Below are positions 1-45,911 of a stretch of 45,911 nucleotides of DNA, piece after piece. Source of the DNA: an uncultured Bacilli bacterium (GTDB taxonomy: Bacteria; Bacillota_I; Bacilli_A; RF39; UBA660); contig CANQXT010000004.1 in NCBI GenBank assembly GCA_947627915.1, forward strand, positions 1-45,911, in the 5' to 3' direction. The position numbers and the translations under genes were made by a program. The notes below the pieces were generated by a model. That model was given only the letters and a program-made list of their open reading frames with translations, was not told where the DNA came from and searched no databases. How positions within the stretch are numbered: position 1 is the first letter of the stretch; each line of letters starts with the position of its first letter.

Positions 1-136
1 TCATACACTTTAATGCATAACGCTCATCATGCGCTTTAACTCCTAAGTCCATACCTAATTAGTTCCTATATTAATTTTCACCAACCATTAACTCTCTATA
101 ATATTTCCTAATTATAATACTTATTCTCCGTTAATT
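1..136 (-). promoter_or_regulatory. T-box riboswitch leader, 5' part, cut by the window edge
   Basis: Read on the minus strand, the sequence has the usual signs of T-box Stem I: GAGAATAAGTA near the 5' end, AGAGAG, then GGTTGGTGAAAA, then AGGAAC, closing with ACTTAGGAGT. Two small hairpins follow (GCGC/GCGT and ATGCA/TGTAT) where Stem II elements are expected. The antiterminator and its T-box sequence would lie beyond the left edge. T-boxes sense uncharged tRNA and control aminoacyl-tRNA synthetase or amino-acid genes, so the next gene leftwards is probably one of these. The specifier codon is not resolved; AUG or UGG just before ACUU are candidates. The call rests on motif order only. Confidence 0.7.
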
Positions 137-142
137 AAACTT

Positions 143-171
143 AGTTTATCACAACTTATTTTTTTTAGCAA
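143..171 (-). promoter_or_regulatory. Promoter for the T-box leader
   Basis: On the minus strand, TTGCTA (-35) is separated by 17 nt from TAAACT (-10). The predicted start near position 136 falls just before the T-box Stem I. It follows the spoVT terminator, so the T-box gene is a separate transcription unit. Confidence 0.6.
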
Positions 172-178
172 TATTTTT

Positions 179-201
179 TGGCAAATTCGGAATGGACTCC
201 G
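179..201. repeat. Partial second copy of the spoVT terminator arm
   Basis: TGGCAAATTCGGAAT followed by ACTCCG appears here and again at 216-237 inside the spoVT terminator. This copy lacks the second long arm and keeps only a short CGGA/TCCG hairpin. It looks like a decayed duplicate of the terminator. Confidence 0.6.
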
Positions 202-209
202 AAAAAGTC

Positions 210-247
210 AAAAAATGGCAAATTCGGAATAAACTCCGGATTTGCCA
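210..247 (-). terminator. Rho-independent terminator after spoVT
   Basis: On the minus strand a 13-bp stem (TGGCAAATCCGGA with TCCGAATTTGCCA, one mismatch) is followed by six T residues. It begins seven bases past the spoVT stop codon. Confidence 0.9.
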
Positions 248-253
248 TAAACA

Positions 254-760
254 TTATATATCTAATTTTTGAATTATTAGTTTTTGAATTAATTTTGCAT
301 ATTTTAATAGTTCTTCATTTTTTACTTTATTATACACAATAACTAATCCACTTGAATCTATGGAAGTTATTATAGGTAACATCACAAAATAACCCATTTT
401 ATCAAACCAATTATCTTCTTTTTCACTTATTAAATTTTCACGATTATCAATTAAATTTGTTAATTTATCACTAAGTTTATAATCCATTAATTTTAAATTA
501 TTTGAATCTGTGGCAATAACTTTTTCACGGTCTGTTATTATGACATCAACTCCACATATTTGACTAAATATCTCACATAAAATAGTACTAATATTTTTTA
601 TATTTTCAACTTGGGAATATTTTTTTATGATAATTGAGTTATCACTAGTATATATTTCTAATGGTTCACCATCTCTTATTCCTAAGTTATATCTTATTTC
701 TTTGGGAACTACAATTCTTCCTAATTCATCAATTCTTCTAGTAATTCCACTTTTAATCAT
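254..760 (-). CDS. spoVT: Stage V sporulation regulator SpoVT
   Basis: A 168-residue protein with an N-terminal AbrB/MazE-type swapped-hairpin DNA-binding domain (residues 1-50, motif RRIDELGRIVVPKEIR) and a C-terminal half of about 110 residues matching the GAF-like domain of SpoVT. Bacillus SpoVT is about 178 residues, so it is full length. The family regulates forespore sigma-G genes during spore maturation. AAGGAG precedes the ATG. It follows mfd in the same direction, as in Bacillus, and ends at a strong terminator. The C-terminal domain separates it from plain AbrB. Together with bofA, ricT and spoIIR it suggests that sporulation is retained. Confidence 0.92.
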   Translation of the reverse strand: MIKSGITRRIDELGRIVVPKEIRYNLGIRDGEPLEIYTSDNSIIIKKYSQVENIKNISTILCEIFSQICGVDVIITDREKVIATDSNNLKLMDYKLSDKLTNLIDNRENLISEKEDNWFDKMGYFVMLPIITSIDSSGLVIVYNKVKNEELLKYAKLIQKLIIQKLDI

Positions 761-766
761 ATACTA

Positions 767-787
767 CACACTCCTTTTTATAGTGTG
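767..787. promoter_or_regulatory. Inverted repeat enclosing the spoVT ribosome-binding site
   Basis: On the minus strand CACACT and AGTGTG form a 6-bp stem whose loop holds AAAAAGG, the first part of the spoVT Shine-Dalgarno sequence. It could be an operator or an RNA hairpin limiting translation. No direct evidence beyond the symmetry. Confidence 0.35.
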
Positions 788-809
788 AGTAATATTTTAA
801 GATTTATTC

Positions 810-3800
810 TTAATTCTTGACACATTCTTTAATTGCAAGTAATAATTTAACTAAATAATAAACATAATGTTTATCTAAGTTATTATAAAGTAAACTAATT
901 ATGATTTGTTTATTACGATATTTAATATTAAAGTGGTTAGATATACTCATTGTTTCTAATAATAACTTATCACCAGCAATGGTACTTGATAATTCTTCAG
1001 GAAGAGTTATATCTATAGTACGATTATTTTTATCAACTTCTTTAATATTTAATTCTTCACACATATTAGTAAACCATTCTTCATACATATATATTTCCAT
1101 GTCTTGATCTATTTTACCAAAACGATCTTCCAACTCTTCTTTAACTAAATTTAATTTTTCTAAAGAATCAATTTCATTAATTTTTTGGTGAATTTCAATT
1201 TTAATATCTTCATCTTCAACATAATTATCTTTAATATGTGTAGAAACTTCAATTAAGTTTTTATTAGATAAATCTTCTTCTTTAACTTCTTCCCCTTTAG
1301 CTCTAGCCATTTCATCTTCAATTAATTTCATATAATAAGAAAGTCCTACAGCATCAACAAAACCAGCTTGATTACTGCCAAAAATATCTCCAGCCCCACG
1401 AATAGATAAATCACGCATTGCAATCTTATAACCACTACCTAATGCTGTGAATTCTTTAATTGCTTGTAATCTTTTAATTGCTACATCATTAAGCATTTTC
1501 TTTTTATCATAAAGAAGATATGCATAAGCTACTTTATCACTTCTTCCAACTCTTCCTCTTATTTGATAAAGTTGAGATAAGCCAAAATTATCGGCATCAT
1601 AAACAATCAAAGTATTGGCATTAGCAATATCAATGCCATTTTCAATGATTGTAGTACAAATTAAAATATCATATTCATAGTTAACAAAAGCATCCATAAT
1701 ATTTTCAAGTTCTTCTTTAGCCATTTTACCGTGAGCATAACATATTCTTGCTTCTTTAACTAAAGACTTAATTTTATCAACTAAACTATCTAATTTATCA
1801 ACACGATTATAAAGTATAAAAACTTGACCTTTACGACCTAATTCTTTATAAATAGCATCTTTAACCAGTAAATCATCTTCTTCAATAACATAAGTTTGAA
1901 CTGGATATCTATTAACTGGTGGAGTATCAATTATAGATAAATCTCTTAAACCTGATAGGGCCATTTTTAATGTTCTTGGAATAGGTGTTGCTGATAAAGT
2001 TAAAACATTAACATCGTTTTTAAATTCTTTGATTTTTTCTTTATGTTTTACACCAAATCTTTGTTCTTCATCTACAACAAGTAAACCAAGTTTACTAGGT
2101 TTTATATCATCACTTAAAATACGATGCGTACCAACTAAAATATCAATAGAGCCTTTACTTAATTTATCTAATATCTCTTTAGTTTCTTTAGGAGAAGTAA
2201 ATCTATTTAATAATTTTATTTCTACTGGTACATCTTTAAATCTTTCTTTTATAACATTATATTGTTGTTTAGATAAAATAGTTGTGGGACATAAATACAT
2301 AACTTGCATATTATTAATAACTGTTTTAAAGATAGCACGCATTGCAACTTCTGTCTTACCAAAACCAACATCACCACATAATAAACGATCCATTGGTCTT
2401 ACATTATTTAAATCTTTACTTATTTCATATATTGCTTTAGATTGATCTTTAGTTTCGGTATAAGCAAAAGAACTAGCAAATAAAGCTTCTTCTTCATAAT
2501 CTTTATAAGGTATACCTTTAATTTCTGCTCTTTTGGCATATAGTGAAAGTAATTCTTTAGAAATATCTTCAGCTTTACTTTTAATATAATTTTTAGTTTT
2601 ATTCCAACTAGGAGAATTAAGTTTATTAATTTTGGGAGCAACACCATCTTTACTACTATATTTATAAATATTATTTATTTTTTCAACGGGAATATATATT
2701 TTATCATTACCTTCATATAATAATTGAATATAATCTTTAGTGATACTATCTTTGGTTAAAGTAACTAAACCATTATAAATACCAATACCATGCATTGGAT
2801 GAACAATATAATCCCCTTTTTCTAAGTCATTATAATTTTTAATTTTGGTACCGATATGTAAATTACTTTTATATTTATTTTGAATTGTACTATGAATACC
2901 AATATCATGTTCGGAAATACATACTATATTACCTATTATAAATCCTTTACTAATTTCTTGGTGAATAATTTTAGCTCCCGGTATTAATTCTTTAATAGTT
3001 TTAATTTCACTACTTTTAGATAAATAAAAGTAGATATCTTTTTTTTCTTTTAACCATTTATTATAATTATCTTTTAATAATTCAAAGTTTTCATTAAATG
3101 ATGGTACTTCACAAGCAGTAATATCACTTTTATTAGAAATAGTATCTATGTATAATTCATAACTAGGAGTTATTTCTTTTAAATCATACATATATTTTTC
3201 ATTTATATTTTTATCAATATTATATTCATATATTTCTTCACATAATTTTTTATAAGCAACATCAATTTGATTTTTATTTAAATAAATAACTATACCATCA
3301 TTTGTATAATCATAAAGACTACTATTAGAGGTAGTTTTGATTTCATTAAATGGTAATATCTCTATTTTATCGATTTCAGTTGTTGTTCTTTGGGTATTTT
3401 CATCAAAATATCTAATACTTTCAATAGTATTACCAAATAATTCGATTCTAATTGGATGAACTTCATTAATGATATAAATATCAATTATAAATCCTCTTAC
3501 CGAATATTCTCCTGAGGTTGTTACCATTGATTCACGGTTATAACCATAATTTGTTAACTTTTCAATTAATTCATCACGTTTAATATCTATTCCTTTTTCT
3601 AAAGTAATACTATTTACTTCATTTTTATTTGGTAAATATTTTAGATAACCCATTAGATTAGTAACAATTATTTCCTTGCGATGTTTTAAATTCTCTAAAA
3701 CATTTAATCTTCCTAAAGTAAATTCTGGAGATACGGCCACTACTTTAGAAGTAATAAAATCATCCATTAAAAAGATATCTGAATTTTCGTTATGTAATTT

Positions 3801-3965
3801 AATAATATTATATAATTTATTACTTTCATATAAATTACTAGTTACTAATATAATATTTTTATTTTCTTTTTTAAATAATTCAGTAACGTAAAAAGCGATT
3901 AACTCATCTGTTAATCCATATGTAATACTTTTATTATGAAAATTAAAATAACTACTTAAATCCAT
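810..3965 (-). CDS. mfd: Transcription-repair coupling factor Mfd
   Basis: A 1051-residue ATPase that removes RNA polymerase stalled at DNA lesions and recruits UvrA. In order: a UvrB-like N-terminal region (about 1-330), the RNA-polymerase-interaction domain (about 380-450, with GDYIVHPMHGIGIY), and an SF2 translocase with Walker A GDVGFGKT, Walker B VVDEEQRFG and SATPIPRTL. A TRCF C-terminal domain ends the protein. It is somewhat shorter than Bacillus Mfd (about 1177), mainly in the N-terminal repair module. The order pth-mfd-spoVT is conserved in Bacilli. The start has only a weak GAAAG ribosome-binding site. Confidence 0.97.
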   Translation of the reverse strand: MDLSSYFNFHNKSITYGLTDELIAFYVTELFKKENKNIILVTSNLYESNKLYNIIKLHNENSDIFLMDDFITSKVVAVSPEFTLGRLNVLENLKHRKEIIVTNLMGYLKYLPNKNEVNSITLEKGIDIKRDELIEKLTNYGYNRESMVTTSGEYSVRGFIIDIYIINEVHPIRIELFGNTIESIRYFDENTQRTTTEIDKIEILPFNEIKTTSNSSLYDYTNDGIVIYLNKNQIDVAYKKLCEEIYEYNIDKNINEKYMYDLKEITPSYELYIDTISNKSDITACEVPSFNENFELLKDNYNKWLKEKKDIYFYLSKSSEIKTIKELIPGAKIIHQEISKGFIIGNIVCISEHDIGIHSTIQNKYKSNLHIGTKIKNYNDLEKGDYIVHPMHGIGIYNGLVTLTKDSITKDYIQLLYEGNDKIYIPVEKINNIYKYSSKDGVAPKINKLNSPSWNKTKNYIKSKAEDISKELLSLYAKRAEIKGIPYKDYEEEALFASSFAYTETKDQSKAIYEISKDLNNVRPMDRLLCGDVGFGKTEVAMRAIFKTVINNMQVMYLCPTTILSKQQYNVIKERFKDVPVEIKLLNRFTSPKETKEILDKLSKGSIDILVGTHRILSDDIKPSKLGLLVVDEEQRFGVKHKEKIKEFKNDVNVLTLSATPIPRTLKMALSGLRDLSIIDTPPVNRYPVQTYVIEEDDLLVKDAIYKELGRKGQVFILYNRVDKLDSLVDKIKSLVKEARICYAHGKMAKEELENIMDAFVNYEYDILICTTIIENGIDIANANTLIVYDADNFGLSQLYQIRGRVGRSDKVAYAYLLYDKKKMLNDVAIKRLQAIKEFTALGSGYKIAMRDLSIRGAGDIFGSNQAGFVDAVGLSYYMKLIEDEMARAKGEEVKEEDLSNKNLIEVSTHIKDNYVEDEDIKIEIHQKINEIDSLEKLNLVKEELEDRFGKIDQDMEIYMYEEWFTNMCEELNIKEVDKNNRTIDITLPEELSSTIAGDKLLLETMSISNHFNIKYRNKQIIISLLYNNLDKHYVYYLVKLLLAIKECVKN

Positions 3966-3984
3966 AATTCTTTCGAGTTTAATT

Positions 3985-4548
3985 TTATTCCTTTCTAGTT
4001 ATATTATTATAATTTTGCTTTGTATATTCAATACCTTTTTTTATAAACATATCAATTATATTATTAAATTCATCTTTATTAGAATTTATTATATCCAATT
4101 CTTCTTTAGGTATTTTAGCTAAAACATATCTATCTACGGGAATTCTTAGATCCTTGCCTATACCTATTTTTAGTCTGGCAAAACCATCACTATTCAATTC
4201 GTGAATAATAGATTTTATACCATTATGTCCACCATCAGAACTATTATTTTTTAATTTATAATTACCAATTTCTAAATCTAAATCATCTTGGATAACTAAA
4301 GTATCTTCCGGGGCAATTTTATAAAAGCTAACGACCTTTTTAACAGCCAATCCTGATAAATTCATAAATGTTTGGGGTTTTATAAATATTACTTGTTCAC
4401 CATCATTATCTGATGTATAAAATTGACTTTCCATTTTATTTTTCCAATCAACTTTACCCAAGTAATTATCTAACATCATAAAACCTATATTATGTCTCGT
4501 ATTCTTATATTCTCGACCTGGATTACCAAGTCCTACTATTAATTTCAT
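3985..4548 (-). CDS. pth: Peptidyl-tRNA hydrolase
   Basis: 187 residues. Frees tRNA from peptidyl-tRNAs released prematurely by ribosomes. The family signature GNPGREYKNTRHNIGF contains the catalytic His, with conserved Asn residues in the N-terminal half and PQTFMNLSG at the substrate cleft. Length is normal for bacterial Pth. The ATG overlaps the stop codon of the upstream methyltransferase by one base (TAATG), so the two are translationally coupled. It lies directly before mfd. Confidence 0.97.
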   Translation of the reverse strand: MKLIVGLGNPGREYKNTRHNIGFMMLDNYLGKVDWKNKMESQFYTSDNDGEQVIFIKPQTFMNLSGLAVKKVVSFYKIAPEDTLVIQDDLDLEIGNYKLKNNSSDGGHNGIKSIIHELNSDGFARLKIGIGKDLRIPVDRYVLAKIPKEELDIINSNKDEFNNIIDMFIKKGIEYTKQNYNNITRKE

Positions 4549-5264
4549 TAGTCCTCCTTAAACATATTTTGATATGTTTTTAAATTTTCGATATTTATAA
4601 TATCACTTATTTTAATTCCCATACTTGAATTTTTAATACATCTAACTAAGACAATAGATGGTTTTAAATCTCTTTTTGTTTTTATTAAACATATATTTTT
4701 AACATTTAAATTATATTTATTAGCATAAATTATTATCTCATCTAATCTAGTTAATCTATGCACTAAATAAAATTCTCCTTTAGTATTTAGATAATTAGAT
4801 GCAATCATAAAAATTTCTTCCAAAGTAATTTTTACTTCATGTCTTGATATTGCTAATTTTTCATTATTATTTATATAACTATTATTATCTACCTTAAAAT
4901 ATGGTGGATTACAAGTAATTATATCATACTTTTTGTTCTTTAGATAATTATTAATTTCTTTTATATCTGCATTATATACATTTATCTGTTTATCTTTAGC
5001 ATTATATAAAATACTTTCTTGAGCTAATTTATATACATCCTCTTGAATTTCTATAGCATCAATTGAAGCGTTAGTCTTCGTTGATAATATTAAGGGAATA
5101 ACAGAATTTCCTGTACATAAATCTAAAATATTCTTCGTCTTATTTGAAATTTTAACATACTCTGCAAGTAAAATTGAATCAATAGAAAATTTAAAACCAT
5201 CTTCATATTGATAAATCTTTAAATTATAATAATCATATAAATCATTTAAAACTTTATTTTTCAT
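4548..5264 (-). CDS. tRNA1(Val) adenine-37 N6-methyltransferase-like protein (YabB/TrmN6 family)
   Basis: A 238-residue Rossmann-fold methyltransferase. The SAM-binding region is LDLCTGNSVIPLIL (about residues 47-60), and the N6-adenine catalytic motif NPPY appears as CNPPYFKV (about 120). In Bacillus the same gene (yabB) sits near this cluster. The likely substrate is adenine 37 of a tRNA, by homology only. It overlaps ricT upstream by 11 bases and touches pth downstream. Another small N6-methyltransferase function is possible, but the NPPY motif and position favour this call. Confidence 0.85.
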   Translation of the reverse strand: MKNKVLNDLYDYYNLKIYQYEDGFKFSIDSILLAEYVKISNKTKNILDLCTGNSVIPLILSTKTNASIDAIEIQEDVYKLAQESILYNAKDKQINVYNADIKEINNYLKNKKYDIITCNPPYFKVDNNSYINNNEKLAISRHEVKITLEEIFMIASNYLNTKGEFYLVHRLTRLDEIIIYANKYNLNVKNICLIKTKRDLKPSIVLVRCIKNSSMGIKISDIINIENLKTYQNMFKED

Positions 5265-6030
5265 TATTATCTATTTCAACTTCTTCTCTATTACTACCAA
5301 TGATGACCTTACATTTTCTATTTAAAACATCTACACTAGATACTGTACCTTCACCATTAATAGTTTTTATTTTATCTCCAACTGAAGGTAATCCTTTACT
5401 ACATTCTAAATACATTTCATCTTCATATTGTAAACAACATAGTAATCTACCACATACACCATTGATTTTATTAGGATTTAAAGCTAAATTTTGATTTTTT
5501 GCCATATTCATAGATATAGTATCAATATGATTTAAAAAACGAGAACAACATATTGTTTGACCACACACGCCATAGCCACCAATTTTTTTAGCTTTATCTC
5601 TCACCCCAATTTGGCGAAGTTCAATTCTGGTATGGTAAATTGCCGCCAATTTTTTAGCAAGTTCACGGAAATCAATTCTTTCATCTGCTACAAAGCCAAA
5701 TAATAATTGGGTTTTATCAAAATTAAATTCAGCACTTATAACACTCATATTTAAATCTAATTTTTTAACTAATTCTTTACATTTTTCTAGAGCAATTTTA
5801 TTTTCTTTTAATAATTTTAAATAGAAATCTTTATCTTCTTCAGTTGCCACTCTAATAATCTTTTTATAATTATCCGAATTTTTATCTAGATTTAATATAC
5901 TTTCTATTTTGCCATATTGTTGACCATTATCAGTTTCAACAATAACATTACTATTTATTTCCATATCATCTTCGCCTAGAAAATGATATTTCTTACCTTG
6001 TTCTTTAAATACCACATTATATACTTTCAT
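5254..6030 (-). CDS. ricT: RicT (YaaT), PSP1-domain subunit of the Ric complex
   Basis: A 258-residue PSP1-family protein. Its cysteine clusters GVCGQTICCSRFL and GVCGRLLCC match the iron-sulfur ligands of RicT in the RicA-RicF-RicT complex, which in Bacillus helps RNase Y-dependent mRNA processing and affects sporulation, competence and biofilm formation. The holB-ricT-yabB order is conserved in Bacilli. It overlaps holB by 14 bases and the methyltransferase by 11. ricA and ricF are not in the window. A ComK-like regulator is encoded 11 kb away. Confidence 0.93.
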   Translation of the reverse strand: MKVYNVVFKEQGKKYHFLGEDDMEINSNVIVETDNGQQYGKIESILNLDKNSDNYKKIIRVATEEDKDFYLKLLKENKIALEKCKELVKKLDLNMSVISAEFNFDKTQLLFGFVADERIDFRELAKKLAAIYHTRIELRQIGVRDKAKKIGGYGVCGQTICCSRFLNHIDTISMNMAKNQNLALNPNKINGVCGRLLCCLQYEDEMYLECSKGLPSVGDKIKTINGEGTVSSVDVLNRKCKVIIGSNREEVEIDNNEK

Positions 6031-6877
6031 TATTTATTGACTCCATTTCCAAAACAAATCGATCTAGTAATAATTGAATATTAACATTAAATTTTATTTC
6101 ATTTAATATTTCTATAATTAAATTTACTTTTCTTTCAACATTATTGTAACTTAATTTGTTTAAAAAGTCTAATTGATTTAAAAGTTGATCATTTTTTTTC
6201 TTTTCTAAAATTGTTTTATAAACTTCCAGTATTATTTGCACAATAACTACTATATCTTTTTTTTCATAATTATCTACTATTTCTTTATTCATTAATATTG
6301 CATCGTTATCTTCTTCAATTTGTCTTAAATAATTAACTATAATTTCTAAATAACTTTGATATTCACTATCAGTAATTCCTAGATTTTCAGAAATAGTATT
6401 ATCAAATACTACTTCAATTATTTGACACCTACTTTGAATTGTCGAAATAATATTATTCTTATCTTTAGTTAGAAAGAAACCAATTACATTATCAGATGGT
6501 TCTTCTAAAAATTTTAATATAGTATTAGAAGCTTCTTTATTCATTTTTTCAGCTTCTTTTATAACATAAATAACTTCTTTTGTATATTGAGATTCTTTAG
6601 AGAAAAGATATTTCAATTCCATAATTTGTTCTTTTTTAATAAATTGTCCATCTGGTACAATAACTTTTAAACTAGGAAGATTATTAATATCTATTAGATG
6701 ACATAATGAACATTTATCACAATTATCTTGATATTCATCAATACAAAAAATGCCCTTTATTACTTTTAAAAGGACTTGATAGCATTTTTCAATATTATTT
6801 GTAGAAATTAAATAAGCATGTGATAAATGATTATTTTTATAATATTTTACTAAATTTTCTAATTCTGGTATTTTTAT
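6017..6877 (-). CDS. holB: DNA polymerase III delta' subunit, probably starting at ATA
   Basis: The ORF track starts at 6622, but the frame stays open leftward of the bofA stop and the missing N-terminus is clearly delta'-like: HLSHAYLIS, then a four-cysteine zinc module (Cys45, 53, 56, 59; CDKCSLC). No ATG, GTG or TTG exists in frame upstream. AGGAGG (6883-6888) lies 5 nt before ATA at 6877 and 2 nt before ATT at 6880, so initiation is probably at ATA, giving 286 residues. As usual for delta', the Walker A loop is degenerate. It is the clamp-loader partner of DnaX. The gene sits between bofA and ricT. Confidence 0.9.
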   Translation of the reverse strand: MKIPELENLVKYYKNNHLSHAYLISTNNIEKCYQVLLKVIKGIFCIDEYQDNCDKCSLCHLIDINNLPSLKVIVPDGQFIKKEQIMELKYLFSKESQYTKEVIYVIKEAEKMNKEASNTILKFLEEPSDNVIGFFLTKDKNNIISTIQSRCQIIEVVFDNTISENLGITDSEYQSYLEIIVNYLRQIEEDNDAILMNKEIVDNYEKKDIVVIVQIILEVYKTILEKKKNDQLLNQLDFLNKLSYNNVERKVNLIIEILNEIKFNVNIQLLLDRFVLEMESINNESI

Positions 6878-6886
6878 AATATCCTC

Positions 6887-7075
6887 CTATTTAATCATAT
6901 AGAGGATCGAATATAAAGATAATAAACCAGGAACTCCTAAAAAAGAAGTAATTCCTACTGTATATATATTTATTGGTAAATATATTCCTACTTTATTAAG
7001 AATAACATTTATACCATAAATAGTTCCGAAGGCAAAGACAATTTTTTTTAAGATAATTCCTAGTTTAATTTTCAT
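6887..7075 (-). CDS. bofA: BofA family membrane protein
   Basis: 62 residues, two hydrophobic segments. The C-terminal pattern GIYLPIN followed by FLGVPGLLSLYSIL matches BofA, which in Bacillus holds the SpoIVFB protease inactive until pro-sigma-K is processed. The track start (7087) is moved to ATG 7075 because GGTGAT lies 4 nt before it. Its position between recR and holB is close to the Bacillus order, where bofA follows recR. Small BofA-like proteins also occur in non-sporulating relatives, so function in sporulation is inferred. Confidence 0.8.
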   Translation of the reverse strand: MKIKLGIILKKIVFAFGTIYGINVILNKVGIYLPINIYTVGITSFLGVPGLLSLYSILYMIK

Positions 7076-7113
7076 CAATATCACCATTAAAATATATTAC
7101 ATTAATCTATATT

Positions 7114-7716
7114 TTATTCAGATATTGTTTTTCGATCTTCTAATGCTTTATCAAGTGTTATAATATCTAGATAATCAATTTCAGCTCCCATTGGAATACC
7201 ATATGATAATCTAGATATTTTAACATTCTTCTTTTCAAATATTTTTTTTATATATAATGTAGTCGTTTCTCCCTCAATTGAAGACTTTAAAGCTAATATT
7301 AATTCGGGATTTTCTAAATTTTCCACTCTTTTTATTAGTGAAGATAAATTAATATCTTCTGGTCCAATACTATCCATTGGAGAAATTAAACCATTTAAAA
7401 TATGATATACACCATTATATTTACCTGCTTTTTCAAAAGAAAATACACTCTTATAATCTTCAATTACACAAATGAGATTTTTATTTCTATTGGAATCAGC
7501 ACATACATTACATATTTCATTTTCTGTTAAATTTCCACATATAGAACATTTTTTTAATTTTTCTTTACTATCCAATAAAGTTTTGGCAAAATCTTTAACT
7601 TCTTCATCTTTTAGATTTAATGTAGCAAGCGCCATTCTTTCAGCCGATTTTTCACCAACTGTGGGATATTTTTTGAAATAATCAATTAATTTTTGTAATA
7701 AATCAGGATATATCAT
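7114..7716 (-). CDS. recR: Recombination mediator RecR
   Basis: 200 residues, standard length. N-terminal helix-hairpin-helix (KYPTVGEKSAERMA), a C4 zinc finger (CSICGNLTENEICNVC), then a Toprim domain beginning LICVIEDYKSVFSFEK and ending in the conserved YGIPMGAEIDYLD region. Works with RecO and RecF in loading RecA at gaps. It lies directly after ybaB, start and stop almost touching, as in Bacillus and E. coli. Confidence 0.97.
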   Translation of the reverse strand: MIYPDLLQKLIDYFKKYPTVGEKSAERMALATLNLKDEEVKDFAKTLLDSKEKLKKCSICGNLTENEICNVCADSNRNKNLICVIEDYKSVFSFEKAGKYNGVYHILNGLISPMDSIGPEDINLSSLIKRVENLENPELILALKSSIEGETTTLYIKKIFEKKNVKISRLSYGIPMGAEIDYLDIITLDKALEDRKTISE

Positions 7717-7717
7717 A

Positions 7718-8026
7718 CTACATTAACCCATCTAAAGCTCCAGCGTATTGACCTAACTTATCTGTCATTGCTTTATTTATTTGAATAAAGGCATCTTTTG
7801 TTGCAATTTGAATCATATCTGCTAAAACTTCTTTATCTTCTTCAGAAATACTTCCTTCTTTTATTATTTTTACATTTTTTATTACTCTTCCACCTGTAAA
7901 AGTCATTTCTACCCATTCAGATTTACCAGTAAATTCCATTTTTTCTAGTTCATCTTTTTTAGCAGTAATTTCTCTTTGCATTCTTTGAGCTTGTGCCATA
8001 ATATTTTGCATATTCATATACTTCAC
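7718..8026 (-). CDS. YbaB/EbfC nucleoid-associated protein
   Basis: 102 residues. A Met/Gln-rich N-terminus (MQNIMAQAQRMQREI) forms the long helix of the tweezer-shaped DNA-binding dimer. The core GKSEWVEMTFTGGRVIKNVKI and the C-terminal helix follow. AGGAGGTGA precedes the ATG. The dnaX-ybaB-recR order is one of the best conserved bacterial gene strings. Confidence 0.95.
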   Translation of the reverse strand: MKYMNMQNIMAQAQRMQREITAKKDELEKMEFTGKSEWVEMTFTGGRVIKNVKIIKEGSISEEDKEVLADMIQIATKDAFIQINKAMTDKLGQYAGALDGLM

Positions 8027-8029
8027 CTC

Positions 8030-9625
8030 CTAAACGATTTCAACTTTTGAAATATCAAAAACATCATTAATTACTGAGGAATTATCAATCTCTTTTTGCT
8101 TTTCTTCCTCTATATATTTATATACCTTTTTTGCTTTTAAATCAAGAATATATTGTTCTTTTTCTTTATTCCATCTATCTTTAGTTAAAAAAATTATTTT
8201 GTAGTCTTTATGACATATTTTAGAAAATAATTTTTCTATTTCTTCAAGCATACCATTAGCAAGATTTACTAAATGGTTATTTAAACAAGTACAGATCAAA
8301 TTTTTAGAAGATGCTGCAACTATTTCACTATCAATTAAAATATTTTTTAATTTTCCTTCTAAATTACTATCATTAAGTAATTTTTGATATTCATCTTTTG
8401 CATCTTCTAGATATGTTCTTTTAGCATCATAGAAACAATTATTTATTCTTATATTAATTAAATTTTCATCTATTTCAGAGTTTTCTTTAACATTTTCATC
8501 GTTATTTGTTATTGATTTATCTTCTATAATATTTGATTCATTTTTTGCTTTTAAAGTTTCTTTTTTTTCTTTTACAACTTCATTTTCCACTTTACTATTA
8601 TTAATTGAAAAATAATTTAATAAAAGCATTTCTAAAATAGTGTAATTATCAACATTTATATTTATTTTATTTAAACTATCAGACAATTCAAATATCATAT
8701 TTTTGTATGAATCAAAATTTAATCTTTCTCTACTACCATGCAACATTATATTTTTTGCTTTTTTACTAATTGATTCAACAATTCTTTTTACTAATGTTTT
8801 ATAATCAACACCTCTAGAACGAAAATCATTTATTATATTGAAAAATTCATCAAAGTTATTTTGTTCAATTGTATCTAATAAGGCATTAATTGTTTTTTGG
8901 GATACAACTTTAATTTGATTTTCTATTAATTCTAAAGTTATTTCACATTCGTTTTTAGATAATTGATCTAATAGACTTAATGCATCTCTTAACCCACCTT
9001 CAGAAACTATTGCAATTTCATTTAAAGCTTCTTCGGTAATTTTAATATTTTCCTTTTTACAAACGTTTGTTAGTAATTCAACAATTTTTTCAACTTTAAT
9101 TTTTTGAAAATCAAATCTTTGACATCTAGACAAAATAGTTATTGGGACGTTTTCAACATTAGTTGTGGCCAATATAAACACTGTATGTGTAGGAGGCTCT
9201 TCTAAAGTTAGCAAAAGAGCATTAAAAGCTTCCATTGTTAACATATGTACTTCATCAATTATATATACCTTATATTTTCCGTTAGTTGGAGTTAATTTTA
9301 TATTATCAATTATTTGTCTAATTTCATTAACTCCGCGGTTTGATGCTGCATCTATTTCAATAATATCTGGATTTTCTTTAAAATTCTTGCAAAACTCACA
9401 TTTACCACATGGTGAACCATTTTCTGGATTAGCACAATTTAAAGCTTTAGCTAATACTTTTGCTGTTGTTGTTTTTCCTGTTCCACGAGGTCCAGAGAAT
9501 ATATAAGCATGTGATACTTGGTTATTTATAATAGAATTTTTTAAAATTTTGGTAATATAGTCTTGGCCTACAATAGAATCGAAATTGTCAGGACGATATT
9601 TTCTGTACAAAACTTTATATTTCAT
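8030..9625 (-). CDS. dnaX: DNA polymerase III tau/gamma subunit
   Basis: 531 residues. An AAA+ clamp-loader ATPase with Walker A GPRGTGKTTTAKVLA, a zinc module (CANPENGSPCGKCEFC), Walker B IIDEVHML and the SRC arginine-finger motif (ILSRCQRFDF). A linker rich in Lys, Glu and Asn (about 350-400) leads to a C-terminal tau region. It has its own promoter after the tadA terminator. Works with delta' (holB, 1.2 kb downstream). I see no convincing slippery site for a separate gamma form. Confidence 0.97.
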   Translation of the reverse strand: MKYKVLYRKYRPDNFDSIVGQDYITKILKNSIINNQVSHAYIFSGPRGTGKTTTAKVLAKALNCANPENGSPCGKCEFCKNFKENPDIIEIDAASNRGVNEIRQIIDNIKLTPTNGKYKVYIIDEVHMLTMEAFNALLLTLEEPPTHTVFILATTNVENVPITILSRCQRFDFQKIKVEKIVELLTNVCKKENIKITEEALNEIAIVSEGGLRDALSLLDQLSKNECEITLELIENQIKVVSQKTINALLDTIEQNNFDEFFNIINDFRSRGVDYKTLVKRIVESISKKAKNIMLHGSRERLNFDSYKNMIFELSDSLNKININVDNYTILEMLLLNYFSINNSKVENEVVKEKKETLKAKNESNIIEDKSITNNDENVKENSEIDENLINIRINNCFYDAKRTYLEDAKDEYQKLLNDSNLEGKLKNILIDSEIVAASSKNLICTCLNNHLVNLANGMLEEIEKLFSKICHKDYKIIFLTKDRWNKEKEQYILDLKAKKVYKYIEEEKQKEIDNSSVINDVFDISKVEIV

Positions 9626-9645
9626 GATGTTTTCCTTTCTTTTTT

Positions 9646-9674
9646 ATTATATCACGTATAAAAAAAATTAAGAA
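9646..9674 (-). promoter_or_regulatory. Promoter for dnaX
   Basis: TATAAT with an upstream TG (TGATATAAT, extended -10) lies 17 nt from a poor -35, TTCTTA, which overlaps the tadA terminator. Would drive dnaX-ybaB-recR and possibly further. Confidence 0.55.
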
Positions 9675-9687
9675 TTATTTTCTTAAT
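9660..9687 (-). terminator. Terminator overlapping the end of tadA
   Basis: On the minus strand, AATTAAGAA and TTCTTAATT pair around a short AT loop and are followed by eight T residues. The stem includes the last tadA codons and its stop. Confidence 0.75.
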
Positions 9688-10094
9688 TTTTTAAAAAATT
9701 TATTCATTAAATCTGTTATTTTTTTATTATATTCATTATTATTATCTATTTGAAAGTAATTTTTCAAATTATTAGTATTTTTCTTTCCAGATAATAGATA
9801 ATAAACATTTTTAATTCTTGATTCATTTATAATATTAACGCACATATTACAAGGTTCTAGCGTTACATAAAGATCACATTCATTTAAACGCCAATCACCA
9901 ATTTTTTTGCTTGCTTTCAGAATAGCATTTATCTCTGCGTGACCAAAAATGTAATATTTTTTCTGACGATTGTTTGATCCTACTGATATTATCTTATTAT
10001 TTTTTACTATCAGAGCACCAACTGGAATTTCGTTGTTAGAATATGATTTTTTAGCAGCATTATATAGTTTTTTAAATATTATATCTTTATTCAT
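9675..10094 (-). CDS. tadA: tRNA adenosine-34 deaminase TadA
   Basis: 139 residues from ATG 10094. The zinc deaminase motifs HAEINAI and PCNMC are intact. It makes inosine at the wobble position of tRNA-Arg(ACG). The track start at 10217 is wrong: its extra 41 residues are a translation of the SRP RNA gene and its promoter, and the track's first codon TTG is part of the SRP -35 box. AAGG lies 6 nt before the chosen ATG. The order tadA-SRP RNA-dnaX is as in Bacillus, except that here the RNA precedes tadA. Confidence 0.93.
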   Translation of the reverse strand: MNKDIIFKKLYNAAKKSYSNNEIPVGALIVKNNKIISVGSNNRQKKYYIFGHAEINAILKASKKIGDWRLNECDLYVTLEPCNMCVNIINESRIKNVYYLLSGKKNTNNLKNYFQIDNNNEYNKKITDLMNKFFKKLRK

Positions 10095-10104
10095 ATTATA
10101 CCTT

Positions 10105-10184
10105 AAAAAAAGCACACACAAATAGGGATTGATGTGGCTGCTGTCTTCCAACTCTGACCAGGTTACAATATATTTGTTGTGCGT
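10105..10184 (-). ncRNA. ffs: Small signal recognition particle RNA (4.5S-type)
   Basis: The minus strand contains ACCTGGTCAG, GGAAG and AGCAGCCA in order, the conserved Ffh-binding tip of bacterial SRP RNA. Flanking arms GCACAACAAATA and TATTTGTGTGTGC pair over 12 bp with one bulge, and seven T residues follow the closing stem. Length is about 75-80 nt, the short form lacking an Alu domain; Bacillus has the long form (about 270 nt). Neighbours tadA and dnaX are typical. Confidence 0.93.
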
Positions 10185-10188
10185 AATT

Positions 10189-10217
10189 ATATTAACATAT
10201 CTATATAAATAATTCAA
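10189..10217 (-). promoter_or_regulatory. Promoter for the SRP RNA
   Basis: TTGAAT (-35) and TAATAT (-10) are 17 nt apart on the minus strand, placing the start near 10182, at the first base of the SRP RNA stem. Confidence 0.6.
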
Positions 10218-10249
10218 GATATATTTCGATTATATTATGTCAACCAATT

Positions 10250-10263
10250 ATTTCCCGGGAAAT
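10250..10263. promoter_or_regulatory. Noc-binding site (NBS) 1
   Basis: Exact ATTTCCCGGGAAAT, the Bacillus Noc consensus as I recall it, preceded by TTATGTCAACCAATT. A noc-like gene lies at 27.9 kb. Confidence 0.85.
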
Positions 10264-10301
10264 ATTATTTTTACATTTTCACAGTATTATGTAAACCAAT
10301 T

Positions 10302-10315
10302 ATTTCCCGGAAAAT
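10302..10315. promoter_or_regulatory. Noc-binding site 2, one mismatch
   Basis: ATTTCCCGGAAAAT, one base off the palindrome, preceded by TTATGTAAACCAATT in the same phase as site 1. Confidence 0.75.
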
Positions 10316-10357
10316 AATTTATTTATTTTATTTCAATTAATTTAGCTTTATAATCAA

Positions 10358-10373
10358 TGTTTCACGTGAAACA
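10358..10373. promoter_or_regulatory. parS site 1
   Basis: Perfect palindrome TGTTTCACGTGAAACA, the ParB consensus. The symmetry continues to TCAA...TTGA, 24 bp in all. Confidence 0.92.
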
Positions 10374-10552
10374 TTGATAAAAATAATTAATTAGTTGGTA
10401 GAAAATAATCTAATCTATATAACAATTTTATTTTTTTGCATTAAAGAAAACATTTTTTAATATTTTTGATTTAACTATTAAAAAATTTTAAAATGCAAAA
10501 ATTATTTTTTTATTTTAGTGTATCTACATTTATCATGTTACGTAAATTAATT

Positions 10553-10566
10553 ATTTCCTAGGAATA
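10553..10566. promoter_or_regulatory. Degenerate Noc-like site 3
   Basis: ATTTCCTAGGAATA keeps the TTCC/GGAA arms but has TA at the centre. The flank GTAAATTAATT resembles that of the other sites. May be decayed. Confidence 0.4.
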
Positions 10567-10597
10567 TTTTTTTGATTAACTATTTTAATATAATTAA

Positions 10598-10613
10598 TGT
10601 TTCACGTGAAACA
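10598..10613. promoter_or_regulatory. parS site 2
   Basis: Perfect TGTTTCACGTGAAACA, 32 bp from the degenerate Noc-like site. Confidence 0.92.
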
Positions 10614-10780
10614 TTTAGCATTTACACATTTAAAATTTAAAATTAATTTAAAAATTGTTAAATTAATTCATTATTTTTTTAAAATTAGTAATTATTTAAT
10701 AAAGATATTATAAATGATATAAACAACTAAAATAATAAAACTATGCATTTTATATTTTTAAAACACAATTTTTCAAATAA

Positions 10781-10796
10781 TGTTTCACGTGAAACA
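10781..10796. promoter_or_regulatory. parS site 3 within a 34-bp palindrome
   Basis: TGTTTCACGTGAAACA flanked by TTCAAATAA and its exact complement TTATTTGAA, giving a perfect 34-bp palindrome (10772-10805). Confidence 0.93.
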
Positions 10797-10981
10797 TTAT
10801 TTGAATTAAAACATCAATTATTATAATATTTAATAGTAAAGTTAATTATTATTAAATTTATTTAAATCTATCAAATAAATAATTTATAAATCAATTTTAA
10901 TTCTTATCTTACTAAATAATAGATTTTGTTTATACAATAAGCAGTTTTATAGTTTAAAATTTTAAAATTATTTTATATTAA

Positions 10982-10997
10982 TGTTCCACGTGAAACA
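10982..10997. promoter_or_regulatory. parS site 4 within a ~40-bp palindrome
   Basis: TGTTCCACGTGAAACA, identical to the classical Bacillus parS. The surrounding TTTTATATTAA/TTAATATAAAA arms extend the symmetry to about 40 bp (10970-11009), broken only at the central C. Confidence 0.93.
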
Positions 10998-11042
10998 TTA
11001 ATATAAAATTAAATATAAATATTCATAAATAAGTTTAAATAT

Positions 11043-11077
11043 AAAAAAACAACATTTCATATGAAATATTGTTTTTA
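11043..11077 (-). terminator. Palindrome, possible gyrA terminator
   Basis: ACAATATTTCATATGAAAT pairs with itself between an A run and a T run. In the gyrA direction it reads as an AT-only hairpin followed by T residues. It could equally be a degenerate parS (TTTCATATGAAA against TTTCACGTGAAA). Confidence 0.45.
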
Positions 11078-11104
11078 CATTTTTATATATTATGTAAACC
11101 AATT

Positions 11105-11118
11105 ATTTCCCGGGAAAT
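11105..11118. promoter_or_regulatory. Noc-binding site 4
   Basis: Exact ATTTCCCGGGAAAT inside a 22-bp palindrome (11101-11122), preceded by TTATGTAAACCAATT. Confidence 0.85.
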
Positions 11119-11143
11119 AATTTAATTATTATGTCAACCAAAT

Positions 11144-11157
11144 ATTTCCCGGGAAAT
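11144..11157. promoter_or_regulatory. Noc-binding site 5
   Basis: Exact ATTTCCCGGGAAAT inside a 20-bp palindrome, preceded by TTATGTCAACCAA. It ends five bases from the gyrA stop codon. Confidence 0.85.
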
Positions 11158-11161
11158 ATTT

Positions 11162-13723
11162 TTATTGATTATCTTCGTTTTGAATGTCATTAATTTCTTC
11201 AACTTTATCAACAATACTTACTGTAGCAACAGTTTGATTTTCTCTTAATGAAATCAATCTTAAACCTTGTGTTACACGACCTAAAATAGATATTTGTTCA
11301 ACTGGTAATTTAATAGTTATACCCGCATTAGTCATAATAACAACATCTTTATTATCTTCAACTATTTTAGAAGCAACTAAAGTACCATTCTTTTCTGTAA
11401 TATTTAGTGCTAAAACACCTTTACTTCCTCTTTTTGTTTGACGAAAATCAGCAACTTTTGTTCGTTTTCCGTATCCTTTCTCTGTAACTAATAATAACAT
11501 TGAATCTTCTTCAGTAACTTCACAGCAAATACAATCATTTTCCCCTAAGTTAATACCTCTAACACCGGATGCTGTACGTCCCATTACTCTAACTTCGGAT
11601 TCATCAAATTTTACCATTCTACCATTGTTGCTTCCTAATAATATCATATTATTACCTGAAGTTTTCTTAACAGCAATTAACTCATCATTATTTTTTAAGT
11701 TAATACATATCTTACCTGAGTTTCTAATATTATCAAATTCTTTTATATCAGTACGTTTAACAATACCTTTTTTAGTTGCAAATAATAGATATTTAGCTTC
11801 ATCTTCCTTAGTTACCTTAATTATAGTATTAATTTTTTCTCCTTTTTCAATTTGTAATAAATTAATTGCTGGTAAACCTTTAGATTGTCTACTAAATTCT
11901 GGTATTTCATAACCTTTTAAACGATATACTTTTCCTTTATTAGTAAAGAACATAATATAATCGTGAGTTGAAATATTAATTAAATGAGTTACAAAATCTT
12001 CATCCGTAGTCGTTAATCCTTTTATTCCAACTCCACCACGATTTTGAACTTTAAATGTATCATTCTTCGTTCTCTTAATATATCCTTTATCAGTCATAAT
12101 AATCATAGAATCTTCTTCAGGAATTAATGATTCATCTTCTATATAATCAATAGCAGTCATATCAATAGTTGTTCTTCTTTCATCTCCATATTTATCTTTA
12201 ATTTCTAATAATTCTTTTCTAATTATTTCTAACACTTTTTGTTCAGATGCCAATATTGCTTTTAATTCTTCTATTTCTTTCAATAAGGCATTTAACTCTT
12301 CTTCTATCTTATCTCTTTCTAGACCAGTTAAACGACGTAATTTTAATTCTAATATAGCATCAGCTTGGACTTCAGATAAACTAAAGCGACTAATTAATTT
12401 AGCTTTTGCATCAATATCGTCATCTGCAGTTTTAATAATATTAACAACTTCATCAATATTATCTTGAGCTATCTTATAACCTTCTAAAATATGTACTCTT
12501 TTTTCATCTTTTGCTAAGTCAAAACGAGTTCTTCTAATTATGACTTCTTTTTGATGATCTATATACTTAGAAATTATATCTTTTAAGCCAAGTGTTTTTG
12601 GAGTACCATTATCAAGCATTAAAAATATTATACCATAATTAACTTGGAAAGATGTATGTTTATATAAATTATTTAAAATTATTTGAGGATTAGCATCTCT
12701 TTTTAATGTAATAGTTATTTTTACTCCATCTTTTAAATCAGTATGATAATCTGTTATACCATCAATGATTTTGTCTCTTACTAATTCAGCAACTTTTTCT
12801 TTTAATTCTTGGGTATTAACACCATATGGAACTTCAGTTATAGTAATTATATTATGATTATTATGTTCTTCAATAGTTGCTCTACTTCTAATTGTAATTG
12901 AACCACGACCAGTTTCATATGCTTTTTTTATTCCCGAATTACCTAAAATAATACCACCAGTTGGAAAATCAGGTCCTTTTATATATTGCATAAGTCCTAA
13001 TGTATCAATTTCTGGATTATCAATATAAGCAACACATCCATCAATAACCTCACCTAAATTATGAGGTGGAATATTTGTTGCCATACCAACAGCAATTCCC
13101 ATTGAACCATTTACTAAAATATTTGGAAATCTTGATGGTAATACTTTAGGTTCTTCCAACGTTTCATCATAATTAGGAGTCATATCAACAGTATCTTTGT
13201 TGATATCTTTCAATAACTCTAAGGAAATTTTGGCAAGTCTTGCTTCAGTATAACGATAAGCTGCAGCTCCATCTCCTTCGATATTACCAAAGTTTCCGTG
13301 ACCATCAATAAGCATATATCTTTGATTGAAACTTTGAGCTAATCTAACCATTGCTTCATAAATAGATGAATCACCATGTGGATGATAATGTCCCATAACG
13401 TTACCAACTGTTGTAGCTGATTTTCTATGAGGTTTATCAGGGGTATTACCTTCTTCATACATAGACCATAAAATTCTACGATGAACTGGTTTTAATCCAT
13501 CTCTTAAGTCTGGAATAGCTCTTGAAGTAATTACACTCATTGAATAATCTAGAAAAGAATCTTTTACTTCATCAACAATATTATTTTCTTTGTGTGAATC
13601 TCTTTCGTGAAATTCACCACCATAATTATTTTCTGATTGTTCTTCTAATTCATTTTCTATATTATCAGATTCATTATTAGGACTATCATCATTAATTGTT
13701 TTATTTATTTCTTCATTATCCAT
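11162..13723 (-). CDS. gyrA: DNA gyrase subunit A
   Basis: 853 residues. The breakage-reunion domain has the catalytic tyrosine in AAYRYTEARL and the helix-4 region HPHGDSSIYEAMVRLAQ, with the usual Ser and acidic residue at the quinolone positions. The C-terminal pinwheel has a GyrA-box-like QNRGGVG, slightly off the canonical QRRGGKG. An acidic Asn/Glu-rich extension of about 50 residues precedes the conserved start, which is unusual. GGAGG lies before the ATG. Last gene of the recF-gyrB-gyrA run; it ends against a Noc-type palindrome. Confidence 0.97.
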   Translation of the reverse strand: MDNEEINKTINDDSPNNESDNIENELEEQSENNYGGEFHERDSHKENNIVDEVKDSFLDYSMSVITSRAIPDLRDGLKPVHRRILWSMYEEGNTPDKPHRKSATTVGNVMGHYHPHGDSSIYEAMVRLAQSFNQRYMLIDGHGNFGNIEGDGAAAYRYTEARLAKISLELLKDINKDTVDMTPNYDETLEEPKVLPSRFPNILVNGSMGIAVGMATNIPPHNLGEVIDGCVAYIDNPEIDTLGLMQYIKGPDFPTGGIILGNSGIKKAYETGRGSITIRSRATIEEHNNHNIITITEVPYGVNTQELKEKVAELVRDKIIDGITDYHTDLKDGVKITITLKRDANPQIILNNLYKHTSFQVNYGIIFLMLDNGTPKTLGLKDIISKYIDHQKEVIIRRTRFDLAKDEKRVHILEGYKIAQDNIDEVVNIIKTADDDIDAKAKLISRFSLSEVQADAILELKLRRLTGLERDKIEEELNALLKEIEELKAILASEQKVLEIIRKELLEIKDKYGDERRTTIDMTAIDYIEDESLIPEEDSMIIMTDKGYIKRTKNDTFKVQNRGGVGIKGLTTTDEDFVTHLINISTHDYIMFFTNKGKVYRLKGYEIPEFSRQSKGLPAINLLQIEKGEKINTIIKVTKEDEAKYLLFATKKGIVKRTDIKEFDNIRNSGKICINLKNNDELIAVKKTSGNNMILLGSNNGRMVKFDESEVRVMGRTASGVRGINLGENDCICCEVTEEDSMLLLVTEKGYGKRTKVADFRQTKRGSKGVLALNITEKNGTLVASKIVEDNKDVVIMTNAGITIKLPVEQISILGRVTQGLRLISLRENQTVATVSIVDKVEEINDIQNEDNQ

Positions 13724-13733
13724 TATAAACCTC

Positions 13734-15662
13734 CTAAATATCTAAGTTTTTAACCTTAATAGCATTTTCTTCAATAAATGCTCTTCTTGGTTCTACCTCA
13801 TCACCCATTAATTTTTCAAATATAGCATCAGCTGCAATACAATCACCAACGGTTATTTTTCTTAATGTCCGCTTATTAATATCCATTGTTGTTTCATTTA
13901 ATTCTTCAGCATCCATTTCTCCTAAACCTTTCATACGGGCAATTTCTGCTCTATTTCTAACATTTTCAGGTAAAGATGCTAAATATTCTTCTTTTTCTTG
14001 TTCGTCTAAAACATATTTTCTTGTTTTTCCATGCATTATTCTAAATAATGGAGGTTGAGCAGCATAAACATGGCCAGCTTCCACAATAGGTTTAAAAAAT
14101 CTATAAAATAATGTTAATAATAAAACTCTAATATGAGCACCATCGACATCGGCATCTGTCATTATAATGATTTTATCGTATCTTAATTTAGATAAATCAA
14201 AATATTCGCCAATTCCTGTACCAAATGCTGTAATTATTGTTTTAATTTCTTCATTACCTAAAGCTTTGTCTAAACGTGCTTTTTCAACATTTAAAATTTT
14301 ACCTCTTAAAGGAAGAATAGCTTGTGTCATTGAATCTCTTCCTTCTTTAGCAGAACCACCAGCTGAATCTCCTTCGACTATAAATATTTCAGAAACAGTA
14401 GGATCTTTACTTTTACAATCTGATAATTTACCAAAGAAATTAGTTGTTGCTAAATCACTTTTTCGAGTAGCTTCTCTCGCCTTTTTTGCAGCCATTCTTG
14501 CATCTCTTGCTAATACTGCTTTACCAATAATAATCTTAGCATAATCAGGATTTTCAAGTAAAAATTGTTCAAATCCTTCTGAAAAAACACTATCAGCTAA
14601 ATTTTTAACTTCCGAATTACCTAATCTTCCTTTGGTTTGGCCTTCAAATTGGGGATTTGGATGTTTACAAGAAATAATCATTGTTAATCCTTCTTTAACA
14701 TCATCCTCTTTTAAGTTTTCATCTTTTTCTTTTAATATATTATTTTTTCGAGCATAATTATTAATTACTCTTAATAATGCTCTTTTAACACCATCTTCAT
14801 GAGTACCACCATCGTGAGTATTAATATTATTAACAAAAGAATAAATATTTTCATTATATCCAGTGTTGTATTGCATTGCAACTTCAAAAATAATACCATC
14901 TTTTTCACCATTTAAATGAATTATTTCATCATGAAGTACTGTTTTACCTTGGTTTATAAACTTAACATACTCAGATATACCACCTTCATAAAGGAAAGTT
15001 TCACCAGTTGTATCTTCCATATCCCGATCATCTCTAATAGTAAGTGATAATCCTTTATTTAAAAATGCTAATTCTCTAATTCTTACTTTTAAAGTTTCAT
15101 AATCATAAATATCGGTATCGAATATTTCTGGATCTGGTTTAAATGTTACAGTTGTACCTGTTCTATTTTCTTCACAAGTACCAATTTCTGTTAACTTTTG
15201 AACAGTTTTTCCACCATTTGCAAATTTAGTTTCATATATTTTAGAATTTTTATAAACTGTTACAGTTACCCATTTGGATAAAGCATTAACAACGGAAGCA
15301 CCAACTCCGTGAAGTCCACCACTTACTTTGTAGCCACCTCCACCAAATTTTCCTCCAGCATGTAAAACAGTATATACAGTCTCTACTGTTGATACCCCTG
15401 TTTTTGGATGAATACCAACGGGAATACCACGACCATTATCTCTAACTGTTATTGAATTATCTTTATTTATAATAACTTCTATATGATTACAAAAACCTGC
15501 TAAAGCTTCATCTATCGCATTATCTACGATTTCCCAAACTAAATGATGAAGACCTTTAACATCAGTTGTACCAATATACATCCCTGGTCTTTTTCTTACT
15601 GCTTCTAATCCTTCTAAGACTTGAATATCATCTTCATTATAATGTAAATTTTTATCATCCAT
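13734..15662 (-). CDS. gyrB: DNA gyrase subunit B
   Basis: 642 residues from ATG 15662. The track's GTG at 15671 lies within the ribosome-binding site AAGGGTGAGG. GHKL ATPase ([35 protein letters not shown]), then Toprim ([22 protein letters not shown], and DADVDGAHI for metals) and the C-terminal [21 protein letters not shown] points to GyrB rather than ParE. With GyrA it supercoils DNA using ATP. Adjacent to recF and gyrA as in many Firmicutes. Confidence 0.97.
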
Positions 15663-15686
15663 TTCCCTCACCCTTTCTTTGATGAA

Positions 15687-16781
15687 CTATAACTTAATTT
15701 CTTTAACATTATCACAATCTTCTATATTAAAAATACTTGCTTTATTTAATAATTTATCATCTATTTTATTTAAATCAGTTGTGGTTATAAATGTTTGAAT
15801 ATTATCTGATAATAATTTTAAAATATTTTTTATTTTTAAATTATCTAAAGCACTAAATAAATCATCTAATATTAAAATAGGATAATTACCTTTTTCTTTA
15901 TATATTAATTCAATTAATGCTAGCTTAAAGGCAAATATAGCATTTTTCTTTTGTCCATTACTACCAATAATAGCTATATCTTTTTTATCTAATAAAAAGA
16001 TTATATCATCATGATGAATACCATACATTGTTTTACCAATAGCCATTTCTTTTTGATAATTCTTTTTATAATTATTAAATATATCATCAGGATCTTTATT
16101 ATAATCAGAGTTATATTTTATAAATAAATCGCCAAATTCAAATATACTTTGATATTTTTTATTTATATATTCATTTATATTATCAATAAAATTTTTTCGA
16201 TATTCATATATTTTTTTACCATATTCAATTAATTTTTTAGTTAATATATCTAAATAATCATAACTTCTATTACCATTAATAAACATTTCTCTTAAATAAA
16301 AATTTCTTTGTTTTAATATTTTATTATAATTATTTAAGAATAATAAATATTCTTTTTTTATACCACATATTTCTATATTTAATAATTTTCTTCTACTAGA
16401 TGGACTTTCTTGAAAAATTATTTGTTCATCTGGTTGTAATAAAACGACATTAATATTAGAAATATACTCACTTAATTTAGATATTATATTATTATCTATT
16501 TTTACTTTTTTACCTTCTTTATTAATTATAACTTCATATTTATTTGTTGTATTGGTTTCTACCTCTCCTTCTATTTTGGTACTAACTTCTCCATTTTTTA
16601 TTAAATTACAATCATTATTATTGCGAAAAGATCTTGTTATTGATAAAACATATATTGCTTCAACTAAATTTGTTTTTCCTACCCCATTATTTCCATAAAT
16701 AATATTTAAAGTATCATTAAAATTTAGATTTAATTTTGTATAGTTGCGAAAATTAATAAGTTTAATATTGTTCAATTTCAT
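15687..16781 (-). CDS. recF: RecF recombination protein
   Basis: A 364-residue SMC-like ATPase that helps RecOR load RecA at single-strand gaps. Walker A YGNNGVGKTNLVEAIY at residues 29-44; Walker B LILDDLFSALD near 300; the signature region is SNGQKKNAIFAFKLALIE. The start has AAGAAGG 7 nt upstream. It begins the recF-gyrB-gyrA transcription unit from a promoter near 16850. The small S4-domain gene usually between dnaN and recF is absent; a comK-like gene occupies that place. Confidence 0.96.
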   Translation of the reverse strand: MKLNNIKLINFRNYTKLNLNFNDTLNIIYGNNGVGKTNLVEAIYVLSITRSFRNNNDCNLIKNGEVSTKIEGEVETNTTNKYEVIINKEGKKVKIDNNIISKLSEYISNINVVLLQPDEQIIFQESPSSRRKLLNIEICGIKKEYLLFLNNYNKILKQRNFYLREMFINGNRSYDYLDILTKKLIEYGKKIYEYRKNFIDNINEYINKKYQSIFEFGDLFIKYNSDYNKDPDDIFNNYKKNYQKEMAIGKTMYGIHHDDIIFLLDKKDIAIIGSNGQKKNAIFAFKLALIELIYKEKGNYPILILDDLFSALDNLKIKNILKLLSDNIQTFITTTDLNKIDDKLLNKASIFNIEDCDNVKEIKL

Positions 16782-16847
16782 AATTAAGCCTTCTTTTAAT
16801 CATATTTTAATAAAAAGGATATTTGTGTACTCCTATACCTAAATATA

Positions 16848-16876
16848 ATTATAACATAAATACACTATTTTTTAAA
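16848..16876 (-). promoter_or_regulatory. Promoter for recF-gyrB-gyrA
   Basis: TATAAT preceded by TTTAAA at 17 nt on the minus strand; the -35 overlaps the end of the comK-like gene. Leaves a leader of about 60 nt before recF. Confidence 0.5.
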
Positions 16877-17315
16877 GAAATTTTACATTATTTTTAATAT
16901 TTAATTTATTTATTAATTTTAAATAATTTAATAAACTTTTTTCAAAACTATATTTAGAAATATCAACATAAAATTCATTATTTAGACAAGTTATTTTTAA
17001 CTTATCATTAACAACTTCATAATTTAATATTTTATTACCTACTAATAATAAACATTCTTTGCATCTTAAATTATGAATTGGAATTAAAATAATATTTTTA
17101 TCAATAATAATAGGAACTTTATATTTTATATTTAATAATTTTTTAGCAAATTTTTTTCTTCCTTCTAAATTACTTCCATATAATAAACATATATTTTCTA
17201 ATAGATTATTAATTTTTTTGTTGAAAACTACCATCTTTTCAACATCATAAATATATATTTTATTATTTTTCTTTAATAATGCTACTGTACTACTATTAAT
17301 TATACAATTATCCAT
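16872..17315 (-). CDS. ComK-like transcription factor
   Basis: 147 residues resembling ComK, the competence master regulator of Bacillus: an N-terminal segment, then YGSNLEGRKKFAKKLLNIKYKVPI (matching ComK's YG-S-EGRK...T-KPI pattern), ILIPIHNLRCKECLLL, and a C-terminal beta/helix region. ComK of Bacillus is about 190 residues, so this is a compact version. It has its own promoter and AGGAGG site and sits between dnaN and recF, an unusual place for comK. It could control DNA uptake or another regulon. No com genes are visible in this window. Confidence 0.75.
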   Translation of the reverse strand: MDNCIINSSTVALLKKNNKIYIYDVEKMVVFNKKINNLLENICLLYGSNLEGRKKFAKKLLNIKYKVPIIIDKNIILIPIHNLRCKECLLLVGNKILNYEVVNDKLKITCLNNEFYVDISKYSFEKSLLNYLKLINKLNIKNNVKFL

Positions 17316-17343
17316 ATTTCCTCCTGAAATTGGTTAATATTAT

Positions 17344-17371
17344 ATTCTATTAATAGCTAATATTTTGTCGA
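17344..17371 (-). promoter_or_regulatory. Promoter for the comK-like gene
   Basis: TCGACA (-35) and TAGAAT (-10), 16 nt apart, lie between the dnaN terminator and the gene. Confidence 0.5.
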
Positions 17372-17386
17372 AAAAAGAAAGTTATT

Positions 17387-17414
17387 AAAAAAAGTTAGCA
17401 TTTTACTAACTTTT
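17387..17414 (-). terminator. Terminator after dnaN
   Basis: AAAAGTTAG pairs with CTAACTTTT around a 7-nt loop and is followed by seven T residues on the minus strand. It begins at the dnaN stop codon. Confidence 0.85.
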
Positions 17415-18531
17415 AATAAGTTTTTACTGGTAATATTAGTTCAATTAATGATTCATCTTTAACTGATTTTATTAATATTGGTTTATCATCACTATTTATA
17501 AGTAATAATATACTATCATCTTTAATTACTTTTAATGCCTCTAACATATAACGAGAACTAAAAGCAATTTCTAATTTTTCTTTATTACTACAATCGATTG
17601 ATAATTTTTCTTCGGTTTTACCTATTTCACTAGAAGAAGATGACATTATCATTACTTTATTATCGATTAAAACTCGAACTATATTTTTATCTTTGTTAAC
17701 TGCAAGTAATGAAGCTCTATCAACTGCATCATTAAATGCTTTTAAATCTAAATTAATCATATAGGCAAATTCATTAGGAATAAAGTTACTTGTATCAGGA
17801 TAAGTTCCACTTAATAAATTAGTTTGAAATTCAATATTTTTATATTTAAATAATATTTTATTATTAAAGATATGCATTACAACATCTTCATCAGAATCAA
17901 TTATTTTTTCAAGTTCTGTAATACTTTTACCAGGAATTACAATATTAATAGCAGTATTAACAACATTATCTAGTTTTATATTTTTCTTAGCTAAACGATA
18001 TGAATCAGTAGCAATACATTCTAATAAATCACCATTTATTTTTAAATTTATTCCTGTTAATAAGGGTCTTACTTCTTGGGTAGATACAGCATAACTAGTT
18101 TCATTAATTATATTCTTTAAAACATCTGCTTTAATAATTATTGGTTCTTTACTTTCTTCTAAAGTTAAATTTGGATAATCATTTATATCATAACAATTTA
18201 AACTATATTCATTATTATCAGTATATATTTTTAATTTACTTGTTTCTTCAGCTTCAAATGTTATTATATCAGATGGCATTTTTCTTACTATATCTAATAT
18301 ATATTTACTTTGAATTATTAAACATCCTTTATTTTCAATTTTTTTAATTTCTTTTTCTGGAATACTTACTCTAATAGTTAATTCTGAATCACTAGCAAGT
18401 AAACTTAATCCTTCATCATTTAAATCAATCTTAATTCCATTTAATATTGGAATTGTTGTTCTTGTTCCTATTGCTCTACATACGTTAGTTAGAGCTTCTA
18501 ATAAAATATTTTTATCAATAACAAATTTCAT
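17413..18531 (-). CDS. dnaN: DNA polymerase III sliding clamp (beta subunit)
   Basis: 372 residues, three repeated clamp domains. Recognisable segments include CRAIGTRTTIPILNGIKI near the start, RPLLTGINL at the second domain, SGTYPDTSNFIP before the third, and the C-terminal LILPVKTY. It encircles DNA and tethers the polymerase. AGAAGGAAG precedes the ATG. It follows dnaA at 123 bp, as in nearly all Firmicutes. Confidence 0.97.
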   Translation of the reverse strand: MKFVIDKNILLEALTNVCRAIGTRTTIPILNGIKIDLNDEGLSLLASDSELTIRVSIPEKEIKKIENKGCLIIQSKYILDIVRKMPSDIITFEAEETSKLKIYTDNNEYSLNCYDINDYPNLTLEESKEPIIIKADVLKNIINETSYAVSTQEVRPLLTGINLKINGDLLECIATDSYRLAKKNIKLDNVVNTAINIVIPGKSITELEKIIDSDEDVVMHIFNNKILFKYKNIEFQTNLLSGTYPDTSNFIPNEFAYMINLDLKAFNDAVDRASLLAVNKDKNIVRVLIDNKVMIMSSSSSEIGKTEEKLSIDCSNKEKLEIAFSSRYMLEALKVIKDDSILLLINSDDKPILIKSVKDESLIELILPVKTY

Positions 18532-18642
18532 TTTCTTCCTTCTTTCTTTTTTATATTATTTATTATTATTATAGTGTTAAAAATGTTAATAACTATCTTT
18601 TTCCTTTATTTTTAATAGAAATTAGTGTTAAAAACTATTAAG

Positions 18643-18651
18643 TTATCAACA
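18643..18651. promoter_or_regulatory. DnaA box in the dnaA-dnaN gap
   Basis: TTATCAACA, one base from the consensus TTATCCACA. Bacillus also has DnaA boxes on both sides of dnaA; only one convincing site is seen here. Confidence 0.55.
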
Positions 18652-18654
18652 TTG

Positions 18655-20013
18655 TTATAACTTTGATTTAATTTCTTTTAGCATATCATTTAATGTAACA
18701 TTAGTAATTAATTCACTTTTAATTTTTTCACAACTAGCTACAACTGTTGAATGATCTCGTCCACCAAATTCTTGACCAATCTTTAAGAGATTTTCTTCTG
18801 TTTCAATTCGGCATAAGTACATAGCAATATGTCGAGGTCTTGCTATATTATAACTTCTCTTTTTACTCTTTAAATCCTCTACTGTAATCTTGAAAAAATC
18901 TGCAACTACTTTTTGAATATGCGATATTGTATTTTCTTGATAAATATTAGTATTTACATAATCTTTTATAGCTTCAATAGTAAAATCTAAATTAATTACT
19001 TGTGGTCGCATCATTGCTGTATATGCAAGTAATCTATTAATAGTACCAATTATATGTCTTACATCATTAGGACAAGCATTAGCAATGTATTCTATAACAT
19101 CTTTATTAACTTTATCTTTTATACTTGAATTCTTTAAATGTTGTTTGATTATTTCACATCTAAGTTCAAAGTCAGGTGGATAAATATCAACCGGTAATCC
19201 CCAAGTAAATCGACTTCTAAGTCTATCTTCTATTTTCTTTAAATCATCGGGACTACGATCACTCGATATTATTATTTGTTTATTTGCTTTATATAAAGCT
19301 TCAAAAGTATGAAAGAATTCCTGTTGAGTGCCTTCATTACCTACTAAGAACTGAATATCATCAACGATTAAAACATCAACATTACGATATTTATTCTTAA
19401 AGTTATTAGCATATTCTAAAGTTTCTTTTCCTTTTTCTTTTTTAGATATTTCAACATATTCATCTCGAAAATCATTACTAGTAGTATATAATACTTTTTT
19501 ATTAGAATTTTCGTGAATATAATTTCCTATTGCATACATAAGATGTGTTTTTCCAATTCCACTTCGACCATATATAAATAATGGATTATTTATTGTACTA
19601 GGAGATTGGGCAACATTCATTGCTGAAACAAATGCTAGTCTATTAGATTCTCCAACTATATAATTGTCAAAATTCATTGATGGATCTAGGTTTGTTTCCC
19701 ATTCCGTTGGATTACTAGTATTCTCTTCATTATTATTAATATTTAAAATACTTTTTTCTTCTTCTAATTCATCTTCTGTTAAGAATTTAAATTTATACAT
19801 TTTACCAGTTAGAGATGTTGTTACATCTTCAATTATATCCATATATTGTTGTCTTAACATTGTTTTATGAGTTTGAAGAGGTACTTTAATGACAATTTCA
19901 TCATCATTCATTTCAATCAATTTTAAATCATTAAACCAAATTGAATAAGATCCAGAACTGACTTCTTCTGAAATTTGATGCAAAAATTGTTTAAAAAATT
20001 CGTGTGCTTCCAT
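18655..20013 (-). CDS. dnaA: Chromosomal replication initiator DnaA
   Basis: 452 residues. Domain I (1-80) binds partners. The AAA+ domain has Walker A GRSGIGKTHLMYAIGNY and Walker B VDVLIVDDIQFL. The C-terminal helix-turn-helix has the DnaA signature GGRDHSTVVASCEKI. It opens oriC by binding DnaA boxes, a cluster of which lies immediately upstream. A promoter and a GTGAGG-type ribosome-binding site precede the ATG. Confidence 0.98.
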   Translation of the reverse strand: MEAHEFFKQFLHQISEEVSSGSYSIWFNDLKLIEMNDDEIVIKVPLQTHKTMLRQQYMDIIEDVTTSLTGKMYKFKFLTEDELEEEKSILNINNNEENTSNPTEWETNLDPSMNFDNYIVGESNRLAFVSAMNVAQSPSTINNPLFIYGRSGIGKTHLMYAIGNYIHENSNKKVLYTTSNDFRDEYVEISKKEKGKETLEYANNFKNKYRNVDVLIVDDIQFLVGNEGTQQEFFHTFEALYKANKQIIISSDRSPDDLKKIEDRLRSRFTWGLPVDIYPPDFELRCEIIKQHLKNSSIKDKVNKDVIEYIANACPNDVRHIIGTINRLLAYTAMMRPQVINLDFTIEAIKDYVNTNIYQENTISHIQKVVADFFKITVEDLKSKKRSYNIARPRHIAMYLCRIETEENLLKIGQEFGGRDHSTVVASCEKIKSELITNVTLNDMLKEIKSKL

Positions 20014-20046
20014 ACCTCACCCCACTCTAAATCTATATCCAATTTC

Positions 20047-20075
20047 ATTTTAACTTAAATACTTTTTTATTACAA
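20047..20075 (-). promoter_or_regulatory. Promoter for dnaA
   Basis: TTGTAA (-35), 17-nt spacer, TAAAAT (-10) on the minus strand. DnaA-box-like sites lie 12 bp upstream, so autoregulation by DnaA is plausible. Confidence 0.6.
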
Positions 20076-20079
20076 GAAA

Positions 20080-20340
20080 AATTTTATTTTCAACATACTT
20101 TCAACATCATTTTTTGTAATTAAATTCTATAATACACACATTTATCAACAATTTCAACAAAAATTTATTAACTTCTTAACTTTTAACTTAAAAAAAATAA
20201 AATGTATTTGTGGAAAATGTTGAAAATTTAAAAAATAACGTATTTATCATACTTAACGGGTAATTTTTTTCAACAAAACGATTGTTAATAAAATTAAATT
20301 AAAAAATAAATGTTGAAAACTAATAAGTTAATAACATTAT
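20080..20340. other. Putative replication origin (oriC)
   Basis: Eight DnaA-box-like 9-mers in 233 bp: TTTTCAACA (20087, 20267), CTTTCAACA (20098), TTATCAACA (20142), ATTTCAACA (20151), and on the other strand TTTTCCACA (20209) and TTTTCAACA (20219, 20311). Three pairs are spaced 9-11 bp apart, one helical turn. A/T-only stretches separate the groups and could serve as unwinding elements. Gene direction switches here, and dnaA and rpmH flank it as in Bacillus. Confidence 0.8.
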
Positions 20341-20375
20341 TATCCTTAATATATAAATACTTTTATTTAAATTTC

Positions 20376-20405
20376 TTGACATCACCAATTAATTAATATT
20401 ATAAT
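20376..20405 (+). promoter_or_regulatory. Promoter for rpmH-rnpA-yidC-jag
   Basis: Consensus TTGACA and TATAAT, 18 nt apart. First rightward promoter after the origin. Confidence 0.85.
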
Positions 20406-20437
20406 AAGAACACTAAAGAAAGAGGTGGATTCTAGAA

Positions 20438-20560
20438 ATGAAAAGAACTTATCAACCAAATAAAAGAAAAAAAGCTAAAACATGTGGATTCTTTGCACGT
20501 AAAGGATCAAAAGTTTTAAACAGTAGAAGAAAGAAAGGTCGTAAGGAATTAACAAAATAA
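20438..20560 (+). CDS. rpmH: Ribosomal protein L34
   Basis: 40 residues, too short for the ORF track. [20 protein letters not shown] and the C-terminal [11 protein letters not shown] are unmistakable. The usual length is 44; four residues are missing from the loop between GFFARK and GSKVL (most L34 have RMATKGGRKVL there). AGAGGTGG lies 9 nt before the ATG. The gene's 3' end forms one arm of a terminator-like hairpin. It heads the classical rpmH-rnpA-yidC-jag string. Confidence 0.97.
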
Positions 20561-20578
20561 TTTCTTACGGGTTTTTTT
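20540..20578 (+). terminator. Terminator or attenuator between rpmH and rnpA
   Basis: CGTAAGGAATT at the end of rpmH pairs with AATTTCTTACG just past its stop and is followed by seven T residues. rnpA starts 7 nt later with no other promoter visible, so partial readthrough probably sets the L34 to RnpA ratio. Confidence 0.75.
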
Positions 20579-20584
20579 AATGAT

Positions 20585-20926
20585 ATGAAAAAAAAAGATG
20601 TAGTTAAATCAAATTTATTATTTAATGAAATAATTGCTAAGGGAGAAAAAATTAGTAATAAATATTTTATTATATATGGATTAAGAAAAGAATTTATTAA
20701 AAATAATTATGGTTTAGCAGTAGGTAAAAAAATAGGTAATGCCGTAACTCGTAATAAAATCAAAAGAAAATTAAGAAATATAATAACAAATAACTATAGT
20801 CTATTTTCAAATTATCATAATTATATTATAATAGTTAAGAAAGAAGTAATTAATTTAAATTACCATGATATGGAAAATGAATTAACTAATTTATTAAAAT
20901 CTAAAGGAGAAATTTATGAAAAATAA
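20585..20926 (+). CDS. rnpA: Ribonuclease P protein component
   Basis: 113 residues. The RNR signature GNAVTRNKIKRKLRNI binds the RNase P RNA. An N-terminal NLLFNEIIAKGEKISNKYF region forms the substrate-leader cleft. Processes the 5' end of pre-tRNAs. It overlaps yidC by 11 bases. Confidence 0.95.
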   Translation: MKKKDVVKSNLLFNEIIAKGEKISNKYFIIYGLRKEFIKNNYGLAVGKKIGNAVTRNKIKRKLRNIITNNYSLFSNYHNYIIIVKKEVINLNYHDMENELTNLLKSKGEIYEK

Positions 20927-21962
20927 GATATTAGCATTTATTATTGTAGTTATGGTTTTATTAACAAGTGGATGTGGAGCAAATGACTATATAAAAGATA
21001 ATGATAAAAAAATAGTTCAATATAAAGAAACTGGTCAAAATTTACCTAATAATATATTATGTAAACCAGAACCTGATACAGAATTATATAAAGTTTATGA
21101 ACAATATGATAAAGAATTAAAAATTTCTTTAAGTAAATTACCAACTTGTAGTAAATTTAAATTAAATTCCAATAAATCATCTGGAATTTGGGAAATGATT
21201 TTTGTTAAACCCCTTGCCTATTTAATTTTAAAATTAGGTAGTTTAGTTGGTAATATGGGTATATCATTAATTATTGTTGGTTTATTAATAAGATTAATAT
21301 TATTACCTTTTTCATACAAAACGCAAAAACAAAGTAAGAATATGCAAAAAGTTCAACAAGAAATGCAAAAAATTGAATTTAAATATCGGGGACGTGAAGA
21401 TCGAGATTCATTAATGCTTAAGAGTCAAGAAATGATGGAAGTATATAAAAAATATAATATTAAACCAATGTCTGGTTGTTTAATATCATTCTTACAATTA
21501 CCATTATTCTTTGCTTTCTTACAAGCAATTAATCGTGTTCCAGCAATATTTGAAGATACTTTATTAGGATTTAATTTAGGTATGACTCCATATGTAGGAT
21601 TATCCAAAGGAAATTATCTTTATTTAATTTTAATTGTTTTAATTGCTTTATCTACTTATTTTTCATTTAAATATACAATGAATTCAACTGCGCAAATGAC
21701 TGATAATAAAGAAATGACTAATCAAATGAATTCAATGACTACAATAATGGTCGTAATAATTACTCTTACATCATTCTCATTATCAACGGCATTATCCTTC
21801 TATTGGATTACAACATATGCATTTATAGCTATTCAAACATATTTATTTAAGAGGTTATCTGGTGAAACTAAAAATAAAAAAGATAAAAAGGATAATAAAA
21901 ATAAAAAAATAAAAGATAAATTAGAAATTAAAAGAGGTCTTAAGTATGGAAATAATAATTAA
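20916..21962 (+). CDS. yidC: Membrane protein insertase YidC
   Basis: 348 residues. Signal peptide with lipobox LTSGC (Cys about 20), so a lipoprotein form as in Gram-positives. The conserved core begins GNMGISLIIVGLLIRLILLPF with the functionally important Arg, followed by a KMQK-type cytoplasmic hairpin, four further membrane helices and a very Lys-rich tail that may contact the ribosome. Inserts proteins with or without SecYEG. AAAGGAG precedes the start. Confidence 0.95.
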   Translation: MKNKILAFIIVVMVLLTSGCGANDYIKDNDKKIVQYKETGQNLPNNILCKPEPDTELYKVYEQYDKELKISLSKLPTCSKFKLNSNKSSGIWEMIFVKPLAYLILKLGSLVGNMGISLIIVGLLIRLILLPFSYKTQKQSKNMQKVQQEMQKIEFKYRGREDRDSLMLKSQEMMEVYKKYNIKPMSGCLISFLQLPLFFAFLQAINRVPAIFEDTLLGFNLGMTPYVGLSKGNYLYLILIVLIALSTYFSFKYTMNSTAQMTDNKEMTNQMNSMTTIMVVIITLTSFSLSTALSFYWITTYAFIAIQTYLFKRLSGETKNKKDKKDNKNKKIKDKLEIKRGLKYGNNN

Positions 21963-22554
21963 AGAAGGAAAAGTATTAGAAGAAGTATTAGAAACAATTT
22001 GTAATGATTATAATGTTACAAAAGATGATTTCTATTATCACTATACAGAAAAGAAAAATGGTTTATTTAATAAAAATACAACCGTAGAAGTTAAAGCTTA
22101 TTTAAAAAAAGATTTACTAGAATATACTAAAGAATATTTAGAAGAATTACTTACTAATATGGGATTAAAAGTTAATTTTGAAACTAAAATGCGTGAAGAT
22201 AGTATGTATATAAAAATTTATTCTGATAATAATTCAGTTATTATTGGAAAGGGTGGTAATACTTTAAAAGCTTTAGAAGTAATAGTAAGACAAAAATTAA
22301 ATACAGCATTTAATGTTCGTCCATATATTTGTTTAGATGTTGAAGATTATCGTGAAAAACAACAAAGAAGATTAGAAAGACTTGCTAAAAATTTAGCTAA
22401 AGATGTTGTTAGAACTAATGTTGAAGTTCATTTAGAAAATATGAATGCTTATGATAGAAGAATAATTCATAATGCTTTAACTAACTTTAAAGGTGTAAGT
22501 ACAGTTAGTGAAGGTGAAGAACCAAATAGACATGTAATTATTAAACCAGAATAG
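21946..22554 (+). CDS. khpB: Jag/KhpB RNA-binding protein
   Basis: 202 residues. Jag N-terminal domain (1-50), a type II KH domain with IIGKGGNTLKALE (about 103-116), and an R3H domain with RRIIHNAL (about 175). The family binds RNA, partners KhpA and affects cell elongation and division. AGAGG lies 8 nt before the ATG, inside the yidC end. Confidence 0.93.
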   Translation: MEIIIKEGKVLEEVLETICNDYNVTKDDFYYHYTEKKNGLFNKNTTVEVKAYLKKDLLEYTKEYLEELLTNMGLKVNFETKMREDSMYIKIYSDNNSVIIGKGGNTLKALEVIVRQKLNTAFNVRPYICLDVEDYREKQQRRLERLAKNLAKDVVRTNVEVHLENMNAYDRRIIHNALTNFKGVSTVSEGEEPNRHVIIKPE

Positions 22555-22576
22555 TAAACAACAAGGAGGGTTTTAT

Positions 22577-23257
22577 ATGGATAATTATACAAAATTAAGT
22601 ATAGAAATATTACAAAAAAATATAGATAACTTAAAAAAGGTTAGAGAAAATGAAAAAAGTATAAAAGATGAAGAAAATAAAATTAATATAATAGATAGTG
22701 AATTAATAGAAATAAAAAATGATCGAGAAAGAATAAATAATAAATTATCTAAATTAAACAATTATAAAAAGAATCATAAAAAATTAGTTGAATTTTTATT
22801 ATTAGTCCACGCTTTTATTTTTGTTGGTGGTATAATATATTTTAATCTTGCTGAATTTAGTTTAAATGGAAGTTTATTATCTTTAAAAGAAAGTTTAGTA
22901 TTTAGTTTTATGTTTCAAATACTTATCTTAATAGGGACTATTCCAGGTTATTATCTTTGTAAAAAGAAATTTATAGATAGCGATTATACTAAAGAAGAAT
23001 TAGATGATACGTTAAAAACTATTGATGGAGATATTAAATCTTTAACAATTAAAAAAGAACAAAAATTAACTAATATAGAATCTTTAAAATTAGAAATGCA
23101 AACTTTATTAAATCAAGAACAAGAAAATATTGAAGAAGTTTCAAATATATTAAATGCTAGGGATAATGCCATTAATCAAAATATTATGGATATAGAAACA
23201 TTTGATAATAAGTTAAATAATAGTTTTGATGAAAAGAAATTAAAATTAGAAAAATAA
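22577..23257 (+). CDS. Coiled-coil protein with two membrane helices, function unknown
   Basis: 226 residues, family not recognised. Residues 1-70 are charged and helical, likely coiled coil. Two hydrophobic segments follow (about 75-95 and 108-130) separated by a short loop. A second charged helical region (135-226) ends the protein. Both ends are probably cytoplasmic. AAGGAGGG precedes the ATG. It lies in the jag transcription unit. The layout resembles the genes at 32.7 and 33.3 kb. Confidence 0.8.
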   Translation: MDNYTKLSIEILQKNIDNLKKVRENEKSIKDEENKINIIDSELIEIKNDRERINNKLSKLNNYKKNHKKLVEFLLLVHAFIFVGGIIYFNLAEFSLNGSLLSLKESLVFSFMFQILILIGTIPGYYLCKKKFIDSDYTKEELDDTLKTIDGDIKSLTIKKEQKLTNIESLKLEMQTLLNQEQENIEEVSNILNARDNAINQNIMDIETFDNKLNNSFDEKKLKLEK

Positions 23258-23276
23258 ATATTAAGAGGTTTATTTT

Positions 23277-23822
23277 ATGTATTTAAAAAAGTTAGAAAGT
23301 TATATAAATGATAATTTAAAATATGATGATTATAAAGAAATGATTAATTATCATTTAAAATTATATTTATCATTTTTCTTAAAAGATGATTATAATTTAA
23401 AAAATATTAATATAAGTTACGAAGATTATTATAAATGTACAAATATTAATTTATATTTTGAAAATTATAAAGTTATTTTTTGGTTTAGAGAAAAACATTG
23501 TTGTAATGTATTATTTGAATTTATGAATGATAATATCAAAATAAGTAGTAGTTTATTACCAAAATTTGGTGTAGAGTATGTAGAAAATGATTGTTATTAT
23601 AAATTTGGTGAAATAAAGGTAGTTAAAGATAGTGTAATTGATATTAAAGAACTTCAAGTATCTAAATTTGATTTTGCAAATTCTGCATTTGAAACATTTA
23701 CTGTCGACATTCCTAAAATAGAAGCTGAAAATAATATTAGTATTATTTATCAAATTATAGATATTATAAAAATGAAAAATAGAAATTATATGGTAAGAAA
23801 TAGAGAAAAATTTAAATTATAA
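23277..23822 (+). CDS. Hypothetical protein
   Basis: 181 residues, not recognised. Tyr-, Asn- and Lys-rich, no signal peptide or membrane helix, alternating aromatic and charged residues suggesting a mixed alpha/beta fold. AAGAGG precedes the start. It follows the coiled-coil gene by 19 bp and ends at a terminator, so the two are probably co-transcribed. Confidence 0.75.
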   Translation: MYLKKLESYINDNLKYDDYKEMINYHLKLYLSFFLKDDYNLKNINISYEDYYKCTNINLYFENYKVIFWFREKHCCNVLFEFMNDNIKISSSLLPKFGVEYVENDCYYKFGEIKVVKDSVIDIKELQVSKFDFANSAFETFTVDIPKIEAENNISIIYQIIDIIKMKNRNYMVRNREKFKL

Positions 23823-23830
23823 AAACGTTA

Positions 23831-23856
23831 AAATAGTAATTTAGTTACTATTTTTT
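23831..23856 (+). terminator. Terminator before mnmE
   Basis: AAATAGTAA pairs with TTACTATTT around a short loop, followed by T residues. Confidence 0.75.
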
Positions 23857-23904
23857 AATGCAATTAAATGTAATTTGTGCTAATATATTGCCGGGTGGTT
23901 ATCT

Positions 23905-25245
23905 ATGGAAGATACTATATGTGCAATTTCAACTGCTAAAGGAGTTGGAGCTATTTCAATAATTAGAATTAGTGGTAAAGATGCTTTTAAAATTATAAAT
24001 AAAATATATAAAGGAAAAGATTTAAATAAAGTAGAAAGTAACACAATTAATTATGGTTATATTTATGATAAAGATGAATTAATTGATGAAGTATTAGTAA
24101 GTATATTAAAATCACCAAAAACATATACAATGGAAGATATTGTGGAAATTAATTCTCACGGTGGAATAAATACTACAAATAGAATTTTAGAATTAGTTTT
24201 AGAAAATGGGGCAAGACTTGCTGAACCTGGCGAATTTACTAAAAGAGCATTTTTAAATGGTCGAATAGATTTAACAAAAGCTGAAGCAGTTAATGATCTA
24301 ATCAATGCTAAAAGTGATTTAGCAAGAAAAGTAGCATTAAATAATATTAAAGGTAATTTATATAATAAGATTAAATCATTAAGAAATAGTATTGGAGAAT
24401 TAATGGCTAATATTGAAGTAAATATTGATTATCCAGAATATGAAGATATTGAAGTAATAACTAATGAAATATTAAAACCAAAATTAAATAAGATAAAAGA
24501 AGAAATAAAAATAATCTTAAATAATACTAAAAATGCTAAACTTATAAATAATGGCATAAATGTTGCTTTAATAGGTAGACCAAATACCGGAAAGAGTAGT
24601 ATTTTAAATAAATTTCTAGATGAAGAGAAAGCAATTGTTACAAATATTCCCGGAACAACAAGAGATATTGTTGAAGGTAGTATAACTTTAGATGGTTTTG
24701 AAATTAATTTTATTGATACAGCAGGAATTAGAGAAACAAGTGATGTTGTTGAAAAAATTGGAGTAGAGAAGAGTAAACAAGCTACAAAGGATGCGGATAT
24801 AGTTATTGTGGTTTTAAATAATAATGAAAAGTTAACTAAAGAAGATGAAGAATTAATTAATTTAGTTCCTGAAAATAAAAGAATTATATTTGTTAATAAG
24901 AATGATTTAGAAAATAAATTAGAATTAAAAGATGAATATGTTTTAGGAAATACAATTGATTATAGTGGAATAGATAATTTAAAAAACGCTATTAAAGATA
25001 AATTAAATTTAGATAATATTATGGTTAGTGATATGACTTATATGTCTAATATAAGAGAAATAGATTTATTAAAGAAAGCACTAAATAATATTCAAAGTGC
25101 GATAACTAATTTAAATTCTATGCCTATAGATATGTTAGAAATAGATATCAGTAATGCTTGGAATAATTTAGGTGAAATAATAGGCGAAGTTTATCAAGAT
25201 GAATTATTAGATATCTTATTTAGTAATTTTTGCGTAGGAAAGTAA
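23905..25245 (+). CDS. mnmE: tRNA modification GTPase MnmE
   Basis: 446 residues. N-terminal folate-binding domain, helical middle, and an inserted G domain with GRPNTGKSS (G1), the TTRD G2 loop, DTAG (G3) and NKND (G4). It ends with the conserved Cys motif FCVGK. With MnmG it makes 5-carboxymethylaminomethyl-uridine at the wobble position of certain tRNAs. GGGTGG precedes the ATG. Order mnmE-mnmG-rsmG-noc is as in Bacillus. Confidence 0.97.
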   Translation: MEDTICAISTAKGVGAISIIRISGKDAFKIINKIYKGKDLNKVESNTINYGYIYDKDELIDEVLVSILKSPKTYTMEDIVEINSHGGINTTNRILELVLENGARLAEPGEFTKRAFLNGRIDLTKAEAVNDLINAKSDLARKVALNNIKGNLYNKIKSLRNSIGELMANIEVNIDYPEYEDIEVITNEILKPKLNKIKEEIKIILNNTKNAKLINNGINVALIGRPNTGKSSILNKFLDEEKAIVTNIPGTTRDIVEGSITLDGFEINFIDTAGIRETSDVVEKIGVEKSKQATKDADIVIVVLNNNEKLTKEDEELINLVPENKRIIFVNKNDLENKLELKDEYVLGNTIDYSGIDNLKNAIKDKLNLDNIMVSDMTYMSNIREIDLLKKALNNIQSAITNLNSMPIDMLEIDISNAWNNLGEIIGEVYQDELLDILFSNFCVGK

Positions 25246-25253
25246 GTGATTTT

Positions 25254-27113
25254 ATGTATGATGTAATAGTAGTAGGTGGAGGACATGCTGGTTGTGAAGC
25301 ATCAAATATAAGTGCCAAACTAGGAATGAAGACACTTCTTTTAACAATGAATAAAAAAAATATTGCCGATATGCCTTGCAATCCTTCCATTGGCGGAGTT
25401 GCTAAAGGAATAATTGTAAGAGAAATAGATGCTTTAGGTGGCCTTATGGGAGTAGTCGCAGATAAAAGTCATTTTCAAATAAAAATGCTTAATAATTCTA
25501 AAGGTCCTGCCGTAAGAAGTTTACGTTGTCAAGCTGATAAAAGAGTATATCCTAAAGTAATGCTTGAATATTTAGAGAGTAATCCTAATTTAGAAATAAA
25601 AGAAGCTTTAGTAGAAGATTTAATAATAGAAAATAATACTGTTAAAGGAGTAATACTTAGCGATAATACAAAAATATATAGTAAAACAGTTATCTTAACA
25701 ACTGGAACATACTTAAAAGCTTCTATATTAGTTGGTAGTACAAAAAAAGATGAAGGTCCTCATGGAGAAGGAAGAAGTAATACTTTAAGTGATAAATTAA
25801 AAGAATATGGTTTAGAAATAATTAGATTAAAAACAGGTACACCACCTCGAATAGCAAAAGATAGTATTGATTTTAGTAAATTAAAAGAAGAACTTGGTGA
25901 TGATACTTACTATACATTTAGTCATGATATTAAACCAGTATATGATATAAATAAACAACAAAAATGTTATCTTTTATATACAAATGCATTAACTCATCAA
26001 ATAATTAGAGATAATTTAACTAAGTCAGCAATGTATGGTGGTTATGTTACGGGAACAGGTCCTAGATATTGTCCATCTATTGAAGATAAAATAGTTCGTT
26101 TTAGTGATAAAGAAAGACATCAATTATTTTTAGAACCAGAAAGCATTTATTATGATGAATGGTATTTACAAGGTTTTTCTACTAGTATGCCAGTAGATGT
26201 TCAAGAAAAATTAGTTCATAGTTTGGAAGGATTAGAACATGCCAAAATTACAAAATATGCGTATGCAATTGAATATGATGCGATTAATCCCTTACAAATG
26301 CATCCATCTTTAGAAAATAAGATTATTCATAATTTATTTACTGCGGGTCAAATAAATTGTACAAGTGGTTATGAAGAAGCGGCTGGTCAAGGTTTAATCG
26401 CTGGTATTAATGCCGTGCAAAAAATACTTGATACAGAACCATTAATATTAAAAAGAGATGAAGCCTATATTGGGGTATTAATCGATGATTTAGTAACCAA
26501 AGGAATAAAAGATCCTTATCGTATGCTTACCAGTAGAGCGGAATTTCGTCTAATATTAAGACATGATAATGCTGATTTAAGACTTCGAGATATTGCTTAT
26601 AAATATCATACAATTAATGATGAACAATATGAAAGATTACAACAAAAGAAAAAAGATATTGCTAATTTAATAAAAGAAATAAAAAATACTAAATTAGAGT
26701 TAAATGAAGAAATAAAAAAAGACTTTATTAATAATAATTTTAGTGTTCCTTTAAGAAATTTATCTTATGAAGAATTATTAAGAAGACCAGAAATAACTTT
26801 TAACTTTTTAAATAATTATCATCATTTTAATTATAATAAAGATGTTTTAGAACAAGTGGAAATATTAATAAAATATGAAGGATATATAAATAAAGCTTTA
26901 AAAGAAAGTGCTAAATTAAAGAAAATAGAAGAAAAAGAGATACCAGAAAATATCGATTATACGAAGATTAAAAATTTAGCAAGTGAAGCAAGACAAAAAT
27001 TAAGTGAAATAAGACCAAGAACAATTGCTCAAGCTTCAAGAATAAGTGGGGTAAATCCTAGTGATATTACGATTTTATCTCTTTATTTAAAAAAGGAGTA
27101 TAACAATGACTAA
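25254..27113 (+). CDS. mnmG: MnmG (GidA) FAD-dependent tRNA uridine modification enzyme
   Basis: 619 residues from ATG 25254. The track's TTG at 25230 lies within mnmE and would add eight unconserved residues; AGTGAT lies 4 nt before the chosen ATG. The FAD fold VIVVGGGHAGCEAS is at the N-terminus, with the conserved NPSIGGVAKG and GPAVRSLRCQADK and the C-terminal helical domain that binds MnmE. It overlaps rsmG by 8 bases. Confidence 0.96.
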   Translation: MYDVIVVGGGHAGCEASNISAKLGMKTLLLTMNKKNIADMPCNPSIGGVAKGIIVREIDALGGLMGVVADKSHFQIKMLNNSKGPAVRSLRCQADKRVYPKVMLEYLESNPNLEIKEALVEDLIIENNTVKGVILSDNTKIYSKTVILTTGTYLKASILVGSTKKDEGPHGEGRSNTLSDKLKEYGLEIIRLKTGTPPRIAKDSIDFSKLKEELGDDTYYTFSHDIKPVYDINKQQKCYLLYTNALTHQIIRDNLTKSAMYGGYVTGTGPRYCPSIEDKIVRFSDKERHQLFLEPESIYYDEWYLQGFSTSMPVDVQEKLVHSLEGLEHAKITKYAYAIEYDAINPLQMHPSLENKIIHNLFTAGQINCTSGYEEAAGQGLIAGINAVQKILDTEPLILKRDEAYIGVLIDDLVTKGIKDPYRMLTSRAEFRLILRHDNADLRLRDIAYKYHTINDEQYERLQQKKKDIANLIKEIKNTKLELNEEIKKDFINNNFSVPLRNLSYEELLRRPEITFNFLNNYHHFNYNKDVLEQVEILIKYEGYINKALKESAKLKKIEEKEIPENIDYTKIKNLASEARQKLSEIRPRTIAQASRISGVNPSDITILSLYLKKEYNND

Positions 27114-27819
27114 AGAAGAATTTATTGTATCTTTAGAAGATTTAAAGATAAATTATAATAATGAAATGTTAGAAAAATTAGATATATATAAAAATTATTT
27201 ACAAGAATATAATATACATACTAATTTAACTAGAATAATTGAAGATAAAGATATTTATTTAAAACATTTTTATGATTCTTTAACTATTGTTAAAGCATTA
27301 GATTTAAATAATATTAATAATTTATTAGATGTTGGTAGTGGGGCAGGATTACCAGGAATAGTTATTAAAATATTTTATCCTCATATTGAAGTTACTTTAA
27401 TTGACTCAAATAATAAAAAGACAAAGTTTTTAGAAAGTTTAGTCCAAAAACTAAATCTTGATGTGCAAATAATTAATGATCGAGTAGAAAAATACGCTAT
27501 AAATAATTTAAATAAATTTGACGTGGTAACAGCTAGAGCAGTAGCTAACTTAAGAGTATTAAGTGAATTATGTTTACCTCTTGTTAAAACAAATGGTTTA
27601 TTTATTGCTCTAAAAGGAAGTATAACGGATGAGTTAAAAGAATCTTTAGATACAATAGATATTTTAAATAGTAAAATAGAGAATATTATTGAATTTAAAT
27701 TATATCAAAATGATTTAATAAGGAATTTAGTTGTTATCAAAAAACTACAAGATACACAACTTAATAACTTAAGAACATATGATAAAATTTTAAAATATCC
27801 TCTTGTAAAAAGAAAATAA
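27106..27819 (+). CDS. rsmG: 16S rRNA G527 N7-methyltransferase RsmG
   Basis: A 237-residue SAM-dependent methyltransferase, with the binding loop LLDVGSGAGLPGI near residue 80 and VVTARAVANL in the family-specific position. AAAGGAG lies 6 nt before the ATG. Confidence 0.95.
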   Translation: MTKEEFIVSLEDLKINYNNEMLEKLDIYKNYLQEYNIHTNLTRIIEDKDIYLKHFYDSLTIVKALDLNNINNLLDVGSGAGLPGIVIKIFYPHIEVTLIDSNNKKTKFLESLVQKLNLDVQIINDRVEKYAINNLNKFDVVTARAVANLRVLSELCLPLVKTNGLFIALKGSITDELKESLDTIDILNSKIENIIEFKLYQNDLIRNLVVIKKLQDTQLNNLRTYDKILKYPLVKRK

Positions 27820-27851
27820 ATAATGTAGAATTAAGTATAGAGGTAAGGGGC

Positions 27852-28838
27852 ATGATAAGTGTGAAGAATGAATCACAAGTTTTAAATTTACCAATTGAGG
27901 ATATTATACCCAATCGTTTTCAACCACGCTTAAATTTTGATGATAACGGTTTAAAAGAGTTAGCAGCGTCAATTAAAGAGCATGGCATAATTCAACCATT
28001 AGTAGTTAGAAAAATTGGCGAAAAGTATGAAATAATTGCAGGTGAAAGAAGATATAAAGCATCTAAAATGGCAGGTCTTAGTGAAATTCCTGCTATTGTA
28101 ACGCAAATGGATGATAAGAAAAGTGCTGAAGCTGCTATTATAGAAAATATTCAAAGAAAAGATTTATCAGCAATTGAGGAAGCAAAATCTTATGAAGCTC
28201 TTTTAGATAAAGGATATACTACACAAGATAAATTAGCCCAACAAATGGGTTTAAGTCAATCAGCAATATCTAATAAATTGAGACTCTTATCTTTATCCGA
28301 TAATGTTCAAAAAGCTTTAATGGAATCTAAAATATCTGAAAGACATGCTCGAAGTTTATTACAATTAAAAACACATGAGGAACAAGATGAATGGTTAAAA
28401 ATAATTATCGATGAAAGATTAACTGTTAAAGAACTTGATGAAAGACTTAAAGGTAATAAAAAGAAAGAAGATGATTCTTTGTTAAATTTAAATAAAAATA
28501 ATGATAGTAGTGATAAACCAGGTATTAATTTAGTCTTTGATGAAAAACCAATACCTAATAAATTCTTTAATTTTTTAGAAGATGAAGAAGCTAATATGAC
28601 TATGACTGAGAAAACAGATGTTACCGATACACCAACTAATGAATTTAAAATGGAATCTAATGATGATGTCGAAATGTTAGATTTTGTTCCAGCTATACCT
28701 AAAAAAGATATGACAATTGCTATTGAATTAGTAGAAAAATTAAAAAATGATTTAAAAGCAAATAATTTTCAAGTATCTGTTTTAGAAGATAATAGTGATG
28801 ATGAATTAAAATATAAAATAATCATAAGTAAAAATTAA
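27852..28838 (+). CDS. noc: Noc-type nucleoid occlusion protein (ParB family)
   Basis: 328 residues. ParB/Noc N-terminal CTP-binding domain with GERRYKA and ENIQRKDL, then a helix-turn-helix. At the positions I recall as separating Noc from ParB it has Gln136, Lys142, Ser147 and Arg164 (Noc: Gln, Lys, Lys, Arg; ParB: Arg, Thr, Ala, Gly), so three of four are Noc type. Its place after rsmG and the ERHARSL motif agree. It should bind the CCCGGG palindromes at 10-11 kb. Differences: the N-terminal amphipathic membrane helix of Bacillus Noc is missing, and an acidic C-terminal tail of about 120 residues is added. soj/spo0J do not follow. Confidence 0.88.
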   Translation: MISVKNESQVLNLPIEDIIPNRFQPRLNFDDNGLKELAASIKEHGIIQPLVVRKIGEKYEIIAGERRYKASKMAGLSEIPAIVTQMDDKKSAEAAIIENIQRKDLSAIEEAKSYEALLDKGYTTQDKLAQQMGLSQSAISNKLRLLSLSDNVQKALMESKISERHARSLLQLKTHEEQDEWLKIIIDERLTVKELDERLKGNKKKEDDSLLNLNKNNDSSDKPGINLVFDEKPIPNKFFNFLEDEEANMTMTEKTDVTDTPTNEFKMESNDDVEMLDFVPAIPKKDMTIAIELVEKLKNDLKANNFQVSVLEDNSDDELKYKIIISKN

Positions 28839-28853
28839 CTTATGATTTTTTTT
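28820..28853 (+). terminator. Terminator after noc, partly bidirectional
   Basis: AATCATAAG in the last noc codons pairs with CTTATGATT past the stop and is followed by eight T residues. On the opposite strand the same stem ends the PBP gene with a weaker T tract. Confidence 0.85.
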
Positions 28854-30765
28854 AATATACTGGTTCACTTCCTTTTAAAAAGTAATATATAGTAGCTTTG
28901 TTTTTATCATTAGTGGGTTTTCCAGATATAGCATCTAAAATAACCCCAACGACATCTTTTGGCGTATCATACCAATTATCTGGATAATCTTTTTGAATAC
29001 TTTCCATTGTATCGGCCCAAATATTTTTAGTTAAATAACTATAATTTTTATCAAATTCTCTATTATCATCATAACCAATCCAAACTAACATTAAATCATC
29101 TTTATTATATCCCACAACCCAATGATCAGTGGCTGTAGTACCTGTTTTAATTGCATATTTTCGACTAAGTTTAGAAGCAATAGTGGATGCTGTAGCAACT
29201 GTATAATCTTTAAAAACACTATTAGTGGTATTAGCAAGTAATTCATTTAAAATATAAACATAATTAGGATTTAAAACTAAACTATTTTTTTGTTCTTTAT
29301 TATATATTACATTTCCTTTATTATCTTCAATCTTTCTAATAAAGTATAATTCTTTCTTATAACCACCACTAGCTAAAGTAGCATACCCAGTAGCATAATC
29401 AATTATGTTTATTTCGCCAGTACCTAAAGCTAGTGATGGAATAGATGGTAAATCTTCTTTAATTCCTGCTTTTTTAGCTGTTTTAACTAATTCATCAGTT
29501 CCTAAAAAAAGATTAGTTTTAACTGCATAAATATTATCAGAAAAGGCAATGGCTGCTCCCATTGTAATATCTTTATTCGCATATTTATTACCATAATTAA
29601 TTGGAGCATATGTTTTTTTGTCATCAGTATTAAAGATTGTAAATTCACTTTTAAAAAGACTTGTTGCAGTTAAATTATTTTCTAAAGCCGTATAGTATAA
29701 AAAAGATTTCATTGTTGATCCTACTTGTCTTTTAGAAGATACAGCTCGATTATATTCACTTAAACCATAATCCATTCCTCCCGTTAAAGCTTCAATTTTT
29801 CCTGATTCCGGATCGACAATAATACTTGATACTTGCATTTCTTTTTCCTCCTGCATATTGCTTAATATTTTTTCTTCTAAAGTCTTTTGTTTTTCCATAT
29901 CTAAATTAGTATATATTTTAAGCATCCCTTCTTCTAATACTTTTTTATTTATGCCTAATTTTTCTAATTCATGATAAACAGCATCTTGATAATACATAAG
30001 CATTTGTAAATGTTGTTCATTTTCTTTACCATATATTTCAATATTATTTAAATCTAAATTATCATAAGTTTCTTGGGTAATATAATTATTATTTAAAAGA
30101 GTTTTAGCTACTACTAAACTTCTTTTTAAAGATTCTTCTTTATTTGAAACAGGATTATATTTATTTGGACTTTTTGGTATACCTGCTAATATGATAGCTT
30201 CTTCTAAAGTTAAATCTTTAACATCTTTATTAAAATAAAACATTGAGGCATTACTAACGCCATAATTACCATTACCATAATTTATAGTATTTAAATAAGC
30301 TTCTAATATATCATCTTTGTCATATTGTAATTCAACAATAACAGTTAAGAAAGCTTCTTTTATTTTTCTAATCCAATTAGTATCAAAATCAAGATATAAG
30401 TTTTTAACAAGTTGTTGAGTTATAGTAGATGCTCCCTGAACTATATGACCATTTTTAATATTTTTAAACATAGCTTTACTAATTCTTAAAATATCAAAAC
30501 CATGATGGTTATAAAACTTCTTATCTTCAATAGATATAACGGCATTAATTAAATTTTCATTAATATCTTCTAAATCTACCCATTTACTTGTACTACTTCC
30601 TTGATATACTAAATTATCTTTATTATCATATAAATAATAAGTACCATTATTAGTTATATTTAATTTAGGTATAATTAAAGCATAAATATTAATACCTAAA
30701 TATAATACTAAGATACTAAATAATAGGAAAAAAATTACTTTTCCCAAACTTTTTAATATTTGCAA
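28852..30765 (-). CDS. Class A penicillin-binding protein (glycosyltransferase/transpeptidase)
   Basis: 637 residues; the only leftward gene on the right arm. An N-terminal membrane anchor, then a GT51 domain (EDKKFYNHHGFD with the catalytic Glu, GASTITQQL), then a transpeptidase with the active Ser in GSTMK, SDN and KTGTT. It polymerises and cross-links peptidoglycan at the outer membrane face. The start is set to TTG 30765 because GGTGAT lies 4 nt before it; the track's GTG falls inside that site. No large C-terminal extension. Transcription opposes replication here, which is unusual for a cell-wall gene. Confidence 0.93.
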   Translation of the reverse strand: MQILKSLGKVIFFLLFSILVLYLGINIYALIIPKLNITNNGTYYLYDNKDNLVYQGSSTSKWVDLEDINENLINAVISIEDKKFYNHHGFDILRISKAMFKNIKNGHIVQGASTITQQLVKNLYLDFDTNWIRKIKEAFLTVIVELQYDKDDILEAYLNTINYGNGNYGVSNASMFYFNKDVKDLTLEEAIILAGIPKSPNKYNPVSNKEESLKRSLVVAKTLLNNNYITQETYDNLDLNNIEIYGKENEQHLQMLMYYQDAVYHELEKLGINKKVLEEGMLKIYTNLDMEKQKTLEEKILSNMQEEKEMQVSSIIVDPESGKIEALTGGMDYGLSEYNRAVSSKRQVGSTMKSFLYYTALENNLTATSLFKSEFTIFNTDDKKTYAPINYGNKYANKDITMGAAIAFSDNIYAVKTNLFLGTDELVKTAKKAGIKEDLPSIPSLALGTGEINIIDYATGYATLASGGYKKELYFIRKIEDNKGNVIYNKEQKNSLVLNPNYVYILNELLANTTNSVFKDYTVATASTIASKLSRKYAIKTGTTATDHWVVGYNKDDLMLVWIGYDDNREFDKNYSYLTKNIWADTMESIQKDYPDNWYDTPKDVVGVILDAISGKPTNDKNKATIYYFLKGSEPVY

Positions 30766-30809
30766 ATGTATCACCTAAAATTATTATGTAAAAAAATATT
30801 AATTTTATG

Positions 30810-30838
30810 TTGAATTTATATAGATGTTATGTTATAGT
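30810..30838 (+). promoter_or_regulatory. Promoter for the ATT-start gene and rpoE
   Basis: TTGAAT, 17-nt spacer, TATAGT with an upstream TG (extended -10). Confidence 0.65.
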
Positions 30839-30862
30839 TTTTAGGAATAAAGGAGTGATTAT

Positions 30863-31204
30863 ATTAAAAGGAATATAGATTGGTTATTATATAATAATAA
30901 TGAATTAATAATAAATAATAAGAATGTTAATTGTATTTTTAAAAATAATATAATAGAATATAAAGAAAATGATGGTAGTATAAATTATGTCAATTTAGAT
31001 AATAAAGAATATATAAGAGAAAATAAAGCAATATATTTTAAAGTTGATTTTAATAATTTAGAATTTACCTATATTTTAAAAGAATTAGATCATAAAATAG
31101 TAGCACCATTAAAGAATGGTCATATTAATATAAGTGATAAGAATATTGATATGTTATATGCTTTAGAAGATGAAGATAAGAAAATTATAATCAATATATT
31201 ATAG
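30863..31204 (+). CDS. Small YwiB/DUF1934-like protein with an ATT start codon
   Basis: 113 codons, missing from the ORF track. The frame is open from a stop at 30848 to TAG at 31202. No ATG, GTG or TTG occurs until codon 97. AGGAG lies 7 nt before ATT at 30863, so ATT is the probable start. The sequence (alternating short strands, YILKELDHKIVAPLKNG, ending EDKKIIINIL) looks like the small beta-barrel family YwiB, found near rpoE in other Firmicutes; this assignment is tentative. A good promoter lies upstream and rpoE follows at 46 bp. Confidence 0.75.
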   Translation: MKRNIDWLLYNNNELIINNKNVNCIFKNNIIEYKENDGSINYVNLDNKEYIRENKAIYFKVDFNNLEFTYILKELDHKIVAPLKNGHINISDKNIDMLYALEDEDKKIIINIL

Positions 31205-31250
31205 TAATAATATATTATATAGCATATAATGATTAGAAAAGGAGAAAATT

Positions 31251-31688
31251 ATGAATTTAAAAGAATTATCAAAAGAAGAATTACAGACTATGGGATATGA
31301 TGAAATAGCATATTTAGTTTTAGAAAATAATAAAAAGAAAATGAAATTATTAGATTTATTTAAAAAAGTTTGTGCTGTATTAGAATTACCTGAAAATACA
31401 GTTGAAGATAGAATAACTGACTTTTTTGAATTATTATCTATTAATAAAAAATTTATATTATTAAAAAATGGTTATTGGGATTTAGCTATTAACCATAAAC
31501 AAGATATCGTAGTAGAAGATGAAGAAGATGATAATACCGAAGAAGAATCATTTGATGATGAAGATGAAGTAATGGAAGAAAAAGAAGAAGATATTTTCTA
31601 TGATGATGATTTAGATGATTCTGATGAAGATGACGATGATCTTAAAGATTTAGTTATTATGGATGAAGATGAAAATATTCAAGAATAG
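31251..31688 (+). CDS. rpoE: RNA polymerase delta subunit
   Basis: 145 residues. The N-terminal 75 residues form the winged-helix HARE-HTH domain (LELPENTVEDRITDFFELLSIN, then KKFILLKNGYWDL). The second half is almost entirely Asp and Glu, the disordered acidic tail that displaces nucleic acid and recycles polymerase. AAAAGGAG precedes the ATG. Found only in Firmicutes. Confidence 0.94.
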   Translation: MNLKELSKEELQTMGYDEIAYLVLENNKKKMKLLDLFKKVCAVLELPENTVEDRITDFFELLSINKKFILLKNGYWDLAINHKQDIVVEDEEDDNTEEESFDDEDEVMEEKEEDIFYDDDLDDSDEDDDDLKDLVIMDEDENIQE

Positions 31689-31730
31689 GTATATATTATA
31701 AGAATAAAATAATTAAATGAATATATAAAT

Positions 31731-31767
31731 AATGAAACTTTTAATGAGACATTTAGTTTCATTTTTT
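31731..31767 (+). terminator. Terminator after rpoE
   Basis: AATGAAACT pairs with AGTTTCATT around a 15-nt loop and is followed by T residues. Confidence 0.75.
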
Positions 31768-31783
31768 AATCTAAAGGAGTTTT

Positions 31784-32659
31784 ATGAAAAAGATAATAAA
31801 TAATCTAGCTATAAAAACAAGTGTTATCACAATTATAATTAATTTATTTCTATTTATAATTAAATTAATATTGGGATTAATTTCCCATTCTAAAAGTTTA
31901 GTATCCGATGCTATTCATTCTTTAAGTGATGTTTTTACAACCATAATTGTTATTTTTGGTTTTATAGTATCTAGTAGAGAAGCAGATGAAAATCATCCAT
32001 ATGGTCATGAAAGAATTGAAAGTGCTTTTGCTATTGTTTTAGCATTTATTCTTTTAATAACTGGTGTATATATAGGTTATGAAGGACTAATATCTCTTGT
32101 TAATCCAAGTAAAATAGTAGTTCCAAGTTTAATAGGTTTAATCGGGGCTATTTTATCTATATTAGTAAAAGAAATTATGTATCAATATACGATTCGTATT
32201 GCTAAGAAATTAAATTCTCCATCCCTAAAAGGTGATGCTTGGCACCATCGTAGTGATGCCATTTCTTCTTTAGGTTCCCTAGTAGGTATTTTAGGAGCTC
32301 ACTATGGTTTACCTATTCTAGATCCTTTAATTTGTTTATTTATCTGTCTTTTAATTATTAAAACCTCAATTGATATCTTTATTAGTGCTTTAAGTGGTAT
32401 GTTAGATACAGCGTGTGATAAAGAAACGGAAAATGCTATTTTAAAAACAATTATTGATAGTAATAAAAAGTTTCAAGTAATAGATTTAAAAACAAGATTA
32501 TTTGGTAGTAAAATATATATTGATTTAATAATATCTATGGATGGTAATACAACTTTAAAAAATGTGGATAAAGTACGAGTAAAATTACACGATGAAATAG
32601 AAGCTAAGTTTAATCTTGTTAAACACATTAATATTAAAGTTATTCCTAATGAAAAATAA
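31784..32659 (+). CDS. Cation diffusion facilitator family metal transporter
   Basis: 291 residues. Six membrane helices with the metal-site residues of the family in HSLSDVFT (helix 2) and HHRSDAISS (helix 5), and the NHPYGHERIES loop signature between helices 2 and 3. A C-terminal cytoplasmic domain of about 85 residues follows. Exports Zn, Mn, Fe or similar ions by proton exchange; the metal cannot be told. CTAAAGGAG precedes the ATG. mntP, another metal exporter, lies 7 kb downstream. Confidence 0.9.
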   Translation: MKKIINNLAIKTSVITIIINLFLFIIKLILGLISHSKSLVSDAIHSLSDVFTTIIVIFGFIVSSREADENHPYGHERIESAFAIVLAFILLITGVYIGYEGLISLVNPSKIVVPSLIGLIGAILSILVKEIMYQYTIRIAKKLNSPSLKGDAWHHRSDAISSLGSLVGILGAHYGLPILDPLICLFICLLIIKTSIDIFISALSGMLDTACDKETENAILKTIIDSNKKFQVIDLKTRLFGSKIYIDLIISMDGNTTLKNVDKVRVKLHDEIEAKFNLVKHINIKVIPNEK

Positions 32660-32660
32660 A

Positions 32661-32690
32661 TTGACAATGATATAGAAGTAGTATTAAAAT
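32661..32690 (+). promoter_or_regulatory. Promoter for the membrane gene pair
   Basis: TTGACA and TAAAAT, 18 nt apart, directly after the transporter stop codon; the terminator hairpin below begins within the -10. Confidence 0.55.
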
Positions 32691-32719
32691 ATTTCCTAAT
32701 TGAAAGGGAATATTTTTTT
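32687..32719 (+). terminator. Terminator after the cation transporter
   Basis: AAATATTTCC pairs with GGGAATATTT (one mismatch) and is followed by seven T residues, ending immediately before the next ATG. Transcripts from the overlapping promoter would lack the first arm. Confidence 0.6.
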
Positions 32720-33301
32720 ATGAAAAATAAATTATCTTTAATAAATAAAGAAGTTGAAAAACAAAACTTAAGATTAAAAGAATTAGAAGAAAAATATGCT
32801 AATGTAAATGTTGATAAAGAATTATTTAGGATAAAAAATTTAGATGAAAAATTAGATTATACTTTGATTCAAGCAGAAATAAGAACTGAATTGTCTAAAC
32901 AATATGATTATATAAGTGAAAATTGTAGTAATAGAGCATTTAAATATATTGTTACATCTTTTATAAACCTATTTATTACTTTATTATTAGCTAGATTAAG
33001 TGGTCTTAATTTTATAGTTGATTTTATGATGTTTATAACTATATTTACAACTATGGAAAGTGTTTTTAATAAGGTAGTTGAGTGTATATTTAATAATAAA
33101 GCAATATATGAAAGAGAAAAAATTACATATTATAATAACTTTTTTATGAGTTGTTCATTAGAAAAAGAATTATTATTAAAAGATGAAAATACCCATATAA
33201 TTGAAGATAATTTAATTGATGATACTTTTGATTATAATTTAGTAAAAAATAATTTATTTACTGATAAAGATAAAACTTTAACAAGAAAAAAATTTAAATA
33301 A
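32720..33301 (+). CDS. Coiled-coil protein with a membrane hairpin, function unknown
   Basis: 193 residues, not recognised. Residues 1-70 are charged and likely coiled coil. Two hydrophobic segments (about 76-95 and 98-112) form a hairpin, and a cytoplasmic tail of about 75 residues ends in RKKFK. AAAGGG lies 11 nt before the ATG. It pairs with the next gene, which has the same layout. Confidence 0.78.
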   Translation: MKNKLSLINKEVEKQNLRLKELEEKYANVNVDKELFRIKNLDEKLDYTLIQAEIRTELSKQYDYISENCSNRAFKYIVTSFINLFITLLLARLSGLNFIVDFMMFITIFTTMESVFNKVVECIFNNKAIYEREKITYYNNFFMSCSLEKELLLKDENTHIIEDNLIDDTFDYNLVKNNLFTDKDKTLTRKKFK

Positions 33302-33318
33302 ATTAAGGAGATAGCATT

Positions 33319-33963
33319 ATGAAACAAGTACAAATTGATAATTTTAAAAAAGTTAATAAAGAAGTCGAAAATAAAATAAAAACAGATTATAATAATATTA
33401 CTTTAGATGAAATAATAGAATTATATAATACTACAGTTACTAATGAATATTTCCAAGAAGATATGACTTTAAAAGAAAAAGTTAATTTTTTAGTTAATCA
33501 AATGACTTATTATATATATGATTATACTGTATATGAAGAAAAAGTCCAAAAGAATATTGCTAGATCTAAAAAATACTGGAATATATCTATTACTTTAGCT
33601 ATTTTATTTTTAATTAATTCTTTATTAGGAATATTAAGCTTAGGTATAATACTTGCTATAGGAATGGTAGGATCTTACTTTATTAGTCTTATTAATAAAA
33701 TATTAGAACTAATTAATGGTAATAAATTTGACGAAAATTCGATGGGTATTGAATATATATCTCACTTATTAAAAAGTGCTACGATTGAGTTAAAAAGAGA
33801 AGAAAAGAAAGAAATTGAAAATGTTGATAATTTAAAGGCCACAATAACTGATGAAAAATATGAAATTTCATATAGTTTTGATCGTCAAAATTTAGATATA
33901 AAAATAAAAGAAAAAGAAAATGATAATTTAGTTGGTAATTATAAACTAGTTAGACATAAATAA
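33319..33963 (+). CDS. Coiled-coil protein with a membrane hairpin, function unknown
   Basis: 214 residues, not recognised. A charged N-terminal helical region of about 90 residues, two hydrophobic segments (about 92-110 and 114-132), then a soluble tail whose last 40 residues look like beta strands (YEISYSFDRQNLDIKI). AAGGAG precedes the ATG. It follows its neighbour by 17 bp in the same transcription unit. Confidence 0.78.
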   Translation: MKQVQIDNFKKVNKEVENKIKTDYNNITLDEIIELYNTTVTNEYFQEDMTLKEKVNFLVNQMTYYIYDYTVYEEKVQKNIARSKKYWNISITLAILFLINSLLGILSLGIILAIGMVGSYFISLINKILELINGNKFDENSMGIEYISHLLKSATIELKREEKKEIENVDNLKATITDEKYEISYSFDRQNLDIKIKEKENDNLVGNYKLVRHK

Positions 33964-33984
33964 TTTTTTAAACTATCGTTTTAA

Positions 33985-34013
33985 TTGCGAACATATAATT
34001 AAAATGATATAAT
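33985..34013 (+). promoter_or_regulatory. Promoter for prfA-prmC
   Basis: TTGCGA, 17-nt spacer, consensus TATAAT. Confidence 0.75.
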
Positions 34014-34034
34014 TTTTAACGAAAGAGTGATATT

Positions 34035-35102
34035 ATGTTTGAAAGATTAAATGATATTGTAAAAAAGTATGAAGAGTTAAAAGTTGAATTAACAAAAGAA
34101 GAAGTTTTAACTGATTATAATAAGTTAAAAAAACTTTCGAAAGAACAAAGTGATTTAGAAGAAATTGTTAATAAATATGAAGAATATAAAATGGCTAAGA
34201 ATGCTCTTACGGAAGCCGAATCTTTAGTTAATGATCCTGAATTTAAAGAGATAGCTTTAGGTGAAGTAGAAACATTAACTGAAAAATTAAAAACTCTTAA
34301 TAGTGAACTAGAGATTTTATTAGTACCTAAAGATGAAAATGATGGTAAGAATGTAATTATGGAAATAAGAGGAGCCGCTGGTGGAGATGAAGCTAATATC
34401 TTTGCTGGTGATTTATTTAGAATGTATTCTTATTATGCTGAAGAAAATGGTTGGAAAATTGAAGTATTAAATTCTATTGAAGGTGCTAGTGGAGGATATT
34501 CCCAAATTGAATATATGGTTAAAGGAGATAATGTATATTCAAAATTAAAATATGAAAGTGGTTCCCATCGTGTTCAAAGAGTACCGGAAACAGAAACTCA
34601 AGGAAGAGTTCATACTTCAACGGCAACTGTTTTAGTTATGCCAGAAGTTGAAGATGTTGATATTGAAGTTAAAGAAAGTGATTTAAAAATAGATGTTTAC
34701 CATTCAAGTGGTGCTGGTGGTCAATCAGTTAATACTTCTAATTCAGCAGTACGTATAACTCATATTCCAACTGGTGTAGTAGTAGCATGTCAAACCGAAA
34801 GAAGTCAACTTAAAAATAAAGAAAATGCCATGCGTCTATTAAAAATTAAGTTACACGATGAAATGAAGCAAAAACAAGAACAAGAAGTTGGAGCAGAAAG
34901 AAAAAGTAAAATCGGTACTGGTGATCGTTCTGAAAAAATAAGAACTTATAATTATCCTCAAAATAGAGTAACAGACCATCGTATTAATTTTTCTATTATG
35001 GAACTTGATCGAGTTATGGATGGTAATTTATCTCCAATTATTGAAGCCTTAATAACTGAAGATTTAAGACGTAAACTTGAAGGTAATAAAGAAAGTTTAT
35101 AA
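34035..35102 (+). CDS. prfA: Peptide chain release factor 1
   Basis: 355 residues. The catalytic GGQ loop is SGAGGQSVNTSNSAVRITH. The anticodon-like region carries PETETQG, close to the PxT motif that reads UAA and UAG. GAAAGAGTGAT precedes the ATG. It lies one base before prmC, which methylates the GGQ glutamine, so substrate and modifier are coupled. prfB lies 10 kb downstream. Confidence 0.97.
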   Translation: MFERLNDIVKKYEELKVELTKEEVLTDYNKLKKLSKEQSDLEEIVNKYEEYKMAKNALTEAESLVNDPEFKEIALGEVETLTEKLKTLNSELEILLVPKDENDGKNVIMEIRGAAGGDEANIFAGDLFRMYSYYAEENGWKIEVLNSIEGASGGYSQIEYMVKGDNVYSKLKYESGSHRVQRVPETETQGRVHTSTATVLVMPEVEDVDIEVKESDLKIDVYHSSGAGGQSVNTSNSAVRITHIPTGVVVACQTERSQLKNKENAMRLLKIKLHDEMKQKQEQEVGAERKSKIGTGDRSEKIRTYNYPQNRVTDHRINFSIMELDRVMDGNLSPIIEALITEDLRRKLEGNKESL

Positions 35103-35103
35103 G

Positions 35104-35823
35104 ATGTCTTTAGAAGAATTATTAAAAAAGTATTTGCCTGAAAATAAATTAGAAGATGGATTAAAACGTTTAAATAATGGTGAACCAGTCCAATACATTA
35201 TTGGAAATGTTGAATTTTATAATTGTCTTATAAATGTTAATCGTCATGTTTTAATACCTCGTTTTGAAACAGAATATTTAGTCCAAAAAACAATTAAATA
35301 TTTACAAGAATTAAATATAATAAATCCTAGTATATTAGATATTGGTACAGGTAGTGGTTGTATTAGTATTGCTTTAAAAAAAAATATTAATTGTTTAGTT
35401 GAAGCTATAGATATAAGTAATGATGCTATAACGGTTGCTAACGATAATGCCAAGATGAATAATGTTGAAATTAATTTTATGGTAAAGGACATTAATAAAT
35501 TTGAAACATCTTCTAAATATGATTTAATTATTAGTAATCCACCTTATGTTTCTTATAATAAAAAAGTAGATGAAAAGACTAAATATGAACCTCAAAATGC
35601 TATATTTGCTAAAGAAGATGGTTTATATTTTTATAAAATTATCTTAGAAAAATTACATAATAATTTAAATATTAATCATTTAATTGCTTTTGAAATAGAT
35701 GATAAACAGGGAAATAAAATAAAAGAATTAGTTCAAAAATATTTACCCAATGATTGTGTTAAAATCGAAAAAGACTATAATAATTATGAGAGATATTTAT
35801 TTATAAGTAATAAAAAGATATAG
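35104..35823 (+). CDS. prmC: Release factor glutamine N5-methyltransferase PrmC
   Basis: 239 residues from ATG 35104; the track's TTG at 35077 lies inside prfA. N-terminal helical domain with YIIGNVEFYN, SAM motif LDIGTGSGCISIAL, and catalytic NPPY (SNPPYVSY). Methylates the GGQ glutamine of RF1 and RF2. It ends before the island terminator. In Bacillus this gene is soon followed by spoIIR; here 2.9 kb of other DNA intervenes. Confidence 0.95.
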   Translation: MSLEELLKKYLPENKLEDGLKRLNNGEPVQYIIGNVEFYNCLINVNRHVLIPRFETEYLVQKTIKYLQELNIINPSILDIGTGSGCISIALKKNINCLVEAIDISNDAITVANDNAKMNNVEINFMVKDINKFETSSKYDLIISNPPYVSYNKKVDEKTKYEPQNAIFAKEDGLYFYKIILEKLHNNLNINHLIAFEIDDKQGNKIKELVQKYLPNDCVKIEKDYNNYERYLFISNKKI

Positions 35824-35830
35824 TAGTGTT

Positions 35831-35858
35831 AAATGTTGGTTGTTCCCAACATTTTTTT
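35831..35858 (+). terminator. Terminator after prmC, first half of left cassette
   Basis: AAATGTTGG pairs with CCAACATTT around TTGTTC and is followed by seven T residues. The right cassette has the same hairpin with compensating changes (TTG/CAA, one G-C pair shorter). Confidence 0.9.
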
Positions 35859-35867
35859 AGCGAAAAC

Positions 35868-35894
35868 TTGACACCGGGGGGGGTATTATATAAT
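35868..35894 (+). promoter_or_regulatory. Promoter with a G8 tract in the spacer, left copy
   Basis: Consensus TTGACA and TATAAT are 15 nt apart, and eight of the 15 spacer bases are one run of G. Two more G residues would give the optimal 17 nt. This arrangement resembles the phase-variable porA promoter of Neisseria. Confidence 0.85.
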
Positions 35895-35924
35895 TATCTT
35901 ATAGTAAGGGTAAGATGATTAATA

Positions 35925-37196
35925 ATGAAAAGTATTAACAAAAAAATAATAGTAACTATATTAGTAATCATAGAGATAATGTTAATAAATATAACATATA
36001 AATCATATAGTAATCGAATAATAGATGAAAAAGAAATAGAAAATAAAAGAGTAGCTATAAAAGTAGATAATGGAAATAATGAATATAAAGATAGTGAAAC
36101 ATTACCTGGAAGAGGATATGTATTAAATACAGAATTAACAGAATGTTTAGATATAGAAGGAAATAAAATAGAAAATATAAAATTAGATAGTAATGGAGAA
36201 AATATAACCATAACAGGAAGATATACAAGTTATTGTACAATATATTATTATTTACCAGAAAATAGAGAATATGACTATATAGGAGATTATCAAGTATTTA
36301 TAGCTCCAAAAGAAGGTAATTATAAAATAGAATTATGGGGAGCAAGTGGTGGTGGTGTTAATGGTGGAAAAGGAGCATATACGAAAGGAACAATTCGTTT
36401 AAATCAAAATGATAAATTGTATATTTATGTAGGTCAAATCGGAACATATAAAGCTTGGGCCTTTAATGGAGGTGGCCCAGGAGAATCAAATGGAGGAGGA
36501 GCAACTGATGTAAGATTAAATATATCTAATACTGGTAATTGGGATGATTTTGATTCCTTAAAATCCAGAATAATGGTTGCCTCAGGTGGAGGCGGAGGTA
36601 CAAATAATTCAAATATAGATTATACTAAATCCTACCAAAGAGGAGATGGAGGTACTTTATCAGGAATAGATGCAAGATTTTGTGCAGAATATCTTATTAA
36701 TGTACCATGCTCATATGATTTTAGTGGTCACGGAGGTTCTCAAACATCTGGTGGAAAACAAGGAGAAAAATTTAATAATGTTGTTGATCCATATGAAACA
36801 ATAGAAATGACTGGAAAATTTGGTAAAGGAGGATATGCTAGAAATTCACTTAATTTTGAATATACATCATCTGGTGGAGGAGGAGGTTACTATGGTGGTG
36901 GTCACGGAAATCATCCAGGTAATTCATGGACTGGTGGAGGCGGAGGTTCATCATATATCTCTGGTCACGAAGGTTGTGTAGCAATAAAAGAAGAATCAAC
37001 TGAAGAAAATGTTCAACCAAAAGATGGATGTACAGATGGAACAAAAGATATAAATTGCTCATACCATTATAGTAACAAAATATTTACAGAAACAGAAATG
37101 AAAGCAGGAAACGAAGAAATGCCAACTCATAGTGGTGATGGAAATATGACAGGTAATACTGGAAATGGTTATGCTAAAATAACATTTGTTAATTAA
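35925..37196 (+). CDS. Membrane-anchored glycine-rich surface protein
   Basis: 423 residues. An N-terminal membrane anchor (about 8-26) without a lipobox, then a two-cysteine module (LPGRGYVLN ... ECLDIEGNKI ... SYCTIYYY, about 57-110). A long glycine-rich domain follows: YKIELWGASGGGVNGGKGAY, LYIYVGQ, GGGATDVRL, RIMVASGGGGG and two more Gly clusters. That order resembles the glycine-rich domain of ALK/LTK receptor kinases and related bacterial proteins. Probably exposed outside the cell; ligand unknown. Expression is likely ON/OFF through the upstream G8 promoter. The ribosome-binding site is unclear (AAGGG is 14 nt away). Confidence 0.85.
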   Translation: MKSINKKIIVTILVIIEIMLINITYKSYSNRIIDEKEIENKRVAIKVDNGNNEYKDSETLPGRGYVLNTELTECLDIEGNKIENIKLDSNGENITITGRYTSYCTIYYYLPENREYDYIGDYQVFIAPKEGNYKIELWGASGGGVNGGKGAYTKGTIRLNQNDKLYIYVGQIGTYKAWAFNGGGPGESNGGGATDVRLNISNTGNWDDFDSLKSRIMVASGGGGGTNNSNIDYTKSYQRGDGGTLSGIDARFCAEYLINVPCSYDFSGHGGSQTSGGKQGEKFNNVVDPYETIEMTGKFGKGGYARNSLNFEYTSSGGGGGYYGGGHGNHPGNSWTGGGGGSSYISGHEGCVAIKEESTEENVQPKDGCTDGTKDINCSYHYSNKIFTETEMKAGNEEMPTHSGDGNMTGNTGNGYAKITFVN

Positions 37197-37235
37197 CTCG
37201 TCAACGAAGACGATATAAAATAGAAACTTAACCCT

Positions 37236-37261
37236 GAAAGAGAATAACTCTCTTTCTTTTT
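37236..37261 (+). terminator. Terminator after the glycine-rich gene
   Basis: GAAAGAG pairs with CTCTTTC and is followed by five T residues. An outer pairing AACTTAA/TTAAGTT can extend the stem. Confidence 0.75.
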
Positions 37262-37270
37262 AAGTTAAAG

Positions 37271-37300
37271 TTCGTCAAAATAAGACAAAATATGTCAAAA
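37271..37300 (+). repeat. Three 10-bp tandem repeats
   Basis: TTCGTCAAAA, TAAGACAAAA and TATGTCAAAA in register (consensus NNNGNCAAAA), spaced one helical turn and ending 8 bp before the toxin -35. Operator-like or intrinsically bent DNA. Confidence 0.6.
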
Positions 37301-37308
37301 TTATCCCC

Positions 37309-37337
37309 TTTACAAAAAGGGAATTATGTAATTTAAT
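37309..37337 (+). promoter_or_regulatory. Promoter for the toxin mRNA
   Basis: TTTACA, 17-nt spacer, TTTAAT. The predicted start is near 37344, right at GAAGTGT. An inverted repeat CCCTTT/AAAGGG (37306-37321) overlaps the -35 and may be an operator. Confidence 0.6.
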
Positions 37338-37419
37338 AGTAACTTGAAGTGTTGAACTGGCGCCGCCGAATCAATTTTTTCTCAGGGGGTTTCCTTTTGA
37401 GGGAGGTGGGTGAAGTAAG

Positions 37420-37527
37420 ATGAAAACAAGAAATTTAATAAAAGTATTGCTAGTAATTATTTTTCTACTATTAGTTGTGATATTAGAAAAAGACGCCGTC
37501 CGAATATTTGAATTAATATTCGGATAG
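37420..37527 (+). CDS. Candidate type I toxin, 35-residue hydrophobic peptide
   Basis: Too short for the ORF track. It starts MKTRNLIK, continues with a single membrane helix (about 6-22, rich in Leu, Val and Ile) and ends EKDAVRIFELIFG. GGGAGGTGGG is a strong but distant ribosome-binding site (about 13 nt). Size, membrane helix and long leader fit type I toxins such as TxpA or Fst, but I do not recognise the family. The 3' end lies under a hairpin that terminates a convergent antisense RNA. The leader and 3' region are far richer in G+C than the surroundings, suggesting transfer. Confidence 0.72.
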   Translation: MKTRNLIKVLLVIIFLLLVVILEKDAVRIFELIFG

Positions 37528-37531
37528 CGTC
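37487..37531 (-). terminator. Terminator of the antisense RNA
   Basis: GACGC/GCGTC outer stem and a long TCCGAATATT/AATATTCGGA inner stem, followed by five T residues on the minus strand only. On the plus strand no T tract follows, so the toxin mRNA probably continues to 37610. Confidence 0.8.
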
Positions 37532-37567
37532 AGTCTATAAATAGGCGGCGTGAAATTCACACTTCCT
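37487..37567 (-). ncRNA. Candidate antisense antitoxin RNA
   Basis: A minus-strand promoter at 37573-37601 and a terminator at 37487-37531 define an RNA of about 80 nt. It is fully complementary to the end of the toxin reading frame and the 3' untranslated region, provided the toxin mRNA reads on to the terminator at 37610. The layout matches txpA/RatA and bsrG/SR4, where the duplex is cut by RNase III. Its 5' end (GGAAGTGT...CGCCGCC) copies that of the toxin mRNA. Confidence 0.7.
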
Positions 37568-37572
37568 ACTTT

Positions 37573-37601
37573 AGTATATCTCAAAAATGTTGATTGTACA
37601 A
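37573..37601 (-). promoter_or_regulatory. Promoter for the antisense RNA
   Basis: TTGTAC, 17-nt spacer, TATACT on the minus strand. The -35 lies inside the right-cassette terminator hairpin. Predicted start near 37566. Confidence 0.7.
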
Positions 37602-37610
37602 CATTTTTTT
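37585..37610 (+). terminator. Terminator of the toxin mRNA, first half of right cassette
   Basis: AAATGTTG pairs with CAACATTT around ATTGTA and is followed by T residues. Confidence 0.85.
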
Positions 37611-37619
37611 AACGAAAAC

Positions 37620-37646
37620 TTGACACCGGGGGGGGTATTATATAAT
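37620..37646 (+). promoter_or_regulatory. Promoter with a G8 tract in the spacer, right copy
   Basis: TTGACA and TATAAT, 15 nt apart, with eight G residues in the spacer, identical to the left copy. Confidence 0.85.
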
Positions 37647-37711
37647 TATCTTATAAAATAGAGAGAAGCAAAATAGATAAAAGTTATCAACATAAAAGAA
37701 AGGGTTAAGTA

Positions 37712-38686
37712 ATGAAGAAGATAATTATAGGAGTACTAGTAATAATAGAAATATTTTCTTTATATATGATGTATCAAAGTAATGAAACCAAAAAATTAAA
37801 TGAAGTAAATATAAAAGATAATAAAATAAATAAAAATACTTTTGCCATATATTGGGATGAAAAAGGAACTGGAACATATACAGAATATACTGAAGAATTA
37901 TTGCCTAGTGAAGGTTATCATTTAAATTATTATAAATCAGAATGTTTAGATGTTGAAGGCAATAAAATAGCAAATACAATAAATTATAATAATGGAAATA
38001 TAACATTAAATAGTAAATATACTAGTTATTGTACTTTATATTATGATATGGAAACATATTTTGAAGATTTAAGTGGTAATAATAGAGGTATATCTATAGA
38101 TAAAGATAATGTTACAATAACTGATGAAGGTATAAGTATAAATACAGATGAGATAGAAACTAATATTTCACCACAAGAATTAAGTAATACATTTTCAGTT
38201 GTAACTAGATTTAAAATAAATGATTCTTTGGATGTTTCTAGTTATGAAGCAGTACTTTATCATGGAATATATAGAAGTAATTCTACTGTTTCTTCTGATT
38301 ATGAAAGTCATCATCAACTTACAATTGTATACTACGATAATATATGCCATATATATACAGAATTTGGTATTGGTGATGGGCATATAAATTGTTATGGAAA
38401 TAATATAGAAAAAAATGTATTTTATACAATTACAATAGTCTATGATAATGGAACAATAAAATTTTATAACAATGGTAATTTAGAAAATACAACTAATATG
38501 AATCAAAAATGGATAATTCCAATAGATAATTATAAATTAGGTTCTTTAAATACATTCTCAGATTTCTTAATCTATAATAGAGTACTAACAGATGAAGAAA
38601 TAAAAGATAATTTTTCTAATACCATAGATTTGTATAAAATTAATAAACAAGATTTAGCTGTATTTTATAAATTTTCAAATTTTTAA
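37712..38686 (+). CDS. Membrane-anchored LamG-like surface protein
   Basis: 324 residues. An N-terminal anchor (about 3-20), a two-cysteine module (LPSEGYHLN ... ECLDVEGNKI ... SYCTLYYD) closely matching the one in the glycine-rich protein, then a concanavalin/LamG-type lectin fold (about 110-315): FSVVTRFKI, ITIVYDNGTIKFYNNG and the family ending FLIYNRVLTDEEIKDNF. Probably binds carbohydrate or host protein outside the cell. AAAGGG lies 7 nt before the ATG. Driven by the right G8 promoter. Related to its neighbour only in the anchor and the two-cysteine module, not in the binding domain. Confidence 0.85.
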   Translation: MKKIIIGVLVIIEIFSLYMMYQSNETKKLNEVNIKDNKINKNTFAIYWDEKGTGTYTEYTEELLPSEGYHLNYYKSECLDVEGNKIANTINYNNGNITLNSKYTSYCTLYYDMETYFEDLSGNNRGISIDKDNVTITDEGISINTDEIETNISPQELSNTFSVVTRFKINDSLDVSSYEAVLYHGIYRSNSTVSSDYESHHQLTIVYYDNICHIYTEFGIGDGHINCYGNNIEKNVFYTITIVYDNGTIKFYNNGNLENTTNMNQKWIIPIDNYKLGSLNTFSDFLIYNRVLTDEEIKDNFSNTIDLYKINKQDLAVFYKFSNF

Positions 38687-38743
38687 ATTCTCTTTCTTGT
38701 ATAAAATTATTATTATTAAAACAATATATACTTGGTGATAAGT

Positions 38744-39253
38744 ATGAAAAAAATAATAATAATTTTATTTTTTATTGTTGTTGGATTAGTATTAGTTAAT
38801 GAAAAAGAAAATATATTAATACCTGATAATGCTATAAGATTTAGAATAATAGCTAATAGTAATTCTAATGAAGATCAAGAATTAAAAAGAACAATAAAAA
38901 AAGATGTTGAAAAAGAACTATTTACTTTATTAAAAGATGTTAATAATATTAATGATGCTAGAGAAGTTATAAATAATAATCTTAATAAAATTGATAATAT
39001 TGTTAAGAGTTATAATGTTTCTTATGATATTAATTATGGTAATAATTATTTTCCTTCTAAAGAATATAAAGGAGTAACTTATGATGAAGGTAATTATGAA
39101 AGTTTAGTAATAAAATTAGGTAGTGGTTTAGGAGATAATTGGTGGTGTGTTTTATTTCCTCCATTATGTTTATTAGATGAACAAAATAATCTTAATAATT
39201 ATGAATATGAATTTTATACTAATAAAATTATTAATAAATTTATAAATAAATAA
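38744..39253 (+). CDS. spoIIR: Stage II sporulation protein R
   Basis: 169 residues from ATG 38744, with GGTGAT 4 nt upstream; the track's TTG at 38732 precedes that site. Signal anchor, then IRFRIIANSNSNEDQELK and FPSKEYKGVTYDEGNYE, and the family end motif NWWCVLFPPLC. In Bacillus it is made in the forespore under sigma-F and triggers SpoIIGA to process pro-sigma-E. It normally lies close to prfA-prmC; here the island separates them. Confidence 0.93.
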   Translation: MKKIIIILFFIVVGLVLVNEKENILIPDNAIRFRIIANSNSNEDQELKRTIKKDVEKELFTLLKDVNNINDAREVINNNLNKIDNIVKSYNVSYDINYGNNYFPSKEYKGVTYDEGNYESLVIKLGSGLGDNWWCVLFPPLCLLDEQNNLNNYEYEFYTNKIINKFINK

Positions 39254-39274
39254 TATAATTTATTGGGTGATAAT

Positions 39275-39808
39275 GTGTCTATAGTTTTAACTCTCTTTTT
39301 AATTGGTTTATCTTTATCTATGGACACATTTTCTTTATCTTTAAGTATAGGTTCATTTGATATATCCAAAAAGAAAATGTTAATTCTTAGTAGTATTATT
39401 GGAATTATGCATTTTTTTATGCCTTTGCTAGGTAATATTTTTGGTAAAAAAATAATTATGTTTTTAAATATTAAGGCTAATTTTCTTTTAGGGATTATTC
39501 TTTTATTTATTGCTGTAGAAATGATTATTGATTTAATTAAAAAAGAAGATAAATTTTTTTCTTTAAATCTTTTTAATATGTTATTAATAAGTATATCGGT
39601 AAGTTTAGATAGTTTGTCAACAGGTTTTGGTTTAAGTGCTATTACGAAAGATATTCTAGTTGCAGGTTTTATTTTCAGTATATGTGCTTTTTCTTTTACT
39701 TATTTAGGTTTATTAATTGGTAAGTATTCTAATGAGAAGTTAGGAATATATGGTAATATTTTAGGTATTATATTATTGATAATTATTAGTCTTATTCATT
39801 TAATTTAA
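39275..39808 (+). CDS. mntP: MntP-family manganese efflux pump
   Basis: 177 residues, six membrane helices. The twin motifs SMDTFSLSLSIG and SVSLDSLSTGFGLS carry the conserved Asp residues of the family. The start is GTG 39275, placed by GGTGAT 3 nt upstream; the track's TTG lies before it. In Bacillus ywlD (mntP) is likewise downstream of spoIIR. Manganese is inferred from the family. Confidence 0.88.
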   Translation: MSIVLTLFLIGLSLSMDTFSLSLSIGSFDISKKKMLILSSIIGIMHFFMPLLGNIFGKKIIMFLNIKANFLLGIILLFIAVEMIIDLIKKEDKFFSLNLFNMLLISISVSLDSLSTGFGLSAITKDILVAGFIFSICAFSFTYLGLLIGKYSNEKLGIYGNILGIILLIIISLIHLI

Positions 39809-39857
39809 AAATGAATAAAAATTATTAAATGAAAACAATATATAATTAGTGATAATT

Positions 39858-40478
39858 ATGAAAGAAAAAATAGAATATATAAAAAGAATATTAAATAAAA
39901 ATAGAAAAAAATATTTAAGTATATTAATCTTATTAATAATAATTAATTTGTTATTAATTAATATTTATTTAACTTATTCTTATTATAAAGATGAAGATGG
40001 ATTTCCCTTTATTCAAGCAACTGTTAGTGATAAAATTTTAGGAGATAATGACTTTGTCTTACTTGTATTTGTCGAAAATGTTTCCAATACAGGAATAGGT
40101 ACAGGTGAATATCATTTAGCCTATGGTATACCACAAGTTGGTTATAGTTATAACAATCATTCTTGTCGTTTTGATTCTAATTTACAATATGATGATACAA
40201 GTAAAACAGTAAGTGTAGTGGCTAATAAAAGAGATGTATGTTCTATTTATTTTGACTTAGCTATAAATCAAGATTTAAATGTTAAAGTTTTATTAGAAAC
40301 AAATCCTGGCAGCAATACATATGAATTAGCTAATACTATACCTTCATCTGGTTATACATATAGTCATTATGATTGTACTAATAATAGTAATATAACATAC
40401 GATGATAATACTAAAAAAATAACTTTAACAAGTATTCAAAAAGATTATTGTAATATCTATTTTAAAAAGAGCGAATAG
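39858..40478 (+). CDS. Membrane-anchored protein with two two-cysteine modules
   Basis: 206 residues from ATG 39858 (AGTGAT 4 nt upstream; the track's GTG lies inside that site). A basic N-terminus, one membrane helix (about 20-40), then an extracellular part built from two repeats: VGYSYNNHSC ... DVCSIYF and SGYTYSHYDC ... DYCNIYF. Each has a GY-Y start, two cysteines about 30 apart and a C-IYF end. The same module occurs in both island proteins. Function unknown; surface display is likely. Confidence 0.8.
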   Translation: MKEKIEYIKRILNKNRKKYLSILILLIIINLLLINIYLTYSYYKDEDGFPFIQATVSDKILGDNDFVLLVFVENVSNTGIGTGEYHLAYGIPQVGYSYNNHSCRFDSNLQYDDTSKTVSVVANKRDVCSIYFDLAINQDLNVKVLLETNPGSNTYELANTIPSSGYTYSHYDCTNNSNITYDDNTKKITLTSIQKDYCNIYFKKSE

Positions 40479-40485
40479 GGTATAT

Positions 40486-40638
40486 ATGAAAAAAATAGCA
40501 AAGATAATTTTTATTTCTTGGACAATTATTTTAATAAGTATATTTTATATTATAATTAATCATTTTTTTAGTAATGATATTATTTATCCATACAATATAA
40601 ACTTCTATGAATATTTAAAAATAATATTTGTTATTTAA
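40486..40638 (+). CDS. Small single-pass membrane peptide
   Basis: 50 residues, too short for the track: MKKIAKIIFISWTII then more hydrophobic residues to about 24, then a polar tail. AGGG lies 5 nt before the ATG and the gene follows its neighbour by 7 bp. It occupies the place of ywzB (DUF1146) upstream of murA in Bacillus but does not match it clearly. Confidence 0.55.
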   Translation: MKKIAKIIFISWTIILISIFYIIINHFFSNDIIYPYNINFYEYLKIIFVI

Positions 40639-40659
40639 GATAAAAAACACCCATTAATA

Positions 40660-40688
40660 TTGACAAAGCCCTCTAAAAAAAGTATGAT
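40660..40688 (+). promoter_or_regulatory. Strong promoter upstream of murA
   Basis: Consensus TTGACA, 17-nt spacer, TATGAT. It starts a leader of about 145 nt. Confidence 0.8.
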
Positions 40689-40694
40689 AAATCT

Positions 40695-40774
40695 AAGAAA
40701 AGGTTTAAATGCCTTAGTATTAAATTTTTAAAACAGCACTTAGTTATTATATAGCACAAAAACCTAGTTTTTTT
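40695..40774 (+). promoter_or_regulatory. Structured leader or small RNA before murA
   Basis: AGGTTT (40701) and AAACCT (40760) can close a loop of about 65 nt, followed immediately by seven T residues. This could be an attenuator for murA or a separate RNA. It does not match a riboswitch class I know, and the hairpin is weak. Confidence 0.4.
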
Positions 40775-40838
40775 CATAAATAATAATAAAGGTACTTTCA
40801 TATGAATTTATCTTGTGTATGTTTATAGAGGGATGAGT

Positions 40839-42092
40839 ATGGAAAGAATTGTTATAGAGGGTGGATTTCCACTTAAAGGAACGATTACTATTAGTGGCGC
40901 TAAAAATAGTGCAGTGGCTTTAATACCTGCTGCTTTATTAGCAAATGATGTATGTACAATTAAAAATGTACCAAATATAACAGATCGTGATGCACTTTTT
41001 GATATTATTAAATGGTTAGGTTGTACTATTGAACAAAAAGATGGCATTATCAAAATTGATCCACGTAATTTAAAAAATATTTTAATAACTGAAGAATTAA
41101 GTATTAGATTAAGAGCATCTTATTATTTTATGGGTGTCTTACTAGGTAAATATAAACATGTTGAAATGTATTTCCCTGGTGGATGTAATATTGGCTCAAG
41201 ACCTATTGATATTCATTTAGATGGTTTTAAAACTTTAGGAGCTAAAATAACTAAAAAAGGTCATAAATACATTTTAGATGCTAAAGAACTTAAGGGAAAT
41301 GAAATTAATTTAAAGTTTGCAAGTGTTGGAGCAACGATAAATATTATGTTTGCGGCAGTATATGCTAAAGGAAGAACAATTATTAAGAATGCTGCTAAAG
41401 AAGTAGAAATAATAAATATTATGGATTTCTTAAATAATATGGGTGCTAAAATTAGTGGTGCTGGTACAGATACAATTGTTATTGATGGTGTTGAAGAATT
41501 AAAAGGTGCCGAAATAACGGTTATTCCTGATCGTATTGAAGCTGGAACATATATTCTAATGGGGGCTTTACTTGGAGATAATTTAAAAATAGATGGTATA
41601 ATACCAGAACATAATCAAGCACTTTTAAATAAATTAAAAGAAATGGGTGTTGATTTTAAAATTAGTGAACATAGTATTGTAATTAATAAATGTGAAAATT
41701 TTAAACCAGTAAATGTTCGAACAGAGGTATATCCAGGATTTCCAACTGATTTAAATCAACCAATGAGTATTCTAATGACGCAAGCAAATGGAACTTGTGT
41801 GATGGAAGAAACTATATGGGAAAAAAGAATTGGTCATTATCCATATTTACAAAAATTAGGAGCTAATATTGAATTAGATGGTAATAAAGCTACTATTAAA
41901 GGAAAAACAGAATTAAAAGGTACAGATACAAATGCAACTGATTTGAGAGCTGGAGCGGCCTTAATTTTAGCAGGATTAATTGCCAGTGGAACAACAACAA
42001 TTAATGATATTGATTATATTTTAAGAGGATATGAAAATATTATTTTAAAATTAAGTAATGTCGGTGCTAAAATTAAAATAGAACAAATATAA
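40839..42092 (+). CDS. murA: UDP-N-acetylglucosamine 1-carboxyvinyltransferase
   Basis: 417 residues from ATG 40839 (AGAGGG 6 nt upstream; the track's GTG adds eight residues). First committed step of peptidoglycan synthesis. The catalytic cysteine loop FPGGCNIGSRPID has Cys, so it is the fosfomycin-sensitive type. Other landmarks: SGAKNSAVALIPAALL at the N-terminus, VIPDRIEAGTY, and DLRAGAALILAGLIASG near the end. Confidence 0.97.
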   Translation: MERIVIEGGFPLKGTITISGAKNSAVALIPAALLANDVCTIKNVPNITDRDALFDIIKWLGCTIEQKDGIIKIDPRNLKNILITEELSIRLRASYYFMGVLLGKYKHVEMYFPGGCNIGSRPIDIHLDGFKTLGAKITKKGHKYILDAKELKGNEINLKFASVGATINIMFAAVYAKGRTIIKNAAKEVEIINIMDFLNNMGAKISGAGTDTIVIDGVEELKGAEITVIPDRIEAGTYILMGALLGDNLKIDGIIPEHNQALLNKLKEMGVDFKISEHSIVINKCENFKPVNVRTEVYPGFPTDLNQPMSILMTQANGTCVMEETIWEKRIGHYPYLQKLGANIELDGNKATIKGKTELKGTDTNATDLRAGAALILAGLIASGTTTINDIDYILRGYENIILKLSNVGAKIKIEQI

Positions 42093-42114
42093 TGTAGAGA
42101 AATCTACATTTTTA
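42092..42114 (+). terminator. Terminator after murA
   Basis: ATGTAGA, GAAA loop, TCTACAT, then T residues; overlaps the last base of the murA stop. Confidence 0.85.
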
Positions 42115-42127
42115 TTTGGTGATAATA

Positions 42128-42805
42128 TTGAAAAGAAGAACAAAATTATTTTTAATAATTATAATTAGTATATTAATAACTTATTTTATTTATTTTTTTA
42201 ATCGTGAAAATAAAATAAATATTGTTTCTTTAGGAGATGGTATTTCAAGTGGTGAAACTTCTTATAATATTGATGGTCTTAGTTATAACGATTATTTAAA
42301 AGAATATTTTAAAAGTAAAAAATTATTAAAAAATTATAATGAAGATTATAGTTATAAAAATTATTTATTAAAAGAATTATTAAATGATCTTGAATTAAAT
42401 AAATTAAATAATCAAAAAAGAATTAAACAATTAATTCATAATGCTTCAATTATTACTATAGCTATTGGGGAAGAAGAATTAACGAAAAAAGCCATAACTA
42501 ATGATTTAAATACTAAATCTATTGAAGAATTTATTATTAATTATGAAAAATTGATTAAGAACATAAAAGATATTTCAGAAAGTAATATATTTATTATTGG
42601 TCTTTATCATAATAAATATTTAACTATGCAAGATACCATTCTTATTAATGCTAGTTTAAATAACATTGCTTCTAAATATAAAGTTAATTATATAGATATT
42701 AGTGATTTATTAAATAATAAAGATTATTTTCTTCATAAAGATGATTATTATTTTAATTATCAAGCTCATAAAGAAATAGCAATAAAAATTTTAAATTTAC
42801 TCTAA
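42128..42805 (+). CDS. Membrane-anchored SGNH-fold protein, probably catalytically degenerate
   Basis: 225 residues with TTG start at 42128, set by GGTGAT 4 nt upstream. N-terminal anchor, then NIVSLGDGISSGE where SGNH hydrolases have GDSxxxG, ITIAIGEEELT near the usual GxND block, and DDYYFNYQAHKEIA where DxxH is expected. The nucleophile Ser is Gly and the His is Phe, so esterase activity is doubtful. The layout (anchor plus about 190 residues) matches Gram-positive surface SGNH proteins. Confidence 0.75.
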   Translation: MKRRTKLFLIIIISILITYFIYFFNRENKINIVSLGDGISSGETSYNIDGLSYNDYLKEYFKSKKLLKNYNEDYSYKNYLLKELLNDLELNKLNNQKRIKQLIHNASIITIAIGEEELTKKAITNDLNTKSIEEFIINYEKLIKNIKDISESNIFIIGLYHNKYLTMQDTILINASLNNIASKYKVNYIDISDLLNNKDYFLHKDDYYFNYQAHKEIAIKILNLL

Positions 42806-42819
42806 TCGTAATTTTTGAC

Positions 42820-42847
42820 TTGCAGTATTTGGAATATATGTTATAAT
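42820..42847 (+). promoter_or_regulatory. Promoter for rpmE
   Basis: TTGCAG, 16-nt spacer, TATAAT with an upstream TG (TGTTATAAT). Confidence 0.75.
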
Positions 42848-42867
42848 ACTAAAGAACGGAGAAAGTT

Positions 42868-42890
42868 TCTATACTAAAAAATTAGTATGG
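42868..42890 (+). promoter_or_regulatory. Hairpin in the rpmE leader
   Basis: ATACTAA and TTAGTAT pair 10 nt upstream of the GAAAGGAG ribosome-binding site. L31 leaders in Firmicutes often carry autoregulatory structures; no T run follows, so translation control is more likely than termination. Confidence 0.45.
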
Positions 42891-42906
42891 CGAAAGGAGA
42901 AAAAGA

Positions 42907-43110
42907 ATGAGAGCAAATATCCATCCAGAATTAAAAGATGCTGTTGTTAAATGTACTTGTGGTGCTACATTTAAAACTAAATCTGTAAAAGATGAAATCC
43001 ATGTTGAAGTTTGTAGTGAATGTCATCCATTCTATACAGGAGCACAAGGAAAAGCAAAGAAAACTGGAAATATTGAAAAATTCAATAAAAAATATGGTTT
43101 TGATAAATAG
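42907..43110 (+). CDS. rpmE: Ribosomal protein L31
   Basis: 67 residues. [22 protein letters not shown] and [16 protein letters not shown] give the zinc-binding C+ form with four cysteines (CTC and CSEC). GAAAGGAG precedes the ATG. In Bacillus rpmE is likewise near prfA. Expressed alone from its own promoter to a terminator. Confidence 0.97.
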
Positions 43111-43131
43111 AAAGAGGAATCTTTCTTTTTT
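43109..43131 (+). terminator. Terminator after rpmE
   Basis: AGAAAGA, GGAA loop, TCTTTCT and five further T residues. Confidence 0.9.
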
Positions 43132-43173
43132 GTTTTAATAATGTTAAAATATAGGCAAGAAGGAGAGTTAGAT

Positions 43174-44757
43174 ATGAAAAAGAATATAATTACAATAATT
43201 TGTACACTAATATTTACTTTAGTATTTTATTATTTTGTTTTACCCCCAATTAATTTAAGTAGTCCTTTATTTTGGTTTTTCATCTTTGCTATCGTTTTAG
43301 TATACAATTTTATTTCTGTATTATTTAGTGATGTTTCCGTTAAAACTAAAAAATTAAGAATTAATACAATAAATTATGTATTACCAATTTGTTTAGCATG
43401 TATACTTATAGTAATTCTATTAGTAAACTTTATTTGTTCCCCAATTTTTAATGCTAAAAGTTATAGCCAAAGAATAAAAGTATCTGAAAATCATGAATTT
43501 ATAAAAGATGTTTCGCCAGTTGATTTTTCTAAAACCCCTTTAATTGATAAAGATAGTAGTGAAAAACTAGGAGATCGTAAAATGGGTGAATTTACGACTT
43601 GGGTAAGTCAATTTTATGTTAGTGATTTATATACGCAAATTAATTATAATAATGAAATAATACGAGTTACTCCAATTGAATATGTAGATATAATTAAATA
43701 TTTTGCTAATCGTGATGAAGGAATTAAAGGTTATATTAAAGTTAATTCTGTTGATGGTACAGCTAATTTAGTTACGTTAGATAAGGGTATGAAATATTTA
43801 CCTAGTGCTTACTTTTTTGAAGATTTAAATCGAAAATTAAGATTAAGTTATCCAACAACTATTTTTGATGAAGCAACTTTTGAGATAGATAATGATGGTA
43901 ATCCATATTGGATTGTACCAACAATTAAATATACAGGTATAGGTTTAAAGAAAGAAATAACTGGAGCAGTAATTTTAGATCCAATTACTGGTGAAAGTAA
44001 AAAATATCAAAAAGAAGATGTTCCTACTTGGGTAGATCATTTATATAGTGCTGATTTAATAATTGAACAAATAGATAACTGGGGAGAATATCGTAATGGT
44101 TTCTTTAACTCAATATTTGGTCAAAAAGATGTTATTAATACAACTGAAGGTTATAATTATTTAGTTATGGATGATGATGTATATTTATATACTGGTATTA
44201 CTTCTGTATCTAGTGATGAATCTAATTTAGGATTTGTACTAGTTAATTTAAGAACCAAAGAAACAAATTATTATTTATGTCCAGGAGCAGAAGAATTTAG
44301 TGCGATGGCCTCTGCAGAAGGTTTAGTTCAAGAAAAAGAATATGAAGCATCATTCCCATTATTAATTAATTTAAATAATAAACCAACATATTTATTAAGT
44401 TTAAAAGATAATGCCGGTTTAGTTAAAATGTATGCTTTTATTGATGTAGCTGATTATCAAAAAGTAGTAGTAAGTGATGCATCTTTAGGTATAGAAGCTG
44501 CTAAAGAAAAATATTTAAGTGAAAATAATGTTGTTGATGATAGTACTTTAAAGACAAAAGAAATAACAATTAAAAAGATTACTAATGCAGTTATAGATAG
44601 TAATACAATTTATTATATAACTGATACAGATAATAATTTATATTATGTAGATATAAAAGTTAATCGTTACTTATTACCATTCTTAGAAAAAGAAGATAAA
44701 GTAAATATTAGTTATATTGAAGGAGATATATCACAAATTAGAAGTTTAACAAAATAA
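43174..44757 (+). CDS. Large membrane-anchored protein, function unknown
   Basis: 527 residues from ATG 43174 (AAGGAGAG 6 nt upstream; the track's ATG at 43141 has no such site and lies under the rpmE terminator). Three hydrophobic segments in the first 105 residues (about 5-22, 28-50, 72-95), then a soluble region of more than 400 residues without obvious repeats. Conserved-looking stretches include GMKYLPSAYFFEDLNRKLR and GAVILDPITGESKKY. I do not recognise the family. It shares its direction with prfB, 23 bp away, so co-transcription is likely. Confidence 0.8.
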   Translation: MKKNIITIICTLIFTLVFYYFVLPPINLSSPLFWFFIFAIVLVYNFISVLFSDVSVKTKKLRINTINYVLPICLACILIVILLVNFICSPIFNAKSYSQRIKVSENHEFIKDVSPVDFSKTPLIDKDSSEKLGDRKMGEFTTWVSQFYVSDLYTQINYNNEIIRVTPIEYVDIIKYFANRDEGIKGYIKVNSVDGTANLVTLDKGMKYLPSAYFFEDLNRKLRLSYPTTIFDEATFEIDNDGNPYWIVPTIKYTGIGLKKEITGAVILDPITGESKKYQKEDVPTWVDHLYSADLIIEQIDNWGEYRNGFFNSIFGQKDVINTTEGYNYLVMDDDVYLYTGITSVSSDESNLGFVLVNLRTKETNYYLCPGAEEFSAMASAEGLVQEKEYEASFPLLINLNNKPTYLLSLKDNAGLVKMYAFIDVADYQKVVVSDASLGIEAAKEKYLSENNVVDDSTLKTKEITIKKITNAVIDSNTIYYITDTDNNLYYVDIKVNRYLLPFLEKEDKVNISYIEGDISQIRSLTK

Positions 44758-44780
44758 TTTGGAAAGGTTTAGAAAATAAA

Positions 44781-45855
44781 ATGTTAGAAAATATTAAAAA
44801 TGATTTACTTGTTATTGGGAGGTCTCTTTGACATTCCTAAATTAGAAAATAGAATTAAAGAATTAGAAAGTAAAATTAATACTGAAAATTTTTGGAATGA
44901 TTATGAAGAAGCAAATAAAGTAAATAGTGAATATAGTAATTTAAAAAAGAAAGTTCATAAATATAATACTTTATTAGAGTCCATAAATACTTTAGAGTTA
45001 TTAAAAGATGAATTAAATGAAGATGAATATAATAAAGAATTAGATAGTATTCAAAAAGAATGTACTATTTTAGAAAAAGAAACACATTTAAATGGCGAAT
45101 ATGATAGTTTAAATTGTTATTTAGAAATTCATCCTGGGGCTGGTGGTACAGAATCTTGTGATTGGGCTTCAATGCTTTTAAGAATGTATGAAAGATTTTG
45201 TGAAAAATATAATTATACTTATGAAATAATTTATGAAGGTGCTGGGGAAGAAGCGGGAATTAAATCAGCAACTATTTTAATAAAAGGTGAAAATGCCTAT
45301 GGTTATTTAAAAAGAGAAACTGGGGTTCATCGTTTAGTAAGAATTAGTCCTTTTGATGCTGGTAAAAGAAGACATACTTCTTTTGCATCTGTTACGGTTA
45401 CACCTGAATTTAATGATACACCAAATATTGAAATTAAAGAAGAGGATTTAAAAATAGATGTTTATCATTCTAGTGGAGCTGGTGGTCAATCAGTTAATAC
45501 TTCTAATTCTGCTGTCAGAATTACACACTTACCTAGTAAAATAGTCGTATCTTGTCAAGTAGAAAGAAGTCAACTTAAGAATAAAGAGATGGCTTTAAAA
45601 ATGTTAAAAAATAAATTATATGAAATATATTTAAAAGAACAAGATGAAAAAAAGAATGCTTTAAAAGAAAATCAAAAGAATATTGACTTTGGTAGTCAAA
45701 TAAGAAGTTACATTTTAGAACCTTATAAATTAGTTAAAGATAATCGAAGTAATTTTGAAGATAATGATCCTGAAAAATTATTAGATGGTGATATTTATAA
45801 TATGTTAGATTATAATTTAAAAAATATAAAATGGCAGAAAAAAAGAGCAAATTAA
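44781..45855 (+). CDS. prfB: Peptide chain release factor 2 with programmed +1 frameshift
   Basis: The track's start at 44800 is wrong. The true start is ATG 44781, giving 16 codons to CTT TGA C, where ribosomes shift +1 into the main frame, for 357 residues in all. The main frame contains NFWNDYEEANKV, PGAGGTESCDWA, the SPFDAGKRRHTSFASV segment with the SPF-type codon-reading motif, and the GGQ loop SGAGGQSVNTSN. RF2 reads UAA and UGA; the in-frame UGA lets RF2 control its own synthesis. GGAAAGG lies 13 nt before the ATG. Confidence 0.96.
44817..44832 (+). promoter_or_regulatory. prfB +1 frameshift signal
   Basis: GGGAGG TCT CTT TGA C: an internal Shine-Dalgarno sequence 3 nt before the slippery CTT, then the UGA stop followed by C. 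E. coli has AGGGGGTATCTTTGAC, the same arrangement. Confidence 0.95.
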
Positions 45856-45867
45856 TTTAAAAGAGTA

Positions 45868-45911
45868 AACTTTATGAAATTTAAGAATAAAAATTTTATA
45901 AAGTTTTTTTT
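45868..45911 (+). terminator. Terminator after prfB, or start of the next gene
   Basis: AACTTTATGAAATTT pairs with AAATTTTATAAAGTT (one mismatch) and is followed by T residues to the window end. The same bases contain ATG 45874 with AAAAGAG 7 nt upstream, reading MKFKNKNFIKFF, so a further gene may begin here. The sequence ends before this can be decided. Confidence 0.5.

Follow-up and report, generated by a model that had tools for sequence, protein, structure and literature searches.

A ComK relative between dnaN and recF, behind a promoter that looks Spo0A-controlled, in an uncultured RF39 bacterium

The dnaN-comK-recF locus

The window (the whole stretch of DNA analysed, 45,911 nucleotides) comes from a genome assembly of 1.29 Mb that is 92% complete. 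Near the replication origin it carries a small gene, comK, flanked by dnaN and recF on the same strand, which bears out the placement given in a preliminary description of this DNA. The features of the locus are as follows, those of the promoter region being read from the sequence.

17413-18531, minus strand: dnaN, the upstream neighbour of comK
17390-17414, minus strand: inverted repeat AAAAGTTAG...CTAACTTTT followed by a T run, the likely dnaN terminator
17366-17372, minus strand: predicted Spo0A (0A) box TTCGACA (TGTCGAA on the plus strand; core motif, PMC3485338)
17339-17344, minus strand: -10 element TATAAT, 21 bp from the 0A box
17320-17325, minus strand: AGGAGG, the ribosome-binding site of comK
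16872-17315, minus strand: comK, 147 aa, ATG start, single copy in this genome
15687-16781, minus strand: recF, the downstream neighbour of comK

The preliminary description had called the product ComK-like, and the profile search upholds this. The protein matches the ComK family (Pfam PF06338) with an E-value of 2.4e-15 and 57 bits, against a curated cut-off of 22.3, over positions 2-148 of a 152-position profile, and it is the sole match in the genome. The segment 16872-17315 on the minus strand is thereby confirmed as a real ORF encoding a full-length relative of ComK, the master switch of DNA uptake in Bacillus. The form found in this genus is a diverged one, with scores of about 49 to 80 bits, as against 90 to 167 in most cases for other genera. 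A sequence search of the PDB with ComK found no relative. The AlphaFold2 model of the product (mean pLDDT 89.9) shows a weak likeness to LytTR DNA-binding domains (best E-value 6.5e-3), which is only a hint that the protein may bind DNA.

The usual occupant of the gap between dnaN and recF is yaaA, a small S4-domain gene, and it was said to be missing here. Indeed, neither this genome nor its 36 congeners holds a proper match to the corresponding profile (S4_2, PF13275), the weak partial matches being confined to S4 proteins of about 240 aa; YaaA was found in 20 of 23 other members of the class. A single ComK is present in 33 of the 36 congeners. In all 27 congener loci with ComK that were fetched, dnaN precedes comK, and recF follows it in 26, the contig ending in the remaining one; in a few congeners, extra sequence lies between dnaN and comK. 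Across the order, 139 of the 146 genomes have a ComK match, as do 74 of the 75 genera, every match falling within one family. When 45 loci of this family were inspected, one per genome, dnaN was upstream in 43 and recF downstream in 42. Starting from DnaN instead, ComK was found downstream in 49 of 52 named Bacilli dnaN loci of GTDB genomes. The dnaN-comK-recF arrangement is family-wide and not a local oddity, and the exchange of YaaA for ComK is therefore old. None of the papers searched links RF39 to ComK; the sporulation gene set of RF39 has been described (PMC10868615).

A promoter with the grammar of a Spo0A target

Behind dnaN, the inverted repeat and T run are followed by TTCGACA, then by exactly 21 bp and TATAAT. 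The heptamer is the window's only copy outside coding ORFs, and its reverse complement TGTCGAA is the core of the Spo0A box (PMC3485338). The inverted repeat has too little G+C to pass the terminator scan, and a simple sigma-70 scan of the AT-rich dnaN-comK region gave no excess over shuffled sequences; the promoter of its own that comK had been credited with is accepted here because the element is conserved across species. It is kept at fixed spacing in 28 aligned loci of the genus, most commonly with an extended -10, TGnTATAGT, and with the box replaced in a few loci by TTTGACA or one further variant.

This spacing extends beyond comK. In the 37 genomes of the genus, TTCGACAA combined with TATART gave 57 matches at 21 bp, whereas the remaining spacings averaged 2.1, these counts coming from related genomes rather than from independent samples. 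There were 27 matches at 31 bp, and in many of these a second box follows after another 10 bp. In 1.17 Mb of the window's genome, non-coding TTCGACA at 21 bp from TATAAT or TATAGT occurs at four sites, before comK, spoIIP, cse60 and a sirA-like gene, the product of which aligns over its full length with a score under the Pfam cut-off. The spo0A gene, too, has a 0A box upstream. The Spo0A protein of this genome scores 215 bits with TIGR02875, for which the equivalog cut-off is 200, and Spo0A matches were found in 33 of 36 congeners. In congeners, promoters with the 21-bp spacing or with tandem boxes are also seen at other loci (L198, L201, L202, L211, L212, L213), before genes that resemble DUF1016/YhcG nucleases and a restriction endonuclease of the MvaI/BcnI family.

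In the other genera, 39 of the 60 dnaN-comK gaps contain TCGACA, where shuffled sequences gave 0.6, and none of 54 comK-recF gaps does; about one third of the dnaN-comK gaps are without an exact copy. Pairs of boxes are exactly 10 bp (27 pairs) or 20 bp (24 pairs) apart, against 1.3 expected in all, and comK promoters of these genera carry tandem boxes at the 10-bp interval. The distance from box to extended -10 is 11, 21 or 31 bp (14, 15 and 14 cases, respectively), with about 0.02 expected for each. The comK promoter thus looks Spo0A-controlled, a feature newly noticed here. Because this promoter carries a Spo0A box, sporulation control is the better-supported link for comK, in preference to the link between replication and DNA uptake suggested previously.

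DNA-uptake genes and the sigma-H-like factor

Uptake genes had been proposed as a check on the ComK reading, and several are present: comEA, comEC, a PilB-type ATPase gene, pilC, a prepilin peptidase gene and several pilin genes with N-methylation motifs. ComEC passes its equivalog cut-off and occurs in 34 of the 37 genomes of the genus. DprA, ComFA and ComFC were not found by a simple motif search covering 91% of the genome, which is weak negative evidence, and the rnhB-topA stretch holds no dprA-like gene. A 374-aa match to T2SSE at C26 of this genome was considered as a candidate ComGA and rejected, as it resembles part of a VirB11/TadA-like operon. An operon at L092 (3844-7919) encodes a VirB11/TadA-like ATPase and TadB/TadC-like membrane proteins, as named from their sequences.

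Paired AT boxes, likewise proposed as a check, showed no enrichment at the uptake genes. When AAAA-N5-TTTT pairs 8, 18 or 31 bp apart were counted against shuffled sequences in 20 to 24 congeners, such Bacillus-type pairs were not above the shuffles at comEA, pilB or pilC. At comK itself, where such boxes could serve positive autoregulation, single boxes numbered 11 versus 5.7 expected and pairs 1 versus 1.9. The single-box excess is even larger at the recF control, so that it probably reflects AT-richness or terminators. Because the pairs are not enriched, a ComK regulon of the B. subtilis type cannot be assumed.

The genome encodes a sigma factor that aligns over its full length to spore_sigH (TIGR02859) with 82 bits. 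This is far under the equivalog cut-off of 294.8, and for that reason we name it only sigma-H-like. Its gene directly follows an rlmB-like gene for a putative rRNA methyltransferase. A putative sigma-H-like promoter element, AGGAAAT-N14/15-GAAT, is conserved before comEA-comEC; in the window's genome it is degenerate and precedes comEA, a peptide exporter gene, dnaG and a surface-protein gene. In congeners the element stands before recA (G016), before peptide exporters that are C39 ABC transporters (G001, G014, G031) and, in several of them, before surface-protein and nuclease genes. Within the set of sigma-H-like promoters (L248-L267), a small double-glycine peptide (L261) follows one exporter, the nucleases are of the PD-(D/E)XK type, and one surface protein has a weak match to LPXTG-anchored pilins.

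How comK may be controlled, and what it may control

The B. subtilis genes spoIIG and spoIIE are activated by Spo0A from promoters in which a 0A box replaces the -35 element, about 21-22 bp from the -10. The comK promoter described here has a similar box and spacing, the target being comK. In B. subtilis, phosphorylated Spo0A binds the comK promoter directly, first activating and later repressing it (PMC3297582). The two systems share the protein family and the presence of Spo0A sites, here predicted, in the comK promoter; in B. subtilis one such site overlaps the -35 (PMC3297582). They differ in that comK lies here between dnaN and recF and encodes a protein of about 150 aa, in the perfect 0A box at 21 bp, replaced in other genera by tandem boxes with a 10-bp interval, and in the paired ComK AT boxes, which were not found here. 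Staphylococcus aureus, where SigH and ComK control competence (PMC3486894, PMC10182052), has in common with these bacteria a sigma-H-like factor and ComK, with uptake genes behind sigma-H-like promoters. However, S. aureus does not sporulate and possesses a second ComK (PMC12491500), whereas a single ComK with a Spo0A-type promoter is present here.

We consider it probable that, in this genome-reduced family bearing sporulation genes, a single-copy ComK replaced YaaA, has its own Spo0A-activated promoter and regulates part of a competence or stationary-phase programme. According to this model, the replacement between dnaN and recF would have taken place before the family diversified. comK would be transcribed from its own sigma-A-type promoter with an extended -10, in which one or more 0A boxes stand in for the -35. 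Phosphorylated Spo0A bound at these boxes would most likely switch comK on as growth slows, and ComK would then probably bind DNA and regulate part of the programme. The comEA-comEC operon would apparently have a sigma-H-like promoter working in parallel. Several observations weigh against the model: the dnaN-comK gaps of other genera without an exact TCGACA, the nuclease and restriction genes, which are not sporulation genes, behind this type of promoter in congeners, the lack of AT-box enrichment, the failure to find DprA by motif search in 91% of the genome, and the low score of the sigma factor.

It could be argued that TTCGACA is no more than the -35 of a sigma-A promoter, ordinary or unusual, and that comK escapes Spo0A control. 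The arrangement TCGACA-16-TAGAAT does fit a sigma-A promoter in this species, and the congeners with TTTGACA in place of the box would suit that reading, but the conserved -10, at 21 bp, exceeds the normal sigma-A spacer, tandem boxes in other genera are phased at exactly 10 bp, and the same element is found at spo0A and before sporulation genes; we hold this reading to be unlikely. The regulator itself might have been rewired, such that a Spo0A-controlled ComK governs sporulation or other stationary-phase genes instead of DNA uptake. The lack of AT-box enrichment at uptake genes, the apparently sigma-H-like control of comEA-comEC and the failure of the motif search to find DprA point that way. 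Nevertheless, the wide conservation of ComEC, together with a pilus ATPase, PilC, prepilin peptidase and pilins, argues against it, and the binding motif of ComK could have diverged, so that rewiring seems somewhat improbable, though less so than a plain -35.

The position of comK is a separate question. The gene might have moved into the dnaN-recF gap by chance, its place being meaningless and the order being kept through inertia of the replication cluster. Gene order at replication origins is generally conserved, and the extra sequence that parts dnaN from comK in a few congeners is in keeping with such a relocation, which nonetheless leaves the conserved promoter unexplained; as far as the place itself is concerned, none of our results tells against it, and we give it only slightly less than an even chance. 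The preliminary description had offered another explanation, namely that a location at the origin raises comK dosage when replication restarts, thereby coupling replication to DNA uptake. Conservation of this location in nearly all loci speaks for the idea, but a regulated promoter would normally be expected to outweigh a two-fold change in dosage, and among the explanations weighed here we find it the hardest to credit.

On the model of a Spo0A-activated comK, a wider circuit can be tentatively drawn for the whole family, and we think it rather less likely than not. Spo0A would act on the origin-linked comK, and the sigma-H-like factor would drive the uptake genes and a peptide exporter gene, with recA added in some species, competence being an ancestral and retained part of entry into sporulation. 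To our knowledge, the control of competence and sporulation is known almost solely from a few cultured Bacilli. If the model holds, a family that has retained ComK, Spo0A and uptake genes in genomes of about 1 Mb would reveal which components of the B. subtilis decision circuit are old and cannot be dispensed with, and DNA uptake would be predicted in uncultured gut bacteria. The promoter grammar, for its part, can be read across dozens of genera.

Noc-binding sites and other features of the window

The palindrome TATTTCCCGGGAAATA was considered as a comK operator and rejected, being identical to the Noc-binding consensus (PMC7383237). In 12 of 28 loci of the genus (L006, L007, L012-L014, L016, L017, L021, L022, L024, L026 and L031), a perfect copy immediately precedes the comK 0A box; it is absent at comK in the window's genome. 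Because these 12 loci carry such a site, Noc may touch the comK promoter in the species concerned. In the window, an intergenic cluster beside gyrA (10249-11158) holds four parS sites, three of them perfect (TGTTTCACGTGAAACA) and one mismatched, and four Noc-binding sites, again three perfect and one mismatched; no other parS or Noc-binding sites were found in 1.17 Mb of this genome. A noc-like gene (27852-28838, plus strand) scores below its cut-off.

Two further genes of the window are named by likeness only, both scoring below their equivalog cut-offs: a SpoVT-like gene (254-760, minus strand) and a SpoIIR-like gene (38732-39253, plus strand). Finally, the proteins encoded at 35925-37196 and 37712-38686, and at 12730-14019 of another locus (L093), are apparently paralogous: their N-termini are alike, two of them having MKKIIIGVLVIIEIFSLYMMYQ, or they contain stretches rich in glycine.

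What the first reader, a model, noticed from the sequence alone, without database searches (positions are those of the whole stretch)
37346..37565. Toxin mRNA and antisense RNA appear to start with the same sequence; the toxin mRNA can pair end to end
GAAGTGT-8 nt-CGCCGCC opens the predicted toxin mRNA. Its inverse complement, with the same 8-nt gap, lies in the 3' untranslated region, so the antisense RNA also opens with GGAAGTGT...CGCCGCC. Both predicted starts fall within about 2 nt of GAAGTGT. Type I toxin mRNAs such as hok stay inactive by 5'-3' pairing. Here the antisense RNA would mimic the toxin 5' end.
Basis: partly seen in the sequence, partly recalled or inferred. Interest (0 to 1): 0.8.

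Follow-up and report, generated by a model that had tools for sequence, protein, structure and literature searches.

The report
Toxin-antisense pair with shared RNA starts
In uncultured gut Bacilli, a repeated two-RNA gene pair makes a small membrane-toxin-like peptide and an antisense RNA that begins with the same sequence as the toxin message; this seems to let the antisense RNA steal the message's own 3' pairing partner and push its 5' end back onto the ribosome site.

Summary
GAAGTGT-8 nt-CGCCGCC (37346-37367) and its inverse complement (37544-37565) are present, and each lies just downstream of a promoter-like sequence. The unit is a gene family: 120 distinct antisense-half sequences, about 76 of them with a toxin leader, in 23 of 38 genomes of the genus and no other genus sampled. 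Both promoters, an intact 34-39 aa hydrophobic ORF (58 of 60) and a hairpin that ends the antisense RNA are conserved. The arms co-vary: seven fully Watson-Crick versions of the CGCCGCC/GGCGGCG helix. Own-partner pairing is about 7 kcal/mol better than swapped partners in 13 subfamilies (p 5e-5). Differences between arms favour G-U pairs on the toxin-mRNA strand only, so this is RNA pairing, not transposon ends.

The hok-like direction is not supported. Predicted folds say the reverse: the 5' arm is an anti-Shine-Dalgarno (SD) element. The 5'-3' helix pulls it off the SD, and the antisense RNA, a copy of the 5' arm, takes the 3' arm and returns the 5' arm to the SD (window unit: SD unpaired 0.34 to 0.09). 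I call it a new, genus-restricted type I-like family with unusual wiring. No expression or toxicity data exist.

The parts
37309..37337 (+). toxin promoter: TTTACA (37309-37314), 17 nt, TTTAAT (37332-37337)
   Evidence: consensus in 60 related units: TTTACA at -35, TTTAAT at -10
37346..37367 (+). 5' arm at the start of the toxin mRNA: GAAGTGT(T)GAA plus CGCCGCC; predicted anti-SD element
   Evidence: co-varies with 3' arm; pairs with SD when the 3' arm is taken
37376..37406 (+). leader hairpin (UUUUUUCUCAGGGG / UCCUUUUGAGGGAG) whose right side runs into the SD; loop-side AGGGGG motif conserved
   Evidence: motif [CT][ACGT][AG]GGG[GA] found before the ORF in 76 units
37402..37410 (+). Shine-Dalgarno sequence GGAGGTGGG; its GGTGG is complementary to CCGCC of the 5' arm
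37420..37527 (+). toxin-like ORF, 35 aa, MKTRNLIKVLLVIIFLLLVVILEKDAVRIFELIFG; stop codon lies inside the hairpin
   Evidence: family of 34-39 aa, 58 of 60 intact, codon-position differences 32/18/49%
37485..37566 (-). predicted antisense RNA, about 82 nt: 5' GGAAGTGTGAATTTCACGCCGCC ... terminator hairpin, U-run
   Evidence: fold -32.3 kcal/mol, z -6.55; model R1 hits in 23 of 38 genomes of the genus
37492..37531 (.). hairpin GACGCCGTCCGAATATT/AATATTCGGATAGCGTC: terminator of the antisense RNA (A-run 37487-37491 = U-run), and C-terminal codons plus stop of the ORF
   Evidence: GACGC/GCGTC changes to GGCGT/ACGCC etc.; invariant A-run before it
37532..37543 (.). variable spacer between hairpin and 3' arm; probable specificity segment
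   Evidence: 0.34 differences per site among six copies of this genome, against 0.07 in the hairpin and 0.01 in the arm plus promoter
37544..37565 (+). 3' arm in the toxin mRNA 3' UTR (GGCGGCG ... TTCACACTTC); on the minus strand, the first nucleotides of the antisense RNA
37573..37601 (-). antisense promoter: TTGTAC (37601-37596), 17 nt, TATACT (37578-37573)
   Evidence: listed with the -35 one base off; TATACT-type -10 in 109 of 120 units
37583..37611 (+). intrinsic terminator of the toxin mRNA (AAATGTTG...CAACATTTTTTT); overlaps the antisense -35
   Evidence: hairpin; present in the own-genome copies and in G034, not seen in the other relatives aligned

Best explanation
It is a type I-like toxin-antitoxin unit whose toxin mRNA works as a three-way RNA switch. 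(1) The 5' end of the toxin mRNA is an anti-SD element: while the RNA is being made, or whenever the 3' arm is unavailable, CCGCC (UCACC, CAUCGCC and so on in relatives) pairs with the GGUGG/GGUGA of the SD next to the leader hairpin and blocks translation. (2) When the mRNA is complete and free, its 3' arm captures the 5' arm in an end-to-end helix of about 17 bp, taking it off the SD and also hiding both ends; this is the translatable form. (3) The antisense RNA is transcribed from the 3' arm, so its first nucleotides are a copy of the mRNA's own 5' arm. It forms a full duplex with the 3' arm, the variable spacer and the hairpin, displaces the 5' arm, which returns to the SD, and exposes the duplex to RNase III. 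The 34-39 aa membrane peptide is made only when antisense RNA runs short. Shown by sequence: the parts, their conservation, and co-variation of the 5'-3' helix on the mRNA strand. Predicted by folding: the anti-SD state and the switch. Inferred: transcription, toxicity, RNase III decay, specificity of the spacer.
For: The helix is under selection: own 5'/3' arms -29.2 against swapped -22.4 kcal/mol in 13 subfamilies, p 5e-5, and the same result at 7 to 60 representatives (also and, at one cutoff). Seven fully Watson-Crick versions of the seven-pair core exist, with both-side changes at six of seven pairs. It is pairing in the plus-strand RNA: the mirror-image (minus-strand) helix is weaker, -24.1 against -28.6, with the real one better in 58 of 64 units; transitions between arms are wobble-compatible 71 to 23 (27 to 13 by distinct context, p 0.04). 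The 5' arm acts as anti-SD: with the 3' arm absent, SD pairing to the first 32 nt averages 0.64 against 0.29 for shuffled arms, higher in 18 of 18 clusters; SD unpaired 0.33 full-length against 0.16 released. For the window unit, cofolding with its antisense RNA lowers the unpaired SD from 0.34 to 0.09 and raises SD-5' arm pairing from 0.04 to 0.52. ORF coding constraint, both promoters and the antisense terminator hairpin with compensatory changes. Several full units in one genome have private spacers, as expected for separate TA pairs.
Against: No transcript, toxicity or translation data. The anti-SD complementarity does not clearly co-vary with the SD at deeper levels (p 0.07 for 13 subfamilies, 0.53 for 7), so it may partly reflect that C-rich 5' arms always fit SD sequences. 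The SD is still mostly paired in the full-length fold (0.33 unpaired), so the open form is only relatively open. Folding ignores kinetics, Mg, ribosomes and proteins. A toxin terminator is evident only in the window genome's copies and G034. The peptide matches no known toxin family above cut-off.
Confidence: 0.5

Rival explanations
1. hok/AapA-like locked mRNA: the end-to-end helix makes a stable, untranslated, antisense-resistant mRNA; 3' trimming removes the 3' arm and activates it; the antisense RNA targets the rest.
For: Same gross architecture, a strong co-varying 5'-3' interaction, and both ends hidden. Long-distance 5'-3' pairing silences aapA mRNA (PMC6733600).
Against: The SD is not part of the end-to-end helix. 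Removing the 3' arm is predicted to close the SD, not open it. The antisense RNA pairs with exactly the 3' segment that trimming would remove.
Confidence: 0.25
2. The helix serves only stability: it shields the 5' end from RNase J/RppH and the 3' end from exonucleases, and the antisense RNA works simply by duplex formation and RNase III, as in TxpA/RatA.
For: The 3'-overlapping antisense layout is that of TxpA/RatA, where RNase III is essential (PMC6562991). The antisense RNA has its own 5' hairpin.
Against: It does not explain why the released 5' arm fits the SD better than shuffled arms in 18 of 18 clusters.
Confidence: 0.2
3. The arms are terminal inverted repeats of a mobile element, or gene conversion keeps an inverted repeat alike; RNA pairing is incidental.
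For: Inverted, multi-copy, co-diverging arms.
Against: Homology continues through both promoters beyond the arms, and the own-genome copies share long flanks. Arm differences favour G-U pairs on one strand only, which neither model predicts. No transposase, and no matching pattern in viral contigs.
Confidence: 0.03

Closest known systems
BsrG/SR4 (Bacillus subtilis SPbeta), type I
   Same: Convergent antisense RNA overlapping the 3' end of a small membrane-toxin mRNA; antitoxin binding far from the SD is reported to lengthen the SD-masking stem and to promote decay (PMC4147584; PMC6562991).
   Different: No statement found there of an end-to-end helix or of an antisense RNA that copies the toxin mRNA 5' end; the peptide here is 34-39 aa and matches no listed family.
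par/Fst (RNA I/RNA II, pAD1)
   Same: Convergent RNAs, tiny hydrophobic toxin, repeats (DRa/DRb) used for RNA-RNA contact (PMC4147584).
   Different: Direct repeats there make the two RNAs complementary; the inverted repeat here makes their 5' ends the same. The shared terminator of par is absent.
hok/Sok and aapA/IsoA
   Same: 5'-3' long-distance interaction in the toxin mRNA; for hok supported by covariation (cited in PMC6733600).
   Different: There the interaction silences translation and 3' processing activates; here the fold predicts the opposite sign.
timP/TimR
   Same: Full-length mRNA active without cleavage through mutually exclusive folds ('structural processing'); the sRNA undoes the active fold (PMC11228461).
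   Different: Local pseudoknot in the 5' UTR, not an end-to-end helix; found in enterobacteria.

Membership tests
Type I toxin-antitoxin system (general) | short hydrophobic peptide ORF under coding constraint | tested here: met
   58 of 60 intact, 34-39 aa mostly, codon-position differences 32/18/49%
Type I toxin-antitoxin system (general) | antisense RNA gene with its own promoter and terminator, complementary to the toxin mRNA | tested here: met
   by sequence only:
Type I toxin-antitoxin system (general) | peptide is toxic and the RNA prevents toxicity | not testable with these tools
   no expression data
BsrG/SR4, TxpA/RatA group | antisense RNA overlaps the 3' end of the toxin mRNA | tested here: met
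   37485-37566 antisense to ORF end and 3' UTR
BsrG/SR4, TxpA/RatA group | toxin sequence homology | tested here: not met
   no Pfam, NCBIfam or PHROG family above curated cut-off or convincing E-value; best Pfam is DUF6903, E 0.011, below cut-off
hok/Sok, aapA/IsoA | 5'-3' long-distance interaction in the toxin mRNA | tested here: met
   covariation
hok/Sok, aapA/IsoA | that interaction masks translation; 3' removal opens the SD | tested here: not met
   in predicted folds only: 3' removal closes the SD
par/Fst | direct repeats giving complementary segments in the two RNAs | tested here: not met
   repeat is inverted; the RNAs share the sequence
Rfam RNA families | covariance-model match | tested here: not met
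   nothing at or above gathering score in 37250-37660

The most novel reading that the evidence does not exclude
A type I system in which the antitoxin RNA is a molecular mimic of the toxin mRNA's own 5' end: end-to-end pairing switches the toxin on by lifting an anti-SD arm, and the antitoxin switches it off by occupying the shared 3' partner. Translation then requires a complete, antisense-free mRNA with no nuclease processing.
Probability: 0.45. Interest if true: 0.8.

Novelty: new variant of a known kind. Interest (0 to 1): 0.66.

Why it matters
How type I toxin mRNAs avoid being translated while they are still being transcribed is an open question outside the nuclease-processed examples. 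Here comparison within one genus exposes a switch that needs no processing, with natural covariation sets to test each helix. It adds a large, unannotated toxin-antitoxin-like family (tandem arrays, private spacers, antisense-only copies) in uncultured gut Bacilli, and shows a design in which an antisense RNA regulates by imitating its target's 5' end.

Tried and rejected
A mok-like leader ORF (AGGGGG + 7 nt + [ATG]TG ending at the toxin ATGA) exists in the window unit and several relatives, but its frame is not kept in others (in-frame in C16, G023, L065; no coupling in L161, L148), so it is not claimed. Specific co-variation of the 5' arm with the SD was tested by swapping: significant over all units but lost at deep clustering. 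DUF6903 as toxin family: below Pfam cut-off and in one member only. Rfam: only sub-threshold chance hits. The family-level search found the model in 1 of 145 genomes, the window's own. In the automatic pair count four units were mis-anchored in the spacer; they lower the paired fraction and were left in.

Full report
Observation. The arms are exactly where stated and are reported independently as an inverted repeat. A better register pairs GAAGTGT(T)GAA with TTCACACTTC and GCGCCGCC with GGCGGCGT. The RNA 37346-37612 folds end to end at -82.6 kcal/mol, z -6.3. The minus-strand RNA from 37566 to about 37484 folds into a 5' hairpin plus a terminator-like hairpin followed by a U-run, z -6.55.

It is a family. 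The window genome holds five near-complete copies, one copy with only the antisense half (C8:9894-10017, promoter and ORF deleted) and further diverged members. A covariance model of the antisense half finds matches in 23 of 38 genomes of the genus; one-per-genus sampling of the family found it only in the window's genome. I collected 120 distinct antisense-half sequences; about 76 have a recognisable toxin leader. Tandem arrays occur in several genomes (for example G023:C7, G002:C31, G007:C4, G000:C11). Contigs matching a family pattern are MAGs titled Bacilli, from samples named Lapin (rabbit) and one from goat rectum.

Anatomy. Toxin promoter TTTACA-17-TTTAAT and antisense promoter TTG...-TATACT are both conserved. 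The ORF is intact in 58 of 60 units, most of 34-39 aa, with codon-position differences 32/18/49%: a basic N-terminus, one hydrophobic stretch, then a KD[AV] tail encoded by the terminator hairpin. The stop codon lies inside that hairpin. The hairpin shows compensatory changes, such as GACGC/GCGTC to GGCGT/ACGCC. Between hairpin and 3' arm lies a spacer that differs in every own-genome copy (0.34 differences per site, against 0.07 in the hairpin and 0.01 in the 3' arm and promoter). Units C4 and C35 have identical codons up to the hairpin yet differ in hairpin (7/40) and spacer (5/13), as expected if antisense specificity is diversifying.

The arms are selected to pair, and in the toxin mRNA. 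The toxin 5' end and antisense 5' end change together: CGCCGCC, CGTCACC, CATCGCC, CGTCGCC, CGCCGTC, TGTCACC and CGCCGTT each occur with a fully complementary 3' arm. Swapping partners among 13 subfamilies costs about 7 kcal/mol (-29.2 to -22.4, p 5e-5) and the result holds at 7 to 60 representatives; an earlier single-linkage clustering gave p 0.0002 with nine groups and was uninformative once it merged everything into one or two groups. Where the arms differ, the differences are mostly U/C and G/A in the direction that makes G-U pairs in the plus-strand RNA (71 to 23; 27 to 13 by distinct context), and the mirror-image helix of the minus strand is weaker in 58 of 64 units. Transposon ends, conversion of a DNA repeat, or a shared protein site would not favour one strand.

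What the helix does. In the full-length fold the SD is not part of the end-to-end helix. If the 3' arm is removed or covered, the 5' arm refolds onto the SD: mean pairing 0.64 against 0.29 for shuffled arms, higher in all 18 clusters; SD unpaired falls from 0.33 to 0.16 (p 1.5e-7 over units, 7e-4 over clusters). Cofolding the window mRNA with its antisense RNA gives a full duplex over the antisense length, abolishes 5'-3' pairing, and lowers the unpaired SD from 0.34 to 0.09. Hence the proposed sign: free complete mRNA on, nascent or antisense-bound mRNA off. This is the reverse of hok and aapA, where the 5'-3' interaction silences (PMC6733600). It resembles the antisense-induced SD masking of bsrG by SR4 (PMC4147584) and the 'structural processing' of timP (PMC11228461). 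Caution: the anti-SD fit does not clearly co-vary with the SD at deep levels, and these are equilibrium folds.

Membership. It meets the sequence-level features of a type I system and has the 3'-overlap layout of the Gram-positive type I systems described in the reviews read. It fails homology to curated protein families and Rfam, and it has inverted instead of direct repeats, unlike par/Fst. I therefore call it a new type I-like family with a variant mechanism. The literature searches turned up no description of an antitoxin RNA that copies its toxin mRNA's 5' end, but the library is partial.

Steps shown: parts, conservation, covariation on the mRNA strand. Steps predicted: the anti-SD state and switching. 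Steps inferred: transcription, toxicity, RNase III decay, spacer specificity.

Noticed in passing
37620-37646, 35831-35888; about 35-40 places in the window's genome: A promoter-like repeat TTGACACCGGGGGGGGTATTATATAAT with a G-run between -35 and -10 precedes surface-protein-like genes (here a glycine-rich ALK_LTK_GRD domain protein and a laminin-G-like one). Among 34 distinct copies the G-run is 5-10 long, mostly 8, spacer mostly 15-16: a candidate phase-variable promoter set.
   Followed up: partly
G000:C8:9894-10017 (in L006, L011), L046, L141, L155, L166, L178, L174, L203 and others: About 18 antisense-only copies, counted by eye: antisense promoter, spacer, hairpin and terminator kept, toxin promoter and ORF absent. 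Possible trans-acting antitoxins or relics.
   Followed up: partly
37532-37543 and the same place in relatives: Spacer between the hairpin and the 3' arm differs in sequence or length in every copy of this genome while both neighbours are nearly constant.
   Followed up: partly
37395-37422: TTG-started leader ORF of 8 codons, 7 nt after AGGGGG, ends at TGA overlapping the toxin ATG (ATGA); present in several relatives but not frame-conserved.
   Followed up: partly
L155, L178 and L181: Antisense-only or diverged copies lie directly beside the G-run promoter of an oppositely oriented gene.
   Followed up: no
10097-10193 (-): Bacterial small SRP RNA, Rfam RF00169.
   Followed up: no
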